This document shows, one piece after another, positions 1 through 64,000 of a DNA stretch of 64,000 bases (positions within the stretch are counted from its first letter, which is position 1; each line of letters starts with the position of its first letter). The notes under the pieces are model-generated. The model made no database searches. It was not told where the DNA came from and saw only the letters and a list, made by a program, of their open reading frames with translations. The DNA is taken from NCBI RefSeq assembly GCF_000332275.1, contig NZ_CM001776.1, forward strand, positions 2,979,737 to 3,043,736, given 5' to 3'. This DNA is from Synechococcus sp. PCC 7336 (GTDB lineage: Bacteria > Cyanobacteriota > Cyanobacteriia > Thermostichales > PCC-7336). The translations under genes and the position numbers were made by a program.

Positions 1-192
1 CACTTACCGGCTCACGTTCATGTCATCAGAGCAGGCGGAGAAGTGCGTATCGATCTAGCTGAGGGCAGAAATTCTCCTATTCTGGTGTCGGTATTGGGCA
101 GCATTAGCAACAAAGATGCGATTAAAGCTTTGAAGTTAGTGACTGAAAATCGGCTATTCCTCCTCAATAAATGGAAAGAGATTCATGACTGA
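1..192 (+). CDS. DUF4160 family protein, C-terminal part
   Basis: An open frame enters from the left edge and stops at TGA 190-192. It reads HLPAHVHVIRAGGEVRIDL and ends NKWKEIHD. The HxPxHVHV opening and the Trp-x-x-Ile-His ending are typical of the DUF4160 family. Members are small proteins usually encoded just before a DUF2442 gene, as here: the next gene starts inside this one at 185, an 8-base overlap that suggests translational coupling. The biochemical function is unknown. The pair resembles toxin-antitoxin-type modules in size and layout, but that is inference. The N-terminus lies outside the window. Confidence 0.75.
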   Translation, partial: HLPAHVHVIRAGGEVRIDLAEGRNSPILVSVLGSISNKDAIKALKLVTENRLFLLNKWKEIHD

Positions 193-604
193 GATTGAGA
201 TTGCAGACACTTTGGTTGCAGAAATCGAACGGGCCCGACAACGAGGAAAACAGCTCAATGCTACCGAGCCTCGCGCTCGAGTAGCTCGGTATAGCTCCGA
301 ATCCGATCGCGTTACGATCGAATTAACCAATGGAATTGTTGTTGGGTTTCCCAGGCATCTTCTACAAGGACTGGGCGATGCAACTGCAGCTCAACTGGCA
401 GAGGTTGAAATTTCTCCATCAGGATATGGCTTGCATTGGGATGCTTTAGATGTGGATTTAGGAGTTCCAGAGTTAATGGCTGGGATTTTTGGGACGAAGA
501 GATGGATGTCTGAATTAGGACGTAAAGGGGGACAGGTTATATCGGAGGCTAAGGCTACTGCAGCTCGCGAGAATGGCAAGAACCAGAAGAACCTTCACAC
601 CTAA
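185..604 (+). CDS. DUF2442 domain protein
   Basis: This 139-residue protein has the DUF2442 core: an N-terminal strand region (VTIELTNGIVVGFP, about residues 43-56), then the block EISPSGYGLHWDALDVDL (about 75-92). The C-terminus is a basic and polar tail. It starts on ATG within the last codons of the DUF4160 gene. DUF2442 proteins are small, of unknown activity, and commonly travel with DUF4160 in accessory gene pairs. The C-terminal stretch after the core (from KRWMSELGRKGG) is longer than a minimal DUF2442 protein and may carry nucleic-acid binding. No catalytic motif is visible. Confidence 0.75.
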   Translation: MTEIEIADTLVAEIERARQRGKQLNATEPRARVARYSSESDRVTIELTNGIVVGFPRHLLQGLGDATAAQLAEVEISPSGYGLHWDALDVDLGVPELMAGIFGTKRWMSELGRKGGQVISEAKATAARENGKNQKNLHT

Positions 605-677
605 GGTAAAGAACAAAACTCCATCTATCCCCACTTAACTTCTGCTCAACCTTGAGGAAGAGTTAGAAGCTTTTGAG

Positions 678-3305
678 TCAGGCATTAGCTGTAGCAGATT
701 TAATGCCCAGCATCACGTCAATATCGGGCATTTCCTCCAACGGAATCACCCGACCCTCATCCTCAAACCCGGCAATTTGGTCGAAGTTGAGATAGCGATA
801 CAACTCTCCCGCAAACGGATTAATCTTCTCAGCCACAATCTCCATATACTCAGCCACCGTCGGGATGCGACCCAACAACGCACAAGCCGCCGCCAACTCA
901 GCCGAGCCTAAATACACCTGAGCCCCCTTCCCCATACGGTTATTGAAATTCCGCGTCGAAGTGGACATTACCGTCGTGTTGTCTTCAACCCGAGCCTGAT
1001 TTCCCATGCAGAGCGAACATCCGGGCATCTCCGTCCGAGCCCCGGCTGCAGCAAACACGCTGTAGACCCCTTCCTCTCGCAACTGCTTCTCATCCATGCG
1101 GGTGGGAGGACAAACCCACAGGCGCACCCCCTGAATGGGTCCGGCATCTTCCAACACCTTGGCTGAAGCGCGATAGTGACCGATGTTGGTCATACAAGAA
1201 CCGATAAAGACCTCTTGAATCGGGTCGTTCTCCACCTCCGATAGCAACTTGACGTTATCGGGATCGTTGGGGGCTGCCACAATCGGCTCTTTGATTTCAT
1301 TCAAGTCAATCTCGATAATTTCGGCATACTCCGCATCGCGATCGGCCTCCATCAACACCGGATTGGCCAGCCATTCCTGCATCTTGGCCACCCGCCGCAT
1401 AATCGTGCGGGCATCTTGATAATCGCGCGCCACCATGTTGGTCAGCAGCGCCACATTCGATCTCAAATATTCTGCCACCGTCTCGACACTCAGCTTGACC
1501 GTACAGCCCGCACAAGAGCGCTCGGCAGTGGCATCCGTCAATTCAAACGCCTGCTCCACCTTCAAGTCGGGCAGACCCTCAATTTCCATAATGCGACCGG
1601 AGAAGACATTCTTCTTATTCTGCTTCTCCACCGTGAGCAAACCCTTTTGAATCGCCACATAGGGAATTGCATTGACAATATCCCGCAGCGTCACTCCCGG
1701 CTGCAGCTCGCCCTTAAACCTCACCAATACAGACTCGGGCATATCCAGCGGCATGGCCCCGATCGCCCCTGCAAACGCCACCAAACCCGACCCCGCCGGG
1801 AAAGAAATGCCCAACGGGAAGCGCGTATGAGAATCGCCCCCCGTCCCCACCGTATCGGGTAGCAACATGCGATTCAGCCAAGAGTGAATGATGCCGTCCC
1901 CCGGACGCAAAACGACGCCGCCGCGAGAGGCGAAAAAGTCCGGCAGTTCGTGCTGAGTTTCGATATCCACTGGCTTGGGATAGGCCGCCGTGTGGCAGAA
2001 ACTCTGCATCACCAGATCGGCATTAAAGCCCAGACAAGCCAACTCCTTTAACTCGTCCCGCGTCATTGGCCCGGTCGTATCTTGCGAGCCCACCGTCGTC
2101 ATTAAAGGCTCGCAGGCAGTGCCGGGACGCACCCCCGGCAGACCGCAGGCTTTGCCCACCATTTTCTGCGCCAGTGTAAAGCCCTTACTCGACTCTCCGG
2201 GCAGTTGGGGGCGAACGAAGACATCGCTGGACGGCAAGCTCAATGCCTTGCGCACCTTATCCGTCAGCGTGCGACCGATCAGCAGCGGAATGCGACCGCC
2301 CGAGCGCACTTCGTCCAAAATGGTGTCGGGTTTGAGGCTAAATGTGGAAAGGGTTTCGCCCGCTTCATTCACGATCTTGCCGTCATAGGGATGAATAGTT
2401 ACCACTATCCCCGTCTCTAAATGACTGACATCGCACTCGATCGGCAATGCGCCAGAATCTTCTGCTGTATTGAAGAAAATGGGGGCGATTTTGCCGCCTA
2501 GGATATATCCTCCCGCGCGCTTGTTGGGCACGCAGGGAATATCGTTGCCTAAATGCCACAAAACGGAATTGATCGCGGATTTGCGCGACGAGCCCGTGCC
2601 CACAACGTCCCCGACATAGGCCACTGGATGGCCTTTTTTCTTTAACTCGGCAATCGTCTCTAATGCCTCTGGCATCAGGGACTCTAGCATGACGGTGGCG
2701 TGGAGCGGGATGTCGGGACGGGTGGTGGCGTGGGGGGCGGGGGAGAGGTCGTCGGTGTTCGTCTCGCCAGGAACCTTGAAGACGGTGATGGTAACCGCTT
2801 CCGGTACCGCAGGACGGCTGGTAAACCACTCTGCATTTGCCCAAGAATCCACCACTTGTCGGGCGTATGAATTGCCTGCTTCCGCTAAATCCAAGACGTC
2901 GTGGAAGGCATCGTAAACCAACAGAGTTTTGCTCAGGGCGATCGCCGCTGTCTCGGCTAACTCGGCAGCGTCGGACTGAAGCAGGTCGATGAGGGACTGC
3001 ACGTTGTAGCCGCCCAGCATGGTGCCCAACAGCTCGGTGGCCTGCTTGGGGGATACCAGCGGACTTTGCAGCTTCCCTCGGGCCACAGAAGTGAGGAAAG
3101 CAGCTTTCACGTAAGCTGCCGGGTCCACTCCAGGCGGAATGCGATCGCGCAACAGATGCAGCAAATACTCCGCTTCACCTGCCGGCGGCTGCTGGAGCAA
3201 CTCGCACAGCTCGGAGACCTGCTCGGCTTCTAGTGGTAACGGCGGAATATTGAGTTGGGCACGCGCCTCGGTGTGCTTTCGATATTCAGCCAAAACGCCT
3301 GACAT
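678..3305 (-). CDS. acnB: aconitate hydratase B
   Basis: Aconitase B isomerises citrate and isocitrate in the TCA cycle and is the only aconitase type in most cyanobacteria. The 875 residues match the AcnB length (about 865). The order is AcnB-type: an N-terminal HEAT-like region, the swivel domain, then the catalytic domains. The three [4Fe-4S] cysteines are present in GSCMTN and GCSLCMGN with spacings of 59 and 62 residues, exactly as for E. coli Cys710, Cys769 and Cys772. It starts on ATG (3305). It is transcribed away from glnB across a 527-base divergent spacer that holds inverted repeats. The enzyme produces the 2-oxoglutarate precursor that PII and NtcA sense. Confidence 0.97.
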
Positions 3306-3403
3306 AGTTCACTCGTCTCCTCAAAAATCAAAAATAGCTGCCGATTGCCCTGCTCAATTCACTCTAGCCTTCGCTACTTCACCTTCGATCCGCACCGTAT
3401 AAC

Positions 3404-3432
3404 AATTTCTGTAACATTTTGAAACAGAAATT
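3404..3432. promoter_or_regulatory. inverted repeat upstream of acnB
   Basis: AATTTCTGT and ACAGAAATT form a perfect 9-base inverted repeat separated by 11 bases, about 100-127 bases upstream of the acnB start. The symmetry suits a dimeric transcription factor. The inner TGT-N11-ACA resembles the general CRP or LysR layout. Which factor binds is unknown. Confidence 0.4.
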
Positions 3433-3437
3433 TCGAT

Positions 3438-3455
3438 CGGTCGGCTCGCCGACCG
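3438..3455. promoter_or_regulatory. hairpin in the acnB upstream region
   Basis: CGGTCGG and CCGACCG pair around a CTCG tetraloop, giving a GC-rich 7-base stem. There is no T-run on either side, so it does not look like a terminator. It may sit in the acnB 5' leader or be an operator. Confidence 0.3.
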
Positions 3456-3590
3456 CAAACTGTTTTGCCCCCTCATTGTGGCATAGCCCTACAGCTTTGC
3501 TTTTCGCCATTTGAGCGCCGTCGTGCTTCCTCAGGCCCGCATCCGAGCCTCGGAATTTATTGAGGTTGACAGCCCGACTCGCTGGCCTGT

Positions 3591-3633
3591 CTGCTACATC
3601 CCCAGTTTTCCAGCCTGCTATATCCCCAGTTTT
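3591..3633. repeat. 24-base-period direct repeat
   Basis: CTGCTACATCCCCAGTTTT (3591-3609) recurs as CTGCTATATCCCCAGTTTT (3615-3633) with a single mismatch. The second copy lies about 115 bases upstream of the NtcA site. The two copies may be tandem activator sites or a small duplication. Confidence 0.5.
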
Positions 3634-3747
3634 GAAGTACTCTTAGTCTCAATCATCCGCAATCGAGCAGCAAACTGTACTTCAGACCACTGACTGAGTC
3701 AGGGTTTCTCTGGAGATGGAGCAGTCTAAAAGTACTCCGACTCAACC

Positions 3748-3761
3748 GTAGTCGTCGATAC
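3748..3761 (+). promoter_or_regulatory. NtcA binding site of the glnB promoter
   Basis: The sequence is GTA-GTCGTCGA-TAC, a perfect match to the NtcA consensus GTA-N8-TAC. Twenty-two bases further on, at 3784, lies TAGAAA, a weak -10-like hexamer. This is the spacing of class II NtcA-activated promoters. It sits 72 bases upstream of the glnB start codon and implies nitrogen-responsive expression of glnB and possibly amt. Confidence 0.8.
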
Positions 3762-3775
3762 TTTTTCCTGTCTGA

Positions 3776-4171
<396 letters not shown>

Positions 4172-4282
4172 TGCGAGACTCGCTCGTTTAGCGATGGCGA
4201 TCGCTGCTTCTCAGCATCGTCGATCGCAGCAGCGGGTCGCTTGCAATCCATGACATACATTTCTTAGGAAGGTTGAATTGGC

Positions 4283-5698
4283 ATGAGTGACAGTAAAGAG
4301 GCGCGAACGCTGCTGGGGCAGTTGTTCCGTCGTAAGGTTCTATCCGTGGGTGGCTCCCTCGCTCTAGTCGCTGCGTTTTGGCTGGCTTGCTCTCAGGCAC
4401 CAGCATTCGCACAAGACGAAATCACTGCCGATGTCGTGCAAACGAACGCCAATATTCTGTGGACTGTGGTGGCGGCAACCTTAGTCTTCTTTATGCAGGC
4501 TGGTTTTGCCATGGTTGAGGCGGGCTTTACCCGCTCTAAAAATGCCGCCAACATCATGATGAAAAACCTGATGGACTTCTCGCTAGGGGCCTGTGCCTTC
4601 TGGTTCGTCGGGTTTGGCTTCATGTTTGGGACCAGTAGCGGTCTGATTGGCGGTAGCTGGTTTGCCTTCACCTGGCAGACTGCTTTCGATGCGGATGCTT
4701 GGCCCTTCACATTTTTTGTCTTTCAAATGGTGTTTGCCGCCACTGCTGCCACGATTGTGTCTGGCGCAATGGCCGAGCGGACAAAGTTTGCATCCTATCT
4801 GATTTACTCTATCGTGCTGTCTGGCATCATCTACCCGATCTCGGGTGGTTGGGCTTGGAATGGCCTGTTTGGCGATTACAACGGCGGCTCTGGCGGCTGG
4901 CTCGAAGGTCTCGGTTACATCGACTACGCAGGCTCTGGTGTCGTGCATTTAGTCGGCGGCGCAGCAGCTCTGGCAGGGGCGATCGTGCTCGGACCCCGAA
5001 TTGGTAAATACAGCTCCACTGGCGAACCCCGCGCCCTTCCCGGCCACAACCTCCCCTTGGGAATGCTGGGTATCTTCATTCTGACCGTGGGTTGGATTGG
5101 ATTCAATGCTGGCTCCACGACTTCTGCTATACCCGACATGGGCTGGATCGCTATGAATACTTTTTTAGCGGCAGCGGCAGGTGCGATCGGGGCGATGTTT
5201 ACCTCCTGGAGCATTTTCAAGAAGCCGGACATGACCTTTGCAGGTAATGGCATGCTGGCTGGATTGGTGGGCATTACAGCCCCTTGCGATAGCGTCGGCC
5301 CCATTGGCGCCCTCGTGATTGGTTCTATTGCAGGCATCTTGGTGGTGCTATCGGTTCTGTTTATCGAAACCGTTTTGAAGGTTGACGATCCTGTCGGCGC
5401 AGTTTCCGTCCACGGTACCTGCGGCATTTGGGGAGTGCTGGCTAGTGGCTTGCCCTTTTTGACCAATGGCAACTATGACTTTGGTTGGAGCCAGTTCGGC
5501 ACCCAAGTTGTGGGTGCGCTGGCCTATTTCTTCTGGCCATTTCTCACGATGCTGCTCGCGTTCTTTATCCTCAGGGTGACGATTGGCTTGCGCGTGACGG
5601 CTGAGGAAGAAATGGCGGGTCTGGATATGGGCGAGCACGGCAACGTTGCTTATCCCGACTTCGTGGGCGTTCCCAGTGCAACAGATACCGAGATGTAG
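4283..5698 (+). CDS. amt: ammonium transporter
   Basis: This is an inner-membrane ammonium channel or transporter of the Amt/MEP/Rh family, 471 residues. The N-terminus has a basic stretch and a hydrophobic segment ending ACSQAPAFAQ, a probable cleaved signal peptide, then eleven predicted membrane spans. The conserved pore histidines appear in VVHLVGG and SVHGTCGIWG, and the family block GFAMVEAGFTRSKN lies near residues 73-86. The start ATG is preceded by AGGAAGG. It follows glnB, consistent with direct PII control of the channel. A strong terminator follows its stop, so glnB and amt may form one unit. Confidence 0.96.
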   Translation: MSDSKEARTLLGQLFRRKVLSVGGSLALVAAFWLACSQAPAFAQDEITADVVQTNANILWTVVAATLVFFMQAGFAMVEAGFTRSKNAANIMMKNLMDFSLGACAFWFVGFGFMFGTSSGLIGGSWFAFTWQTAFDADAWPFTFFVFQMVFAATAATIVSGAMAERTKFASYLIYSIVLSGIIYPISGGWAWNGLFGDYNGGSGGWLEGLGYIDYAGSGVVHLVGGAAALAGAIVLGPRIGKYSSTGEPRALPGHNLPLGMLGIFILTVGWIGFNAGSTTSAIPDMGWIAMNTFLAAAAGAIGAMFTSWSIFKKPDMTFAGNGMLAGLVGITAPCDSVGPIGALVIGSIAGILVVLSVLFIETVLKVDDPVGAVSVHGTCGIWGVLASGLPFLTNGNYDFGWSQFGTQVVGALAYFFWPFLTMLLAFFILRVTIGLRVTAEEEMAGLDMGEHGNVAYPDFVGVPSATDTEM

Positions 5699-5755
5699 GT
5701 TCGCGGCAGTGTTTTTCTGGCGATCGCGTCTTCGCTAGCGCTCGAACTGCCACCT

Positions 5756-5782
5756 GAGTGGGATGAAAGTCCCACTCTTTTT
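5756..5782 (+). terminator. rho-independent terminator after amt
   Basis: GAGTGGGA and TCCCACTC form a perfect 8-base stem with a TGAAAG loop, followed by TTTTTG. It lies 58 bases after the amt stop and ends the glnB-amt unit. Confidence 0.9.
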
Positions 5783-5818
5783 GTTGGCAATGGTGGATTG
5801 AGGGATCTTGCAGATTCG

Positions 5819-6337
5819 TTAAGCCAGTTGCGACCGATCGCGCTGACTGCGGCGCAAACACTGTTGCAGTTGCGATCGCAATTCTCCACACCGAATCGTC
5901 TTTCCCTTCGCAGGCTGTCCCGCCAGCAGATCGAGAGCATTCCCAGAGCGATCGCACGCCATCAATCCCGCACTCTGCTTCAAGCCCAGCCCCAAGAACA
6001 GCAATTGCAACACGTCGATTGCCTCGATCTGAAAGGGAGGAGCATCAGACAGTCCCCCTAGTTCTGACAGAACCTCGAGCATGTCTTCCGCGTCAGACCG
6101 ATAGCCAAAGGCCACTACCCAGGCTTCCTCAATGGTCTCCGTGCTGTCTGCCGCCACTGGCAGCAAACATTGCCACCATCCACTCTGGCGATCGCGCAGA
6201 ATGAAATATTCTAGATGCTCTAAATCGGCAGCGATATCGCTCAGCATCTGGGCGATCGCCTCCATTGCCGAGACAGGGATGCCTTGCTGGGGGGCGGTTT
6301 GCACGAGGTCAGAGATTTGTCGGGCAAGGCTGTGCAT
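5819..6337 (-). CDS. conserved hypothetical cyanobacterial protein
   Basis: This 172-residue soluble protein starts MHSLARQISDLVQ. It is rich in Leu, Glu and Asp. The middle reads SGWWQCLLPVAAD and EEAWVVAFGYRSDAEDM, and there is no membrane span or catalytic signature. I do not recognise a named family. The helical N-terminus (about residues 1-50) and acidic character suggest a small regulatory or binding protein, but no function can be given. It is convergent with amt and separated from it by the terminator. Codon use and HIP1 sites match the surrounding core genome, so it looks resident. Confidence 0.65.
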   Translation of the reverse strand: MHSLARQISDLVQTAPQQGIPVSAMEAIAQMLSDIAADLEHLEYFILRDRQSGWWQCLLPVAADSTETIEEAWVVAFGYRSDAEDMLEVLSELGGLSDAPPFQIEAIDVLQLLFLGLGLKQSAGLMACDRSGNALDLLAGQPAKGKTIRCGELRSQLQQCLRRSQRDRSQLA

Positions 6338-6389
6338 TTGTTTGACAGAGGTACGGCGTTGTGAACATAATAGAATCCTGGCAAAAGAA

Positions 6390-6463
6390 GGGGCTGTAGT
6401 TCAGCTGGTTAGAACGCTGCCCTGTCAAGGCAGAGGTCGAGGGTTCGAGTCCCTTCAGTCCCG
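6390..6463 (+). tRNA. tRNA-Asp (GTC)
   Basis: This 74-base cloverleaf has acceptor strands GGGGCTG and CAGTCCC with one G-U pair, D-stem GTTC/GAAC, anticodon stem CTGCC/GGCAG around loop CTGTCAA (anticodon GTC), and T-stem GAGGG/CCCTT with loop TTCGAGT. The discriminator base is G, typical of tRNA-Asp. CCA is not encoded. Confidence 0.96.
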
Positions 6464-6521
6464 TCAAAATCCCCTTCCAGTTGTATAAATCCTAACCTGA
6501 CTCCGGTGTGCAATAGCAGCC

Positions 6522-7436
6522 CTATTCGGTGGAACGATGGTTGGTGTTGGGCACGTGGAATCGACTGCCAGCCCACTGTAGCTTCTCGCGCAGGGTCCTG
6601 AAAAAGGACGGATCGTCCTCTAGCACAATAAAATTCGCCGGTCGCTCGGCTCGACACACCTCGACGTGTTGGCCGGGATTCACCGCTCTAGCCAACACCC
6701 CATCATTCCAGAGGCGGGTTAGCCCTTCTGGGTCGGCCAGGGGCCAAATCTTGATGCAGGCATGACTGTCAATCACGATGGGGCGACTGGACAGGCTCAG
6801 GGGACAAATCGGAGTAATGCTAATGGCTTCTAGGGACGGATGCACGATCGGGCCGTTGGCCGCCACAGTGTAGGAAGTACTGCCGGTGGGTGTGGAAACA
6901 ATCAGGCCGTCGCCGTGATATTGATCCAGAATTTCTCGATCGACTTCAATCTCGAAAATGGCAGATGGCAATCTGACTTGAGCTGTGGGTTTGACGCAGA
7001 TTTCGTTGAGGCAGTGATACCAATTGCTTTCCGGTTGCCCATCGAGGTCCAGAATGCGAGCCTGCAGCATGATACGCAGTTGTGCGAGAAAATCATCTGC
7101 CGCAATTCGATCCCAGGGATTGTCGTGAAGAATTTGTTCCGATTGGGCGAGAAAGCCTAAATGCCCTCCCACTTTAATCGGCAAAATCGGAATGTCGTGG
7201 GGAGCGAGATAGCGGGCTGCCGCCAGTGTCGACCCATCCCCTCCCAACACAATCGCCAGATCGATCGGATCGTTGGTGGCTTCTAAAAAAACCGGGTAAG
7301 GGTTGTGGTATAACCCCGTAGGAGCCGTTAAAACCGTAATCCCTCGCTTGCGCAAAGCAGTCGCACAATCTTGACAGACCCCTTTACTTCTGCGATCGCC
7401 TTCCTTATACGCAATCACCACCTGTTGTAACTGCAC
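6522..7436 (-). CDS. nadK: NAD kinase
   Basis: NAD kinase phosphorylates NAD to NADP in the cytoplasm, important for photosynthetic electron transport. The 304-residue protein has the family GGDG motif (VLGGDGSTLAAAR, about residues 63-75) and the second signature DGLIVSTPTGSTSY (about 174-187). The start ATG opens MQLQQVVIAYKEGDRRSK, matching the length of cyanobacterial NadK proteins (about 305). Many cyanobacteria carry two nadK paralogues, and this window cannot show which one this is. It ends convergently with the tRNA-Asp gene. Confidence 0.95.
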   Translation of the reverse strand: MQLQQVVIAYKEGDRRSKGVCQDCATALRKRGITVLTAPTGLYHNPYPVFLEATNDPIDLAIVLGGDGSTLAAARYLAPHDIPILPIKVGGHLGFLAQSEQILHDNPWDRIAADDFLAQLRIMLQARILDLDGQPESNWYHCLNEICVKPTAQVRLPSAIFEIEVDREILDQYHGDGLIVSTPTGSTSYTVAANGPIVHPSLEAISITPICPLSLSSRPIVIDSHACIKIWPLADPEGLTRLWNDGVLARAVNPGQHVEVCRAERPANFIVLEDDPSFFRTLREKLQWAGSRFHVPNTNHRSTE

Positions 7437-7819
7437 GCAAAGTTCCGCCCTTACTCGCGACTGATACCGATACCTCGGCCGTTAATATTCCCCTATCCCA
7501 CCAGCAGGAGATCGATTTAGAAGTTACACGCAGCCATCCCACTAACGCCCATATCCGCCAACTGTGCCCAGACAAAAATTTTGCCCTACCGAGATCGATT
7601 GCTGCAATTCTATCGAAAAGCTCAGCCCGACCTTGGCTCTAATCCCGCCTGAGAATAGAGCTATTGCACTCATGATTGTCATTGAGGTCGAGCTCGAACT
7701 GAATGGTGGAGCCAATATTCAAGATTGTCTGAGAAAAACTGGGACTGGAGACCCCCTCAGATACCCATTAATTGGGCGATCGCTCCAACCCCAGATTGAT
7801 AGTTTGCAGCTAACTCGGC
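7437..7819. other. intergenic region nadK / cyAbrB, no gene seen
   Basis: About 380 bases separate nadK from the 3' end of the cyAbrB gene. A plus-strand frame at 7564-7857 has no recognisable family, no good ribosome binding site, and runs into the cyAbrB 3' end. I see no RNA gene or strong hairpin. Confidence 0.5.
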
Positions 7820-8206
7820 CTAGTCCTCAGCAGATTTGCCATCAGTCAACTGCTTGAGATGAATGTGCTTGTAACCCAGTTGAATCTCAAACTCGTCTCC
7901 AGGCTTGAGGTTCATTTTTTGTGTGTAGGCAGCGCCAATAATAATTTGGCCATTTCGATGGACGCTGACGCGATACGTCGGTTCGCGACCCCGACGATCG
8001 CGGGCGACCCCTGGTGTCAGCTCGATACCTTTAGCGGCCAACACCGCATCGTAGAAATCCGTTAAGTTGACACGCGGCTTATTATCCTTCGTATGGGTAA
8101 TGTAACCGCATCGCTTGGCAGTTTCGCGTTTGTTCAAATGAGAGAGGGACTCCACTTTTTGCAACAACGCTTTACCGGTTAGAGGGGCTTCTGGAATGTC
8201 TGACAT
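7820..8206 (-). CDS. cyanobacterial AbrB-type transcription factor
   Basis: CyAbrB proteins are DNA-binding regulators found throughout cyanobacteria that affect nitrogen uptake, carbon metabolism and hydrogenase genes. The 128-residue protein has the conserved N-terminal part LTGKALLQKVESLSHLNKRE (about residues 9-28) and TKDNKPRVNLTDFYDAVLAA. The C-terminal swapped-hairpin AbrB domain follows: REPTYRVSVHRNGQIIIG to GDEFEIQLGYKHIHLKQ. This is the cyanobacteria-specific form with the DNA-binding domain at the C-terminus. Whether it belongs to the cyAbrB1 or cyAbrB2 clade needs a tree. Confidence 0.92.
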   Translation of the reverse strand: MSDIPEAPLTGKALLQKVESLSHLNKRETAKRCGYITHTKDNKPRVNLTDFYDAVLAAKGIELTPGVARDRRGREPTYRVSVHRNGQIIIGAAYTQKMNLKPGDEFEIQLGYKHIHLKQLTDGKSAED

Positions 8207-8603
8207 ATCAATTTAAAATACCGTTCTCTTTCTAAGATAGTCGATCTTAGTTGCGTTTTGGCAAAATTTTCACAATGAATTGAAATAATTTTCTTAAGCC
8301 AGAACGATCGGATTGAAGGGGGTCCGACTCGTAACTCGTGGACAGAGACCTCAGCAGATAGTATCGTCGAGATCGGTCTTTTTAGCTGAGATCCGCTCAG
8401 TCAACAGCAGAACTGCCGACTGGAGAAATGGCTGAGGGTAAGGGCGAATCGGCACTGCCATCAGGGGTTGAGCGGGATTTATTGGTGTCTGCAACCGTCT
8501 TTCGCCGTAGAAATTGGAGTCGGGATGGAGAGGGCAAAATTCTTTCGCTCGCAGGCTCCACCCATCAGATACAATATTTCAGTTGTCTTGGCGGCTAGAA
8601 CTC
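8207..8603. other. divergent intergenic region cyAbrB / purB
   Basis: The left half, about 8210-8300, is AT-rich and probably holds the cyAbrB promoter. The plus-strand frame is open from 8514 into purB, but its first 30 codons do not resemble any PurB N-terminus, so I treat them as leader. No terminator or riboswitch is evident. Confidence 0.5.
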
Positions 8604-9899
8604 TTGATCGAACGCTACACCTTGCCTGAAATGGGACGGCTTTGGACAGATACGTATAAATTTCAGACTTGGCTGCAGGTTGAAATCGCGGTGTGCGAGG
8701 CTCAGGCAGAGCTGCAGTTGATTCCAGCCGCTGCCGTTGAAGAAATTAAGGCCAAGGCAGCTTTTTCGACCGAGCGCGTCCTCGAAATTGAGGCAGAAGT
8801 CCATCACGACACGATCGCCTTCCTCACTAACGTGAACGAGTCCGTTGGGGATGCAGGACGATACATCCATCTCGGCTTAACCAGTTCTGACGTTATCGAT
8901 ACAGCCCTATCCTTGCAGTTAGTTGCCTCTCTAGAGATTTTGCTGCCCTGTTTGGATGACGCCATTGCAGCAATTCGAGGACGGGCTCGCGAACATCGCT
9001 ATACCCTCATGGTGGGCCGCACCCACGGCATTCATGCAGAGCCAATTACGTTTGGGTTTAAGTTGGCGGGCTGGCTGGCGGAATGTTTGCGCCATCGCGA
9101 TCGCCTCAGCCGCTTGCGGCAGTCTGTCGCGATCGGAAAAATCTCGGGTGCTGTGGGTACTTATGCCAATGTTTCTCCAAAAATTGAGCAACTCACCTGC
9201 GAACGTTTGGGTTTGCGTCCCGACCTAGCTTCGACACAAGTGATTTCCCGCGACCTGCATGCTGAATACGTGCAAACTTTAGCCACGATCGGTGCATCTA
9301 TCGAGCGGTTTGCGGTCGAAATTCGCAATCTGCAGCGAACGGATGTGTTGGAAGTTGAGGAATTTTTTGCCAAGGGGCAAAAGGGCTCTTCGGCCATGCC
9401 CCACAAGCGCAATCCGATTAAATCGGAGCAATTGACCGGTTTAGCTCGATTATTGCGGGGCTATGCGGTCTCTGCTGTGGAGAATATGGCCTTGTGGCAC
9501 GAGCGGGATATTTCCCACAGTTCGGTGGAACGAACGATCCTGCCGGACTCGTCAATTTTATGCCATTACATGCTGGTAAAATTTACAAGTTTGATGGCGA
9601 ACCTGCAGGTTCACGCCGACAATATGCTGCGCAACCTCAATGTCTATGGCGGTGCGATTTTCAGCCAGCAGGTGTTATTGGCTTTAGTTCAAAAGGGACT
9701 GACCCGCGAGGCAGCTTACGCGATCGTACAGCGCAATGCCCATACGGCCTGGAATCAGCCTGACGGGGACTTCAAGGCGAATGTGTTTGCGGATGAAGAA
9801 GTGACCGAGCATCTCTCCGCTGAGGAAATTGGCGCCTGCTTCGACGCCAAGCGCCATCTGAAGCATTTGGATACCGTGTTCGATCGCCTCGGTATCTAG
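8604..9899 (+). CDS. purB: adenylosuccinate lyase
   Basis: PurB cleaves SAICAR and adenylosuccinate in purine synthesis. The fumarase/aspartase superfamily signature is SSAMPHKRNPIKSEQ, and the conserved histidine region is GRTHGIHAEPITFG. I place the start at TTG 8604 (reading MIERYTLPEMGRLWTDTYK), which gives 431 residues, the normal length. The frame is open upstream to an ATG at 8514, but that extension is unlike the family. No strong ribosome binding site precedes the TTG, so the start remains open. It converges with rsmB, leaving two bases between the stop codons. Confidence 0.95.
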   Translation: MIERYTLPEMGRLWTDTYKFQTWLQVEIAVCEAQAELQLIPAAAVEEIKAKAAFSTERVLEIEAEVHHDTIAFLTNVNESVGDAGRYIHLGLTSSDVIDTALSLQLVASLEILLPCLDDAIAAIRGRAREHRYTLMVGRTHGIHAEPITFGFKLAGWLAECLRHRDRLSRLRQSVAIGKISGAVGTYANVSPKIEQLTCERLGLRPDLASTQVISRDLHAEYVQTLATIGASIERFAVEIRNLQRTDVLEVEEFFAKGQKGSSAMPHKRNPIKSEQLTGLARLLRGYAVSAVENMALWHERDISHSSVERTILPDSSILCHYMLVKFTSLMANLQVHADNMLRNLNVYGGAIFSQQVLLALVQKGLTREAAYAIVQRNAHTAWNQPDGDFKANVFADEEVTEHLSAEEIGACFDAKRHLKHLDTVFDRLGI

Positions 9900-9901
9900 T
9901 C

Positions 9902-11221
9902 TCATTGCTTGCACAATCGGGCCATATAAAAGCCATCTCGATCGCTGCGGTGGGGCCAAATTTGTTGAGGTTCGACCGCGGGGTCTATTCTCCAGTCGGG
10001 ATGGTGGCTGAGAAATCGCTCGACTTGCTGTCGATTTTCCTCGGGATGGGTGGTGCAGGTGGAATAGACCATCGCGCCATTAGGTTTGACCCAAGTTGCA
10101 GCGCGATCGAGGATTTTTGCTTGCAGTTGCGTCAGTTCCGCAATCTTTTCTGGCTTCTGCCGCCAGCGAGCATCTGCATGGCGGTGGAGAGTACCCAGAC
10201 CGGAACAGGGGGCATCGACGAGAACGCGATCGCAACTCCCCGCCTGCGGCAATTCGTCCGGGAGAGGGGACTCCGCAGCTAAATCGACAGCGCGAGTCTG
10301 AATGCAATTGAGCTGCAAGCGCCGAGCATTCACATTCACCCGTTCGAGCCTGCCCGCATGACGATCTAGAGCCCAAACAGTCCCGCGATCGCCCATTAAT
10401 TCGGCGATGTGAGTGGTTTTGCCGCCGGGAGCTGCACAACAATCGATAACGATCTCTCCTGGTTTCGGGTTCAAGAGTTGAGCCACTTGCTGGGCACTGG
10501 CATCCTGTACGCTCCAATGGCCTTCGGCAAATCCGGGTAGGTTGGCGATCGCCCCCACATGACCGTTGAGCCGCAGCGATCCGGGAATGTCTCCCAGAGG
10601 TTGAGCCTCAACACTAACCGACTGTAACGCTGCTCGAACTCGATCGACGCTAGTTTGCAAGCGATTCACCCGCAGATCGATCGCGGGCGGACGATTGAAC
10701 CAGGCGCACAACGTTTCTGCTTCTTCGCCACCGAGCCGATCGATCCACAACTCCACCAGCCAATCTGGATAGCTGTAACGCAGGGCTAGATCGGTGACGG
10801 GATTGTCGTGGCGGGGCAAAACCTTATCTTTTGGGGTCCGCAAATAGGTTCGCAAAATTCCATTAGCCACCTTAGAGAGGCGACCGAGCTGGCAGCGGTG
10901 AGCCAGCTCGACAGTGGTGTTGACGGCAGCCGAGGCCGGAATGCGATCGAGATATCGCAGTTGATAAAAGCCAATTTGCAAAATTCGCCGCAGGGCTGGC
11001 GGTTGTTGGGAGGCAGACCTGCGGCCGAATTGTTCGATCAGGCTGTCGAGGGTGCGTTGGTGGCGAACGATGCCGTAGACCAACTCTGTGGCGAGATGGC
11101 GATCGACCTCTTGGGCCCGAGCTTTTGCCAGCACGCGATCGAGCGCAATATTGGCAAAGGCATCTTGACGATCCATCTGACGTAGAGTCAGAAATGCTAG
11201 GTAGCGGGCCGAACTTGTCAC
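9902..11221 (-). CDS. rsmB: 16S rRNA cytosine-967 C5-methyltransferase
   Basis: RsmB (Sun/Fmu) methylates C967 of 16S rRNA using SAM. It has an N-terminal NusB-like domain (about residues 1-130) and a C-terminal Rossmann methyltransferase domain. The SAM site is IDCCAAPGGKTTHIAE. The two catalytic cysteines lie in DAPCSGLGT and STCTTHPEEN. I chose GTG 11221 as start, giving 439 residues, because the frame further upstream would overlap the zinc peptidase gene and does not look like family sequence. It lies 4 bases downstream of that gene, and the fmt-peptidase-rsmB order is a common translation-linked cluster. Confidence 0.93.
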   Translation of the reverse strand: MTSSARYLAFLTLRQMDRQDAFANIALDRVLAKARAQEVDRHLATELVYGIVRHQRTLDSLIEQFGRRSASQQPPALRRILQIGFYQLRYLDRIPASAAVNTTVELAHRCQLGRLSKVANGILRTYLRTPKDKVLPRHDNPVTDLALRYSYPDWLVELWIDRLGGEEAETLCAWFNRPPAIDLRVNRLQTSVDRVRAALQSVSVEAQPLGDIPGSLRLNGHVGAIANLPGFAEGHWSVQDASAQQVAQLLNPKPGEIVIDCCAAPGGKTTHIAELMGDRGTVWALDRHAGRLERVNVNARRLQLNCIQTRAVDLAAESPLPDELPQAGSCDRVLVDAPCSGLGTLHRHADARWRQKPEKIAELTQLQAKILDRAATWVKPNGAMVYSTCTTHPEENRQQVERFLSHHPDWRIDPAVEPQQIWPHRSDRDGFYMARLCKQ

Positions 11222-11225
11222 TCCG

Positions 11226-11903
11226 TCAGTCGCGTCCGCGAGCGATGATGATGTACTGCAGCAGTTGCAGGCCCGCGTATACTGCCGTTGCCACATAGGT
11301 CCAAGCGGCGGCATTGAGAACTGCCCGCGCCCCTTTGTTTTCTTCCCCTTGCAAAATTCCCAGGCGGTCCACCAGTTTGAGGGCGCGGCTGGAGGCATCG
11401 AATTCGACGGGCAAGGTGACAACGTGGAACAGCAGTGCCGCCGCGAAGAGGACGATACCGACGTTAATCAGTCCGGCGATATTGAGGAAGAAGCCCCCCA
11501 ACACCAACATCGGACCGAATTGAGAGCCTAAGTTGGCGGCAGGCACCATCGAGGCCCGAAAGTTCATGAACTGATAGCCCTCTACATCTTGGAGAACGTG
11601 GCCGCATTCGTGGGCGGCGATCGCCGCTGCAGAGAGCGAACTGGAATTGTAGATTCCTTCGGAGAGGCGGACGGCCTTAGCCGACGGATCGTAGTGGTCG
11701 GTGAGTTGTCCCGCGACAGACTCTACTTTGACATCGCTGACGCCCATTTTCGCCAGGATCGTCCGTGCCACTTGTGCGCCAGTCATGCCCAAGCTAGATG
11801 CCTGCTCGGCATAGCGCTCGTAGGTGCCGCGCACATTGGCTTGGGCCCATGCCATCAGACCCATACCAATCAGCACGAGTATGTAAGACCAGTGAAAATA
11901 CAT
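11226..11903 (-). CDS. membrane zinc metallopeptidase (YugP-like)
   Basis: This 225-residue membrane protein is of the neutral zinc metallopeptidase 2 family (Bacillus YugP type). It has an N-terminal membrane span (about residues 5-22). The zinc motif HECGH lies in AAIAAHECGHVLQ near residue 98, in a cytosol-facing segment. Two further hydrophobic spans (about 130-160) and a C-terminal span follow. The substrate is unknown, and membrane protein quality control is a reasonable guess. It lies between fmt and rsmB on the same strand, almost touching rsmB, which suggests co-transcription. Confidence 0.88.
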   Translation of the reverse strand: MYFHWSYILVLIGMGLMAWAQANVRGTYERYAEQASSLGMTGAQVARTILAKMGVSDVKVESVAGQLTDHYDPSAKAVRLSEGIYNSSSLSAAAIAAHECGHVLQDVEGYQFMNFRASMVPAANLGSQFGPMLVLGGFFLNIAGLINVGIVLFAAALLFHVVTLPVEFDASSRALKLVDRLGILQGEENKGARAVLNAAAWTYVATAVYAGLQLLQYIIIARGRD

Positions 11904-11994
11904 TCAGACCTCCCAAACGAGGAAATCGCCTTCAACAGATTCATTATCGCCGATGGATGGGGGTAAGCAGCGATCGCCTCTGTAGGGATTACCG

Positions 11995-12939
11995 TTAGGA
12001 ACCCAACTGTTGGCCGGGTTGTAACCGTACTCCATTGGCAAAGTCCCAAGCGGATTGTGCTTTTTTACCGGACAACTGAACTTGTTTGAGCAGCAGCGGG
12101 CCGCTGCCGGTTTGGATGCTAAAGCCCTGGTTTTTCAAAATGTCCAGTACAGTGCCCGGAGGGGCGACCCCGATCGCATCTCCTTCAGGGGGAGCTTCGG
12201 AACGCAGAATTTTGCACCGCTGGCCGCCGAAATCTGAGAAGCAATTGGGGTGAAAGGCTCGAATTTGATTGTGGAGAGCGATCGCGGCTTGCGACCAATC
12301 GATGGCAAAGTCCGATTTTTGTAAGAGGGGGGCGTAGGTAGCTAATTCCTCCTGTTGCGGTTCGGGAGTCAATGCGCCAGCCTCTAATTTCAACAGAGTT
12401 TCCACCAGCAGTTCGGCCCCCAGTGGAGCCAATGTATCCGCCAGCTCCGGCGCAGTGCAATTTGGGTCAATGGGCACAGCCGTTTTGAGCAGCATATCGC
12501 CCTTATCCATGCCTGCATCCATCAATATAGTGGTGATGCCCGTTTCGGTTTCGCCATTGGCGATCGCCCACTGAATCGGTGCAGCACCGCGATAGGCCGG
12601 TAGCAGGGAACCGTGTACGTTTACGCAGCCCAGCCGAGGCATGGCTAAGACTTGGGGGGAGAGGATCTGCCCGTAGGCCACAACCACAAAGACATCTGCG
12701 TTCAAAGCATCCAGAGCCCGAAGCATTTCGGGGGACCGTTTCAACCGCTCCGGTTGCCACACGGGGATATCGTGCGCTCGGGCCAGCGCTTTGACAGGGG
12801 TGGGTTGGAGTTTTTTGCCGCGACCTTTGGGGCGATCGGGTTGAGAGATGACGGCTTGTACGTCGAACTCTGGGCGATCGATGAGGGCTTGTAGGGTAGG
12901 GAGTGCAAAGCTGGGGGTGCCGAAGAAGACAACCTTCAT
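11995..12939 (-). CDS. fmt: methionyl-tRNA formyltransferase
   Basis: Fmt formylates initiator Met-tRNA using 10-formyl-tetrahydrofolate. The 314 residues match the family length (about 315-335). The N-terminus MKVVFFGTPSFALPTLQAL is the Rossmann-like start, and the catalytic region reads NVHGSLLPAYRGAAPIQ (about 109-125), with the downstream block TTILMDAGMDKGDM. The C-terminal oligonucleotide-binding domain is present (about 205-314). It is the first intact gene of the minus-strand set fmt, zinc peptidase, rsmB. Confidence 0.96.
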   Translation of the reverse strand: MKVVFFGTPSFALPTLQALIDRPEFDVQAVISQPDRPKGRGKKLQPTPVKALARAHDIPVWQPERLKRSPEMLRALDALNADVFVVVAYGQILSPQVLAMPRLGCVNVHGSLLPAYRGAAPIQWAIANGETETGITTILMDAGMDKGDMLLKTAVPIDPNCTAPELADTLAPLGAELLVETLLKLEAGALTPEPQQEELATYAPLLQKSDFAIDWSQAAIALHNQIRAFHPNCFSDFGGQRCKILRSEAPPEGDAIGVAPPGTVLDILKNQGFSIQTGSGPLLLKQVQLSGKKAQSAWDFANGVRLQPGQQLGS

Positions 12940-13085
12940 GCGGTCTTGGGTCGAACTGCTCGTTTATTGTGCCACCGAGCGGCGATCGCCATTAAACCAG
13001 ATTCATCAGCTCAGTACCTCGTCGGTATGGCAGAGCTTCGAGGTGACAGCCATCTGGCCAAACTGAGTTCGATGACTCTGCATGG

Positions 13086-13126
13086 CCCTCACCCCCGGCC
13101 CCTCTCCCAAGTTTGGGAGAGGGGAG
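13086..13126 (+). repeat. palindromic extragenic repeat, copy 1
   Basis: It begins CCCTCACCCCCGG and contains a perfect 12-base inverted repeat, CCCCTCTCCCAA with TTGGGAGAGGGG, around a two-base centre. A second copy in the opposite orientation lies at 33714-33748. Such short palindromic elements are scattered between genes in many cyanobacteria. Confidence 0.75.
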
Positions 13127-13174
13127 AAACAGCCGAAAATCCTTACGGGGCCTTGTTCCCCTGCCCCCAAAGTT

Positions 13175-13199
13175 GGGGGTAGGGGTTAGGGGAAGGGGG
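13175..13199 (+). repeat. G-rich direct repeat with quadruplex motif, copy 1
   Basis: Four G-runs (5, 4, 4 and 5 bases) are separated by TA, TTA and AA, a textbook intramolecular G-quadruplex pattern. It lies in the insert that splits the GNAT gene. Its near-identical partner lies 89 bases downstream. Confidence 0.6.
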
Positions 13200-13263
13200 C
13201 CACAGGCATCTAGACAAATGGCCAATGTTTCGGAATATGAATTTCGCCAGCAGCATCAATTTT

Positions 13264-13288
13264 GGGGGTAGGGGCTAGGGGATGGGGG
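13264..13288 (+). repeat. G-rich direct repeat with quadruplex motif, copy 2
   Basis: The same pattern as copy 1 (G-runs 5, 4, 4, 5 with spacers TA, CTA, AT), also followed by GCCA. The pair forms a direct repeat and could mediate deletion or mark a duplicated mobile element end. Confidence 0.6.
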
Positions 13289-13589
13289 CCAGACGTCTGT
13301 CGAACTGACGTTGGCCATGCTCTTTGTCTCGCCCCAAAATCGGCTTGCAGGCATTGGGCGATCGCTATTGACTGGTATCGAGCGAGTAGTTTGGGCTCGC
13401 GGCAGTCATGCCCTCAGTGTGAACGCTTCTCCTAATTCGGTTCAATTTTACGAAAAAGATGGGATTTCGCAGACTGGCTGCAGAACAGACCGAGAATGGC
13501 ATTCGATTGACGCCGATGGAGAAAGCGCTAGTCGAATGCAGGCCAAAGAGCTCGTAGCTCTAGCCTCAATTTTGGGATTGTTCGCGCCA

Positions 13590-14216
13590 TCATCCTGCAT
13601 TTGCACCGCAGGTGCTCGAACGAGTGGATTGCGGAGTCGCGATCGCCTGGGGGAGCCAAGTAGACACGATGGCTGCACTCACTTCAGCCGCTTTTGTCGG
13701 GCCCCTCAATTCGGCCACCACCTGTAGTGCGAATTCAACCGCAGTTCCAGCACCGCGACTGGTGACGATGTGACCATCCACCACAACACGCTCTTGGCTG
13801 TAATCAGCCACCTCCATTTGGTCTTGGGTGGAGGGGAAGCTGGTGGCGGTGCGATCGTGCAGCAATCCAGCCTGGGAAAGGACCAATGGGGCTGCGCAGA
13901 TGGCAGCGGTGCATTTGCGGGCTTGGCTAAATTGGCGGGCGAGTTGCCCAATTTTGGGGTTGTCTAACAACGCTTTGACGCCAGGACCGCCGGGGATGAC
14001 GAGGGCATCGAACGAGCTGGCCAGCGTCTCGCTCCAAGTTTCGTCCAGCGTGGTGTCGGGCAGCACGGGAATTTGGTGGCTGCCGGTGACCGCAGCGCCC
14101 GGTTGGGAGAGGCCCGCCACCACCACATCGATCTCGGCACGACGCAGAATATCGATAATCGAGATAGCTTCGATTTCTTCAAAACCGTCTGGCAAAGGAA
14201 CTAATACGCGAACCAC
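13590..14216 (-). CDS. DJ-1/PfpI family protein (YajL/ThiJ type)
   Basis: This is a DJ-1 superfamily protein of 208 residues. It starts VVRVLVPLPDGFEEIEAIS with the conserved Glu of the DJ-1 pocket. The nucleophilic cysteine is in TAAICAAPLVLS. The pattern is that of the ThiJ/YajL/DJ-1 branch, linked to oxidative stress, chaperone or glyoxalase-type activity, not thiamine synthesis. I chose GTG 14216 because upstream codons are unlike the family and would run into thiO. The C-terminal tail after IVSTWLPQAIA is variable. It follows thiO on the same strand by 35 bases. Confidence 0.85.
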   Translation of the reverse strand: MVRVLVPLPDGFEEIEAISIIDILRRAEIDVVVAGLSQPGAAVTGSHQIPVLPDTTLDETWSETLASSFDALVIPGGPGVKALLDNPKIGQLARQFSQARKCTAAICAAPLVLSQAGLLHDRTATSFPSTQDQMEVADYSQERVVVDGHIVTSRGAGTAVEFALQVVAELRGPTKAAEVSAAIVSTWLPQAIATPQSTRSSTCGANAG

Positions 14217-14251
14217 AGTTCTTGCCTCTAGAATGTCAGGGCATTCCACTC

Positions 14252-15328
14252 CTAGCACAAACTCGCGGCGGGGGAGCTGGCAAATCGCCGCCAACTGAAG
14301 GGCTCTAGGGGGCGATGACTGACCCCTGTAAGTACGAGCTGGGCGATCGCCTCTGCAGTTGCAGGCGTCAATAAAATCCCGTTGCGGTGATGTCCCGTCG
14401 CCAAATAGAGATTCTGCTGCGGTCCCCGCCCCAAAATAGGGAGTTCGTCGGGGGTGGCAGGTCGATAGCCCCACCATTGTGCTTGCAGGGGCATTTCGGC
14501 AACGGGGGGAAAGAGGGCGATGGCATCGTTCAACAATTGTTGAATGCCGCCTGCGGTATTGCCCGGTTCGAAGCCCACTTCTTCCATCGTGGCTCCGATC
14601 GCAATCCGGCCATCTCGGCGGGGCACGATGTAAATGCCCTCCCCAAACAGAATGTGTTGCAACCGCCGCTTGGGGTCGAAAACCTGTAACATCTGCCCTT
14701 TAAGCGGCCGCACCGGCAATGGCAGCAGTTGTCCCGAAAAGGCTCCCGCCGCCGCCACGAAGATATCCGCTTCCAAGCGACCGCGCGGAGTTTGCACGGC
14801 CGCCACGCGATCGCCCTCCACGATCCAATCTTCGACTTCGGCATGGGCAAGCGCGGTGACTCCCACCTGCAGTAGCGCCGCCCGCAGAGACTGCACCAGT
14901 TGACGGTTGTCCACCTGCCCTTCTTGCGGCAGCCAAGTGGCCCCGCAGATGCGATCGCCCAATCCCGGCTGTCGGCGATCGAGGGCGTCTCTCGTCAGCC
15001 AATCAGGAGCGGGGCCATTGAGGGGAGGCTGCGCTTGCGGCAACAAAATTCCACAGGGCCAATAGCCAGTGTCTATGCCGGAGATTTGCTCCAGTTTGGC
15101 GCTCCAATCGGCATAGAGGGCGAGGCTGTGCAAACACAAATCGAGCATAGGACCGAGGGGAAGGGCTTCAGCTCTAGGAGCCAACATACCTGCTGCGGCC
15201 CAACTGGCCTGCCGGCCAAAGCGATCGCGATCCGCGATTGCAACCTGCCGACCCGCTAGCGCCAGCTCGAAGGCGATCGCCATCCCAATCGCGCCACCCC
15301 CCACCACCAAAACATCCCATCTGGGCAC
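14252..15328 (-). CDS. thiO: glycine oxidase ThiO
   Basis: ThiO is a flavoprotein that oxidises glycine to the imine used for the thiazole ring of thiamine. The DAO-family FAD site VVGGGAIGMAIAFELA lies at the N-terminus. Later blocks RRDGRIAIGATMEEVGFE and LYLATGHHRNGILLTPATAE are typical of ThiO. I chose GTG 15328 (MPRWDVLVVGGG), giving 358 residues, the usual length. In some cyanobacteria ThiO is fused to ThiG. Here it stands alone and is followed by a DJ-1-like gene. Confidence 0.9.
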   Translation of the reverse strand: MPRWDVLVVGGGAIGMAIAFELALAGRQVAIADRDRFGRQASWAAAGMLAPRAEALPLGPMLDLCLHSLALYADWSAKLEQISGIDTGYWPCGILLPQAQPPLNGPAPDWLTRDALDRRQPGLGDRICGATWLPQEGQVDNRQLVQSLRAALLQVGVTALAHAEVEDWIVEGDRVAAVQTPRGRLEADIFVAAAGAFSGQLLPLPVRPLKGQMLQVFDPKRRLQHILFGEGIYIVPRRDGRIAIGATMEEVGFEPGNTAGGIQQLLNDAIALFPPVAEMPLQAQWWGYRPATPDELPILGRGPQQNLYLATGHHRNGILLTPATAEAIAQLVLTGVSHRPLEPFSWRRFASSPAASLC

Positions 15329-15442
15329 TAGCGTCTTCCCTCTGTTGCTCTGTCCGACCGTCAGTCTAGCGGAAGTAGCTCTCAATACGTAGCTTTCCCA
15401 GCCAGATTTAGGGCTTTTGGCTCTGGTTAGTCTTTGCAACCA

Positions 15443-15532
15443 TCACTGCTCCAACTCGGTATAATCAGGAAAAGCTTGTAACAAGGTGTCAATCATGCCT
15501 TTCAAACATGTTGTCATGCCTTTTGTTAGAAA
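15443..15532 (-). pseudogene. possible effector-associated domain (EAD1-like) relic
   Basis: Read on the minus strand, about 29 codons give FLTKGMTTCLKG and then IDTLLQAFPDYTELEQ followed by TGA. The block LLxAFPxYxELEQ resembles the EAD1 adaptor domain found in predicted conflict systems, and in the next frame the family-like MV follows directly. The piece ends at the left terminus of the insertion sequence. This is short and only suggestive. Confidence 0.25.
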
Positions 15533-15535
15533 CCC

Positions 15536-16950
15536 GGCTCTTCCGGTCCTGCTATGCCAAACAAGGCAAAAAGAACAAATCTACTAAAATCAAAACTTCT
15601 ATTCCGAGGCCAGAGCTCTTACTGAGCATGGATTACAAGAGATTGAATCATATAAATATCTGAATGATAATTAGATATCACCTTTAGAAGATCATAATAT
15701 GCTCGCCACAGCCTGTCAAAAACTACTCACAGAGACATTGGATCTGCCTGGGTCTCGGGTCACAGGATATCAAACTCTTGAAGGTATCGGCATCTTCTTG
15801 GAACTAGAGTCAGAAAGTCGACAAGCCATTTGTCCTCATTGCGGTCAGACGAGTCGAAGACTGCACCAAAATCACCGGTACTTAGTTAGAGACTTGCCAA
15901 TGAGTGGACAATCTGTTTATCTACGAATCAATCGCCGTCAATTTAAGCGTAAGAATTGTGGAAAGCCATTCAGTGAAGTGCTAGAGCATGTTGACAAGAA
16001 TAGAACTTATACAAAGCGCTTAGCCAGAGCAATCATTGGTCAGGTTTTGGATAGTGATATCCGGAGTGTGGCAGAACGCAACGATCTAAGTGATGATGAG
16101 ATCCAAACAATTCTCAATGAATTGGGCGAGCAATTAATTCAAGAAGTACCAGAAGGATTAAAGAGGTTAGGAATCGATGAGATTTCATTAGTCAAAGGAC
16201 AGGGTAACTATTGTGCTGTCTTAGTGGACCTAGATCTTAGGAAGCCACTCATGTTGCTAGAGTCACGTCGTCAAGAGGAATTGCGTCAAGTCTTTACTGG
16301 ATGGGGAGAAGAGGTGTTGAGTAGAATTGTGGAAGCCAGTATCGATCTGTGGAGGCCATACCGGGATCTAGTTGAAGAAATGATGCCAAATGCGACAGTG
16401 GTGGCAGATAGGTTTCATATAATGAAGATAGTCAACGAAGAGCTAGACAAAGAGAGAAGAAAAGAGAAGAAAGCTGCGGGAAAGATTGAGAGCAAAGCAG
16501 AAAGGGAGGAAAAGCTAGAAGCAATCAATAAAACAAAATATGTTTTATTAAAGAATGAAGAGAATTTAAATTCAGAGCAGCATGAAAAGTTGTTGAATCT
16601 AGCGAAAGAAGTACCTGTTTTAGGAAAAATGCATGAACTTAAAGAGGAGTTTAGAAGCGTTTTTGATGACTTTGATAATTGGTTGGATGGCTCATATAAG
16701 CTAATCTTTTGGCTAAAGAAATCAAAGGAATATTTTCCTGAAAGTTATGGGACGATTGTGAGATGGTGTGGAGAGATCTGTGGTTACTTTGACCAGAAAA
16801 CAAGCAGCGGTATAGTTGAAGGAATCAACAACAAGCTTAAACTGATTAAGAGATTGGGCTATGGCTTTAGAAACTTTGAAAACTTCAAAACCAGAGCTCT
16901 GCTTTGTTGGTACTTTGCGTCAAAAATAGCATAGTCAGAACCGATGAGCC
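15536..16950 (+). mobile_element. ISL3-family insertion sequence
   Basis: A 1415-base element with one transposase gene. The ends are imperfect inverted repeats: left GGCTCTTCCGGTCCTGCTAT (15536) and right, read inwards, GGCTCATCGGTTCTGACTAT (from 16950). They align with small gaps through CTATGC. GGCTC ends are characteristic of ISL3 elements. The element is AT-rich and lacks HIP1 sites, unlike its surroundings. No 8-base target duplication is visible at the ends, so the copy may be old or rearranged. Confidence 0.85.
15699..16934 (+). CDS. ISL3-family transposase
   Basis: This 411-residue DDE transposase of the IS204/IS1001/IS1096/IS1165 group has an N-terminal zinc finger (CPHCGQTSRRLHQN with a second pair degraded to FKRKNCGKPF, about residues 46-90) and a helix-turn-helix region. 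The catalytic acidic residues are in RLGIDEISLVKGQGNY, VVADRFHIMKIV and SGIVEGINNKLKLIKR. A Lys/Glu-rich helical insertion lies at about 250-300. The frame is intact, so the element may be active. It starts on ATG 15699 about 160 bases inside the left end. Confidence 0.93.
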   Translation: MLATACQKLLTETLDLPGSRVTGYQTLEGIGIFLELESESRQAICPHCGQTSRRLHQNHRYLVRDLPMSGQSVYLRINRRQFKRKNCGKPFSEVLEHVDKNRTYTKRLARAIIGQVLDSDIRSVAERNDLSDDEIQTILNELGEQLIQEVPEGLKRLGIDEISLVKGQGNYCAVLVDLDLRKPLMLLESRRQEELRQVFTGWGEEVLSRIVEASIDLWRPYRDLVEEMMPNATVVADRFHIMKIVNEELDKERRKEKKAAGKIESKAEREEKLEAINKTKYVLLKNEENLNSEQHEKLLNLAKEVPVLGKMHELKEEFRSVFDDFDNWLDGSYKLIFWLKKSKEYFPESYGTIVRWCGEICGYFDQKTSSGIVEGINNKLKLIKRLGYGFRNFENFKTRALLCWYFASKIA

Positions 16951-17247
16951 CGATTCCAGAAGCCTTCAATATCAATAGGTATAAATCCTCAGGCATTCTC
17001 GCTGAACTCTTTATATCTCGTGCTCTTTTTTCATGGAGTTGTGTGCTTTGAGAGAAACCAACAGGCTGAACTCCTTGGCAAGCATGGCTTGTGGCTGCAA
17101 TTAGATCCAGGAATGAGCCACCTTAACAGGGGGTAGACCCAACCTTCTGTCAGAGCTCGACAGGCCAGCAAGATAGCCCTCCGATCGCCGATCGAAGGGC
17201 TGAAAAGAACTGTCTCAACAGACAGCAAATCAGGCTGTCAGGAGAAA
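16951..17247. other. region between IS right end and ahcY
   Basis: No gene is supported. It holds a strong stem-loop downstream of ahcY at 17175-17201. The sequence next to the IS is AT-rich and may be debris of an earlier insertion. Confidence 0.5.
17175..17201 (-). terminator. stem-loop after ahcY
   Basis: AGCCCTCCGATCG pairs with CGATCGAAGGGCT over 13 bases with one wobble, 47 bases beyond the ahcY stop. There is no T-run after it on the minus strand, so it may protect the mRNA 3' end or act as a weak terminator. Confidence 0.5.
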
Positions 17248-18924
<1,677 letters not shown>

Positions 18925-19524
18925 ATGAGCGAAGTCACTCCCCTGAAGATTGGCACCCCCGCCCCCGACTTTAAGGCAACCGCTGTCATCGATCAGGATT
19001 TTGAGACCATCAGTCTGTCGCAGTATCGCGGCAAGTACGTCATCCTATTCTTCTATCCCCTCGACTTCACCTTTGTTTGCCCCACTGAGATTACCTCGTT
19101 TAGCGATCGCGCTGGCGAGTTCTCTGCTCTGAACACCCAGATCCTGGGGGTTTCTGTAGACAGTGAATTCTCTCACCTCGCTTGGGTGCAAACCGATCGC
19201 AAAGCGGGTGGCGTGGGCGATGTAAACTATCCGCTGGTCTCCGACCTGAAGAAAGAACTCAGCACCGCTTACGGCGTTTTGACTGATGAAGGCGTCGCCC
19301 TGCGCGGCCTGTTCATCATCGATCCCGAAGGGGTCGTTCAGTACGCCACTATCAACAACCTCGGCTTTGGCCGCAGCGTTGACGAAACCAAGCGCGTCCT
19401 GCAGGCAATTCAGTACATTCAGTCTCACCCCGACGAAGTCTGCCCCGCCAACTGGCAGCCTGGGGAAGCAACCATGAAGCCCACCCCCACTGAGTCCAAA
19501 GACTACTTCGCGGCGATCGCCTAA
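18925..19524 (+). CDS. 2-Cys peroxiredoxin
   Basis: Typical 2-Cys (AhpC/Prx1 type) peroxiredoxin of 199 residues that reduces hydrogen peroxide and alkyl peroxides with thioredoxin. The peroxidatic Cys52 is in [10 protein letters not shown] and the resolving Cys173 in EVCPANW. The C-terminal arm ends YFAAIA, close to the YF motif linked to overoxidation sensitivity, while a GGLG-type loop is replaced by GGVGDVNYP. The start ATG is preceded by GAGGAG. This class scavenges peroxide made by photosynthesis. Confidence 0.96.
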
Positions 19525-19537
19525 CTCGGTCAATATC

Positions 19538-19581
19538 TGGCCCCATCCTCTGGATGGGGAAACCCAAACAGGATGGGGCCA
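19538..19581 (+). terminator. alternative hairpins after peroxiredoxin
   Basis: TGGCCCCATCC (19538-19548) can pair with the near copy GGATGGGG (19552-19559) through a 3-base loop, or with GGATGGGGCCA (19571-19581) over 11 bases. The two folds exclude each other. No T-run follows, so it is a 3' structure or a weak terminator shared with the convergent gene. Confidence 0.55.
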
Positions 19582-19636
19582 TCGGTCTCATCCTGTAACT
19601 CATTGAATTCTGCAGAATGTGGGCGAGCCATCCAGC

Positions 19637-20311
19637 TCACTCAATTGCTCGCTCGCCGTAGATCGCCAGGTACATATCTCCCACCTCCCGAACCGACAAC
19701 CCGCTGATTCCAGTGCCTTGCAGTTGCTCCTCCACTTCAGCAGCGGTGAAGGCTGCGCACAATGAATTAAAGAAATCCCGACGCAGAATTTCCGGTTCCC
19801 CTATTGCCAATGCATCGACGATCGCGCGCGCGGTCTCTGCAGACTCCGGGCGTTTGAGATCGACAACACAGATCTTCGTTCCAAGCACCGCAAGGCTCTC
19901 GATACAGTCCCACAGCACCACTGGATTGTGAAGGTGGTGCAAGAGGCTGTGAGACATTACTAGGTCGTAGGGTTGCTGGGGGATCGCGTCACTCGGGAGG
20001 GTCGTCACTAAGAAATCTACATGCGAGTTGAGCTCGGGATGGGTCTCGATCTCTTTGCGGGCCAGGTCTATCATCGGTTGAGAGCCGTCCACTCCGAGAA
20101 AACTGGCCTTGGGGTAAGCTCTGGCGAATCGGAATAACACATCTCCCGAGCCGCAGCCTAGATCCAGCACCGTGCCCGTTAGCCGCAAGGATGGAAAGAA
20201 AGATCGCACCAGCTCGACTCTTTGGCCGTGCGATCGCTCGAAATCAGCCTTGTGGTAAGCATGCGCTTGCTCCCAGTCATCCATTAGTTCTGGTTCGAGT
20301 ACCCTTTCCAT
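19637..20311 (-). CDS. SAM-dependent class I methyltransferase
   Basis: This 224-residue class I methyltransferase has motif I VLDLGCGSGDVLFRFAR (about residues 50-66), motif II FLGVDGSQPMIDLA, and the post-I block YDLVMSHSLLHHLHNP. The substrate is not evident. Similarity to UbiE/Methyltransf_11 proteins suggests a small molecule. I chose ATG 20311, preceded by GGAGAG, over a longer frame that would overlap the divergent cbiG-cobJ gene. The substrate-binding segment lies in the C-terminal 80 residues. Confidence 0.85.
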   Translation of the reverse strand: MERVLEPELMDDWEQAHAYHKADFERSHGQRVELVRSFFPSLRLTGTVLDLGCGSGDVLFRFARAYPKASFLGVDGSQPMIDLARKEIETHPELNSHVDFLVTTLPSDAIPQQPYDLVMSHSLLHHLHNPVVLWDCIESLAVLGTKICVVDLKRPESAETARAIVDALAIGEPEILRRDFFNSLCAAFTAAEVEEQLQGTGISGLSVREVGDMYLAIYGERAIE

Positions 20312-20353
20312 CAAGTCTCTCCGGCTATTTCTGTCAAACACCAGTCCCTCTGA

Positions 20354-22294
20354 ATGAGTATCTCGAATTTCCGGGCGGATGTCCGTCGGCCTGCTGCCAG
20401 ACCCATTGCTATCCTCGCTCCCACCCCCACTGCCTGCGCGATCGCCCAGCAATTGCAAGCTGGATTGGCAGAGGCTGTGGTGTGGACTAAAGCCAGCTCC
20501 GAGAGCGAGTCGGCAGAGCTTGAGAGGGTTCGCACATATACTGGATCGCTCGCAGCAGTCGTACAGCAGGTCTGGCAAGAAGCAGAGGCGCTAGTGTTCG
20601 TGCTGGCGACTGGGGCAGTCGTTCGTTTGATTGCTCCCTACCTAGCCGATAAAAGTACCGATCCGGCAGTAGTGGTGGTAGACGAGGGGGCGAAGTTTGC
20701 CATTTCGCTGTCTGGCGGTCACGGGGCTGGAGGCGATCGCCTCACCCGCGAGGTGGCAGCATTGTTAGAGGCCACGCCCGTTATTTCCTCGGCCTCCGAA
20801 GTGCATCAGTTGCCGGCCCTCGATACGTTGGGAAAGTCCTTTGGCTGGCAGCGGGGAGCAGGGGATTGGCTGGGGGTGGCAAGTGCAGCGGTGCGAGCGG
20901 CAGCAGGGGCAGGGGCGATCGCCGTGCGGCAAACCTGCGGCTGGACAATGTGGCAGCAGCAATTGCCCGATCGCCATCCGTTGGTTTGGGAGGTGTCCGA
21001 ACTGAGCGACGAGATTCCGATCCGAGCCACCCTTTGGATCTCCGATCGCCGTCCCCCTGCAGACTTGCCGCAGCCCTATGCCTGTTGGCATCCTCGGACG
21101 TTGTGGCTGGGGGTAGGCTGCGAGCGGGGGACTGCTGCGGCCACGATCGAGCGGGCGATCGCCGATCGCCTTGCGGAACTGGGGTTGGCTCGCGCAGCGG
21201 TGGCGGGACTGGCCTCGATTGCTCTGAAGGCGGATGAAGCGGGTTTATTGGCTGTTGCTCGCCAATATCAGTGGCCCCTGCGCTGGTTTGAGGCTGCCGA
21301 GCTGGCCCGAGCTACCGTACCCAATCCCTCCCCTGTTGTGGAGCGGGCGGTGGGAACGCCCTCGGTGGCAGAAGCAGCGGCGTTGCTGGCGGCCGAGAGC
21401 GATCGCCTAGTGGCCCCCAAACAGGTGTTGCGGGTTCCCGATGCGGGAGCTTGCACGGTGGCGATCGCTCGGGCCGAGTGCGAATATTCGCCGCGATTGG
21501 GTCAGTTACGGCTAGTGGGGATTGGTCCTGGATCGCTCGATTGCTTGACCCCTGCAGCTCGTCAGGCGATCGTGCGGGCCGATGCTGTGGTGGGCTACCA
21601 ACTGTATCTCGATCTCGTTTCCCCCCTGCTGCGCCCCCAACAGATTGTCTGTGCCAGTCCGATAACGCAGGAGGTGCAGCGGGCCGATGGCGCGATCGCT
21701 TTGGCTCGACGGGGCCTGTCAGTTGCCGTGCTCTCGTCAGGAGATTGCGGCATTTACGGCATGGCGGGTTTAGTGCTGGAGCGCTTGGCCCAAACGGGTT
21801 GGGACGGTCGCTCGCCCCAGGTGGAAGTTGTCCCTGGCATTACTGCCCTGCAGGCGGCGGCGGCTCGCGTTGGCGCTCCCTTGATGCACGACTTTTGTGC
21901 CATTTCGCTGTCAGATTTGCTCACCCCCTGGCCGGTTATCGAACGGCGTCTAGAAGCGGCGGCGGCGGCAGATTTTGTTGTGGCCCTCTACAATCCGCGA
22001 TCGCAAACCCGCACCCGAGGAATTGCCACCGCCCGCGATATTTTTCTACGCCATCGCTCTCCCGCGACCCCGGTAGCGATTGTCCGGGCTGCCTATCGGT
22101 CTGACGAATCCATTCAAATCACGACACTAACGGATTTCGATGTCGCTGTTGTCGATATGCTGTCAACCGTTCTCATCGGCAACAGCAACACGTTTGTTTG
22201 CGAGGGATATGCGATTACGCCCAGAGGATATCTCCGCGCTTATTCCAGCATGACTTCACCGTTGACACACCCAGATGCCGATAGATGTTCTTGA
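20354..22294 (+). CDS. cobJ: CbiG-CobJ fusion (cobalamin biosynthesis)
   Basis: A 646-residue fusion acting in corrin ring contraction. The N-terminal part (about residues 15-200) is CbiG-N like (ISLSGGHGAGGDRLTRE). The middle (about 240-365) is CbiG-C (LWLGVGCERGTAAATIERAI). The C-terminal part (about 385-630) is the precorrin-3B C17-methyltransferase CobJ/CbiH (LVGIGPGSLDCLTPAARQA and SSGDCGIYGMAGLVLE). CbiG hydrolyses the lactone of cobalt-precorrin-5A, and CobJ performs the C17 methylation and ring contraction. Fused cbiG-cobJ is common in cyanobacteria. No other cob gene lies in the window. It is divergent from the methyltransferase gene by 42 bases. Confidence 0.92.
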   Translation: MSISNFRADVRRPAARPIAILAPTPTACAIAQQLQAGLAEAVVWTKASSESESAELERVRTYTGSLAAVVQQVWQEAEALVFVLATGAVVRLIAPYLADKSTDPAVVVVDEGAKFAISLSGGHGAGGDRLTREVAALLEATPVISSASEVHQLPALDTLGKSFGWQRGAGDWLGVASAAVRAAAGAGAIAVRQTCGWTMWQQQLPDRHPLVWEVSELSDEIPIRATLWISDRRPPADLPQPYACWHPRTLWLGVGCERGTAAATIERAIADRLAELGLARAAVAGLASIALKADEAGLLAVARQYQWPLRWFEAAELARATVPNPSPVVERAVGTPSVAEAAALLAAESDRLVAPKQVLRVPDAGACTVAIARAECEYSPRLGQLRLVGIGPGSLDCLTPAARQAIVRADAVVGYQLYLDLVSPLLRPQQIVCASPITQEVQRADGAIALARRGLSVAVLSSGDCGIYGMAGLVLERLAQTGWDGRSPQVEVVPGITALQAAAARVGAPLMHDFCAISLSDLLTPWPVIERRLEAAAAADFVVALYNPRSQTRTRGIATARDIFLRHRSPATPVAIVRAAYRSDESIQITTLTDFDVAVVDMLSTVLIGNSNTFVCEGYAITPRGYLRAYSSMTSPLTHPDADRCS

Positions 22295-22372
22295 CGAGGA
22301 TATCTTTCAAGGCAGTGTGTCTGGAGCTCGATCCTTGCCTGACATCCTGACAGAAAGCGCGAGATTCCTGCC

Positions 22373-25366
22373 TTACTCCAACAGTTCTACAGTGCCAGTG
22401 CGGCCATCAATCCGAATGGTTTGGCCATCTTCGAACAGTTGAGTGGCATGGGCAATATCCATCACCGCCGGAATGTTGTATTCGCGAGCCACGATCGCGC
22501 CGTGGGATAGCCGTCCCCCCACTTCCGCCACTAAACCTGCTGCCCGAGCCAAAATCGGTGCCCAGCCCGCATCGGTATAAGGCACCACCACAATCGTATT
22601 GGGGGGAATTGGGGTGGCAGTTTGGAGGGTGCGAAACACTTTGACCTGGCCTTGCACCTGACCCACACTGGCCCCAATGCCTTGCCAAATTCCCGAACCA
22701 CGACTGGGATTGACACTAGGAATGAAGTCGGAGGGAGGATTGTTGCCATAGATAATGAATGGAATTGAAGTCTTAGCTCGGTCTCGCTCGAATTGGGCTC
22801 GTCGCTCGGTCACTAAGCATTGCATCTCCTGCGCCGAGGCTTGCGCCGGTTCAGTCATCCAGCGACGCAGTTCCTCATAGGTCAGAAAGAACAAATCTCC
22901 AGGTTGACTTAATAAGCCCCGCTCGATCGCGAGGGCTTCTAGGGCTACCGAGCTCCAACGCAACTCTGCCAACAACTTTAAATAAACCGTGGCCACGCGA
23001 CCTTTCAAGCTCAGGCGTTGCTGTACTAGATTTCGTCGCCAGCCGGATCGCTGCCTATCTGTATCGCTCGGCACTGGACTGGAGGTGGACGCAGAGGTTG
23101 AGGCAGGAGAACCTGCTTGTGGCGGATGTAAAAAGAACTGGGTAAAGAGCGCCTGCACGGGCTGGGGATCTTCGCGCCAAGTGGGAACGGCAATATCGGT
23201 ACCCACTTCGCTGAGATAACCATAACGATCGACAATTCGATCCAGTTCGGCCAGCAGCTTCTGGCCATCGGGATCTTGGCCTATGGCATCAAACAGGGCT
23301 GAGGGCTCTGAAGGGTCTTCGTCCTCCACGGACAGAGCTGCGAGGTGGGGCCAGCGCTGGCGAGCCGATTGCGCTAAGTTTTGGATCGCTCGCAAAGAAG
23401 CCACTTCTGGCAGTTGGTTTTGGTCCAGAACGGTATCGGGGACTTTGAGTAGGGTCTGCCGCAAGGCAAAACTCAAGGGGGCGAGGATGCTGTAGTAGGT
23501 GGCTCGTTCGAGCTGAGCCAGGAGTACTTCAATCCGCTCTAGGAGTTCGAGGCTGGAGAGTTGAGCTGGCGATCGCCGCTTGAGTTGGGTCGAGATGGGA
23601 TCGAACTGTTGCGCATTGTCCCGCTCGAAATCTTGCATTAAGCTCCACTCTCGACCCAGCAACCGCCCCAGTCCGGGTAAATTTCTCAGAGTGCTCGACA
23701 GTGGAGGTTTGCCGAACTTAGCCCCACGGGTGAGAAACTCCAAGCTTTCGGCAGGCAACCCCATGCGTCGAAAAATTTGCCCTAGCAGGGTTGCATTGAA
23801 ATAAGCCTGGGAATAGTGCAAGGTAGCCGTTTCGCCAAAGTCTAAGCCTTGGGTCCGTTGACCCAGAACGATCGTAAAAATCTTCCCCCAGACCCCACAG
23901 GTCAAGGGCCGATTGAGCGACCAGGTCAGGGGACGAATTGCCCCCGGAATCACTTCCGCCGCTATTTTACGGGTCCAAATCGGCGTCAGGGTGGTGATGG
24001 GACGAGCTTGCAACAGCCAAAGTTTGCGGCCATCGAAACTCCACTCGATATCCTGAGGAATGCCGTGGTAACGCAGCTCCAAATGCCGCGCCAAGTCAGC
24101 CACCCGTTGCACCAACGACAGGGGGACGGAGCCATCTAGCTTTAAATCTGGCTCAACTTCGGTCACCTCTATCGGACTTAATTCTTCTAGGGCTCGATCT
24201 TGCACTTCGATCCGGTATTGTTCCGGGGTGACTCGGCCCGACACCACTTGCTCTGCACCCCCCGCTAAGGCTTCAACCAAAACGCCATCACCCTGACCGA
24301 TCGGATCGCGGCTAAAGGCAACCCCGGCATAAACCCCTTGCACTTGCCGCTGCACCAACAAGGCCATGCCTCCCCGATCGCTCAGCTTGCGATCGCGGCG
24401 ATATTGTGTGGCCCCGGCCCGATGATAAGAAGCCCGACATTGAAGAATTGCCTGCTCTAGGTCGGTTGGGTTGGCAACATTCGAGACGGATCGGTATTGC
24501 CCCGCAGCGGAAGCATCGATTCGATCCTCCCCCAGGGCTGAAGAACGCACCACCCATGTGTGGCTCCAAGGAGAGTCTTCAGCGGCTTGCATGTGGCTCA
24601 AAAGCGATCCAGCACTAGCCCCGCTCGGCAAAATCCAGCCGGAAGGAATAGGGTAGCCCCATTGTTTCAACTGGGCCAGAGTGGCTGCTTTTTGGCCCAT
24701 GCGCTCGACGCTGGGACGATTGTCTAGAGACCCAATCACATCGCGACCTCTCAGATAGCGGAACATCTTGCGGGAGCTCGAGTTGCCTCGGACTGGGGAC
24801 AGAGCTAGATCGTCGGGGATTTGACGATAGATCCAAGCGATCGCGAGACTGAGGCCAATGACTGCAGCAACCCTAGCCGGACTCTGGGGATGGCGTAAGG
24901 CTTCCACCACTGGCAATAGACCTAACACTCCCCAGCGGACTAGGTGTCGTCGTCGCACGAATCCAAAGCTGATACCGGCAACCCCAAAAATAAGCAGGGC
25001 CGCGATCCAATCGTGGACGATATATCCCCAAACCACATTGGTCGTACCTGCGCCTCGGGTTGCGACATAGCGACCCAGTACCAGGGCAATCAGAGCGATC
25101 GCTTCCCAAGCGGGCAGGTCGGGCAACAGGAAACGAGCCAAGAGCACTGCCCCAATTCCTTTTACAGCCTCGGAGAGCACCGCTAATAGCCCTAGCCCAG
25201 TCCCACCGTGGTAAAAAGCTGCGGAGACGCTGATATTGCCAGTACCCAGATCGGATAACTGCTTGCCCCCCAATCCCCGCACAATCCAGGCGATCGCGGG
25301 CAGTCCTCCGAGCAAAGGACAAACTGTACAAAGCATCAGCGCAGCCCAGACTGGCGAAAAAGTCAT
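22373..25366 (-). CDS. PlsY-like / PEP synthase-like fusion protein
   Basis: A 997-residue fusion. Residues 1-200 are hydrophobic with several membrane spans and carry a PlsY-like glycerol-3-phosphate acyltransferase motif, LGTGNISVSAAFYHGG. A PPDK-type ATP/pyruvate-binding domain follows (about 215-480: MGQKAATLAQLKQWGYPIP, VVRSSALGEDRIDASAAGQY, LQARPITTL). A linker of about 400 residues comes next, and a C-terminal phosphohistidine domain carries GGRLSHGAIVAREYNIPAV. The barrel-type PEP/pyruvate-binding domain of true PEP synthase is missing, as in rifampin phosphotransferase-like enzymes. The substrate is unknown. A membrane-tethered phosphotransferase acting on a lipid or its precursor is an inference. 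Confidence 0.75.
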   Translation of the reverse strand: MTFSPVWAALMLCTVCPLLGGLPAIAWIVRGLGGKQLSDLGTGNISVSAAFYHGGTGLGLLAVLSEAVKGIGAVLLARFLLPDLPAWEAIALIALVLGRYVATRGAGTTNVVWGYIVHDWIAALLIFGVAGISFGFVRRRHLVRWGVLGLLPVVEALRHPQSPARVAAVIGLSLAIAWIYRQIPDDLALSPVRGNSSSRKMFRYLRGRDVIGSLDNRPSVERMGQKAATLAQLKQWGYPIPSGWILPSGASAGSLLSHMQAAEDSPWSHTWVVRSSALGEDRIDASAAGQYRSVSNVANPTDLEQAILQCRASYHRAGATQYRRDRKLSDRGGMALLVQRQVQGVYAGVAFSRDPIGQGDGVLVEALAGGAEQVVSGRVTPEQYRIEVQDRALEELSPIEVTEVEPDLKLDGSVPLSLVQRVADLARHLELRYHGIPQDIEWSFDGRKLWLLQARPITTLTPIWTRKIAAEVIPGAIRPLTWSLNRPLTCGVWGKIFTIVLGQRTQGLDFGETATLHYSQAYFNATLLGQIFRRMGLPAESLEFLTRGAKFGKPPLSSTLRNLPGLGRLLGREWSLMQDFERDNAQQFDPISTQLKRRSPAQLSSLELLERIEVLLAQLERATYYSILAPLSFALRQTLLKVPDTVLDQNQLPEVASLRAIQNLAQSARQRWPHLAALSVEDEDPSEPSALFDAIGQDPDGQKLLAELDRIVDRYGYLSEVGTDIAVPTWREDPQPVQALFTQFFLHPPQAGSPASTSASTSSPVPSDTDRQRSGWRRNLVQQRLSLKGRVATVYLKLLAELRWSSVALEALAIERGLLSQPGDLFFLTYEELRRWMTEPAQASAQEMQCLVTERRAQFERDRAKTSIPFIIYGNNPPSDFIPSVNPSRGSGIWQGIGASVGQVQGQVKVFRTLQTATPIPPNTIVVVPYTDAGWAPILARAAGLVAEVGGRLSHGAIVAREYNIPAVMDIAHATQLFEDGQTIRIDGRTGTVELLE

Positions 25367-25500
25367 AGATCGATCGAGAGAGTCCGAGCACTAAAGATAA
25401 GTTAGCGCGAGGAAGCAAGATTGGCCTAGCGATCGTGAGGCCCAAGACTGCGGTTTTGCTCAGTCCCGGGAAAGAGCACTTGCAATCTCGTCAAGTTTAA

Positions 25501-25528
25501 TTTACATTAATTTACATAAGGTTACATT
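25501..25528 (+). promoter_or_regulatory. triple HLR1 (RpaB) element
   Basis: Three successive 10-base units, TTTACATTAA, TTTACATAAG and GTTACATTTC, each carry the (G/T)TTACA(T/A)(T/A) half-site. The HLR1 consensus bound by the response regulator RpaB needs two such half-sites with a two-base gap, so two overlapping perfect sites are present. It ends 15 bases before the Psb34-like start codon, indicating high-light and redox control. Confidence 0.85.
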
Positions 25529-25543
25529 TCTTCGGAGCCCATT

Positions 25544-25711
25544 ATGTATCGTGTCGATGAAACCGGTGTCACCAACAACTATGCCGATATGCCTGCAGCA
25601 TACGTTGCCACCTATCCGACCAAAGCCGAACAACAGACCTATGCCCTGCAAGGTGCTGTCGCTATCTTGCTAGTCACTACTTTGTTGCTCACCGCGTTTG
25701 GCGTTAGCTAG
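25544..25711 (+). CDS. Psb34-like photosystem II assembly protein
   Basis: A 55-residue protein starting [17 protein letters not shown] with a single C-terminal membrane span (about residues 36-52) ending AFGVS. The layout (E-x-G-V-x-N-N, Pro-x-x-Tyr, Pro-Thr, then one span ending GVS) matches the Ssl1498 / Psb34 family. These proteins attach to CP47-containing photosystem II assembly intermediates near the site used by high-light-inducible proteins. The ATG at 25544 has a GGAG six bases before it. It sits 53 bases before an HLIP gene and behind a triple HLR1 element, so the two genes are probably one light-regulated unit. Confidence 0.75.
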
Positions 25712-25764
25712 CCAATTGCAACGCTGCAAACCTAGATTCACGATTGAAGGAGAGGAACTCAGAT

Positions 25765-25956
25765 ATGAATATTACTCAAGCCGTCCGAGAACGCCAGCAA
25801 CGAGAGGCCAATTTAGGTCTCTCTCGACCCAAACTTGGTTTCACCGACTATGCCGAGAAATTCAACGGTCGGTTAGCCATGTTAGGGTTCGTCATCGGTC
25901 TTGCAACAGAATTCCTGACTGGCCAGGGTATCTTGTCTCAACTCGGATTGTTCTAA
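25765..25956 (+). CDS. hli: high-light-inducible protein (HLIP/Scp)
   Basis: A 63-residue single-helix protein of the LHC superfamily. The chlorophyll-binding helix reads [19 protein letters not shown] (about residues 31-49) with the Glu and Asn/Arg ligand pattern ExxNGRxAMxGF. HLIPs bind chlorophyll and carotenoid in thylakoid membranes and protect photosystem II and chlorophyll synthesis under stress. The start is ATG 25765, set by AAGGAGAGG. It follows the Psb34-like gene and is followed by a good terminator. Confidence 0.95.
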
Positions 25957-26311
25957 AATTCAACATCAGTTCTAGACAGCCAGCGGTAGCGATGCAAGCG
26001 ATCGCCGCCACAGAAATCGAGCAAACCCCCGATTTGCTGGGGGTTTTCCCCATTGGCTTTTAGAATCGCGCTCGCTAGCCCCCGTGACTGCAACACATCT
26101 GCCGAAGAGCAAGCGGAAAACTTTCTGAGAACATCCGCCAACCGGCGATCGCAGCTATTACGATGGGCGAAGTTCGCTGTCAGTCACTTCCGCTCGGTCC
26201 CAATCCCAAGGGTTCCAAAGCGCTCGGAAGGTTGCACGGCGGACGTCGAACTTGAAATTTCACCTGGAGGCTAGCAACCTTGCCATGCAGGTAGGGTTGC
26301 TTTGATTGTGT
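25957..26311. other. intergenic region HLIP / ferrochelatase-like gene
   Basis: Contains the HLIP terminator at 26023. No gene is supported in the remaining 265 bases, which must hold the promoter of the ferrochelatase-like gene. Confidence 0.5.
26023..26047 (+). terminator. rho-independent terminator after HLIP
   Basis: AAACCCCC and GGGGGTTT form a perfect 8-base stem with loop GATTTGCT and a short TTTT tract. It ends the Psb34-HLIP transcript. Confidence 0.85.
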
Positions 26312-27469
26312 ATGACAGGTATTGCAAAGGTAGCCGTTCTACTGTGTGGATACGGCGAAGTTGAAAATTACGAGGAGTTTGCGGACTACAACGAGCGGGC
26401 ACTGCGCTTACTCGCGTCTAAATTCATTAAATTTCCCGAGTTTTCCATCCCCTGGCTGGCGAAAGCATTGGAATTTACCGATCGCCGCGAGTGGAGTCAA
26501 CAAAGCCACTATCACTCTCCCCACAACGAAATTTTCGAAGCCCAGCGAACTGGGCTAGAACAAGTGCTGCAGGAGCGATACGGCGATCGCGTGGCAGTGT
26601 TCAAAGCCTTTAACTTTTGCGAGCCCTTCCTGCCCCATCAAGTGCTGCAGCAGATTCGCGAGCAAGGATACGATCGCCTGCTAATTTATCCCCTACTGGT
26701 GGTGGATTCGGTCTACACCAGCGGCTTGGCCCTGCAGCAAATCAACGAAGCCTTGGGCAGCGACCACGACTGGATTGAAGACCTGCGTTACTTGCCCAGC
26801 TTTTTCGATCGCCCCGAATACCACCAGTGCATGGCCGAGCGCATTGAAGCGCGTCTCGAAGATCTGCAGGGAAACTATGCCCGCTCCCAAATCGGCATCA
26901 TCTTGCTCAACCACGGCTGTCCGCTAGATTCCAAAGGGTTCGAAAGTGGCATTCGCGAAAGTGAAGCGCTGTACAGCAGCATTCGCGATCGCCTCATCCA
27001 CCGCTATCCGCTCGTGTCCATCGGCTGGATGAATCACGATACCCCCGGCAAGTGGACTATCCCCGATATGGAACAAGCCGCCACCAATCTCTTAACCACT
27101 GGAGCAAAAGCGCTCGTGTTTGCCCCCATCGGTTTTGCCACCGAGAACCACGAGACAATGCTGGATGTGGGTTATGCCATCAAAAAGTTTCAGTCTCGGG
27201 CTGAATGTCTCCATCTCGATTGTTTGAATGACGATCCGGCGTTTTTGCAGGTGGCAGCCGATTGGATCGATCCGCTGGCCGCCGAGCTACTGGGAGTGGA
27301 ACGGGCTGCTCAAACCGCCGCAACCCCGTCGCTTGCCAGCAAGCCCCCGACGCCCAATCGCAATCTCGATCTCCATAAACTGCTTTCGGGCAACGGCCAC
27401 CATCACCACCATCACCATGCCAACGGTCACTCTCACAGTTCTGGGAAGCACCACCATCACCATCATTAA
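26312..27469 (+). CDS. ferrochelatase-family protein with His-rich tail
   Basis: The 385-residue protein follows the chelatase pattern: N-terminal strand VAVLLCGYGEVENY, mid-block LLIYPLLVVDSVYTSGLAL, a conserved His in IILLNHGCP (about residue 205) and the C-terminal block FAPIGFATENHETMLDVG, which corresponds to PIGFVSDHxETL of ferrochelatase. The N-terminal lobe is divergent. The tail (about residues 360-385) has runs of seven and six histidines, as in CbiX-type chelatases, probably for metal binding. I start at ATG 26312. Ferrochelatase activity is not assured, because the Gly-rich first motif differs from typical HemH. It lies next to an HLIP gene. Confidence 0.65.
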   Translation: MTGIAKVAVLLCGYGEVENYEEFADYNERALRLLASKFIKFPEFSIPWLAKALEFTDRREWSQQSHYHSPHNEIFEAQRTGLEQVLQERYGDRVAVFKAFNFCEPFLPHQVLQQIREQGYDRLLIYPLLVVDSVYTSGLALQQINEALGSDHDWIEDLRYLPSFFDRPEYHQCMAERIEARLEDLQGNYARSQIGIILLNHGCPLDSKGFESGIRESEALYSSIRDRLIHRYPLVSIGWMNHDTPGKWTIPDMEQAATNLLTTGAKALVFAPIGFATENHETMLDVGYAIKKFQSRAECLHLDCLNDDPAFLQVAADWIDPLAAELLGVERAAQTAATPSLASKPPTPNRNLDLHKLLSGNGHHHHHHHANGHSHSSGKHHHHHH

Positions 27470-27537
27470 CACCGGATTAATCCAGGATTAATGCTTGCGT
27501 GCCACATTCACATACAATGGCTTGAGCGAGGGCATTC

Positions 27538-27576
27538 AAGTCACCTGGGTTGTCAAAAGTTTGACCCGGGTGACTT
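27538..27576. terminator. bidirectional terminator-like hairpin
   Basis: AAGTCACCTGGGT pairs with ACCCGGGTGACTT over 13 bases with one wobble, enclosing a further short stem (TCAAA / TTTGA). It lies between two convergent genes and probably stops both transcripts, although neither side has a strong T-run. Confidence 0.7.
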
Positions 27577-27599
27577 GTCCTATTGAGACAACTGCTGGA

Positions 27600-28067
27600 C
27601 TAGGGTAAATACTTTTGAACTGCAATCCAGCCCGTCCAGGAGACCCAGCTTAAGGCCAGCACGAGCGAGCCATTCGCCGCGAGATGCACCGATCGCGCCC
27701 AGGGTCGGAGGGGATGAATTTTGGGGCCAGACCAAACGGATAGCACTGTCAGACTGACGACCGCGAGGCCAGCCGGTAGGTGTTGGGATTGGCCGAGCCT
27801 GCCATAGTGTCCCAGGGTGCCAATAAGCCCGATCGCCAGTAGTTCTAAAACGGTCAGCCCCAGCAGAATGCCCAGACGGTAGTGCAGGCGACGCAGACTC
27901 TGGAGCCTCCGCAATTGAGATCCTGTGGCTGGGGCGACTTGGTATTGCAGGCGTTGGCGACGCATCGTCCAACCCAGAACGGCCAAACAAAGCACGAGCG
28001 CAATTGTCAGACCCATGGACCAAGCGGCAATCTGCCACAACCACATAAAAGAAGGTAAGTCCAGCAT
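27600..28067 (-). CDS. DUF4079 family membrane protein
   Basis: A 155-residue integral membrane protein with four predicted spans (about residues 8-32, 64-86, 97-114, 128-148). It has conserved histidines in RRLHYRLGILLG and KIHPLRPWARSVHLA, which resemble heme-coordinating positions in small cytochrome b-like proteins. The pattern fits DUF4079, a family mainly from cyanobacteria and plants whose function is unknown. The heme idea is inference from His placement in helices. The start ATG opens MLDLPSFMWLWQ. Confidence 0.65.
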   Translation of the reverse strand: MLDLPSFMWLWQIAAWSMGLTIALVLCLAVLGWTMRRQRLQYQVAPATGSQLRRLQSLRRLHYRLGILLGLTVLELLAIGLIGTLGHYGRLGQSQHLPAGLAVVSLTVLSVWSGPKIHPLRPWARSVHLAANGSLVLALSWVSWTGWIAVQKYLP

Positions 28068-28428
28068 GGAGTGAGCTCAGCCCTAACGACACCACCCCAT
28101 TTTGGCTTGGGGGAAACCATATGGGGCATTGAGAGGATTTGAGGTCGGGGTTTAGAATAAGCTTTTATGACTGGATATCGTTCGATGGTTAAGCGATCGA
28201 GTGAAAGCGAGTTGGCAGAAGATAGGGCTTTCGTGACTACTCTCACCGCTAACCCTACGGGTCTAGCAGGAGCTTCTCAGACTCACGAATGAGAGTTGCT
28301 GTTTCACAGGCATCCCAGCGGATAAGCCTCCACAGCCAGAGAGCGGTAGTCCAACCGCCCTGCGTTTACCTATCCTATCCCCCTCCCCGCCAAACGCTCT
28401 GCATTCTGGCGGGAGTACCCCGGAGGTC
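28068..28428. other. intergenic region, no separate gene seen
   Basis: The TerB frame stays open upstream through much of this stretch but has no start with a good ribosome binding site. A minus-strand frame at 28263-28844 is antisense to TerB and not credible. Confidence 0.45.
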
Positions 28429-28863
28429 ATGATGGAGGCAGCAATGGCTGCCAGTGCGCTTGTCGCCTGGTCTGATGGCACGATTGCCCCAAGAGAACTG
28501 TCCATCAAAGACTTTTGTCTCGAAAACCTGAGCAAGCTAAACATTTTCGAGCCCCACGAGGCCAGCGATATTTTTCTGCGATACGTGCGGAGTTTGCAAG
28601 ACAATCCAACGTCTGGAAAAGCTGAAGTTCTCGAAGCCATTGACAAGCTGCCCGATAACAAGCGAGATAGCGATCTGTTGATTTCAATTTGTATTGGAGT
28701 GGGCAACTGCGATTGCGATCTCAGCCAGGAAGAAGTTGACGCGATTGTTGAAGTGGGCCAACAGTTGGGGGCCAGCACTGGGGACATCCTCGCAAAGCTG
28801 GAGCAGGTCAAACCCAAGCTCGATGCCACACTCGATCCGCTCACGGGCTTGCCGCGAGATTGA
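28429..28863 (+). CDS. TerB-like (tellurite resistance) family protein
   Basis: The protein has about 144 residues and an all-helical TerB fold: MEAAMAASALVAWSDGTIA with the acidic Asp-Gly turn in repeat one, and ICIGVGNCDCDLSQEEVDA in repeat two, where TerB has a metal-binding acidic turn. TerB proteins bind divalent metal and are often linked to stress responses. GGAGG lies 5 bases before the second ATG (28432), which is probably the real start. The frame upstream reads STPEV in a family-like way, so an unrecognised upstream start is possible. It converges with a response regulator gene. Confidence 0.75.
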   Translation: MMEAAMAASALVAWSDGTIAPRELSIKDFCLENLSKLNIFEPHEASDIFLRYVRSLQDNPTSGKAEVLEAIDKLPDNKRDSDLLISICIGVGNCDCDLSQEEVDAIVEVGQQLGASTGDILAKLEQVKPKLDATLDPLTGLPRD

Positions 28864-28905
28864 AGCGATTTTACAAGATTGAGGCAATTCGAGAGAGGCG
28901 ATCGC

Positions 28906-29310
28906 TCAAGAGATCGACGCTCGAGCCAACTGTTCTACCTTTTGTACCAACGCCTGCTGATCCACCACAGGCTTGGCGATATAGCCCTCTGCGCCACTCT
29001 CGCGTAAAAACAGCTCGCGATCGCCTCGCATGGCGTGAGCCGTTACCAAAATGACTGGCACTGACTGCGATTGCGGGTTTTGCTTCAACAATTGCGTAAT
29101 CCGAATGCCATCCACCGACTCCCCTTTGTAGGTACTTTGAGACAGCGATACATCCATCAACACCGCAGAAATTTCGCCGCCTGCCACAATCTCTAAAATC
29201 TCTACTACATCCTGACTTTGCACCACCTCAAAGCCACCCCGCTTCTTCAAAATGGTGGCAAACACGCGGGCATTTAACGGATCGTCTTCAACGAGTAAGA
29301 CTTTGACCAT
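28906..29310 (-). CDS. single-domain response regulator
   Basis: A 134-residue CheY-like receiver with no output domain. The acidic pair is in VLLVEDDPLNARVF, the phosphoacceptor Asp is in SAVLMDVSLSQ, the Thr is in VILVTAHAMRGD, and the Lys is in GYIAKPVVDQQ. This arrangement and the phrase HAMRGDRE are typical of DivK-like receivers found in phosphorelays. The start is ATG 29310, although GTG 29328 is possible. No histidine kinase is adjacent. Confidence 0.93.
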   Translation of the reverse strand: MVKVLLVEDDPLNARVFATILKKRGGFEVVQSQDVVEILEIVAGGEISAVLMDVSLSQSTYKGESVDGIRITQLLKQNPQSQSVPVILVTAHAMRGDRELFLRESGAEGYIAKPVVDQQALVQKVEQLARASIS

Positions 29311-29438
29311 TACGATCTCTCGGGACACCAGGATAAGCAGAGCTTACCCAACAGAAATCGGCTACTCGACAATAGATGCGCGATCGCGCAATTTGCAGAT
29401 AGAGTTTCCGCATCGGGGGATAGACAGGCGGTTCTGTT

Positions 29439-30581
29439 CTAAGACTGGCGAGAATCGGGGGGTGTTTGGCTGTCGTCGAGGGAGAGGCGATCGATGCGCT
29501 CGGGTAGGGGTTGTTTGACCTGAAGCCCCCGCAAGACACTATTGAGTTGCTGCAGACTTTCGAGATTGAGGCGACTCTCCCGCACTTTGTGAAACACCGA
29601 ACGCGACATGAGTAGTGTCCGCTCCATATCCGTTGCACCAATCTGCAAGAGACACTGCTCTCGCTCGGGCTGGTAATCTGCAGAGGCCAAATAAAGCGAT
29701 TGTGGCTGGCATTGCTGCGTCAGTCGGGCCATCTTGCCAATCAACTCCGGGTACAGCCAGGTATAGGCCGGATGCACGGTCAATTGAGCGACGTGGGGTT
29801 GATTGCCCGTATGGGCGAGCTTGAGGTTGAAGTAGCCGATGGCGCATTTGCGATCGGCTTCGAAGACATAGGCTTGTACCCGTTCGGTGTTACTAACCGA
29901 TTGCTTGAGATTGTCGATGGAGCGATCGAACAGCGTTTGTTTGAAATCGCTGACATCGCGATCGTAAATTTGGCGGACCTGTGGCGGCATCGAAGCAGTG
30001 TCTAGCTGGTATAGCAAATAGGAATCGCTATTGCTGACGGGCTTGAGATTGAGGGGCGAAATCTTTTCTTCGGCCAGCTCCACCAGTTTGGCAGGATCGA
30101 GGGACCAATAGGTGAGTTGAGCGAGCTGCTGAAAGCCGTTGCAGCGGTAAAGGGCCATTGCCCCTTTGTTGTGGATGTTGACCTCTAACATCCAGGTGCG
30201 GGCTTCGCGAAACTGTTCGGCACAGTGGCGCAACAACTGCGAGCCAATGCCCTGCCGTTGGGCGCGGCTCGATACAGCAATGTGATCGATGCGCCAAGTG
30301 GTGCGGTTGCGGTTGAACGGCGACACCTGAATCATGCCGAGGATATCGCCCTCCCGCTCGGCCACATGTACGTTAAAGGTGTGTTGAAACCGGTTGGGAA
30401 ATAGGCTGAGGGCTTTAAGGGGACCGTACCAACGGCGAATGCGGCGAATTTGACCGGCAATATCCACCGAACGGCTGCCGTATTCGTCGGCAAAAGCTTC
30501 TTCAAACAGATCTTCAATTGCATCCAAATCGCTGAAACGGACGGGGCGGATAGCAATATCGGTGGCAGAGTCGTCAGTCAC
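29439..30581 (-). CDS. GNAT family N-acetyltransferase
   Basis: A 380-residue protein. The N-terminal half is a GNAT domain (IRPVRFSDLDAIEDLFEEAF; acetyl-CoA loop SSRAQRQGIGSQLL; ALYRCNGFQQ). The second half (about residues 190-360) looks like a degenerate second GNAT-like domain (VAQLTVHPAYTWLYPELIG). The C-terminal tail is polar. The substrate is unknown. The start is GTG 30581, because the codons upstream do not resemble the family. Two-domain GNAT proteins of this sort are conserved across cyanobacteria. Confidence 0.8.
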   Translation of the reverse strand: MTDDSATDIAIRPVRFSDLDAIEDLFEEAFADEYGSRSVDIAGQIRRIRRWYGPLKALSLFPNRFQHTFNVHVAEREGDILGMIQVSPFNRNRTTWRIDHIAVSSRAQRQGIGSQLLRHCAEQFREARTWMLEVNIHNKGAMALYRCNGFQQLAQLTYWSLDPAKLVELAEEKISPLNLKPVSNSDSYLLYQLDTASMPPQVRQIYDRDVSDFKQTLFDRSIDNLKQSVSNTERVQAYVFEADRKCAIGYFNLKLAHTGNQPHVAQLTVHPAYTWLYPELIGKMARLTQQCQPQSLYLASADYQPEREQCLLQIGATDMERTLLMSRSVFHKVRESRLNLESLQQLNSVLRGLQVKQPLPERIDRLSLDDSQTPPDSRQS

Positions 30582-30774
30582 GATCGAAAGCCTCTCAAAG
30601 CAGTGAGTGAAACGAAGGTTATTGTGCTCGGGGGTGCGGAACGGCAATTGCAGACGGGGCCGGCACCCGGAAATCGCGGATCGCTCCGAGCCCCGTGCTT
30701 ACAACAATAGTGCCAGTGAAGTCGGAAAATTGTCCAAATAGAGCGAACTCGTACTGAGACTCAAGTACTGAGAC

Positions 30775-31929
30775 TCAGATGTTGTCGCTCTGAGGGCGAA
30801 CGAGCAAGAGCGGTGTTTGTTCGTCAGCGTTGCCCGCCGGGTTTTCCCGCAAAGCACGGATCAGCCGAGCGGGCACAATGCCATCTGTGGCTGCCAGTAT
30901 CTTAACTTCTTTCAAATCGTTCGCATCGACGATCGCCGTTTCCATCCCCGTTTGGGCCTTCACCTCTGCCACCGTGCGATCGGGGTGGGCCGGTCCGAGC
31001 ACCAGAAATTGGTCGTAAGGAGGAATAGTGCCGGTGACATCGTCAATCAACGCGGCTTGATAGCCAGCCAGGGCATAAAATACACCTGACTTGCCCAGTA
31101 CTTTGGCTGCAGCACCGAGGATAAAGGCGATCGCCACTTGCCAAGCATTAGAGGAATCAATCAGGGTTTGCATGCCGTAGGCACTGCACAGGCTGGTTTT
31201 GGAGGGGAAGAAGAAACACAGCCGCCAAGCCAGCCAACCCGGCTGGATATTGCCGGGATAGCGATAGTTGCCCTCCACAATGGCGGTGGCGGTTTCGGCG
31301 AGGACGAGGTAGTCGGTGGGCTTGGCAAAGGGCTTGGCGTAGCGCTCGAACACGGCGGGGAGGGTGTCCTGCGAATTGAGCAAATGGGTGCGCACGGGCA
31401 ATACGAGAGCGCCATCCCGCTGCTGCCAATCGCTTTCGCTGCTGGGTTGGGGAGCGCTGAGGGGGACGATCGCGTGACCGGTTTTGAAAATGCGCTGTTG
31501 CCGGCCGTATTGCACGAACTTTAACTGCAGCCAAGCCACTTGCAGGCGATCGATCGCCTCCCCAGCCAGTTCGATCTCGAAGGCGATCGCCAGCTTTGTT
31601 TTGGGACCGACCAAAGTGGCACTCCAATAGTTGTCCGAGCGGGGAAATTCGGGGTTGACCAGTTTCAGGTGCGATTGAATGCTCTCGGTGGAGCCGCTAC
31701 CCAGTAGCACCAGGTTGGGTTCGATGTCGGCCAGAGTGACTTCGTAGACTGGATTGCGGTTGTAAGCCACCATCTTGCCTGCGAGCAGATAGCGATCGGG
31801 GTTGGCGCGATCGCAGGTCCATCCTTCCGGCTCGATTTCTAAGGCATCGGGCTCGCGACGGCGGTAGAGCCATTCAAAGGCCAGGGCAATGGCGGCGATC
31901 GCCAGCAGCACTGTCAAAATCGCAACCAT
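30775..31929 (-). CDS. F420-0:gamma-glutamyl ligase-like membrane protein
   Basis: A 384-residue protein with one N-terminal membrane span (MVAILTVLLAIAAIALAF). Its C-terminal domain (about residues 165-375) matches the CofE/F420-0:gamma-glutamyl ligase family: VRTHLLNSQDTL, LAETATAIVEGNYRYPG, GMQTLIDSSNAW, ALIDDVTGTIPPYDQFLV and ENPAGNADEQTPLLL. The middle (about 40-160) is a cyanobacterial extension. The true substrate is unlikely to be settled from sequence, since F420 synthesis is not general in cyanobacteria. The start is ATG 31929. Confidence 0.75.
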   Translation of the reverse strand: MVAILTVLLAIAAIALAFEWLYRRREPDALEIEPEGWTCDRANPDRYLLAGKMVAYNRNPVYEVTLADIEPNLVLLGSGSTESIQSHLKLVNPEFPRSDNYWSATLVGPKTKLAIAFEIELAGEAIDRLQVAWLQLKFVQYGRQQRIFKTGHAIVPLSAPQPSSESDWQQRDGALVLPVRTHLLNSQDTLPAVFERYAKPFAKPTDYLVLAETATAIVEGNYRYPGNIQPGWLAWRLCFFFPSKTSLCSAYGMQTLIDSSNAWQVAIAFILGAAAKVLGKSGVFYALAGYQAALIDDVTGTIPPYDQFLVLGPAHPDRTVAEVKAQTGMETAIVDANDLKEVKILAATDGIVPARLIRALRENPAGNADEQTPLLLVRPQSDNI

Positions 31930-32131
31930 ACAGCATTCCTCTGCACCACTCAATCTGCGAAGTTATCATAGCGGCTGGAACGCTCGACATCAGTAAATTC
32001 GCTGCGGCAGGGGGGATAGACTGTCTTATGATGCAGGCGTTTGCCTCGCTCGGACGGCCTGCGATCGAGCTGAGGGGCAACGACAGCGGCAGCTAAACTA
32101 ATACGATGCAATGCGCGAGGGAGAATCGGCA

Positions 32132-32950
32132 GTGAGCGATCTAAAAGACCTATTGCCCCGCGTCGTCGAGATTGCCAAGCAGGCTGGCGACGCCATTATG
32201 GCTATCTACAACAATGACGAAGATTTCGAGACCACTTACAAAGACGATCGCTCTCCCCTGACCAAGGCCGATCTACTCTCCAACGAAATTATTGTGAAGG
32301 GTTTGCAGGAGTTAGCCCCCGAGATTCCGATTCTCTCGGAAGAGTCGAAGCAAACTCCCTATCCAGAGCGCTCTGGTTGGTCTCGTTTTTGGCTGGTGGA
32401 CCCGATTGACGGGACGAAGGAGTTTATCAAGCGCAATGGCGAGTTTACGGTCAATATTGCTTTGGTTGATAGCGGCCAGCCGGTTTTGGGGGTGGTTCAC
32501 GCTCCTGCTCGCACGACGACTTATTGGGGGGCTGAAGGGGAAGGGGCGTTTCAGCAAAATGGCGGCGGTGTAGCGGAACCGATGCAGGTGACTCAAACCC
32601 ATGCAGGGCTGGAGGCGATTGCGGTGGTGGCCAGTCGCTCTCATGCCGGTCCCGAGACGGTGGCGTTTTTAGACCGATTGGAGGCGGCGAATGGGGCGAT
32701 CGCCAAGGTGTCGGCGGGGAGCTCGTTGAAGTTGTGTTTGGTGGCCTCGGGGGAGGCGCAGTTGTATCCCCGCTTTGGTCCGACGATGGAATGGGATACG
32801 GCGGCGGCTCATGCGGTGGTGGTGCAGGCGGGGGGGGCTGTGACGAATATGGAGGGGGTTGCTCTGCGGTATAACAAAGAGAATTTGCTCAATCCGTTTT
32901 TTGTGGTCAGCGATGGGTCCGGTCTGGATTGGAAGGCTTGCCTTGAATGA
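32132..32950 (+). CDS. cysQ: 3'(2'),5'-bisphosphate nucleotidase
   Basis: CysQ removes 3'-phosphate from PAP made in sulfate assimilation and is an inositol monophosphatase superfamily enzyme. The metal site is WLVDPIDGTKEF, with an upstream Glu pair in LSEESKQ and downstream WDTAAAHAVV. I chose GTG 32132 (272 residues) because AGGGAG lies 8 bases before it. The ATG at 32111 would add seven residues and has no good ribosome binding site. The lithium-sensitive phosphatase fold is complete. Confidence 0.92.
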   Translation: MSDLKDLLPRVVEIAKQAGDAIMAIYNNDEDFETTYKDDRSPLTKADLLSNEIIVKGLQELAPEIPILSEESKQTPYPERSGWSRFWLVDPIDGTKEFIKRNGEFTVNIALVDSGQPVLGVVHAPARTTTYWGAEGEGAFQQNGGGVAEPMQVTQTHAGLEAIAVVASRSHAGPETVAFLDRLEAANGAIAKVSAGSSLKLCLVASGEAQLYPRFGPTMEWDTAAAHAVVVQAGGAVTNMEGVALRYNKENLLNPFFVVSDGSGLDWKACLE

Positions 32951-32969
32951 ATCATTCCACGGCTCTGCG

Positions 32970-33412
32970 CTAAGGTTTTAGCCAACCGCGTACAGTTTCG
33001 AGGGGAATGCTGACGAAGGGATTGTTGGTGAAGAGGGTTTTGAGGAGTTCGGAGCCGCCGGATTCGAGGGCGCTGAGGAGGCGGTCTTTAGCCACTCATC
33101 CAACGCATCCACCGCCGCATCCCGTTCCCGCGTCGCCTGCTGCGCCTCAGACTTCTCCTTTTCCTGCTCCGCATCCGCCTCGATCGCCCCATTCAGCCGC
33201 TCCGTCGCCCCAATCTGCTCGCTAAACTCCACCTGCTGCCGTTGTTGAGCCGCCAACGCCGCATCGTACAGCAGCACCTGTCCTTCCCCAATCCGCACCT
33301 CCATATATCCATACTCCGCCAGATCGGAAGCAATCTCAGGCACCGCTAACCCATTGGCGATCGCTACCCGAGCCGAATTGAGCAATTCTTCTACATGCAG
33401 TGGGGCAAGCAT
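32970..33412 (-). pseudogene. frameshifted hypothetical protein
   Basis: The 5' part encodes about 105 residues, MLAPLHVEELLNSARVAIAN onward, with a coiled-coil-like Gln/Glu stretch (QQRQQVEFSEQ). The frame at its end continues as Ser/Pro-rich nonsense. A shift near 33090 gives a far more protein-like ending: AKDRLLSALESGGSELLKTL, then FTNNPFVSIPLETVRGWLKP, stopping at 32970-32972. So one base appears lost or gained in DEW-AKDR. This could be a real mutation or a sequencing error. I do not recognise the family. It converges with cysQ, leaving 19 bases between the stop codons. Confidence 0.65.
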
Positions 33413-33827
33413 AGTTCAACATTGAACACTATTGGCTAAGAGCCTAGCGCAACCCATCCCCACAACCGCAATTTTTCCAGAAAGGTTCGCAATACGTTCC
33501 GCACCCAAGCGCACAACAACTATACTCTCTTGACGATTTTTAAGTGTCGCAAAAAGATTTCTCAAGACCTCCCAACGTTTTCTCGACATCGCCCAGCGGT
33601 TAACGATTGAGATCGGGATTTTGGCATTGTTTGAAGCCCGAGCCTGCCTGAGAATGATTCCCGCATGGCTAGTACATCGTCAAGCTAAAAATCAGGGATC
33701 GAGGAATATTCCTCCCCTCTCCCCAAGGAGAGGGGTCGGGGGTGAGGGTTAATGCAGCGAGTTGAATTCCGATCGCAACTGAGCTTCACCGTCCTAATGT
33801 CTAAATCTGACAAAGCACTAGATACAC
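33413..33827. other. intergenic region with a repeat copy
   Basis: About 400 bases with no gene. It includes the second copy of the palindromic repeat (33714-33748) and a perfect palindrome GAGGAATATTCCTC at 33701-33714 directly beside it. Confidence 0.55.
33714..33748 (-). repeat. palindromic extragenic repeat, copy 2
   Basis: Read on the minus strand it gives CCCTCACCCCCGACCCCTCT, matching copy 1 at 13086 with one change, followed by the same inverted repeat (CCCCTCTCC / GGAGAGGGG). The opposite orientation and separate location show that this family is dispersed. Confidence 0.75.
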
Positions 33828-34169
33828 TCAGGACTTTGAGTCCTGTTCGGACAGTGCTCGGACGTCTTCTGACGAAAGCTCGGTGAGCAGACTGATTTGC
33901 TCGACAGACATTCCTTGACGCAACAGCTTGAGCGCGATCGCCCGTGCGCGATTGAGTTCTCCCTCTTGTCGGCCCTCTTGATGGACTTCTCGATGAAAAG
34001 CGGGCATGTTTGATGTCTTATGTCTCGGCACAAACTGATAGCTGCGATCTCTCGATCGGCCCAAGCATTCGCACGGCGCAGTCGCGATCGCACTATGCAT
34101 CCGGCTCAGCTTCTGCAGACAAGCCAGATTGTTGCAGTAAGCTAAATATTTTATCCCATTTTTAACCAA
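33828..34169 (-). pseudogene. C-terminal remnant of an Rpn-type nuclease/transposase protein
   Basis: The last 50 codons read FHREVHQEGRQEGELNRARA, then LLRQGMSVEQISLLTELSSE, ending EQDSKS. The EGRxEGE repeat followed by a LLxxGMSxEQIxxLTxLS segment is the usual C-terminus of PD-(D/E)XK Rpn/DUF4351-like proteins. The nuclease domain is missing, and the upstream codons do not resemble it. The fragment overlaps the Uma2 gene end by 19 bases. Confidence 0.55.
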
Positions 34170-34711
34170 TCAAACACTCGATCGACCGTGAGAGCTAGTT
34201 CTAGTTCGGGCAAGACCGAAAGGACTCGATCGCTCTGGCATAGGACGGGCTGTTTTTGGGGTTGGAAGAGCAAAATACTGAGATCGTCTGGGTCGAGGAA
34301 CCAACCTAGCTGGCTACCATGCTCCAGGCAATGGAGAATATTTCCTAGCACTTTGTTGGCTCTTTGTTCGGGGGAAAGGATTTCAATCGTCCAATCTGGC
34401 GGCAGGTTGAAGTTGTCAGGGACTTCTCCTTCTGGGGTGAAAGGGATTCGGTCCCACCGAAAGACTGCTACATCTGGGACAATGGATCGCCCGCCAAAGC
34501 TACATCTCAATTCTGGGAAGGCATAGGCAATTTTTGCTTCCTCTGCGACTTGATTGATGGCGGCACAGAGTTTTCCTTGCAAGCGGCTATGTCGTCCCTT
34601 TGGCATGGGTTTTTGAATGATTTCACCATTGATGTATTCGCTTGCAGGTTTAGTTTCTGGCAGTTGCAGAAATTCTTGCAGTGTCAATGGCTTAGAGAGT
34701 GTTTGAACCAT
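34151..34711 (-). CDS. Uma2 family endonuclease-like protein (DUF820)
   Basis: A 186-residue PD-(D/E)XK-fold protein of the Uma2/DUF820 family, abundant in cyanobacteria. The core reads SEYINGEIIQKPMPKGRHS, SIVPDVAVFRW and PDWTIEILSPEQRANKV (catalytic Glu-Ile-Leu-Ser), then LGWFLDPDDLSILLFQP. I start at the ATG (34711) of MVQTLSKPLTLQEFLQLP, the usual N-terminus. The biological role of these proteins is unknown, and nuclease activity is inferred from fold only. Confidence 0.88.
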   Translation of the reverse strand: MVQTLSKPLTLQEFLQLPETKPASEYINGEIIQKPMPKGRHSRLQGKLCAAINQVAEEAKIAYAFPELRCSFGGRSIVPDVAVFRWDRIPFTPEGEVPDNFNLPPDWTIEILSPEQRANKVLGNILHCLEHGSQLGWFLDPDDLSILLFQPQKQPVLCQSDRVLSVLPELELALTVDRVFDWLKMG

Positions 34712-34785
34712 TCGGTTGACCTGCAAAACGATAAGGCAAGTTTCATCTCTTAATTCCACTGGGGAAAAAGACTTCCATTGCGCGA

Positions 34786-36087
34786 CTAGGCCATCGCGCT
34801 AAAAAACTCAATCGTGCTCTTCAAAGCCTTGAGAAACGCATCGATATCAGCTTGGGTGTTGTAGAAATAAACGCTTGCCCGAGCCGTTGCAGACACCCCG
34901 AGTTCGCCGTGCAGCGGTTGCGTGCAGTGGTGGCCCGAGCGAATTTCTACCCCCTCTTCATCCAATAGCGCCGCAATGTCGTTGGCGTGGATTCCTTCCA
35001 CCGTAAATGACACCAATCCTGCCCGATCGATCTCGCCGCTCTCGGTCCAACTGGGGCCGTATACCCGCACTCCCTCAATCTCGGAGATGCCTGCGAGTAA
35101 GTAAGCCGTTAGTGCTTGCTCGCGATCGTGAATGCGATCCATGCCAATCTCGCTGAGATAATCGACTGCCGCCCCCAACCCGATCGCCTCAGCGATCGCC
35201 GGAGTACCCGCCTCGAACTTGTGGGGTAAATCCGCATAGGTGGAGCGTTCTAGCGACACATCTGCAATCATCTCTCCCCCACCCAAAAACGGCGGCATCG
35301 ACAGCAGCAGATCCTCTTTGCCGTATAAGAATCCACTCCCGGTCGGCCCGCACATCTTGTGCCCGGAAGCCACCAACCAGTCACAGCCAAGCGCCTGCAC
35401 GTCAACGGCCATATGGGGAACACTCTGGCAAGCGTCAATCAAGACTTTGGCCCCATACTGCTGGGCCAACTGTGCAATCTCTGCCACTGGGTTGACGCAG
35501 CCCAACATATTGGAAACGTGAACGGTTGCCACTAATTGAGTGCGATCGCTCAGCAAACTCCGGTAATGCTCCAGATCGAATTCGCCAGTTTCCGTCAGAC
35601 GAACGAACTTGAGCGTAGCGCCAGTCTTTTGGGCCACGAACTGCCAGGGCACCAAATTACTGTGGTGCTCCATGACTGACAAAATCACCTCATCTCCAGC
35701 CGCGAGGTGATTCATCCCCCAGCTATAGGCAACGAGGTTGATCGCTTCACTAGCATTGCGCGTAAAAACAATTTCTCTGGCAGAGGTCGCGTTGATAAAC
35801 TGAGCGACCTTGACCCGCGAGAGCTCGTATGCGTCTGTGGCTTCCCGACTTAAGGTATGTGCCCCCCGATGGACGTTGGCATTACTGCTGCGATAGTAGC
35901 GATCCATTGCCTGCAGCACCGCCTCGGGCTTCTGCGATGTGGCAGCATTATCCAGATAAACCAACGGTTTGCCATTCACTTGCCGCGACAGGATCGGAAA
36001 CTGCGATCGCACCTGCACCGCCAGCGCGTCATCGACGGTCAATCTGGGCTGCACGGCAGCAAGAGTTGCAGACATGATGGTATCCAT
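34786..36087 (-). CDS. sufS: cysteine desulfurase SufS
   Basis: SufS is a PLP enzyme that transfers sulfur from cysteine to SufE or SufU for Fe-S assembly. The 433-residue sequence has the PLP lysine in [12 protein letters not shown], the conserved [14 protein letters not shown], and the catalytic cysteine loop [15 protein letters not shown] of the class II (SufS) type. It starts [11 protein letters not shown], with either ATG (36087 or 36075) possible. In most cyanobacteria sufS follows sufBCD. Here no suf partner is adjacent on either side. Confidence 0.95.
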
Positions 36088-36311
36088 TCGTTACAATGCG
36101 TCTTCAAAGCCCGAGCGGCTGCTTCCGATCTGCCCCCGATCTGACTGGGACCACTCCGTCGGAGCCGCTCGAATTTCAGTATGACACTGCTCTTCAACCC
36201 AGGCAAAAACAGTCCTCTCGCTGAATTCTATACGGCGCGGAGCAGGCGATCGCGCCGATCGCTCGGTCTCCGAGGGAGTAGAGAAGGATAAATGGAGTTT
36301 TTGGGGAGAAG

Positions 36312-36623
36312 TTACAAGACTTCTGAGGAGCGTGGGACGATCGCATCTAGTTCGCTTGCTTCTTCCTGTTGAGCGCGATAGAGGTCACAGCGTAGCTGTA
36401 GATTCATCCAAAAGCTGGGAGTCGTCCCAAAATACTTTGCCAATCTTAGAGCGGTTGAAGGAGTAACCCCTCGCTTCCTCCTCACTAATTCATTGACCCG
36501 TTGAAAGGGCACTTGGAGAGCTTTGGACAGATCGCTCTGACTCATCTCCAAAGGCTCTAGGAATTCGTGGAGTAACATTTCCCCTGGATGGGTGGGAGTT
36601 CTATGGGTTGGAATCCTAACCAT
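36312..36623 (-). CDS. higA: HigA-type antitoxin
   Basis: A 103-residue XRE-family antitoxin of the HigA/VapI addiction-module type. The helix-turn-helix reads LEMSQSDLSKALQVPFQRVN (about residues 26-45), and the family block HPGEMLLHEFLEPL precedes it. The block TPSTALRLAKYFGTTPSFWM follows. It would neutralise the HigB toxin and repress the operon. It starts 13 bases after the toxin stop, the toxin-first order typical of HigBA. Confidence 0.93.
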   Translation of the reverse strand: MVRIPTHRTPTHPGEMLLHEFLEPLEMSQSDLSKALQVPFQRVNELVRRKRGVTPSTALRLAKYFGTTPSFWMNLQLRCDLYRAQQEEASELDAIVPRSSEVL

Positions 36624-36636
36624 GAAACCGATCCCC

Positions 36637-36930
36637 TCAGTGATAGTCTACGATTTCGACGTTGGCCGGACCGGCCTCGGTCCAATCAAAGCAGATGCGG
36701 TACTGCTGATTGATACGGATGCTGTATTGGCCCCTTCGATCTCCAAACAGCTTTTCTAACCTGTTACCTGGTGGAGCGGTTAATTCTTGCAGCACTACCG
36801 CCGAGTCCAATTGGTCCAGCTTGCGGACAGCAACAGCCCAGAAGTTGACGGGACAAATCTTGCGAGCAGCTTTGCTGCGTAAGCCGTTGAAAATATCCCC
36901 GGTACCCTGGTTGGCAAAGGTTTGAATCAC
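36637..36930 (-). CDS. higB: HigB-type toxin
   Basis: A 97-residue RelE/ParE-superfamily toxin, a ribosome-dependent mRNA interferase. The sequence MIQTFANQGTGDIFNGLRSK, VRKLDQLDSA, PPGNRLEKLFGDRRGQYSIR and NQQYRICFDW matches HigB of the RelE-like group, with the C-terminal Arg-Ile-Cys-Phe region and a final acidic strand (VEIVDYH). It lies upstream of higA in one transcript. No frameshift or stop is visible, so the module looks functional. Confidence 0.93.
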   Translation of the reverse strand: MIQTFANQGTGDIFNGLRSKAARKICPVNFWAVAVRKLDQLDSAVVLQELTAPPGNRLEKLFGDRRGQYSIRINQQYRICFDWTEAGPANVEIVDYH

Positions 36931-37009
36931 ACTCCCAAATTAGCATGATAGTTGTTATAACGTGTTAGCAAGTCTGGCCGATTGAGCGAGATCGATGAAC
37001 GAGGCTGAT

Positions 37010-37582
37010 TCAGTTCTGCCACAGACGCAACAAGTCCAGCGTCAATCCCGGCAAGAGAGGATCGCCAGCGATCGCATCTGTCCGAACGATTTTGGTCTCG
37101 ACATCTGGCTGATAGACCTCCACCGTGCGGCGAATCGGATCGATGAGCCAGCCCAAGGGCACACCTGCCCTGGCATATTCCTGCATCTTTGCCTGTAACT
37201 CCTGTAAGGAATCGCTAGGAGAACGCAGCTCGACGACAAAATCAGGCGCGAGGGGAGGAAACCCTCGTTTTTGCTCGGGAGTCAGCTTATCCCATCTCTC
37301 TCGCCATACCCAGGCAAAATCGGGCATGCGCTTGGCCCCATTGGGAAGCTGAAAAATCGTCTGAGAACTAAAGCCAATCCCAGAGGGATTGCGCGCTGCC
37401 CAGTGCCCCAATTGACTCAACAAGGCAAATTCGCGACGGCCAGCTTCGCCGCCAACGGGGGGCACCACAATCAGCTCTCCTTTTGCGGATAACTCAAAGC
37501 TTGTCAAGGGATTCTGCTGGCAAATTTGCTCGAATTGCCAGTCGGTTAACTGGACAGCGGGAGCTAGGATGATGCTGGTCAC
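37010..37582 (-). CDS. Uma2 family endonuclease-like protein (DUF820)
   Basis: A second Uma2-family protein, 190 residues, not closely similar to the one at 34 kb. The core reads FELSAKGELIVVPPVGGEAG, RMPDFAWVWRERWD, DFVVELRSPSDSLQELQ and LGWLIDPIRRTVEVYQP. Catalytic Glu and Arg/Ser positions are kept. The start opens MTSIILAPAVQLTDWQFEQI. Function unknown. It lies between higBA and mutS. Confidence 0.9.
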   Translation of the reverse strand: MTSIILAPAVQLTDWQFEQICQQNPLTSFELSAKGELIVVPPVGGEAGRREFALLSQLGHWAARNPSGIGFSSQTIFQLPNGAKRMPDFAWVWRERWDKLTPEQKRGFPPLAPDFVVELRSPSDSLQELQAKMQEYARAGVPLGWLIDPIRRTVEVYQPDVETKIVRTDAIAGDPLLPGLTLDLLRLWQN

Positions 37583-37657
37583 GGCGAATCCATAGTCTGG
37601 CTTCTAGTCTAATCGAGGCAAGCGTTTCGGGGTCAATCGTCACGAGAAACACGCCCT

Positions 37658-40315
37658 CTAAAACGGCAGTTCCCCTTGCTCGACACCACTGGTGTCAGTA
37701 GGTTGCTTTTTGCCATTGCGCCCATTCGTATGGCTGCGACGCAGCCCGACAGCAATGTGACTGTGCCGATCCACCTGCGCGAGCACTTGGCGGGCGCGTT
37801 GAATCACGCTAGAGGGCAACCCGGCTAGACGACCCACTTCGATACCGTAAGAGCGATCCGCCCCGCCAGGACTGACTTGATGCAAAAAGATAATTTCGTC
37901 TTCGAGCTCCTTCACCACCACCTGAAAATTCGCCACGTTGGGCAGGATTGACGCGAGTTCGTTCAGCTCGTGATAGTGGGTGGCAAAAATTGTGCGGGAC
38001 TTCAGAACTTTCGCGAGATACTCGGCCACAGCCCAGGCGATCGAGAGTCCGTCAAACGTCGCCGTTCCCCGTCCGATTTCATCCAAGAGCACTAACGATC
38101 GCTCTGTCGCGTGGTTGAGAATATTGGCCGTCTCGTTCATTTCCACCATAAACGTCGACTGACCCGTCGCCAGATCGTCCACCGCCCCCACGCGGGTGAA
38201 AACGCGATCGCAAATTCCCAATTCGGCAAACTCGGCAGGCACGAAACTGCCCATCTGTGCCATCACCTGAATCAATCCCACCTGCCGCAAATAGGTGCTC
38301 TTGCCGCTCATATTCGGCCCCGTCAACACCATCAAATCTGCCGACTTGCGCGTGCCCAACTTGAGGGAATTGGAGACAAACATACCCAACGGTAGCGATT
38401 GTTCTACGACTGGATGGCGAGCCTCCACCAGATTTAACGTGCGATCGCCCACCATCTGCGGACAACAGTAATTGAACGCAGCGGCAATCTCGGCCAAGCC
38501 GGCCAGGATATCGGCAGTGGCGATCGCCTCCGCCACCTCCCGAATCAAGCTGGCATAGCTCCCCACCTCCATGCGCAAAGCGAGGAAGAGATCGTATTCC
38601 AACTGCTGAATCTCAGTTTGAGCGGTGAGAATGCGAGCCTCCCGCTCCTTTAACTCGGGGGTAATATAGCGTTCTTCATTGACCAGTGTTTGCTTGCGAA
38701 TGTAGTCTGCGGGAGCCTGTTTGGACTTGGCTCGGCTGATGCTGATGTAATAGCCAAATGCCTTGGTAAACCCCACTTTGAGGGTGGGAATGCCGCTGCG
38801 CTCCCGTTCGGTTGTTTCCAAGGCGGCAATCCACTTTCGATCGCTTTCCACCTGCGATCGCAATTCATCCAGCGCAGTATCCACCCCCGCTTGCATTAAG
38901 CCCCCTTCAGTCAACGTCAGGGGAGGGTGGGGCACGAGGGTTTCGTGCAGAGTTTGACTCAATTGTTCTAATTCTGGATCGACGGCCTGCAACCGCTGCA
39001 GCAACTGTGCCCGAGTGCCTGCCAGCAGCATGGCCAGCTCTGGCAGTTTCTCTAATGAATTGGCTAACCCCACTAAGTCGCGGGCGTTAGCGGTTCCCGA
39101 GCCCGCTCGCCCCGCCAGCCGCTCTAGGTCGTAGACTTCGCTGAGAGATTGCTGCAGTTTGGCGCGCAGGTGTCCGTCCTCCAGCAACTCGGCGATCGCC
39201 GCTTGACGCTGCTGAATTTTGGCAATGCTCAACAGCGGTTGCAGCAGCCAGCGCCGCAAGGCCCGCCCCCCCATCGCGGTGCGAGTGCGATCGAGTGCCC
39301 ACAGGAGCGATCCGTGCAGTAGGCCATCTCGCACGGTTTGCAACAGTTCCAGATTGCGGCGGGTCTGGTAGTCAATAATGAGAAATTCGTCGATGGTGTA
39401 GGTCTGCAGCCGCTCTAGGTTGAGGGCGGTGCCTTTGCGGGTATCGCTGAGATAGTGCAGCAGGCCACCAGCAGCACGGATGGCGAGGGGCAGGCGATCG
39501 CAGCCAAATCCTTCCAACGATTTCACCTTGAGGGCAATCAGCAGCTCGGAGCGAGCTTCCCCCGCTTCAAACGGACGTTGGGGGCGCAAGGTATAGCAGA
39601 ATTGCTGCGGCAATCCCTCGGGAATGCGACCGCCTCCCCCCTCGCCGGGACGAAACAATCCCAGCCGATCGCCGGTTTCGTCTACGGGCAACAGAATTTC
39701 GGCAGGTTGCAAGCGCAAGAGTTCTTGGCTGAGACGATCGATCTGTTTGTGTTGCGCGACCCGAAATTCGCCGGTGGAAATATCGGCATAGGCTAAACCC
39801 CATTCTTGGTTAGGCGATCGCCCCACCAACACTACCGCTGCCAAGTAGTTGTTTTGGCGGGCGGCCAGCAAGCCTTCTTCTAAAATGGTTCCCGGCGTCA
39901 AGACTCGCGTCACTTCCCGCGAAATCAATCCTTTGGATTGGTCGGCGGATTCCATTTGCTCGCAAATGGCGATCGCGTATCCCTTTTGCACCAACTGGGC
40001 TGCATAGCGATCCATCGCGTGATGGGGCACCCCCGCCATCGGAATCCGTCCCAACTTTTTATCCGGTCGCCCGGTCAGGACTAATTCCAATTCGCGAGCA
40101 ACGGTGTAAGCATCCTGAAAAAACGTCTCGTAAAAATCCCCACAGCGATACATCAAGACTGCCTGCGGGTATTGCGCCTTCATTTCGGCGTAGTGGGCCA
40201 TCATCGGCGTTAGCTGCTCTCGATCCATCTCCAGCACGTTCCACCGCTCGATCGGATCGTCCAGCGCGGGCATGCGATCGGGGGTATCGGTCAGAGGATT
40301 GAGGGATTGGGACAT
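37658..40315 (-). CDS. mutS: DNA mismatch repair protein MutS
   Basis: MutS recognises mismatches and starts repair. The mismatch-binding N-terminus has [14 protein letters not shown] (the FYE wedge, about residues 55-68). The core, lever and clamp domains follow, and the ATPase has Walker [15 protein letters not shown] and Walker B-type [17 protein letters not shown] start at ATG 40315 ([16 protein letters not shown]), giving 885 residues. A longer frame adds 21 codons with no family match. It is the MutS1 type, not MutS2. No mutL lies nearby. Confidence 0.96.
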
Positions 40316-40787
40316 CGTTGCTGGAGGGGTGAGAAAAAAGAGGACAGTTCGCCAATCGCGGTGGCTGGCGACATCCACTGTGGGAGCTATTGATTCTATA
40401 CCCAGTACTCTAACTGAAGCTGAAACGCTCTACGCGCGCGACCTCTGACGCGGAACAAGACGGACAGTGTTACATAGTAACTCCATGTATATGTATGTAG
40501 AGGTGTTAGGTAGAATGAGTCATTCTAATAAATGAAGCAATCCTAGATGAGTTAAAAATATCGATTCTTGCCAGTACTGGATTAAGTCCCCCTTAGACTA
40601 TACAACTGGTCTGGATCTGCTATAGTTTATTTAATCCGTATAAATACCGTTTTAGTGTGCTAAAATTCTTATTGAATAAATCAACTAATCCCTGAATTTG
40701 ACTACTCTGACTGTATCTCAGATTCAAGCTAACGGTCGAGATCTTGCTTCAACTCAACCGTTAGTAAAATCAGTAAAGATCGAATAA
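40316..40787. other. AT-rich intergenic region upstream of the R-M genes
   Basis: About 470 bases, much more AT-rich than the surroundings and without HIP1 sites. It marks the left edge of the acquired restriction-modification island. A short frame at about 40490 is too small to support. A perfect palindrome lies at 40511. Confidence 0.6.
40511..40527. promoter_or_regulatory. 17-base palindrome upstream of the R-M genes
   Basis: TAGAATGA-G-TCATTCTA is a perfect 8-base inverted repeat about a central G. It may be an operator for the methylase gene, although no controller protein gene is seen nearby. Confidence 0.4.
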
Positions 40788-42530
40788 ATGGATAGAAATT
40801 TATCAGTGGAACAACTCAGCTTTAATCTGTCTGGAGAACATGCCAGAAATCATTCACCCTTAATTTCTGATGCAGTAAATCAATTATCTGAGCACAGTAA
40901 TCTTGAGGATCGAGGAGCAATATATACTCGCTCCGAAGTGGTTGAATTTATTCTGAACTTACTGGGCTACGTTGAAGAACAGCCTCTATACACAAAAAGG
41001 CTTCTAGAGCCATCATTTGGCAGGGGTGACTTCCTAATACCTAGCGTCAAGCGGTTGATTGCTAGTTGGAAATCATCACAATCAAAGGGAGCAGCGGTCA
41101 AGGATCTGGGTCATGCAATCCGAGCTGTCGAACTACATCGAGAAACCTTTATAGCTACACGCACAGCACTATTAAATCTCCTTACTCAAGAGCTAGATAC
41201 TACTAGCGCTCAAACTCTAGTAGATCGTTGGCTCAATCAGGGTGATTTTTTATTAAATCCACTTGATGGCCAATTTGACTTTGTAGTAGGTAACCCTCCA
41301 TATGTACGTCAGGAGTTTATCCCCGATATCTTACTGGCTGAATATCGGCGACGCTACAAGACTATGTACGACCGAGCAGACATCTACATTCCGTTTATAG
41401 AGCGTTCCCTATTTGCACTAAGTGACAGTGGAAGCTTAGGTTTTATTTGCGCCGATCGGTGGATGAAGAACCGTTATGGAGGTCCGCTGCGCCGGTTGAT
41501 ATCTGAACAGTACCATCTTAAAATCTACGTCGACATGGTGGGTACACCCGCATTTCATACAGATGTCAGTGCCTATCCAGCCATCACTATCATCAGCCGG
41601 GAAGTGCAAGCACCTACACGAATTGCCCACCGTCCGGCAATCGATCGAGACACGCTGACACGCTTAGCTCATACATTGCGGAACCAGAAACCGTTAAAAG
41701 ATTGTGACAGGGTGCGCGAACTGGCACAAGTCGTGAATGGGGCAGAACCCTGGTTACTCGAATCCGCTGACCAGATGGCATTAATTCGCCGTCTCGAGCA
41801 GCAATTTCCAACTCTTGAGGCAACAGGTTGTAAGGTCGGTATCGGTGTAGCAACAGGTGCAGACAAAGCATTCATTGGCGACCTTAACGATCTTGATGTC
41901 GAGCCGGATCGCAAGTTACCGCTAGTCACCACTAGAGATATTTTGTCTGGTGAGGTGCAATGGCACGGGCAGGGAGTAATCAATCCATTTGCTGTGGGAC
42001 GAGGGCTTGTTGAATTAGAAGATTATCCACGACTGCGTCGCTACCTAGAGGAACGCCGGGAGGTTATTGCAAGTCGTCACTGCGCTCAAAAGTCACCAGC
42101 CAATTGGTACAGAACAATTGACCGAATTCATCCAGAACTGGCAAAGAAGCCCAAGCTTCTCATCCCTGATATCAAAGGGAAGGCTCATATCGTCTATGAA
42201 AATGGGAAGCTGTATCCACATCACAATCTTTATTATGTCATATCCAATCAATGGAATCTGCGTGCCTTGCAGGCTGTGCTACTATCAGAAATTTCTCGCC
42301 TATTCATAGCAACGTATTCAACCCAAATGCGGGGTGGATTTCTTCGCTTCCAAGCTCAGTACCTGCGTCGTATTCGTATTCCTTTTTGGGCAGATGTGAG
42401 TGAGGAAATTAGGCAAGAGCTAATTGACGCTGCAACCGATCGCAACCTCCAGGCGTGCAACTGTGCAGCATTCAAGCTATATGCATTGAGTAACGAAGAG
42501 AGATCCGCTTTAGGCAGTAATGGAGAGTAA
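40788..42530 (+). CDS. Type II N6-adenine DNA methyltransferase
   Basis: A 580-residue methyltransferase of the gamma group with motif I region [13 protein letters not shown] (about residues 79-91) and catalytic motif [11 protein letters not shown] (about 170-178). The C-terminal half (about 340-560) looks like a TaqI/Eco57I-type target recognition domain ([37 protein letters not shown]). It starts on ATG 40788. Its stop abuts the start of a XhoI-like nuclease, so it is the cognate protective methylase, expected to modify adenine in CTCGAG. The sequence is AT-rich relative to the neighbours. Confidence 0.9.
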
Positions 42531-43268
42531 ATGGCACTCGATCTAGTTGATTACGAACGAAAAGCTCAGGCAGCAGTAATGACATTCTGGAGAAGTCGTG
42601 AGGTTGCCAAACAAAAACAGCTAGACTCTGGGAAAGCAGATCGGGGAGAGCGTGCTGGGGTCACTGCTGGGAAAAACATGAATGGGTTTATCGAATTGAT
42701 TGTGGATCTGGTAAGGGAAAATGGTCTCGAACATGCCAAAATTCATCAAAAGCGAGCCGTGTTAACGCTGCCTGGATACTTCCGCCCAACAAAACTTTGG
42801 GACCTACTCATCACTTATCAAGGCGAGCTGATTGCTGCCATCGAGTTGAAAAGCCAGGTTGGGCCATCATTCGGTAATAACTTCAATAATCGGACGGAGG
42901 AAGCCATTGGGACAGCCCACGATTTTTGGATAGCCTACCGTGAAGGCGCGTTCGGTCAACAGCTACGCCCCTTTGCTGGCTGGCTCATGTTGGTGGAAGA
43001 TGCAGTGGCATCGCGTTCTCCTGTGAGGAATAGTTCGCCCCATTTTCCAGTGTTTCAAGAATTTAGGGAAACTTCCTACCTAAAGAGGTACGACCTGCTC
43101 TGTCAGAAAATGATTCAGGAACAGCTTTACACCCACGCAGCTCTAATCGCGTCCCCACGAAAGGCTGCAGATAGCGGAGAATTCTCAGCACTTTCCACAA
43201 TGAGTAGTCTTAAGACTTTTGTTACCGCACTGGCCGGATATGTAGCGACTGAGGCTGCACGGCACTGA
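42531..43268 (+). CDS. XhoI/PaeR7I-family type II restriction endonuclease
   Basis: A 245-residue restriction nuclease strongly resembling XhoI and PaeR7I, which cut CTCGAG. Shared blocks are [42 protein letters not shown], the catalytic [15 protein letters not shown] and [17 protein letters not shown]. The PD-(D/E)XK active site uses the Asp of LWDLL and the Glu and Lys of IELK. It starts immediately after the methylase stop, so translation is probably coupled. The protein is a little longer than XhoI, and its C-terminus differs. Predicted recognition of CTCGAG is inference from family. Confidence 0.93.
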
Positions 43269-43320
43269 GGCTGCACGGCTTGGTTGAGATACCTCTCCAA
43301 TTTGGCTAGCCAAGCGTTGG

Positions 43321-46317
43321 TTACAGGCTGGCAGAGTGCCGAACAATCTCAGCCTCCGGCAGAGGAACGCGCAATCGAGCCACGGTGCCGCTCCCATTGC
43401 GACGGGCTTTCCATTCAATCGTGCCACCAATAATGTCAGCCCGATAGCGCATATTGAGCAAACCGTGGGAGCCCTCTCGGGACGGGTTCGCCGGCATCCC
43501 CTTGCCATCGTCAATCACCTTAACCTCTAAATAACCATCCTCCGTCACAGAAAGGGTGCAATCGACACGGGTCGCCTCCGCATGCTTGACCACATTGTTC
43601 AACGCCTCCTGCACAATGCGGAATAGCGTACTCTGGGCCAGAGGCTCTAAAGCATTCAGCTCCCCGCGAGTGCGATCGTCAAAGCGCGCCAGCAACGGAC
43701 GGGTCGATCGCTGGGCCGCTCGCTCCAACAAACTGCGTAACGCCGAGCCCAAATTAAACGCCCGCATTGCCGTCGGCTGCAGGTCCTCCACAATGCCGCG
43801 CAACTCGGTAATCGTCTCTCGCAACTGCTGACTCCAAGCCGCGATCGCCTGCTGCTGTTGCATCGGGTCGGGTTGAGCCTGCGAGGCCAACTGCTGCATT
43901 TGCCGCGACATTGCTCCCAAATCGGCAATACTCTGATCGTGCAGATCCGCCGCCAGCCGGCGACTTTCAGCCTCCCGTCCCTCACTCAATCCCCGCATCG
44001 CAGCCGTGAGCGCATCCCGCATCCGAGCTTGTTCCGAAAACTGCGTCCGCTGCACCGCGACAGCCGTCATATCGGCGATCGCCTCCACCAACTCCAATTC
44101 TGCCGCCGCAAACGTATGGCCCCGCTCTCGACTCGCCTCAAACTCCGTTTCGCGTATGGGGGAAGAAACCGTCGTGCAGATGACCCCCAACACGTCGTCC
44201 GCAATCTCTACCGGGACGGCCATCAACGATCGAATGCCCAATCGCACTAAGTTTTGTCGGGCTTGGGGAGCGATGGGATAAGTTTGAATATCGTCAATGA
44301 GTAAACTCTCGTGACGGCTGTAGCAGGTGAGCAACAACAGCCAGCTCAAATCTGAGGCCACTTCACTCGTGGGCTGAGCTTCACAGCCATCGCGGCGAAA
44401 GGATTGAGCCGATTGAAATTGGGCCGGAACCATCTCTGGGGAAGTATCGACACTCAGAACCAAGTGAGAGGCATGCAACTTTTCATCAATTTGCTGCTGC
44501 AGGGCTTCGGAAGAGAGTTGGGCTAACTGCGAGGTCTGCTGAGAAGACAGCGTAATAAAATCGCAGCAATCTAGATGCAGGGCGTCGGCACAGCCCTCCA
44601 GGGCAATGGCAATAATCTCTTGCACCTGATGGGTGCCCGTCAGCCTTTGAGCGAGTTGTCGCAGTAGCGTTTCGCGGCGGGCGAGACGGCGGGTTTGTTG
44701 GTGGAGCTGCGCTTGCTTGAGGGCAATGCCCGCCTGTTCGGCAACGGCGATCGCCAGGGAGAATTTTTCGGGGGCAAACGACTGCTCCGATCGCCGCGCC
44801 ACTAAGACAATCGTGCCCAACAGTTCGCCATCTTGCACGAGGGGCAATAGAGCAGTGCTGTTGGCCAACTGCAGTTGAAAAAACTGGCATTCTGCCGGTC
44901 GAATGCGGTCGAGATCGCCCACTTTCAGCAAGACTGGATAGCCATTGGCGAGGGTGTCGTAGATCTGGATATCGGAGGGATCGCGATCGCCCTCCTCTCG
45001 AGCGGGAAAAACCATCATGTCGCGATAGAGCTGAATGTGGCAATCTTCCAGTTCTAGAGCAGTGGCCAAAGCAACCTCAATCGACTTCAGGACTTGATTG
45101 GGATCGAGGGAGTTGCGGATATCGGCGCTGATTTCATTGAGCAGCGCTTCGCGGCGGGCCTGTTGCTCGGTTTTGGCATAGAGATGGGATTGGGTAATCG
45201 CGATCGCTAACTGTTCTGCCACCGCCTTCAGCAGTTGGCAATCGGAGTCCGTCCAGTCGCAGGGGATGCCCCCTTCCTCTGGACTATCTGCCCGCTCCGA
45301 GGCTTGCAATTGCAACTCCTGCACGTAATCCAAGCGGCAGCGATGGACGCTCAAAATGCCGTAATAGGACTGGCCTAAATTCAGCCCAACCAGCATCAGA
45401 GATTGCACCCCCGCATCGTGCAGCAACTGCGCATTCTCGGCATCCATCTCATCCAGCGACAGCCATACCTGCAGGGCAATTCGCTGATTTTGCTGGAGCA
45501 ATGCTTTGGCTAGCACTTGCTCCCGATCTGCGGCCGGACGACCCAACCACGAATCGACGTAGGGCTGAGCAAAAGCGTGGCGATAGACCAGTTGCTCTGC
45601 ATGCGGATCGCAGTATAAAAACTGAACTCGACAAGCCTGCAGTGCCTGTCCGATCGCTTCTACTGCTGCTTGCAAAATGTCATCCAGATTGAGAGAGGCA
45701 CGAATGCTGTCAATAATCCGGTACAGCAGTGCCTGACGCTCTGCCTGCTGGCGCAGTTGAAACGATTGCCGAGCAGCGGCAAGGGCACTGGCCGTATGGG
45801 TGCAGATAAACTGCAAGACTTCTAAAAAGGTTGGGGCTAGGGGCTGACGGCTGAAAACTGCCACACATCCTGCCAATTGAGAGCCCCAATAAATGGGATA
45901 GCTGGCAAACCCCACTAGATTCTCGGCCTCAATCCAGTCGGGGCTCTGAATCCAGGGCTCTCGGTGCAGTTGGTTGCTCAGCTTGGGTGCGCGATCGCGC
46001 ACCAGTTCCCCCAAAGGAGTTTTATCGGGGGCGAGTGTTCGCAGGGCTGCCTGGGCCGGACTGATTAACCCTGCTTGTGCTTTGAGGTGCAGTGCTCCAC
46101 CTGCAGGGTCGTAAAACCACACCAGTGCCGATGCCAGTTCCAATCGTTCCACCAAGCCCTGGGCCAACAGGCGAGCAATCTCTTCGGGATTATCCTGCAC
46201 CTGCAGCTCGCGGGTGACGGGATCGCGGCAAACGCTCAGGCTCTCCACAATCGCGTTGGCGGCTTGCAACTGCTCTAGCAGTCTTTGGGGGTGAGGGTCG
46301 GGAGCAGTAGCAGTCAC
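43321..46317 (-). CDS. multi-GAF sensor histidine kinase (NarL-type)
   Basis: A 998-residue soluble kinase. About four GAF-like domains fill residues 30-755 (for example LGELVRDRAPKLSNQLHR, MLVGLNLGQSYYGILSVHR, LVQDGELLGTIVLVARRSEQ). Then come the HisKA_3-type dimerisation helix LAADLHDQSIADLG and the HATPase with IVQEALNNVVKHAEA and VIDDGKGMPAN. No membrane span is seen. The ligands of the GAF domains are unknown, and I saw no obvious bilin-binding Cys motif. No response regulator gene is adjacent, so its partner is elsewhere. Confidence 0.9.
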   Translation of the reverse strand: MTATAPDPHPQRLLEQLQAANAIVESLSVCRDPVTRELQVQDNPEEIARLLAQGLVERLELASALVWFYDPAGGALHLKAQAGLISPAQAALRTLAPDKTPLGELVRDRAPKLSNQLHREPWIQSPDWIEAENLVGFASYPIYWGSQLAGCVAVFSRQPLAPTFLEVLQFICTHTASALAAARQSFQLRQQAERQALLYRIIDSIRASLNLDDILQAAVEAIGQALQACRVQFLYCDPHAEQLVYRHAFAQPYVDSWLGRPAADREQVLAKALLQQNQRIALQVWLSLDEMDAENAQLLHDAGVQSLMLVGLNLGQSYYGILSVHRCRLDYVQELQLQASERADSPEEGGIPCDWTDSDCQLLKAVAEQLAIAITQSHLYAKTEQQARREALLNEISADIRNSLDPNQVLKSIEVALATALELEDCHIQLYRDMMVFPAREEGDRDPSDIQIYDTLANGYPVLLKVGDLDRIRPAECQFFQLQLANSTALLPLVQDGELLGTIVLVARRSEQSFAPEKFSLAIAVAEQAGIALKQAQLHQQTRRLARRETLLRQLAQRLTGTHQVQEIIAIALEGCADALHLDCCDFITLSSQQTSQLAQLSSEALQQQIDEKLHASHLVLSVDTSPEMVPAQFQSAQSFRRDGCEAQPTSEVASDLSWLLLLTCYSRHESLLIDDIQTYPIAPQARQNLVRLGIRSLMAVPVEIADDVLGVICTTVSSPIRETEFEASRERGHTFAAAELELVEAIADMTAVAVQRTQFSEQARMRDALTAAMRGLSEGREAESRRLAADLHDQSIADLGAMSRQMQQLASQAQPDPMQQQQAIAAWSQQLRETITELRGIVEDLQPTAMRAFNLGSALRSLLERAAQRSTRPLLARFDDRTRGELNALEPLAQSTLFRIVQEALNNVVKHAEATRVDCTLSVTEDGYLEVKVIDDGKGMPANPSREGSHGLLNMRYRADIIGGTIEWKARRNGSGTVARLRVPLPEAEIVRHSASL

Positions 46318-46359
46318 GGGTTCGGAGGGGCGATCGGCTGCCTTTAATGTATTGCAACT

Positions 46360-46598
46360 TTAGGCATTGACGGCCATCTGTCTCGGTGGGAACCTCGATA
46401 AAATTCTATGGAGTGCCAATCCGTTTACCTCGCATAAGCAAAAAACCACTAGACCCAGGCGATCGCAAAACTCCCACACAGATGCCGCTTTGTACTGACA
46501 TGAGGCTGTCTGGATAGCCACGAACCAGACAACAATCGAGTTCCGGCAGATCGATGCCCGCCGCCAATGCCGATGTCGTGAGATGGAGATCTCCACTT
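46360..46598 (-). pseudogene. relic of a DEAD/DEAH-box helicase
   Basis: Immediately after the ppc stop, the minus strand reads GDLHLTTSALAAGIDLPELD then CCLVRGYPDSLMSVQ. This is the motif V region of Hrq1/YprA-like helicases (consensus ATSALxxGIDLPxLDCCxxRGYPGSLMS). Further on, the neighbouring frame gives DRLGLVVFCLCEVNGLALHR, which fits the sequence after the helicase arginine finger. So at least one frameshift and loss of the arginine-rich motif are needed. No other helicase parts are in the window. The fragment is a clear pseudogene remnant. Confidence 0.6.
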
Positions 46599-49557
46599 AG
46601 CCCGTATTGCGCATTCCGGCAGCGATGCCATTGATGGTTAGCAGTGCGCCGCGCAGCAACTCGGGACGACTGTAGCGAGAGCGGCTACCGGGTTGGCGGT
46701 GCTGGCGCAGGCGCTTGAGTAGCGAGACTTGTAAGAAGCCTAAGGGCACGATCGAGCCATTCCGCAGGCGCACGGAGGTCTGCAAAGAGGGATCGCCATC
46801 CAGCAGCGTGCCCCGTTCGGCGATCGCCAGCACCAGATCGCGCGTGCGGGCCATTTCAGCGGCAATGCGATCGAATAATTGTTCGTTTGTCTTGCGATGT
46901 TTCTCAGACCCTAGCTCGCGCATGTAGTGGCGGGCAATTTGCATGTCTACCTTAGCCAGCGTCATCTCCACCTTCGCAATAGCTGTTTTGAAGAAAGGCC
47001 AGTTGCGGTAGAGACTGCGCAGGTAGGCCAGGTTTTCTGCGGGATTTTCGTCCACGTAGGAAGCCATTGCCGTGCCGACGCCGTACCAAGAGGGCAGCAG
47101 GAATCGGCTTTGGGTCCAGCTAAAGACCCAAGGAATGGCTCGCAAGCCATCCAAGTCTTTTTTCTTACTATTGCGACGGGTGGGGCGGGAGCTGATTTGC
47201 AGTAGGCTAATTTCTTCAATCGGGGTGGCTTCTAAAAAGAACTCTAAAAAGCCGGGGGTCTCGTAGACGAGGGAACGGTATTCCTGGCGCGATCGCGTCG
47301 CCAAGTCCTCCATGAGCTGCAACCAATCGGCAGATTTATCCGCATTGGTGAGCAATAAACTGGACTGAATCACAGCGCTAGTCACCGTCTCCAGGTTGTA
47401 AACCGCTGCCTCCAACAGAGAATATTTGGACGCCAGCACTTCCCCTTGCTCGGTGATTTTAATCCGACCGCCAATGCTGCGACCGGGCTGGGCCAAAATT
47501 GCTTCGTAGGCAGGACCGCCGCCGCGACCCACCGAGCCGCCGCGACCGTGAAAAATCCGCAGCACGATACCGTACTGTTCTGCCACCTTTTGCAGCGCTA
47601 CCTGAGCCTTGTAAATTTCCCAGTTGCTGCTCAAAAAGCCAGAATCTTTATTGCTGTCGGAATAGCCCAGCATCACCTCCTGTAAATCTCCGAGCGATCG
47701 CAAATACTCGCGATAGAAGGGCAACTGAAACATTTCCTCCATCACTGCAGGAGCCCGTTTGAGATCGTCCACCGTTTCAAATAGAGGCACGACCGCAAGA
47801 CTGCCGGAGGCGGCAATCGGATCGTAGAGTCCTGCTTCTTTAGCTAAGAGCAACACTTCCAGCATGTCGCTACTGCAGCGGTTCATACTGATGATATAGG
47901 TATGGCAAAGGGGGCGGCCGAATTCCTGCTGCAACAAACGGATCGTTCGGAAGGTTTCGATGACCTCAATCGTTTTGGCGGACACAAAAGAGCCATCTGG
48001 CTCGGGGGGGGTCGGCGCAGCTTTACGATTGGAGCGGGTGGCGGGAACTGCTGGCACTGCCGGTAGCTCGGAAGGGATGATGGGGCGGCGAGTTTGGAGT
48101 TCTCGCACCAGCCACTCCGTTTTTTCCTGCTCCGATAGCTCGGCATAAGAACGCGGCAAAATGCGCAAGTAATCGAACACTTCGGTGAAGGTTTTCTCGT
48201 GGACGCGGCTGTCTTGGCGCACGTCCAGCCGAGCCAGGTAGAAGCCAAACACCTCCACTTGAGCAATCAATTGTTCGAGTTGGCGACAGCGGATCTGGCT
48301 GCCTTTCAAACTCTTTTGAATCAGATCGAGATCCCCCAGAAACTCATCGGCATTCGCGTAGCCTTGAGAGGGGGCTACATGACGCTGTAATGGATCGGGA
48401 TGGCGCAATTGCTCGTTGCGATCGCGAGTCAACTCCAATTTGCGCTGCATGTAGCTGAGCTTGAGGCGATAGGGTTCCTGCCGAAACTTGAGCGAGAGGG
48501 ATTCGTACACATCGGGGAATTGGCTTTGGTCCTGTTCGAGCGCCGTTAAGAGTTCGCTATCGACATCGCTCCAATGCAACGACAGGCTGAGGGCGCGCAC
48601 GAGTTGTTTGACGGACTGAATGTATTTATTCAGGACCAAATTGCGTTGATAGCAAGCGGTTTGCCAACTGACTTCGGGGGTAACAGAAGGGTTGCCGTCG
48701 CGGTCTGCCCCCACCCAAGAACCGAAGCTGCAGAAATTGACTCTAGGAGCCTCTGTCTCGGGGAACGACACTTGTAGATTTTGGGATAGACGCTCGTGCA
48801 ATAAGGGAATGGCGTTGAATAACACCTGCTCGAAGTAGTGCAGCGTATAGTCCACTTCGTCTAGAACCGTAGGCTTGAACTGATGCAGCTCGTCAGTCCG
48901 CCACCACAGCGAAATTTCCTCCTGCAGTTGCTGGCGCAACACATCTGCTTCCCATCCCACCGGGTCTTTGAGGCGATCGAGCGCATCTAACAATTGGGAG
49001 AGTGTCCGCTGCTTTTCGCGGATGGTGTGCCGCACGATTTCGGTGGGGTGGGCGGTAAAGACCAAGCGGATATCGAGGGCATCTAGCAGCGACTGCAACT
49101 GCTCGGCAGACACCTGCTGGGATTGAAGGTAAGGGAATAGAATGCCGAATCGCTCTTGTTTGCTTGCCTTGCGAGGGGATGGCACAGTCGAGTTCACCCC
49201 TTCTCGTTCTGCCCGCACGGCTTTGTCGTAACGCTGCTCGATGATATTGATCAGTTGAAAAAAGAGAGCAAAGGCGCGAACAGCCTGAATCGCTTCCTTC
49301 AGGTCGAGATGTTCCACAATTTCGAGCACTTCTGCTGCCGGATACTCGAGCGCCTGTCCTTCTGGCGAACACATCAGGCGCAATTGCTTGAGCAGAGCGA
49401 CGAGTTGAGGACCGCACTCCTGCTGCAGTACGCTCTCCCACAATTCTTCGATTAACGACAGCCGCTGAGCGAGCAATGGATCGTCCGAGACAAATGTGGG
49501 GGCTGGAGTGTCTTTCAGGTCGATGTCGGATACCGCAGAATGGGGGGCAGAACTCAT
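46597..49557 (-). CDS. ppc: phosphoenolpyruvate carboxylase
   Basis: PEP carboxylase adds bicarbonate to PEP to give oxaloacetate, feeding the TCA cycle and amino acids. The 986 residues carry the signatures [27 protein letters not shown] and [14 protein letters not shown] and the family end AAGMRNTG. A Pro/Thr-rich insertion (about residues 485-515, [18 protein letters not shown]) lies in the middle, as seen in other cyanobacterial enzymes. It starts on ATG 49557. A helicase relic begins directly at its stop codon. Confidence 0.97.
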
Positions 49558-49659
49558 CGGATAGATCGGCTCCAGCTCGAACTTACTCCCACAATTCTAC
49601 GGCTCGATCCTTCATAGGGCGCAGAACTGCTCGATATTGTTCACGATCGCGAAACAGGC

Positions 49660-50736
49660 TTACTGCGAGAGGGGCAAACCTGGGGTCGGAATCAGCGCGT
49701 TGGGGGAGGATTGCCGAGCGGGGTCCGCAATCTCAGAGTCTGCTTTGAGATGTTCGAGGCTGGCAAAGACCTGTCGGAGGAGGCGATCGCAGCCCAATTG
49801 CGTCACTGCCGAGAGCATCAAAACCTCGCCACCGCTGGCCGCTTGCAATGCCTGTTGTTTGTCGGCTAACTCCTCTGGGGCGATCGCATCCACTTTGTTC
49901 AAGGCCACAATCTGGAGTTTGTCGGGCAGACCGCGATCGTAGGCAGATAGCTCTGCCTGAATTGCCTCGTAACTGGCGACGGGATCGGGCTCGCTGCCAT
50001 CCACTAAATGAACCAGCAGGCGGGTGCGCTCGATATGGCGCAGAAATTCGTAACCCAAGCCCACCCCCTCGTGGGCTCCCTCAATCAAACCGGGGATATC
50101 CGCAAACACTACCCCGTCCCCAGAGGGACGGCGCACGACACCTAAATTGGGCACCAATGTGGTGAAGGGATAGTTGGCGACTTTGGGGCGAGCGGAGGAG
50201 AGGGCAGAGATCAGAGTCGATTTTCCAGCATTGGGCAAGCCAATAATGCCCACCTCGGCAATCAGCTTCAGTTCCAGTTGCAGGCGGCGTTCTTCCCCCG
50301 GCTTGCCGAGGGTCATTTTTTCGGGAGCACGATTGCGGTTACTCAAAAAATGAGCGTTGCCCAAACCGTTTGCCCCGCCTTTGGCCACGCACAACTGCTG
50401 CCCCGGCTCAGTCAAATCGCCTAGGAATTCCTCTGTATCGGCATCGAACACGATCGTGCCGCAGGGGACGCGAATCAGGGCGTCATTGCCGCTGCGTCCG
50501 GTTTTGTTACTCGGGCCGCCCTTTGCTCCAGGCTCGGCAGCATACAACCGCTTGAACTGAAAGTCGAGTAGGGTTTGTAGGTTGGCATCAGCCACCAAGA
50601 TGGCCGAGCCTCCCTTGCCGCCGTTCCCTCCAGAAGGCCCCCCTGCAGGCACATATTTTTCGCGACGAAATGCCACCATCCCGTCGCCGCCATCTCCAGC
50701 TTTGACTGCTACGGTGGCTCGGTCGATAAATTGCAC
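49660..50736 (-). CDS. obgE: Obg GTPase
   Basis: Obg is a ribosome-associated GTPase (50S assembly and stress control), 358 residues. The glycine-rich N-terminal Obg fold reads [19 protein letters not shown] and [14 protein letters not shown]. The G domain has [19 protein letters not shown] and ALNKVDAI. The C-terminal tail is polar and short. It starts on ATG 50736, 9 bases after the dapF stop, so the two are likely co-transcribed. Confidence 0.96.
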
Positions 50737-50745
50737 GGGGGACTC

Positions 50746-51591
50746 CTACAGTTCGCGAATACCGGTATAGACTCGCTGAGCCGGTCCCGTCATGTGGATG
50801 CGATCGCCGTCGCGGTCCCAGCGAATCTCGAGGTTGCCGCCGGGGAGCTCGACGATCGCCCGATCGTCAGATTTCCCTAACAGAACGGCGGCGATGAGGG
50901 TGGCGCAAGCCCCCGTACCGCAGGCAAGGGTGATGCCCGCTCCCCGCTCCCAAACCCGCATGCGCAGGCGATCGCGCCCCAACACCTGCACAAACTCGGT
51001 GTTAACCCGTTCGGGAAAGGCGGGATGGTGCTCGAATTGGGGACCGAGCTGTGCGAGGGGAATGGCCGCTACGTCCTCAACAAAGGCGATGCAGTGGGGG
51101 TTGCCCATGCTGACTGCTGTCACTTGCCAGGTGCGATCGGCAACCGTGAGGGGAACATCTACCACTTGAGATTCCCCTGCTGCCAAGGTAGTGGGAATCT
51201 GGGCCGCCGCAAGCACGGGCGCGCCCATATCGACACGAATCAGATTGCCCTCCACAAACTGGGGCACGATCCGACCGGCCAGCGTGTGAATTTGATAGGC
51301 TCCCTCGCGAACTGGCTCGCCCAAATCCTGCAGGAATTGAGCCATGCAGCGAATGCCATTGCCGCACATTTGGGGTTCCGACCCATCGCTGTTATAAATG
51401 CGCATGCTGAAATCTGCCCCAGCAGTGCCGGGAAGGGCAAAAATGACCCCATCGGCACCGATGCCAAAGCGGCGATCGCACCATTGCATCGCTTGCTCGG
51501 GTGTCAACAGAGGCTCGGCCCGATCGCGGTTGTCGAGCAAAATAAAATCGTTACCGAGACCGTGATATTTCACGAATGGCAGTTGCGCCAT
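50746..51591 (-). CDS. dapF: diaminopimelate epimerase
   Basis: DapF interconverts LL- and meso-diaminopimelate for lysine and peptidoglycan synthesis. The active-site cysteines are in GNGIRCMAQF and ACGTGACATL. The N-terminus MAQLPFVKYHGLGNDFILLD matches the family. I place the start at ATG 51591 (281 residues), with AGGGA just upstream. A TTG in the preceding codon is also open. The dapF-obg pairing is seen in other cyanobacteria, though linkage is weak evidence for common function. Confidence 0.96.
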   Translation of the reverse strand: MAQLPFVKYHGLGNDFILLDNRDRAEPLLTPEQAMQWCDRRFGIGADGVIFALPGTAGADFSMRIYNSDGSEPQMCGNGIRCMAQFLQDLGEPVREGAYQIHTLAGRIVPQFVEGNLIRVDMGAPVLAAAQIPTTLAAGESQVVDVPLTVADRTWQVTAVSMGNPHCIAFVEDVAAIPLAQLGPQFEHHPAFPERVNTEFVQVLGRDRLRMRVWERGAGITLACGTGACATLIAAVLLGKSDDRAIVELPGGNLEIRWDRDGDRIHMTGPAQRVYTGIREL

Positions 51592-51713
51592 CAATCCCTC
51601 GCAAATCGCCTGAAGTTCTAGCGTAACTCCTACTGCTCGACTGCGCTTGGCGATCTGGTGGAAACCAATCAGTATATTGACAACGTAAATACAGACAAGC
51701 TAGCCTCACCGCT

Positions 51714-52010
51714 ATGGACGTAGAATTTGTTTTGAACGGAATCACTTTCGTTTAGGACGAACAAAAAGCTCGCCACAATCCTGAAAAGCACGACGGGGTG
51801 ACGTTTCCACAGGCGGCTGAAGCATTTTTTGACCCTTTCCTCATTGTGGTCGATACCAGTCGCAATCGAGCACAACGGGATGCTGCGATCGGTCTGGACC
51901 GAAGGTGGAGCCTTTTATTTGTGGTTCACATGAAAATCGAGCGCGATCGCATTCGGATTATTTCAGCTCGCAAAGCCACTCGAACGGAGCGACAGCAATA
52001 TGAAGCCTAA
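51714..52010 (+). pseudogene. brnT: brnT toxin gene with an in-frame amber codon
   Basis: The frame from ATG 51714 reads MDVEFVLNGITFV, then TAG at 51753-51755, then DEQKARHNPEKHDGVTFPQA and so on to RDRIRIISARKATRTERQQY and a stop at 52008-52010. BrnT toxins have Trp-Asp-Glu at this point (xFxWDExKAxxNxxKHGVxF), so the codon is probably TGG changed to TAG. Everything after it is intact, including the RIRIISARKAT core. The partner antitoxin starts in the last codons. Unless the stop is suppressed or translation restarts, no toxin is made. Confidence 0.85.
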
Positions 52011-52287
52011 AGCATTAAAAAAGAGATTGGCTAAAAACCGCCCCATGACAGCGATTACCATTCGGATGCCAGAAGACGTCATCGAAGATCTGAAGAAGAT
52101 GGCACCACTGTTGGGCTTCTCCGGCTATCAACCCTTGATCCGGGCCTATGTCGGTCAAGGTCTCCGAGAAGATTTGGAGCGATTTGAAGATAGCAATCTA
52201 TCCGCCCTTGTCGAGGAACTGAAGAAAAGGGGAGTCAACCCCGAGCTAGTTGAAGAAGCTTTACGCGAAGTCGCCGCTTCCCGTTGA
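52000..52287 (+). CDS. brnA: BrnA-type antitoxin
   Basis: A 95-residue antitoxin starting MKPKALKKRLAKNRPMTAIT, with a ribbon-helix-helix segment (TIRMPEDVIEDLKKMAPLLGF, split about residues 20-40) and an acidic helical tail. It overlaps the brnT end by 11 bases, the usual toxin-antitoxin coupling. With the toxin broken it may persist as an orphan antitoxin or as a regulator of its own promoter. The frame is clean. Confidence 0.85.
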   Translation: MKPKALKKRLAKNRPMTAITIRMPEDVIEDLKKMAPLLGFSGYQPLIRAYVGQGLREDLERFEDSNLSALVEELKKRGVNPELVEEALREVAASR

Positions 52288-52347
52288 CTTCATCGTCGTA
52301 ATTCTGCCTCCTGCGCTGCCAGCCAAAATACAGATCGAGGGGCATGC

Positions 52348-53190
52348 TCAGATTGGCTCCTTCTCGGGCAGCTCCTCAAAGGGCTCTAAAGGTTCGCCAG
52401 CAGCGGTCTCTTCACTATCTTCGTAGGTCTCGTCATATTCGTCGCTATACTCCTCGTCTTCTCCATCGGCAGCAGCGTAAATCTCCGCATCTTCCTCGTA
52501 GATCTCTTCCTCTTCGGCTAGCTCTTCCTCTTCCTCGTATTCATCGTCGTATTCCTCTTCGTATTCTTCCTCGTAGTAAGCCTCTTCTTCCTCCACACTC
52601 TCAGCTGCACTGGGCAGGATGGGAGTTTCCGCCAGCATTTCCCAAGGGGGACGACCGACGCCGAACAGTTTTGTCAGGATACTGGTGGAAACCTCGATCA
52701 GGCGGGTTTCGGCTTCATCTGCAGCAATAATATCCCCACCCACAGAGACAATTTCGCTCGCCTGCATGGCGTAAGTATTGACTATGAACCCTGGCAGCAG
52801 GGGCAGGCCGAGGGCCGACAGGTGAATGTTAGCGATATCTCCTGTTTCGGGGTCGAAGGTGAAGTCTTTGACACTGCCCAGTCGCGTCCCCGTTTCGGTG
52901 ACCACTTTGCTGCCGATCGCCTTGACCAGATCGCTCAAATCGTAGTCTTCAAATACGGCTTCAGTATCAATCAAGATGGCATCTTTACCCAATCGCACGC
53001 GCTCGCCCAAGGCCATCGTGCGGGAGAGGCTGGAGAAAGGACTTTCTCTCACGCTCAAAGCCACCACTTGCTGCTGTTCTAGGTCCACCCAGACATCGCT
53101 GACTAGGCCCACCTGTGCGGCAGTGCTTTGGTCAATAACTGGAGTCCCTAAAAGTTGAAAGCGACTGCGAGGTTCCAAAGCCGTCGTCAT
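52348..53190 (-). CDS. PRC-barrel protein with acidic tail
   Basis: A 280-residue protein with two PRC-barrel-like units (about residues 8-85: LLGTPVIDQSTAAQVGLVSD; about 90-170: IGSKVVTETGTRLGSVKDFT and FTFDPETGDIANIHLSAL). The C-terminal third (about 200-280) is almost entirely Glu, Asp and Tyr, including EEEYEEEYDDEYEEEEE. PRC-barrels mediate protein contacts, for example in photosynthetic reaction-centre and RNA-processing proteins. The acidic Tyr-rich tail may bind basic partners or metal. It starts on ATG 53190. Function unknown. Confidence 0.75.
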   Translation of the reverse strand: MTTALEPRSRFQLLGTPVIDQSTAAQVGLVSDVWVDLEQQQVVALSVRESPFSSLSRTMALGERVRLGKDAILIDTEAVFEDYDLSDLVKAIGSKVVTETGTRLGSVKDFTFDPETGDIANIHLSALGLPLLPGFIVNTYAMQASEIVSVGGDIIAADEAETRLIEVSTSILTKLFGVGRPPWEMLAETPILPSAAESVEEEEAYYEEEYEEEYDDEYEEEEELAEEEEIYEEDAEIYAAADGEDEEYSDEYDETYEDSEETAAGEPLEPFEELPEKEPI

Positions 53191-53450
53191 GACACGTACC
53201 TAATCTCGACTGCAATCAAAGGTAAAGCAAAATCAGGGTCAAGGGAAGCCGCCGCGATTTGGGAGTGACTGGAATCGCAGCGAGGATCGAAAGCTTTTAG
53301 GTGAATGTCTTCGATCGCCTTTCAGCTTTTGAAATAGATGGAGCAGTAGGGCAGAATTAAGTCTAAATATTGGGATTTGCGCGATCTTTGGGTCAAACCC
53401 TTTGCTGTCCCGGGCTTTATGCCATCGATTGAACTTTTTATGGAGACTCG

Positions 53451-53870
53451 ATGGTGGCTCGACAGATTGGAGAACTGGGTTTGAACTGCCCTCTGCTGGG
53501 GGAGTTGCTATTAGAGTTCGAGCTGATAGTCGAGTCCCAATTAGTCGAGGCTTTGCAAGCGTCGCAGCGCAGCGATCGCCGCTTGGGAACCGTGCTAATA
53601 GAGCTCGGCTACGTGACGGAGGAGGCGATCGCCAACTCCCTGCAAAAGCAACAAGAGATGTGTAACGGCCCGCAGTTATTGGGCCAGTTGCTGCTCCGAC
53701 ACCACCAGGTCACCCAAGAGCAGCTCCAAGCCGCGCTGCACGAATCAAAGCAGTCCGGGCAGCTTTTGGGGGAGGTGCTGGTGGCCCGAGGAATCTTAGC
53801 TGAAGAAGATGTTCGAGACCGCTTGCTAGAGCAATTTTGGCGGGCGAAGGGGTTTTGGGTGATTGCTTGA
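53451..53870 (+). CDS. stand-alone tandem MshEN-like protein
   Basis: A 139-residue protein built of two copies of one motif. Copy 1 is LGELLLEFELIVESQLVEAL with RRLGTVLIELGYVTEEAI. Copy 2 is LLGQLLLRHHQVTQEQLQAA with QLLGEVLVARGILAEEDV. This resembles the MshEN/GspE N-terminal fold, whose RLGxxLxxxxxxxxxxLxxxL repeats bind cyclic-di-GMP. No ATPase domain follows. GGAG precedes ATG 53451. It lies 113 bases upstream of mgtE on the same strand. A nucleotide sensor role is an inference. Confidence 0.7.
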   Translation: MVARQIGELGLNCPLLGELLLEFELIVESQLVEALQASQRSDRRLGTVLIELGYVTEEAIANSLQKQQEMCNGPQLLGQLLLRHHQVTQEQLQAALHESKQSGQLLGEVLVARGILAEEDVRDRLLEQFWRAKGFWVIA

Positions 53871-53983
53871 GGGCGATCGCCCGCAGACAGCATTCTCTCT
53901 GCCACAGCTAACCGGAGATGGGGACCTATTGCGACTAGACTAGTTGCAGGTCATTTTGGCACGCGAGCAGTTGAGGCATACCC

Positions 53984-55378
53984 TTGACCGAAAACCGTCC
54001 CCTGACTCCCACCGTCGAAGCACGAGCGGAGCTGCGGCAACTGGTGCGCCAGCAGTTGGAAATGCTGCTGGAAGAGGGCAATTTGCAGGGGGCGAAATCC
54101 CTGCTCGTTCCCGTGCGGCCTGCCGATATCGCCGACGCGATTGAAGGGCTGTCAGAAGCTAAACAGCAAGCGATCGCCTTTCGCCTGCTTTCCAAAGATG
54201 AAGCGATCGAAGTTTACGAGCAACTGGACTCCACCGTACAGCAGACGCTGATTGAAGACTTCAAGCGGCAGGAAGTGCTCGACATTGTAGACAAGATGTC
54301 TCCCGACGATCGGGCCCGCCTGTTTGACGAGCTGCCCGCGAAGGTGATTGCCCGCATTGTGGGCCAACTGAGCCCTAGCGAGCGCCAAGCGACCGCCCTC
54401 CTATTGGGCTACGAACCCAACACCGCAGGGCGCATCATGACGCCCGAATACGTATCGCTGAAGGAAGCCTTCACGGTGACGCAAGCGATCGACCGCATTC
54501 GCAGCCTCGCCAGCGAAACCGAAACGGTCTACTACCTCTACGTCACTGACGCGGCCCGCCGCCTGACGGGCATCTTGTCTCTGCGGGACTTGGTGACGGC
54601 CTATCCCAACCAAACTATTGGGGATGTCATGACCCGCGATGTCATCTCTGTCTCCACCGACACCGACCAGGAGGAGGTGGCCCGCATTATCCAACGCTAC
54701 GATTTCATTGCCATGCCCGTGGTCGATGCCGAGCACCGCCTCGTGGGCATCATCACCGTCGATGACATCATCGACATTCTGGAAGAAGAAACCACCGAAG
54801 ACATCTACACCTTGGGGGGGGTCCAGTCTGGCCGCGAAGATTACTTCCAAACCAATCTCTGGGTGGTGGCCCGCCGCCGCGTGGTCTGGCTCTTGGTTTT
54901 ACTCGTCACCAATAGCATCACCGGCAGTATCATCAACAGCCAACAGGATCTCCTACAGCAAGCGATCGTCTTGGCCTCGTTTATTCCCCTGTTAACCGGT
55001 ACGGGAGGTAATGTTGGGGCGCAGTCTTCGACGGTGGTGATTCGCGGCCTCAACACAGAAGAGTTGCAGTCTAAAGGCACCCTGACGATTATTGTGCGCG
55101 AGTTGATGGCCGGGGCGCTGTTGGGGTTGATGCTGGGATCGATGGCGATGCTGTGGGCGATCGTCATGCAGCAGGATATTTCGATCGCGCTAGCGGTGGG
55201 GATTAGCTTGCTGAGCATTTCCACCCTAGCGTCGGTGGCGGGGTCGGGGCTGCCGTTTTTGTTCCAGTACCTGGGCTTCGATCCCGCTTTGATGTCAGCT
55301 CCGTTTATTACGACGGTGACGGATGTGGTGGGGGTGTTGATTTACTTTGCGGTGGCACGGGCGATTTTGGGGATTTAG
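53984..55378 (+). CDS. mgtE: magnesium transporter MgtE
   Basis: MgtE is a Mg2+-gated channel of 464 residues. It has an N-terminal superhelical domain (about 25-130), two CBS domains (about 135-255, with MTPEYVSLKEAFTV and VMTRDVISVSTDTDQEE), then five membrane spans, with the pore region GTGGNVGAQSSTVVIRGL. The start is TTG 53984 with no strong ribosome binding site visible. Mg2+ supply matters for Rubisco and chlorophyll. No M-box leader was recognised. Confidence 0.94.
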   Translation: MTENRPLTPTVEARAELRQLVRQQLEMLLEEGNLQGAKSLLVPVRPADIADAIEGLSEAKQQAIAFRLLSKDEAIEVYEQLDSTVQQTLIEDFKRQEVLDIVDKMSPDDRARLFDELPAKVIARIVGQLSPSERQATALLLGYEPNTAGRIMTPEYVSLKEAFTVTQAIDRIRSLASETETVYYLYVTDAARRLTGILSLRDLVTAYPNQTIGDVMTRDVISVSTDTDQEEVARIIQRYDFIAMPVVDAEHRLVGIITVDDIIDILEEETTEDIYTLGGVQSGREDYFQTNLWVVARRRVVWLLVLLVTNSITGSIINSQQDLLQQAIVLASFIPLLTGTGGNVGAQSSTVVIRGLNTEELQSKGTLTIIVRELMAGALLGLMLGSMAMLWAIVMQQDISIALAVGISLLSISTLASVAGSGLPFLFQYLGFDPALMSAPFITTVTDVVGVLIYFAVARAILGI

Positions 55379-55401
55379 GACGATCGCCTGTCTCAACAGC
55401 G

Positions 55402-56259
55402 CTACAACTTATTTTGAACCGCCGCTGCCCGCTTCTCTGCCTCGGCAAACACCCGCTCCGCGTCCGTCAGCATCTCCCCTGGCGATTTCTCCAAGACCTG
55501 AGTGGATAGACCCACCCGACCGCGCGCCTCGTCGATACTAATGATGACCGCCTTGACCGGCTGCCCCACCTGGAACACCGCCTCAATATCCCTCACAAAT
55601 CCCTGGCTGACCTCTTTAATATGCAGCAATCCGGTGGTGCCCTCGAAGTTAATGAACGCGCCAAAATTCTTTACGGCAGCAACGGTCCCATCCACCAACT
55701 GCCCCACCGAGAAGTCTTGCGTCACCATCGATCGCCGAGCCAACTTTTCCGATAGCACCAACTTATTGGTCTCGGGATTCACCTCCAAATACGCCAAGGT
55801 CAGCGTCTCCCCCACCAACGCATCCATCGCATCTGGCTGGGAAAGGTGCGATCGCGGTACAAACCCCCGCAATCCATCCAACTTCACTAACGCCCCACCG
55901 CGATTGAGCCCCGTCACCGTTGCCTGCACAATTTCCCCATTGGCCTGCGCCTCCTGCAACCGCTCCCAAGCCCGCTGCATCTCTAGGCGACGAATCGACA
56001 GGGTAATCTGCCCGTCCTCATCCTGCCCGCGCACCACCAAAAAGTCGCGCTCCTCGCCCACCTCAAGGATTTTATCCAGCCCGTCAATGCGCTGTAGCGA
56101 CGCCTCCCGCAAAGGCAATACCCCCGCCGACTTCCCACCAATATCGATCGTGGCCCGATCGCGATCGACCACAGCCACTTTTCCAGTCACCACTTGCCCC
56201 ACTTCAAATGAGTAGTCGTACTCTTCTAGGGCCTTGGCAAAGTCTTCAGAGGAAAACAT
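55402..56259 (-). CDS. rpsA: 30S ribosomal protein S1 (cyanobacterial, rps1b-like)
   Basis: This protein has three S1 RNA-binding repeats: GQVVTGKVAVVDRDRATIDI (about residues 20-39), NGEIVQATVTGLNRGGALVK (about 107-126) and VGQLVDGTVAAVKNFGAFIN (about 180-199), then a polar tail. It has 285 residues from ATG 56259 (MFSSEDFAKALEEYDYSFEV), near the size of the shorter cyanobacterial S1 paralogue. Cyanobacteria often carry two S1 genes. This one resembles the Rps1b type, judged by length. The frame upstream of 56259 does not look coding. Confidence 0.9.
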   Translation of the reverse strand: MFSSEDFAKALEEYDYSFEVGQVVTGKVAVVDRDRATIDIGGKSAGVLPLREASLQRIDGLDKILEVGEERDFLVVRGQDEDGQITLSIRRLEMQRAWERLQEAQANGEIVQATVTGLNRGGALVKLDGLRGFVPRSHLSQPDAMDALVGETLTLAYLEVNPETNKLVLSEKLARRSMVTQDFSVGQLVDGTVAAVKNFGAFINFEGTTGLLHIKEVSQGFVRDIEAVFQVGQPVKAVIISIDEARGRVGLSTQVLEKSPGEMLTDAERVFAEAEKRAAAVQNKL

Positions 56260-56416
56260 TCGAAACAATCGCAAATAACGGCACAGACAGCAATCTAGCG
56301 CAATTCTCGAATCGAGAGCGGCAACCCTACAAAATTTACCAAAACCCCTGCCCCCCAGCACAGTTTCTCCACACCCTCTTAAACTAAAGGGGAACTGAGC
56401 GCGGACCTGTTTTTCT

Positions 56417-56722
56417 ATGCCCAAGCCGAGAGTGAATCTTACCTGGCCGTTGGAAGCCTTTTTGGGAGATGTTTTGGTCTGTACGCTGGAGGGGGAGCAT
56501 CTCGATACGGTGACAGATGTGAAGGTGGCTCCGGCAGCCAAGGGGGTTAAAACAACGATTGGCGATCCCTACGGTCGCTTGGGGCAGCCCCCCCAACAGA
56601 CTGCCGAAGCTTTGACGATTACCTTCGAGGTAGACTACAGCACCTACCCTGGCGAGAAGCGGGTTGAGTTGATTTCGGCGGAAGGAAACAGCGATCCCAT
56701 TCCGTTCACCATCATGATGTAA
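56417..56722 (+). CDS. conserved hypothetical protein
   Basis: A 101-residue protein starting MPKPRVNLTWPLEAFLGDVL. It is beta-rich, with TLEGEHLDTVTDVKVAPAAK and RLGQPPQQTAEALTITFEVD, and ends SDPIPFTIMM. The pattern suggests a small immunoglobulin-like or beta-sandwich domain. I do not recognise a named family. It starts on ATG, is divergent from rps1, and codon use fits the core genome. Confidence 0.6.
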   Translation: MPKPRVNLTWPLEAFLGDVLVCTLEGEHLDTVTDVKVAPAAKGVKTTIGDPYGRLGQPPQQTAEALTITFEVDYSTYPGEKRVELISAEGNSDPIPFTIMM

Positions 56723-56934
56723 CCAGTCGTCGTTGGGCAGAGGGGCCAGTCCCCGTTCGATTGCACCGATCTGGCTTGCCGTTGGGTTGGACCGACCCGG
56801 GTGGCGATCGCACTTGAAGTTTGACCATCGACAGGCGAAGTTCGAGATTGATGGAGAGCGATCGCAAGTTTTTTCAACGATTTTTTGTAAATTAGTAACA
56901 GTTGTTAAAGTTACTAGCCGTCGAGGCACCGACA

Positions 56935-57567
56935 ATGGCAAAGTTATTTCCCCAAAGCGATTGCGCCCATTCTTCCCTGCATGGGTCCGTTCGGATGCTG
57001 GCATGGACCTCGCTTGGAGGTGTTGGGATGGCGATCGCGGCACTGACCGCGAGTGCGTTGCCGACAGAAGCAGTGCGACCGCCGCTATCGCAGTTATATC
57101 GAGCCCAGGTGCTGCGGGTGGTGGATGGCGATACTGTGGTAGTGAAATTTGTGGATGACGGCAGTCCCAATCCGGGCAGCGTACCCACCCATCGGTTGGT
57201 CGAACTCGATATTGCCGGAGTCGATTTGCCCCTAGAAGCGCAAATGCAGTGGAGTTACTTCTCCGGTCAGTACCTGCAGGATCGGATTAATCGTCAAACG
57301 GTTTATGTCGAGCTAATCGAACCGCCCAGTCTAGATGACAGCATTTTTCCGGCTTATCTCTGGCAGGGCAATACTTTGATTAATGAGGAAGTGTTAATTT
57401 TCGGTCACGCCATTCAAGAAACCGAGCCCATCGACACGAAGTATCTCAACGAGCTGCTAGCGGCAGAAGAAGTAGCTCAAAAACAGGGTCGCGGTATTTG
57501 GAATTGGTACAGCCCACTCCCTAAAACCCCCGCGCAATTTCGCGAGCAGCAGGGCGAGAGCCTTTAA
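56935..57567 (+). CDS. staphylococcal nuclease-like (SNase) protein
   Basis: A 210-residue protein with an N-terminal hydrophobic segment (about residues 24-42, ending SALPTEA), probably a signal peptide or membrane anchor. The SNase-like domain (about 55-180) reads QVLRVVDGDTVVVKFV, HRLVELDIAGVDLPLEAQ and INEEVLIFGHAIQETE. Residues equivalent to Arg35 and Glu43 seem to be present, but the Arg87 site reads DDSIFPAYLWQG with no Arg, so activity is doubtful. The start is ATG 56935, preferred over a TTG at 56902. A GC-rich hairpin follows. Confidence 0.8.
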   Translation: MAKLFPQSDCAHSSLHGSVRMLAWTSLGGVGMAIAALTASALPTEAVRPPLSQLYRAQVLRVVDGDTVVVKFVDDGSPNPGSVPTHRLVELDIAGVDLPLEAQMQWSYFSGQYLQDRINRQTVYVELIEPPSLDDSIFPAYLWQGNTLINEEVLIFGHAIQETEPIDTKYLNELLAAEEVAQKQGRGIWNWYSPLPKTPAQFREQQGESL

Positions 57568-57605
57568 AGGTTGATGGACTAGCGATCGCCCCATTGCACC
57601 AAAAA

Positions 57606-57633
57606 CAAGTGCAGCGCCCTTGCGCCGCACTTG
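57606..57633 (+). terminator. hairpin after the SNase-like gene
   Basis: CAAGTGCAGCGC pairs with GCGCCGCACTTG around CCTT, with one A/C mismatch. No T-run follows, but the position between the stop codon and the oppositely oriented tRNA-Glu suits transcription termination. Confidence 0.6.
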
Positions 57634-57642
57634 CTAATCTCA

Positions 57643-57715
57643 TACCCCCAAGGGGGTTCGAACCCCTGTCGCCTCCGTGAAAGGGAGGTGTCCTAGGCCT
57701 CTAGACGATGGGGGC
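57643..57715 (-). tRNA. tRNA-Glu (TTC)
   Basis: A 73-base cloverleaf read on the minus strand: acceptor GCCCCCA with TGGGGGT (one G-U), anticodon loop CTTTCAC (TTC), T-stem AGGGG/CCCCT with loop TTCGAAC, and discriminator A. CCA is not encoded. In cyanobacteria tRNA-Glu also feeds tetrapyrrole synthesis. Confidence 0.96.
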
Positions 57716-57863
57716 CTAAGCATTGACCTGCGGGCTTCCTGCCGCTTGACCTCATTCATCCTAAAGGGGCGGATCTTCGCTTGTCAACTACGTCACGAAA
57801 TTTTTCTATACAGACTGAGTATTGTGCGGCAATGGTGCGCTTGCCCCTGGTGCTGACAGGTAC

Positions 57864-58808
57864 TCACGACGGCGGAGAGTCGGCATCGAACGGTTCGATA
57901 TAATCGTAAGGCTCGATATGGATGGTTGCCCGCACATCCCCATACTTGTCTTGCAGGGCCAACTCCACCTGTTCTGAAATCCTGTGGGCTGACTCCACAT
58001 CCAAAGGTTCTACAACTAAGTGCATCTCCACAAAGACGCGCTGCCCCACAATGCCCCGAGACGAAATTGCGTGACAGTCGATCGTCCCTTCCACATCCAT
58101 TGCAACCTTGTAGATGGATTCGGGAGCGATCGCGACGCGATCGGTTAACACCGGTATATTTTCCTGCAGCACTTCCCAAGCACTCCACACCACCAACACC
58201 GCTACTGGAAAAGCCAAAACAGTATCTAACCACAACCAGCCCTGCTGCACCCCCCACAACCCCAGCAAGACGGCGATCGTAATCCCCACGTCGCTCGTAG
58301 TGTGGCGGGCATCCGCCAGCAGTAACGGGCTGCGGAGCACTTTCCCCCGCCAGCGTTCGTAGACCGTAACGCCAATATTGACTAGTAACACCCCAACCAT
58401 TAGCTTGAAGGTCAAAGCGTCCACCGATAATTCCAGGCCGCTCTCGGGATCGAGCCAGCGACTCAAGGCCGATTGCACAATTTCTAAGCAGGCTATCCCC
58501 AGAAAAGCGGCAATGAACAATGCCCCAATCGACTCAAATTTGGCATGACCGTAAGGATGGTCCCAATCGGGCTTGGGATCTGCCAGCCGCATGGCCACTA
58601 AGCCGAGAATATTGCTGGCGCTGTCGGCAACTGAATGGAGGGCATCGGCCATGAGGCTGAGGGAGCCCGTGGTTATGCTCAGGACGACCTTCGTCGCAAA
58701 CACGGCTAGGTTGAGCAGTAATGTAATCAGTAGCACCCGCTGTACGCCCCTCTGTCGAAGTTGAGCGTCAGTTGGAATAGAGATGGATTGAGTCGTTTCT
58801 GCGCTCAC
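57864..58808 (-). CDS. cation diffusion facilitator (CDF) transporter
   Basis: A 314-residue CDF membrane transporter with six spans. Metal-site motifs are LMADALHSVADSASN in span 2 and LLADARHTTSDVG in span 5 (HxxxD type). The C-terminal cytoplasmic domain (about 225-305) has the CDF ferredoxin-like fold (VFVEMHLVVEPL, ATIHIEPYDYIEPF). The zinc, cobalt, iron or manganese specificity cannot be set. An HxxxD pair occurs in Zn/Fe-type and other members. It starts on ATG 58808. Confidence 0.93.
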   Translation of the reverse strand: MSAETTQSISIPTDAQLRQRGVQRVLLITLLLNLAVFATKVVLSITTGSLSLMADALHSVADSASNILGLVAMRLADPKPDWDHPYGHAKFESIGALFIAAFLGIACLEIVQSALSRWLDPESGLELSVDALTFKLMVGVLLVNIGVTVYERWRGKVLRSPLLLADARHTTSDVGITIAVLLGLWGVQQGWLWLDTVLAFPVAVLVVWSAWEVLQENIPVLTDRVAIAPESIYKVAMDVEGTIDCHAISSRGIVGQRVFVEMHLVVEPLDVESAHRISEQVELALQDKYGDVRATIHIEPYDYIEPFDADSPPS

Positions 58809-59145
58809 ACTCTCAAATCTGAATTCTGCTAGCGATGGTGATTGCCAGCAATTGGGGGACGTAAATACAAGTCACTGAGCCTTTGACCAGCTGGCAGTTT
58901 GGCCGGTTCGCCGGGACGAGTGGGATAGGAGTGAGTGGGGAATACAGTATGCGGCAGCAGTTGCTTGCTGACATTGTACTGCAGTGAGTTGGGCACTGCA
59001 GTGAGTTGGTACTGCAGTGAGTTGGGCACTGCAGTGGGTTAGTTTTGCGAGATGCGGCGATCGCCTCAACTGCTCAAACAAAGTACCTCCTCAATTGAGG
59101 AGGTACTGTAATTGGGGAATAGAGCTCCGCTAGCAGGCTTTGCCC
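58809..59145. other. intergenic region with a tandem repeat
   Basis: No gene is supported. The minus-strand frames here are just translations of the repeat. It includes the tandem repeat at 58978-59043. Confidence 0.6.
58978..59043. repeat. four tandem copies of a 16/17-base unit
   Basis: The unit ACTGCAGTGAGTTGG recurs four times, followed by GC, T and GC in alternation, which gives a 33-base super-period. The last copy is altered (ACTGCAGTGGGTTAG). Each copy begins with the palindrome ACTGCAGT. It lies upstream of the CDF gene start. Confidence 0.85.
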
Positions 59146-59316
59146 CTAGTGACCTCGATATTTCATGGTGTATTTGGCAGCCTGAAGGGGATTCCGTTTC
59201 ACTTGTTTGCGAATAGCAAACTCGCGGCCGTGGAATTGACCGTTCAAGACTTCGTTAGTCGATTCAGCGGTAGGGGGGGCGTAGTCGAACCGACTGCCAA
59301 GAAATTGCAGATTCAT
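59146..59316 (-). CDS. DUF4278-like small protein A
   Basis: A 56-residue protein: MNLQFLGSRFDYAPPTAEST, then NEVLNGQFHGREFAIRKQVK and a tail RNPLQAAKYTMKYRGH. It ends with the same RGH as its paralogue 200 bases upstream and shares the FHGRExxIRKQVKRN core. The pattern (YRG-like start, double proline, GxFxGxxxxIRK, final YRG) is that of the DUF4278 family of small cyanobacterial proteins. The function is unknown. It is basic (many Arg/Lys), so nucleic-acid or membrane binding is possible. No strong ribosome binding site precedes the ATG. Confidence 0.7.
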   Translation of the reverse strand: MNLQFLGSRFDYAPPTAESTNEVLNGQFHGREFAIRKQVKRNPLQAAKYTMKYRGH

Positions 59317-59409
59317 GACGATTGAAAACCTCTAATTAAGTAGCATCGAACAAACATCGAGCGAGTGGGAGTTGGCTTCACTAACCTGAAGAAAGTAGCT
59401 CGGGAAGAC

Positions 59410-59440
59410 AACCTAGCTTTCGACTTTCAAAAGCTAGGTT
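59410..59440. terminator. perfect hairpin between the DUF4278-like genes
   Basis: AACCTAGCTTT and AAAGCTAGGTT form a perfect 11-base stem with a 9-base loop. There is no T-run on the minus strand side. It may terminate or process the transcript between the two small genes. Confidence 0.6.
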
Positions 59441-59516
59441 GATGGTTTTAGCGCCGCAGGCAAGCCGCAGTACAACCCCTCCCAAACTTCAAAGCTACGT
59501 TCTTAAAAGCTCAGGT

Positions 59517-59684
59517 TTAGTGGCCCCGAAACCGCATTTTGAAAGGGCTGCGAAGGACATTGCGCTTGACTTGCTTGCGAATGCGAAAGTCGTGGCCGCG
59601 AAACTTACCGGCTAAGACTTCATCTGTTGTAGGGGCCTGCGGGGGAACGTAATCCGCATGATGGCCGCGATATAAAATATCCAT
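59517..59684 (-). CDS. DUF4278-like small protein B
   Basis: A 55-residue paralogue of protein A: MDILYRGHHADYVPPQAPTT, then DEVLAGKFRGHDFRIRKQVK and a tail RNVLRSPFKMRFRGH. GGAGGCG 8 bases before the ATG is a strong ribosome binding site, so this gene is real despite its size. It shares the GKFRGxxFxIRKQVKRN core and the final FRGH. DUF4278-type proteins are short, basic and widespread in cyanobacteria, without known function. A and B form a tandem pair, probably a duplication. Confidence 0.75.
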   Translation of the reverse strand: MDILYRGHHADYVPPQAPTTDEVLAGKFRGHDFRIRKQVKRNVLRSPFKMRFRGH

Positions 59685-59870
59685 GTTCAATTCGCCTCCA
59701 GTAATCCGAACGTGTGGATGTTGTGTGTGACATGTGTAAGAACGTCACAAGAGGCGCGTTCCTTCGGGGGTGTCAATCCCTACTTCCGTCTTTTCTCACC
59801 GCTTGATTGGGGCTAGGAAAAGATGAACGATTTATTTCTGTATTCATTGTTACCGTTTTTTGGCTTGTTG

Positions 59871-60197
59871 TCAAGTGGATTCGTTGGCCGCTTGTTCTCG
59901 GGATGTGGAGGAGCGCTGCCAATCGGAACAGAGGCGATCGCCCGGACCACTGGGGTGGAGGGCACAGACCAATTGCGGTTTGTTGGCGTAGTAGCGACAA
60001 GATCGACAGATTGGTTGGGTTCCGAGAGCTAATTGAGGGCCAAAGGCGATCGCCGCTGGAGGGCCTTTAATATGAGTGCGCAGGCGAGCATAGCGAGCAA
60101 TGCAGTGGCGGCGGTAGATGGCTTGTCTGCGCAGGCGACTGGTGGCGCTGCGGACATAGGATTGGGCAGGTGCTTGAAGGTCTGGTGCAGGGGGCAT
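59871..60197 (-). CDS. small protein with a C-terminal CxxC module
   Basis: A 108-residue protein with basic N-terminal residues (APAQSYVRSATSRLRRQA). A C-terminal module reads PICRSCRYYANKPQLVCALH then PSGPGDRLCSDWQ. The four cysteines (CxxC, then VCALHP, then LCSDW) resemble a small zinc-binding module common in cyanobacterial hypothetical proteins. The start ATG 60197 has GGAGG seven bases upstream, which supports it. The function is unknown. It could be a rubredoxin-like or zinc-ribbon protein. Confidence 0.55.
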   Translation of the reverse strand: MPPAPDLQAPAQSYVRSATSRLRRQAIYRRHCIARYARLRTHIKGPPAAIAFGPQLALGTQPICRSCRYYANKPQLVCALHPSGPGDRLCSDWQRSSTSREQAANEST

Positions 60198-60886
60198 GGA
60201 GAATCCTCCCATACAGTTTTTAGATTGCATCGCGCGATCTCAAATCTCGGTTGGGGTGCCCGCAATCACGGTGACGCAGTGACGCATTTATATCGTCGTT
60301 AGAAGATATTGTCGCTAGAAGCTTAGCGATCGCTACAGCTAATCTGAAGAGTGAGGCATCCTTTGGAATTGACTGCATGGCTATCTTTAGCGTATCTCCA
60401 AACTACCGTCCGATACGATAGCCTGCTGACATGAAAATCTGAGGGTGTTTACTGATTTTAGATTGCCAAAATGCTCGATTTGTGTATTCAAACCCTGCGT
60501 ATCTCCTTGTGTTTGTGTCAGATCCCGGAGTTGCTTCCATCAGCGCCTAAAGGCTGAAACCCTTATAGGGGAAAGTATTGTAGGGATGTTTATCTAGATC
60601 GCGACCTAGATTTCAAGTCGAGTCGAATTTTCCCAGGAACTAAAATCCGGCCTGGAATGTCTATTGTTAGGAACGAGGTCGTGGGGATCGGAGATTCTAC
60701 ACGCATTAGTGTCCTTGCAAGTTGCCGGGTTTGATTGACTGCCGGACTGAGAGAACTGGGAAGTATCCCTGGGAAATTTTTCAGATGAACTTCAGGGCAC
60801 CTTGAGTTGTATTCTCCATCCTTGATATCGGGGCAATCGCGCCTTTACGACTAGCCACTTGTAACTATTCTTCTGGAGACTCAACT
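60198..60886. other. long intergenic region upstream of the PCAS gene
   Basis: Nearly 690 bases with no supported coding region. The right part (about 60550-60880) must hold the PCAS gene promoter and a long leader. I see small inverted repeats (for example TCTAGATC / GACCTAGA around 60593) but no clear known riboswitch. An unannotated small RNA is possible. Confidence 0.5.
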
Positions 60887-61312
60887 GTGAAAGTCCAACA
60901 TTTTGCTCTCATTGCTGTTGCTGCTGTTCTGAGTGTCGGTGCTCCCGTTCCTCAAGGCTTTAACTTGGCCTCCAACTCCGGCACCGCGATCGCCGGTCCA
61001 TGCGCCAGTCCCTGTGCCAGTCCCTGTGCCAGCCCCTGCGCCAGCCCCTGTGCGAGCCCCTGCGCCAGCCCTTGTGCGAGCCCCTGCGCCAGCCCCTGTG
61101 CGAGCCCCTGCGCCAGCCCTTGTGCGAGTCCCTGTGCGAGTCCCTGCGCTAGTCCTTGTGCGAGCCCCTGCGCCAGCCCTTGTGCGAGTCCCTGCGCTAG
61201 TCCTTGTGCGAGCCCCTGCGCCAGCCCTTGTGCGAGTCCCTGCGCTAGTCCTTGTGCGAGTCCCTGCGCTAGTCCTTGTGCCAGCCCCTGCGCAAATCCC
61301 TGTGCTAGCTAG
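60887..61312 (+). CDS. secreted Cys-rich PCAS-repeat protein
   Basis: A 141-residue protein: GTG start, signal-peptide-like start MKVQHFALIAVAAVLSVGAP, then, from residue 38, 26 tetrapeptides of the form Pro-Cys-Ala-Ser, the penultimate being PCAN. That gives 26 cysteines spaced by four. The DNA repeat is 12 bases with 48-base higher-order copies. It is exported or periplasmic by prediction. Such a regular Cys array suggests metal binding (copper or similar thiophilic metal) or disulfide cross-linked surface material. The next gene shares the same N-terminus and the motif. No named family is recognised. Confidence 0.75.
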   Translation: MKVQHFALIAVAAVLSVGAPVPQGFNLASNSGTAIAGPCASPCASPCASPCASPCASPCASPCASPCASPCASPCASPCASPCASPCASPCASPCASPCASPCASPCASPCASPCASPCASPCASPCASPCASPCANPCAS

Positions 61313-61326
61313 CAATGACTGACCTT

Positions 61327-61360
61327 GGAGCGCGCTCCTAGTAGTGTTCGCGCTCCATTT
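61327..61360 (+). terminator. terminator-like hairpin after the PCAS gene
   Basis: GGAGCGCG (61327) pairs with CGCGCTCC (61349-61356), followed by ATTT. It starts 14 bases after the stop codon. It may partly separate the two repeat genes. Confidence 0.65.
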
Positions 61361-61432
61361 CCTATGGCAGGCTGCGCCAGCTAACCTGCTGTAGCTGGCA
61401 AATCATCACTCTTTATTCTGGAGACTCAACTC

Positions 61433-62068
61433 GTGAAAGTTCAACATTTTGCTCTCATTGGCATTGCCGCTGCCCTGACTGTTGGTGTCGGTGTTACGGC
61501 TCCTCGGGTGGGCAATTTTTTTGCCTCCAATACGGCTAATTCTGGAGCGGCGATCGCTGCTCCCTGCGCCAGTCCTTGTGCGAGTCCTTGCGCAAACCCC
61601 TGTGCAAATCCCTGTGCAAATCCCTGCGCTAGCAGCTCGGCAGCAGCGACGGACAGTACTGACTACAACTTGGCAGTTCAGGAAATCGATGGCCAGAACG
61701 TGATCGAACTGACTCAAGTGTCCTGTCAGTTCTTGGAAAGTGAAGGGGTGAACTTGGGTTTTGAATCTCAGTCTGCCGATGACTGTAAAGAAATTAATGC
61801 TTCCACAAAGGACGATCGCACTCTGCAGGCGCTGACGTTACCTGCAGGTGAATATACCTTCCGAGTCACCAACAAAGGTGTGCCCTACCAGCTAGGCTTT
61901 TGGCTGCGCGGGGCGGGGCTCAGCAGAGCCGTCCTACCCAGTGTGTCTGGCGGCGGCCTATTTGACGGTCAAACAAAAGATTACACTGTCGAGCTGCGAC
62001 CGGGTCGATATGTCTATAGCTGCCCCCTCAATCCGACTTTGGACTATGAATTGGTAGTGGAAGGCTAG
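61433..62068 (+). CDS. secreted PCAS-repeat protein with cupredoxin-like domain
   Basis: A 211-residue protein with a GTG start. The signal-like N-terminus (MKVQHFALIGIAAALTVGVG) is nearly the same as in the upstream gene. Six PCAS/PCAN units follow (about residues 44-67), then a domain of about 140 residues: LPAGEYTFRVTNKGVPYQLG and LRPGRYVYSCPLNPTLDYEL. This looks like a cupredoxin fold, with the C-terminal Cys ligand in YSCPLNP but the usual His replaced by Asn, so it may not bind copper like plastocyanin. It ends in ELVVEG. The two genes share upstream sequence, so they look like a duplication with divergence. Confidence 0.75.
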   Translation: MKVQHFALIGIAAALTVGVGVTAPRVGNFFASNTANSGAAIAAPCASPCASPCANPCANPCANPCASSSAAATDSTDYNLAVQEIDGQNVIELTQVSCQFLESEGVNLGFESQSADDCKEINASTKDDRTLQALTLPAGEYTFRVTNKGVPYQLGFWLRGAGLSRAVLPSVSGGGLFDGQTKDYTVELRPGRYVYSCPLNPTLDYELVVEG

Positions 62069-62107
62069 ACATTCACTCAGCCAAAATAACCAGTTGCATT
62101 GCGAACG

Positions 62108-62140
62108 AGGGTCTCTTGCGTACATTGCGAGAGACCCTTT
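62108..62140 (+). terminator. rho-independent-like terminator after the PCAS pair
   Basis: AGGGTCTCT and AGAGACCCT are a perfect 9-base stem, followed by TT. It lies 40 bases after the stop codon. Confidence 0.75.
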
Positions 62141-62229
62141 AGGATCGACAGAATCCTACCAGCTAAGTGTCCACAAACGGTTGCGCTGTCTTTGAATATT
62201 GTCTACATATTGTCTACCGACCTCTCCCC

Positions 62230-64000
62230 ATGCAACCGATCGCCTCAGATGGCCAAACCAGTCCCTTAGGAGCAAGCGTTTATCCCAATGGAGTCAACTT
62301 CTGCATTTTTTCTCAACATGCCGAAGCTATAGAATTACTCCTCTTCGATCGCCCCGACGATCCTCACCCCAGCCAAACCATACGGCTCGATCCGAAAGCC
62401 AACAATACCTATCATTACTGGCATATCTTCGTTCCCGGCATCGCCGCCGGACAGGTCTATGCTTACCGAGCCTACGGTCCTTTTGAACCCGAGCTCGGCC
62501 ATCGGTTTGACAGTCAAAAAGTCTTGCTCGATCCCTATGCCAAAGCCATTGTGGGGCTCGATCGCTACAGCCGCGCCGCCGCCAGCCAGCCTGGAGATAA
62601 TTGCCCCCAATCGCTACGAGGCGCGGTCGTCAACCCTAAAGACTACGACTGGGAAGGCGATCGCCATCCCCGCACCCCCTACTCCACCACAATCGTCTAT
62701 GAAATGCACGTCGGGGGCTTTACCCGCACCCCCAACTCCGGGCTCCCCCCCGAACTGCGGGGGACCTTTGCCGGCCTCAAAGAGAAAATTCCCTATCTCA
62801 AAAATCTGGGCATCACCGCTGTAGAACTCTTGCCCATCCATGCCTTCGACCCCGCCGATGCCCGACCGGGATTGGCGAACTACTGGGGCTACAGCACGAT
62901 TGGTTTCTTTGCTCCTCAACCCCATTACAGCAGCGATCGCGATCCCCTCGGCCCCGTCAACGAATTTCGCGATCTGGTCAAGGCCCTTCACCGCGCTGGC
63001 ATTGAAGTGATTTTGGATGTGGTCTTCAACCACACCAGCGAAGGCGACAGTCGCGGCCCCACCCTTTCCTTTCGAGGGTTAGACAACCAGGTTTATTACA
63101 TTTTGGATCGAGATAATCCAGCCCACTACTGCGACTTTAGCGGCTGCGGTAACACCCTCAAGGGCAACCATCCGATTGTTATCAGGATGATTCTCGATTG
63201 CTTGCGTTACTGGGTGTTGGAAATGCATGTGGATGGATTTCGCTTCGATTTGGCCTCTGCTTTAGCCCGCGATATTTACGGTCACCCCATCGGTGCGAGG
63301 AGGGGGACATCGAGTCTGTTATGGGCGATCGAATCCGACCCGGTGTTGGCAGGGACCAAACTGATTGCCGAGGCTTGGGATGCGGCAGGGCTGTATAGCG
63401 TCGGTCAGTTTGTGGAATTGGCCGATTGGTTTGCGGAATGGAACGGTCCGTTTCGGGATGACGTGCGCCGGTTTGTCAAAGGGGATGCGGGCATGGTGCC
63501 GAGATTGGCCGATCGCATTCTGGGCAGCCCGGATATCTATGCCCGCGAGGATACCGATATCAACCGCAGTGTCAACTTCATCACCTGTCACGATGGCTTT
63601 ACCCTGCACGACTTGGTGGCTTACAACATCAAACACAACTCAGCCAACGGCGAAGACAACCGAGATGGGGCCAACGACAACTACAGTTGGAATTGCGGTG
63701 TAGAGGGGGAGACTGAAGACCCCCAGGTGAAAGCCTTACGGCTGCAGCAAATCAAAAATCTCCTCACGATTCTGTTTATGTCGCAGGGCACCCCGATGCT
63801 GTGGATGGGAGATGAGGTGAGTCGCACGCAGTGGGGGAATAACAATGCCTATTGCCAAGACAACGCGCTGAGTTGGTTTGATTGGGATGCGATCGAGCGC
63901 GAGTTCGATTTGTGGTGTTTTGTGCGGCGGCTGATTGACTTTACCCAAAGGCTGTCACTATTTTCCCAAGAAACCCGGTTGGAAGTGGCTTACGTGAGTC
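62230..64000 (+). CDS. glgX: glycogen debranching enzyme GlgX (partial)
   Basis: GlgX is an isoamylase-type GH13 enzyme that removes branches from phosphorylase-limited glycogen. The frame is open from ATG 62230 to the window end (590 codons). It has the CBM48/isoamylase N-domain (LGASVYPNGVNFCIFSQHAE), the GH13 nucleophile in DGFRFDLAS, the acid in LIAEAWDAA and the third acid in FITCHDGFTLHD. Its block NPKDYDWEGDRHPRTP is typical of GlgX. The C-terminus lies beyond the window. No frameshift was seen in the translated region. Confidence 0.95.
   Translation, partial: MQPIASDGQTSPLGASVYPNGVNFCIFSQHAEAIELLLFDRPDDPHPSQTIRLDPKANNTYHYWHIFVPGIAAGQVYAYRAYGPFEPELGHRFDSQKVLLDPYAKAIVGLDRYSRAAASQPGDNCPQSLRGAVVNPKDYDWEGDRHPRTPYSTTIVYEMHVGGFTRTPNSGLPPELRGTFAGLKEKIPYLKNLGITAVELLPIHAFDPADARPGLANYWGYSTIGFFAPQPHYSSDRDPLGPVNEFRDLVKALHRAGIEVILDVVFNHTSEGDSRGPTLSFRGLDNQVYYILDRDNPAHYCDFSGCGNTLKGNHPIVIRMILDCLRYWVLEMHVDGFRFDLASALARDIYGHPIGARRGTSSLLWAIESDPVLAGTKLIAEAWDAAGLYSVGQFVELADWFAEWNGPFRDDVRRFVKGDAGMVPRLADRILGSPDIYAREDTDINRSVNFITCHDGFTLHDLVAYNIKHNSANGEDNRDGANDNYSWNCGVEGETEDPQVKALRLQQIKNLLTILFMSQGTPMLWMGDEVSRTQWGNNNAYCQDNALSWFDWDAIEREFDLWCFVRRLIDFTQRLSLFSQETRLEVAYVS

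Follow-up and report, generated by a model that had tools for sequence, protein, structure and literature searches.

Secreted NPCAAK/NPCAxx peptides and NPCA-flanked cytochromes of Proteobacteria, and the NPCA-thioredoxin and NPCA-YHS proteins of cyanobacteria, are the closest relatives of the repeat protein described here; they are uncharacterised. MrpX is a methionine-rich, oxidant-scavenging peptide, secreted, compositionally extreme and under ECF sigma control. Bufferins improve growth under copper stress (PMC12452194), and CutF is an exported protein with a CxxxC motif and a stem-loop after its gene (PMC9973294). The window (the whole stretch of DNA analysed, 64,000 nucleotides of Synechococcus sp. 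PCC 7336, positions 2979737-3043736) contains two adjacent repeat genes, C and D, with the following features.

60875..60878, + strand: Shine-Dalgarno-like motif GGAG of gene C, upstream of the GTG, read from the sequence
60887..61312, + strand: gene C, product of 141 aa, start GTG, stop TAG
60887..60994, + strand: Sec-type leader of C, h-region FALIAVAAVLSV, mean hydropathy 2.82
60998..61309, + strand: tetrapeptide array of C, 26 units (25 PCAS, 1 PCAN), with 48-bp higher-order blocks
61327..61356, + strand: inverted repeat GGAGCGCG-N14-CGCGCTCC between C and D, not a scored terminator
61420..61423, + strand: Shine-Dalgarno-like motif GGAG of gene D, in the same block as before C, read from the sequence
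61433..62068, + strand: gene D, product of 211 aa, with a paralogous leader, 6 PCAS/PCAN units and a cupredoxin-like domain
61562..61633, + strand: the six PCAS/PCAN units of D, from the translation
61691..62065, + strand: cupredoxin-fold domain of D, 125 residues, with three invariant Cys (in TQxxCQF, DDC and YSCPLN) and without the type-1 copper His/Met

The first-pass annotation of C was reproduced in its coordinates, its hydrophobic leader, its 26 tetrapeptides and its 26 cysteines at four-residue spacing, and its reading of C as a secreted Cys repeat agrees with the predicted order of a Sec-type leader followed by a tetrapeptide array. The AxA motif of the leader (AIA) abuts the start of the repeat, and cleavage probably takes place after A34-I35-A36, directly ahead of G-PCAS. 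The predicted mature protein (~105 residues) consists of 26 Cys, 26 Pro, 26 Ala, 25 Ser, one Asn and one Gly and has no charged residue; every unit is PCAS except unit 25, which is PCAN, and the Cys spacing is exactly 4. The single-sequence AlphaFold model of C (pLDDT 57) has no credible fold, and a stable solenoid was rejected because the modelled helices are not credible. Mature C is probably an unfolded, flexible, uncharged chain bearing 26 thiols. Its cysteines are spaced as CxxxC only, the CxC/CxxC clusters of metallothionein type being absent, and no metallothionein profile matched C among the Pfam or NCBIfam hits. The whole protein scored 28.4 bits against the PT disordered repeat PF04886 (cut-off 26.2) with no single stretch passing, a match of composition. 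C and D fall outside every described family in the libraries used. The tetrapeptide array is well removed from chance: a run of four PCAx units (exact pattern) is present in one genome among the 386 sampled from the phylum, namely that of the window itself, and the reversed control pattern gave 0 matches in the same sample. With every fourth residue of the mature chain a cysteine, and the chain presumably outside the cytoplasm, C raises the question of how these thiols survive there and what purpose they serve.

C had been claimed to have no counterpart in the window. This claim fails, since the paralog D begins 120 bp downstream of C (start GTG, leader VKVQHFALI) and two further paralogs are present in the 5.07-Mb genome, so that the family counts four members with a common leader and start. 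The CTGGAGACTCAACT block precedes both genes of the pair, in the case of C at its GGAG. The two other paralogs are the following.

L015:7198-7467, + strand: repeat paralog with a lipobox-like VASC, units mostly PCAN
L014:7309-7746, - strand: repeat paralog with mixed unit spacing of 4 to 6

Through its mixed spacing the L014 paralog connects the tetrapeptide array with the NPCAxx arrays seen in other bacteria. The relationship to NPCA repeats that the first reading had proposed holds. The L014 repeat is interrupted, with the segment LDQLCSSFPLNSRC, which has no Pfam match, lying between repeat blocks near the C-terminus. Four more loci of the same genome (L017, L018, L019 and L021) were rejected as paralogs, their PCSS-like frames being unlike the PCA family and devoid of its leader; these frames are rich in PCSS or PCSRP tetrapeptides and are possibly antisense to another repeat. 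Within the window, C has no metal, redox or thioredoxin gene next to it other than a CDF cation-efflux gene at a distance of 2 kb (57867-58808, - strand), which counts against the polythiol module proposed below. Between the CDF gene and C (58830-60880) no convincing gene was found; a 17/33-bp tandem repeat lies at 58976-59040.

The domain of D was modelled by AlphaFold with pLDDT 96.4, and Foldseek matched the model to EfeO (7wgu, E 1.2e-5), auracyanin (1qhq, 7.1e-5) and amicyanin. In an alignment with plastocyanin the copper-loop Cys is kept, the first His is replaced by an invariant Tyr (Tyr66) and neither His nor Met follows the Cys. The domain is cupredoxin-like in its predicted fold and, by its ligands, is not a type-1 copper protein. 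Three Cys positions are invariant in 48 sequences. Nothing scored above cut-off for the domain in Pfam or NCBIfam. Three other members of the order encode homologs of 60-68% identity, fused to NPCA or PCAA arrays. A pattern search of the genome collection returned 203 matches, 175 of which encode relatives; 80 loci were kept, mostly encoding free-standing secreted proteins of Proteobacteria. The plasmid collection gave no match. Among the 386 genomes of the phylum the domain was found, besides the window's own genome, only in the cyanobacterium G146, where the D gene and a gene for an NPCA lipoprotein are transcribed divergently. A decayed D-domain fragment lies at L127:1417-1700 in the gammaproteobacterium G447.

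Six-spaced [ND]PCA arrays occur in 22/386 cyanobacterial genomes (16/143 genera), where the repeat forms the N-terminal part of secreted proteins. In 14 of the 22 genomes it is fused to a thioredoxin-like domain (WC[PAS][AG]C) and in five to a YHS domain, the remaining three being repeat-only or cut by a contig end; these counts were tallied by reading the search output. Among the neighbours of the cyanobacterial NPCA genes are DsbD_TM (9) and thioredoxin (8) genes as well as response regulators and kinases. In L171 and L182, the NPCA-thioredoxin, DsbD_TM, TrxB and thioredoxin genes lie in one same-strand run, the TrxB of L171 scoring over the NCBIfam cut-off. A MerF gene and a CopZ-type metallochaperone gene adjoin the NPCA-thioredoxin gene of L181, and L178 encodes a MerA-like FAD oxidoreductase together with a VTT protein that shares 61% identity with the one next to D in genome G003. 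The disulfide-reductase neighbour in G003 was discarded as evidence, as it scores as a canonical dihydrolipoyl dehydrogenase. A conserved 200-residue cupin-like protein (HNH[AG]xWGIV) that belongs to no Pfam or NCBIfam family is encoded beside NPCA genes in eleven cyanobacterial stretches (for example L171:1677-2285, L140:6929-7537 and L030:8434-9135) and, in G003 and G146, also next to the D gene. Its presence in both settings ties the D group to the thioredoxin and YHS groups. The leader sequences of 17 members from cyanobacteria agree at 6.9 of 19 positions, against 2.7 when shuffled within regions; this similarity supports a common origin, the set including paralogs and the comparison not being a formal test.

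Among the 80 loci, most of them of Proteobacteria, 39 have an NPCA-repeat gene within about 5 kb of the D-domain gene, mostly within 3 kb, and in a 40th, L033, the repeat is fused to the D domain or is in an overlapping ORF. A repeat-only gene is found in 29 of the 80 (L033 counted) and an ORF combining the repeat and a CxxCH haem motif in 30, a few of which may be overlapping frames; the haem ORFs yielded a clean cytochrome cluster (n=16). An invariant extra Cys is present in the NPCA-flanked cytochrome, which scores above cut-off against Pfam SoxA-TsdA_cyt-c. A phmmer search with a single such sequence found no PDB relative, and a 13-sequence profile matched di-haem enzyme, peroxidase, MauG and SoxA weakly. 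L054, L074, L085, L106 and other loci have NPCAAK arrays on both sides of the SoxA/TsdA-type c cytochrome, whose gene often shares a run with genes for repeat-only peptides and for a multihaem cytochrome. Among 124 proteins scanned as D-family neighbours, Sulf_transp (YeeE/YedE) is the commonest (18), followed by DUF6969 (15); multihaem cytochromes, DUF302, sigma factors, VTT, redoxins, rhodanese and PMSR also recur. Six-residue-spaced NPCA arrays are present in 16/18 genomes having the D domain and in 4/114 sampled Gammaproteobacteria including the centre genome (3/113 without it); the contrast of 16/18 with 3/113 is descriptive, as the 18 come from several classes and were picked for having the D domain. 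Of the other 113 Gammaproteobacteria, two have an intact D domain and both are NPCA-positive (Fisher p 4.7e-4, fragment left out); a third has the domain as a decayed fragment only. Two loci have further company: a bufferin-like operon (small secreted Cys peptide, MNIO enzyme and more genes) directly follows the D gene of Hahella ganghwensis (L039:6783-9238), and genes for a CusB-like protein with a CusF domain and for an RND pump lie beside DUF6969 and NPCA genes in Methylotenera (L136:2277-7036).

We propose, with a probability of roughly 0.45, that C is an extracytoplasmic polythiol module whose thiols are kept reduced and serve as a sink or hand-over point for thiophilic species, chiefly soft metals or oxidants, with D as a partner. 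C, with its Sec leader and its flexible Pro-Cys chain, would be exported as the barest form of the module; its thiols would probably be kept reduced outside the cytoplasm by a relay of the thioredoxin/DsbD type, which is known in the relatives only, by gene content, and would take up or pass on thiophilic species, most likely Cu(I), Hg(II) or oxidants. D would carry the same polythiol on a cupredoxin-like domain and may dock, shield or relay the ligand. Soft metals were chosen because YHS, the cupredoxin fold and, in a few loci, MerF/CopZ and CusB-like proteins keep company with the repeat, while the lack of copper ligands in the D domain counts against metal. The putative roles in metal sequestration or redox that had been suggested for C fit the gene company of its relatives (thioredoxin-like, DsbD-like, YHS, cupredoxin-like and SoxA/TsdA-type cytochrome proteins, and MerF in one locus). 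Similar repeats occur in many bacteria on or beside thiol-redox, metal or sulfur proteins, so that C is probably part of an extracytoplasmic reactive-thiol pool and not an isolated oddity. More generally, and tentatively, at slightly less than even odds, the Pro-Cys-Ala array would be a widespread unrecognised mobile module in which a dedicated TrxB-Trx-DsbD-like relay supplies electrons to an extracytoplasmic polythiol tail or peptide that binds thiophilic metals or sulfur, its partners being thioredoxin-like, YHS, cupredoxin-like and SoxA/TsdA-type cytochrome domains. The relatives make the question of the thiols testable, by their repeat-thioredoxin fusions beside DsbD-like/TrxB genes and by the co-occurrence of the repeat with a widespread unnamed cupredoxin-like family without copper ligands. 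If true, such a powered thiol buffer would give the cell envelope a general route for dealing with soft metals or sulfur.

The place of Sulf_transp as the commonest proteobacterial neighbour of the D family favours sulfur over metal. C might then be a sulfane-sulfur carrier, its thiols being loaded with persulfide sulfur outside the cytoplasm and passing it on in the way SoxYZ feeds a YeeE-like SoxT importer, together with a thioredoxin of the periplasm; a DsbA-like thioredoxin has been considered as a possible releaser of SoxYZ sulfur for SoxT import (PMC11582611). DUF302, redoxin and rhodanese neighbours point the same way, as does the NPCA-flanked cytochrome with its SoxA-TsdA_cyt-c match and its extra Cys. 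However, no sulfur transporter or Sox-type gene is near C and D in the window, the GGCGG motif of SoxY is absent from both proteins, and in cyanobacteria most of the neighbours are DsbD, thioredoxin, two-component and sigma-factor genes, so we regard this carrier role as rather unlikely. The metal and sulfur readings may be one chemistry.

The disulfide-linked surface fibre that had also been envisaged for C is improbable in our judgement. The regular CxxxC spacing, with a Pro ahead of each Cys, could allow inter-chain disulfides in a matrix or fibre, C is uncharged and repetitive, and the CxxxC-spaced domains of minicollagens build disulfide networks (PMC4195985). Against this, thioredoxin-like, DsbD and TrxB proteins, the usual reducers of disulfides, are found on or next to the relatives, many of which are themselves short peptides or form the N-terminal tail of an enzyme, and C has no anchoring domain. 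The reducing partners weigh weakly against a fibre.

Could C be a repeat that has expanded neutrally or is not translated? The array has two identical 48-bp blocks, units 14-17 and units 18-21, indicating recent expansion. Over the 26 twelve-base units, third codon positions vary at 4/4 and first and second positions at 1/8, once. As one antisense frame (LAQG) across the repeat has the same silent pattern, this pattern alone is no proof of the sense frame, which is backed by the GGAG before the GTG, by three paralogs sharing the GTG start and a VK[VI][QR]H leader, and by gene D, in which the same leader and repeat are in frame with a conserved domain that has homologs of 60-68% identity. The antisense frame was rejected as a real gene, since it is silent in the repeat yet lacks a leader, a start and fusions. 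With variation nearly confined to third positions, a ribosome-binding motif, paralogs and conserved fusions, a neutral repeat is very improbable. The identical blocks and the unchanged amino acids imply that the array grows in blocks while the protein sequence is held. The change of array length by slippage that the first-pass annotation had anticipated is plausible, both from these blocks and from a frame break in the array of a relative MAG. In this MAG, SM2_3_2 (L033:5538-6543), the frame is broken inside the NPCA array of the D homolog, by slippage or by assembly error.

It is just as doubtful that C acts as a regulatory leader, its translation sensing metal and controlling D as CutF does CutO. 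C has overlapping CxxxC motifs and the 120-bp C-D interval has predicted hairpins; however, the intergenic RNA folds no better than shuffled sequence (z -1.32), the GGAG of D lies outside the hairpin stems of the centroid fold, largely unpaired, and the two paralogs elsewhere do not precede a D-like gene. With a fold that is not significant, CutF-like control of D was rejected. Least probable is that C is the precursor of a RiPP, modified at its cysteines by a radical-SAM/SPASM or MNIO enzyme. The weak rSAM-target matches to TIGR04117 (22.1 bits, cut-off 50) and TIGR04118 (15.9 bits, cut-off 35) and the MNIO operon beside the Hahella D gene could be adduced for this reading, which we dismiss on these sub-cut-off scores, on the absence of MNIO (PF05114) from the genome (two control genomes being positive) and on the position of the genome's sole SPASM gene (4556638), ~1.5 Mb from the window.

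Compared with known systems, C resembles the NPCA proteins in its Sec or lipoprotein leader, its Pro-Cys-Ala repeats and its linkage to a D-type domain or fusion to a redox/metal domain; it differs from them in its exact spacing of 4 (mostly 5-7 in the relatives), its single sequence type, its 26 units and its lack of charge, the units of the relatives often having Lys or Asp. As a working definition, an NPCA-type secreted repeat module has a leader, at least three PCA units and linkage or fusion to a D-type, Trx, YHS or cytochrome domain, and C and D show these traits. A full-text literature search for the repeat motif found no describing paper, which is weak evidence, as most subscription journals are outside its scope. 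Bufferins and MNIO-modified metallophores are likewise secreted Cys-containing peptides, from which C differs by the lack of an MNIO gene in the genome and of an EGKCG motif. The CutF-type copper sensors share with C the Sec leader, CxxxC and a hairpin region after the gene; C, however, has many overlapping CxxxC motifs, and its hairpins leave the next ribosome-binding site uncovered in the predicted fold. The targets of TIGR04117 and TIGR04118 also have a Cys at every fourth residue, but C scores below cut-off and the cognate enzyme is not nearby. The scavenger idea is similar for MrpX, with Met where C has Cys; no ECF regulator is near C, and ECF sigma genes adjoin some proteobacterial NPCA/D loci. 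D shares its predicted fold and the copper-loop Cys with plastocyanin, auracyanin and the EfeO cupredoxin domain, and departs from type-1 copper cupredoxins by the invariant Tyr at the place of the copper His and the loss of the His/Met after the Cys. We regard C and D as probable secreted Cys-rich peptides in unusual domain company.
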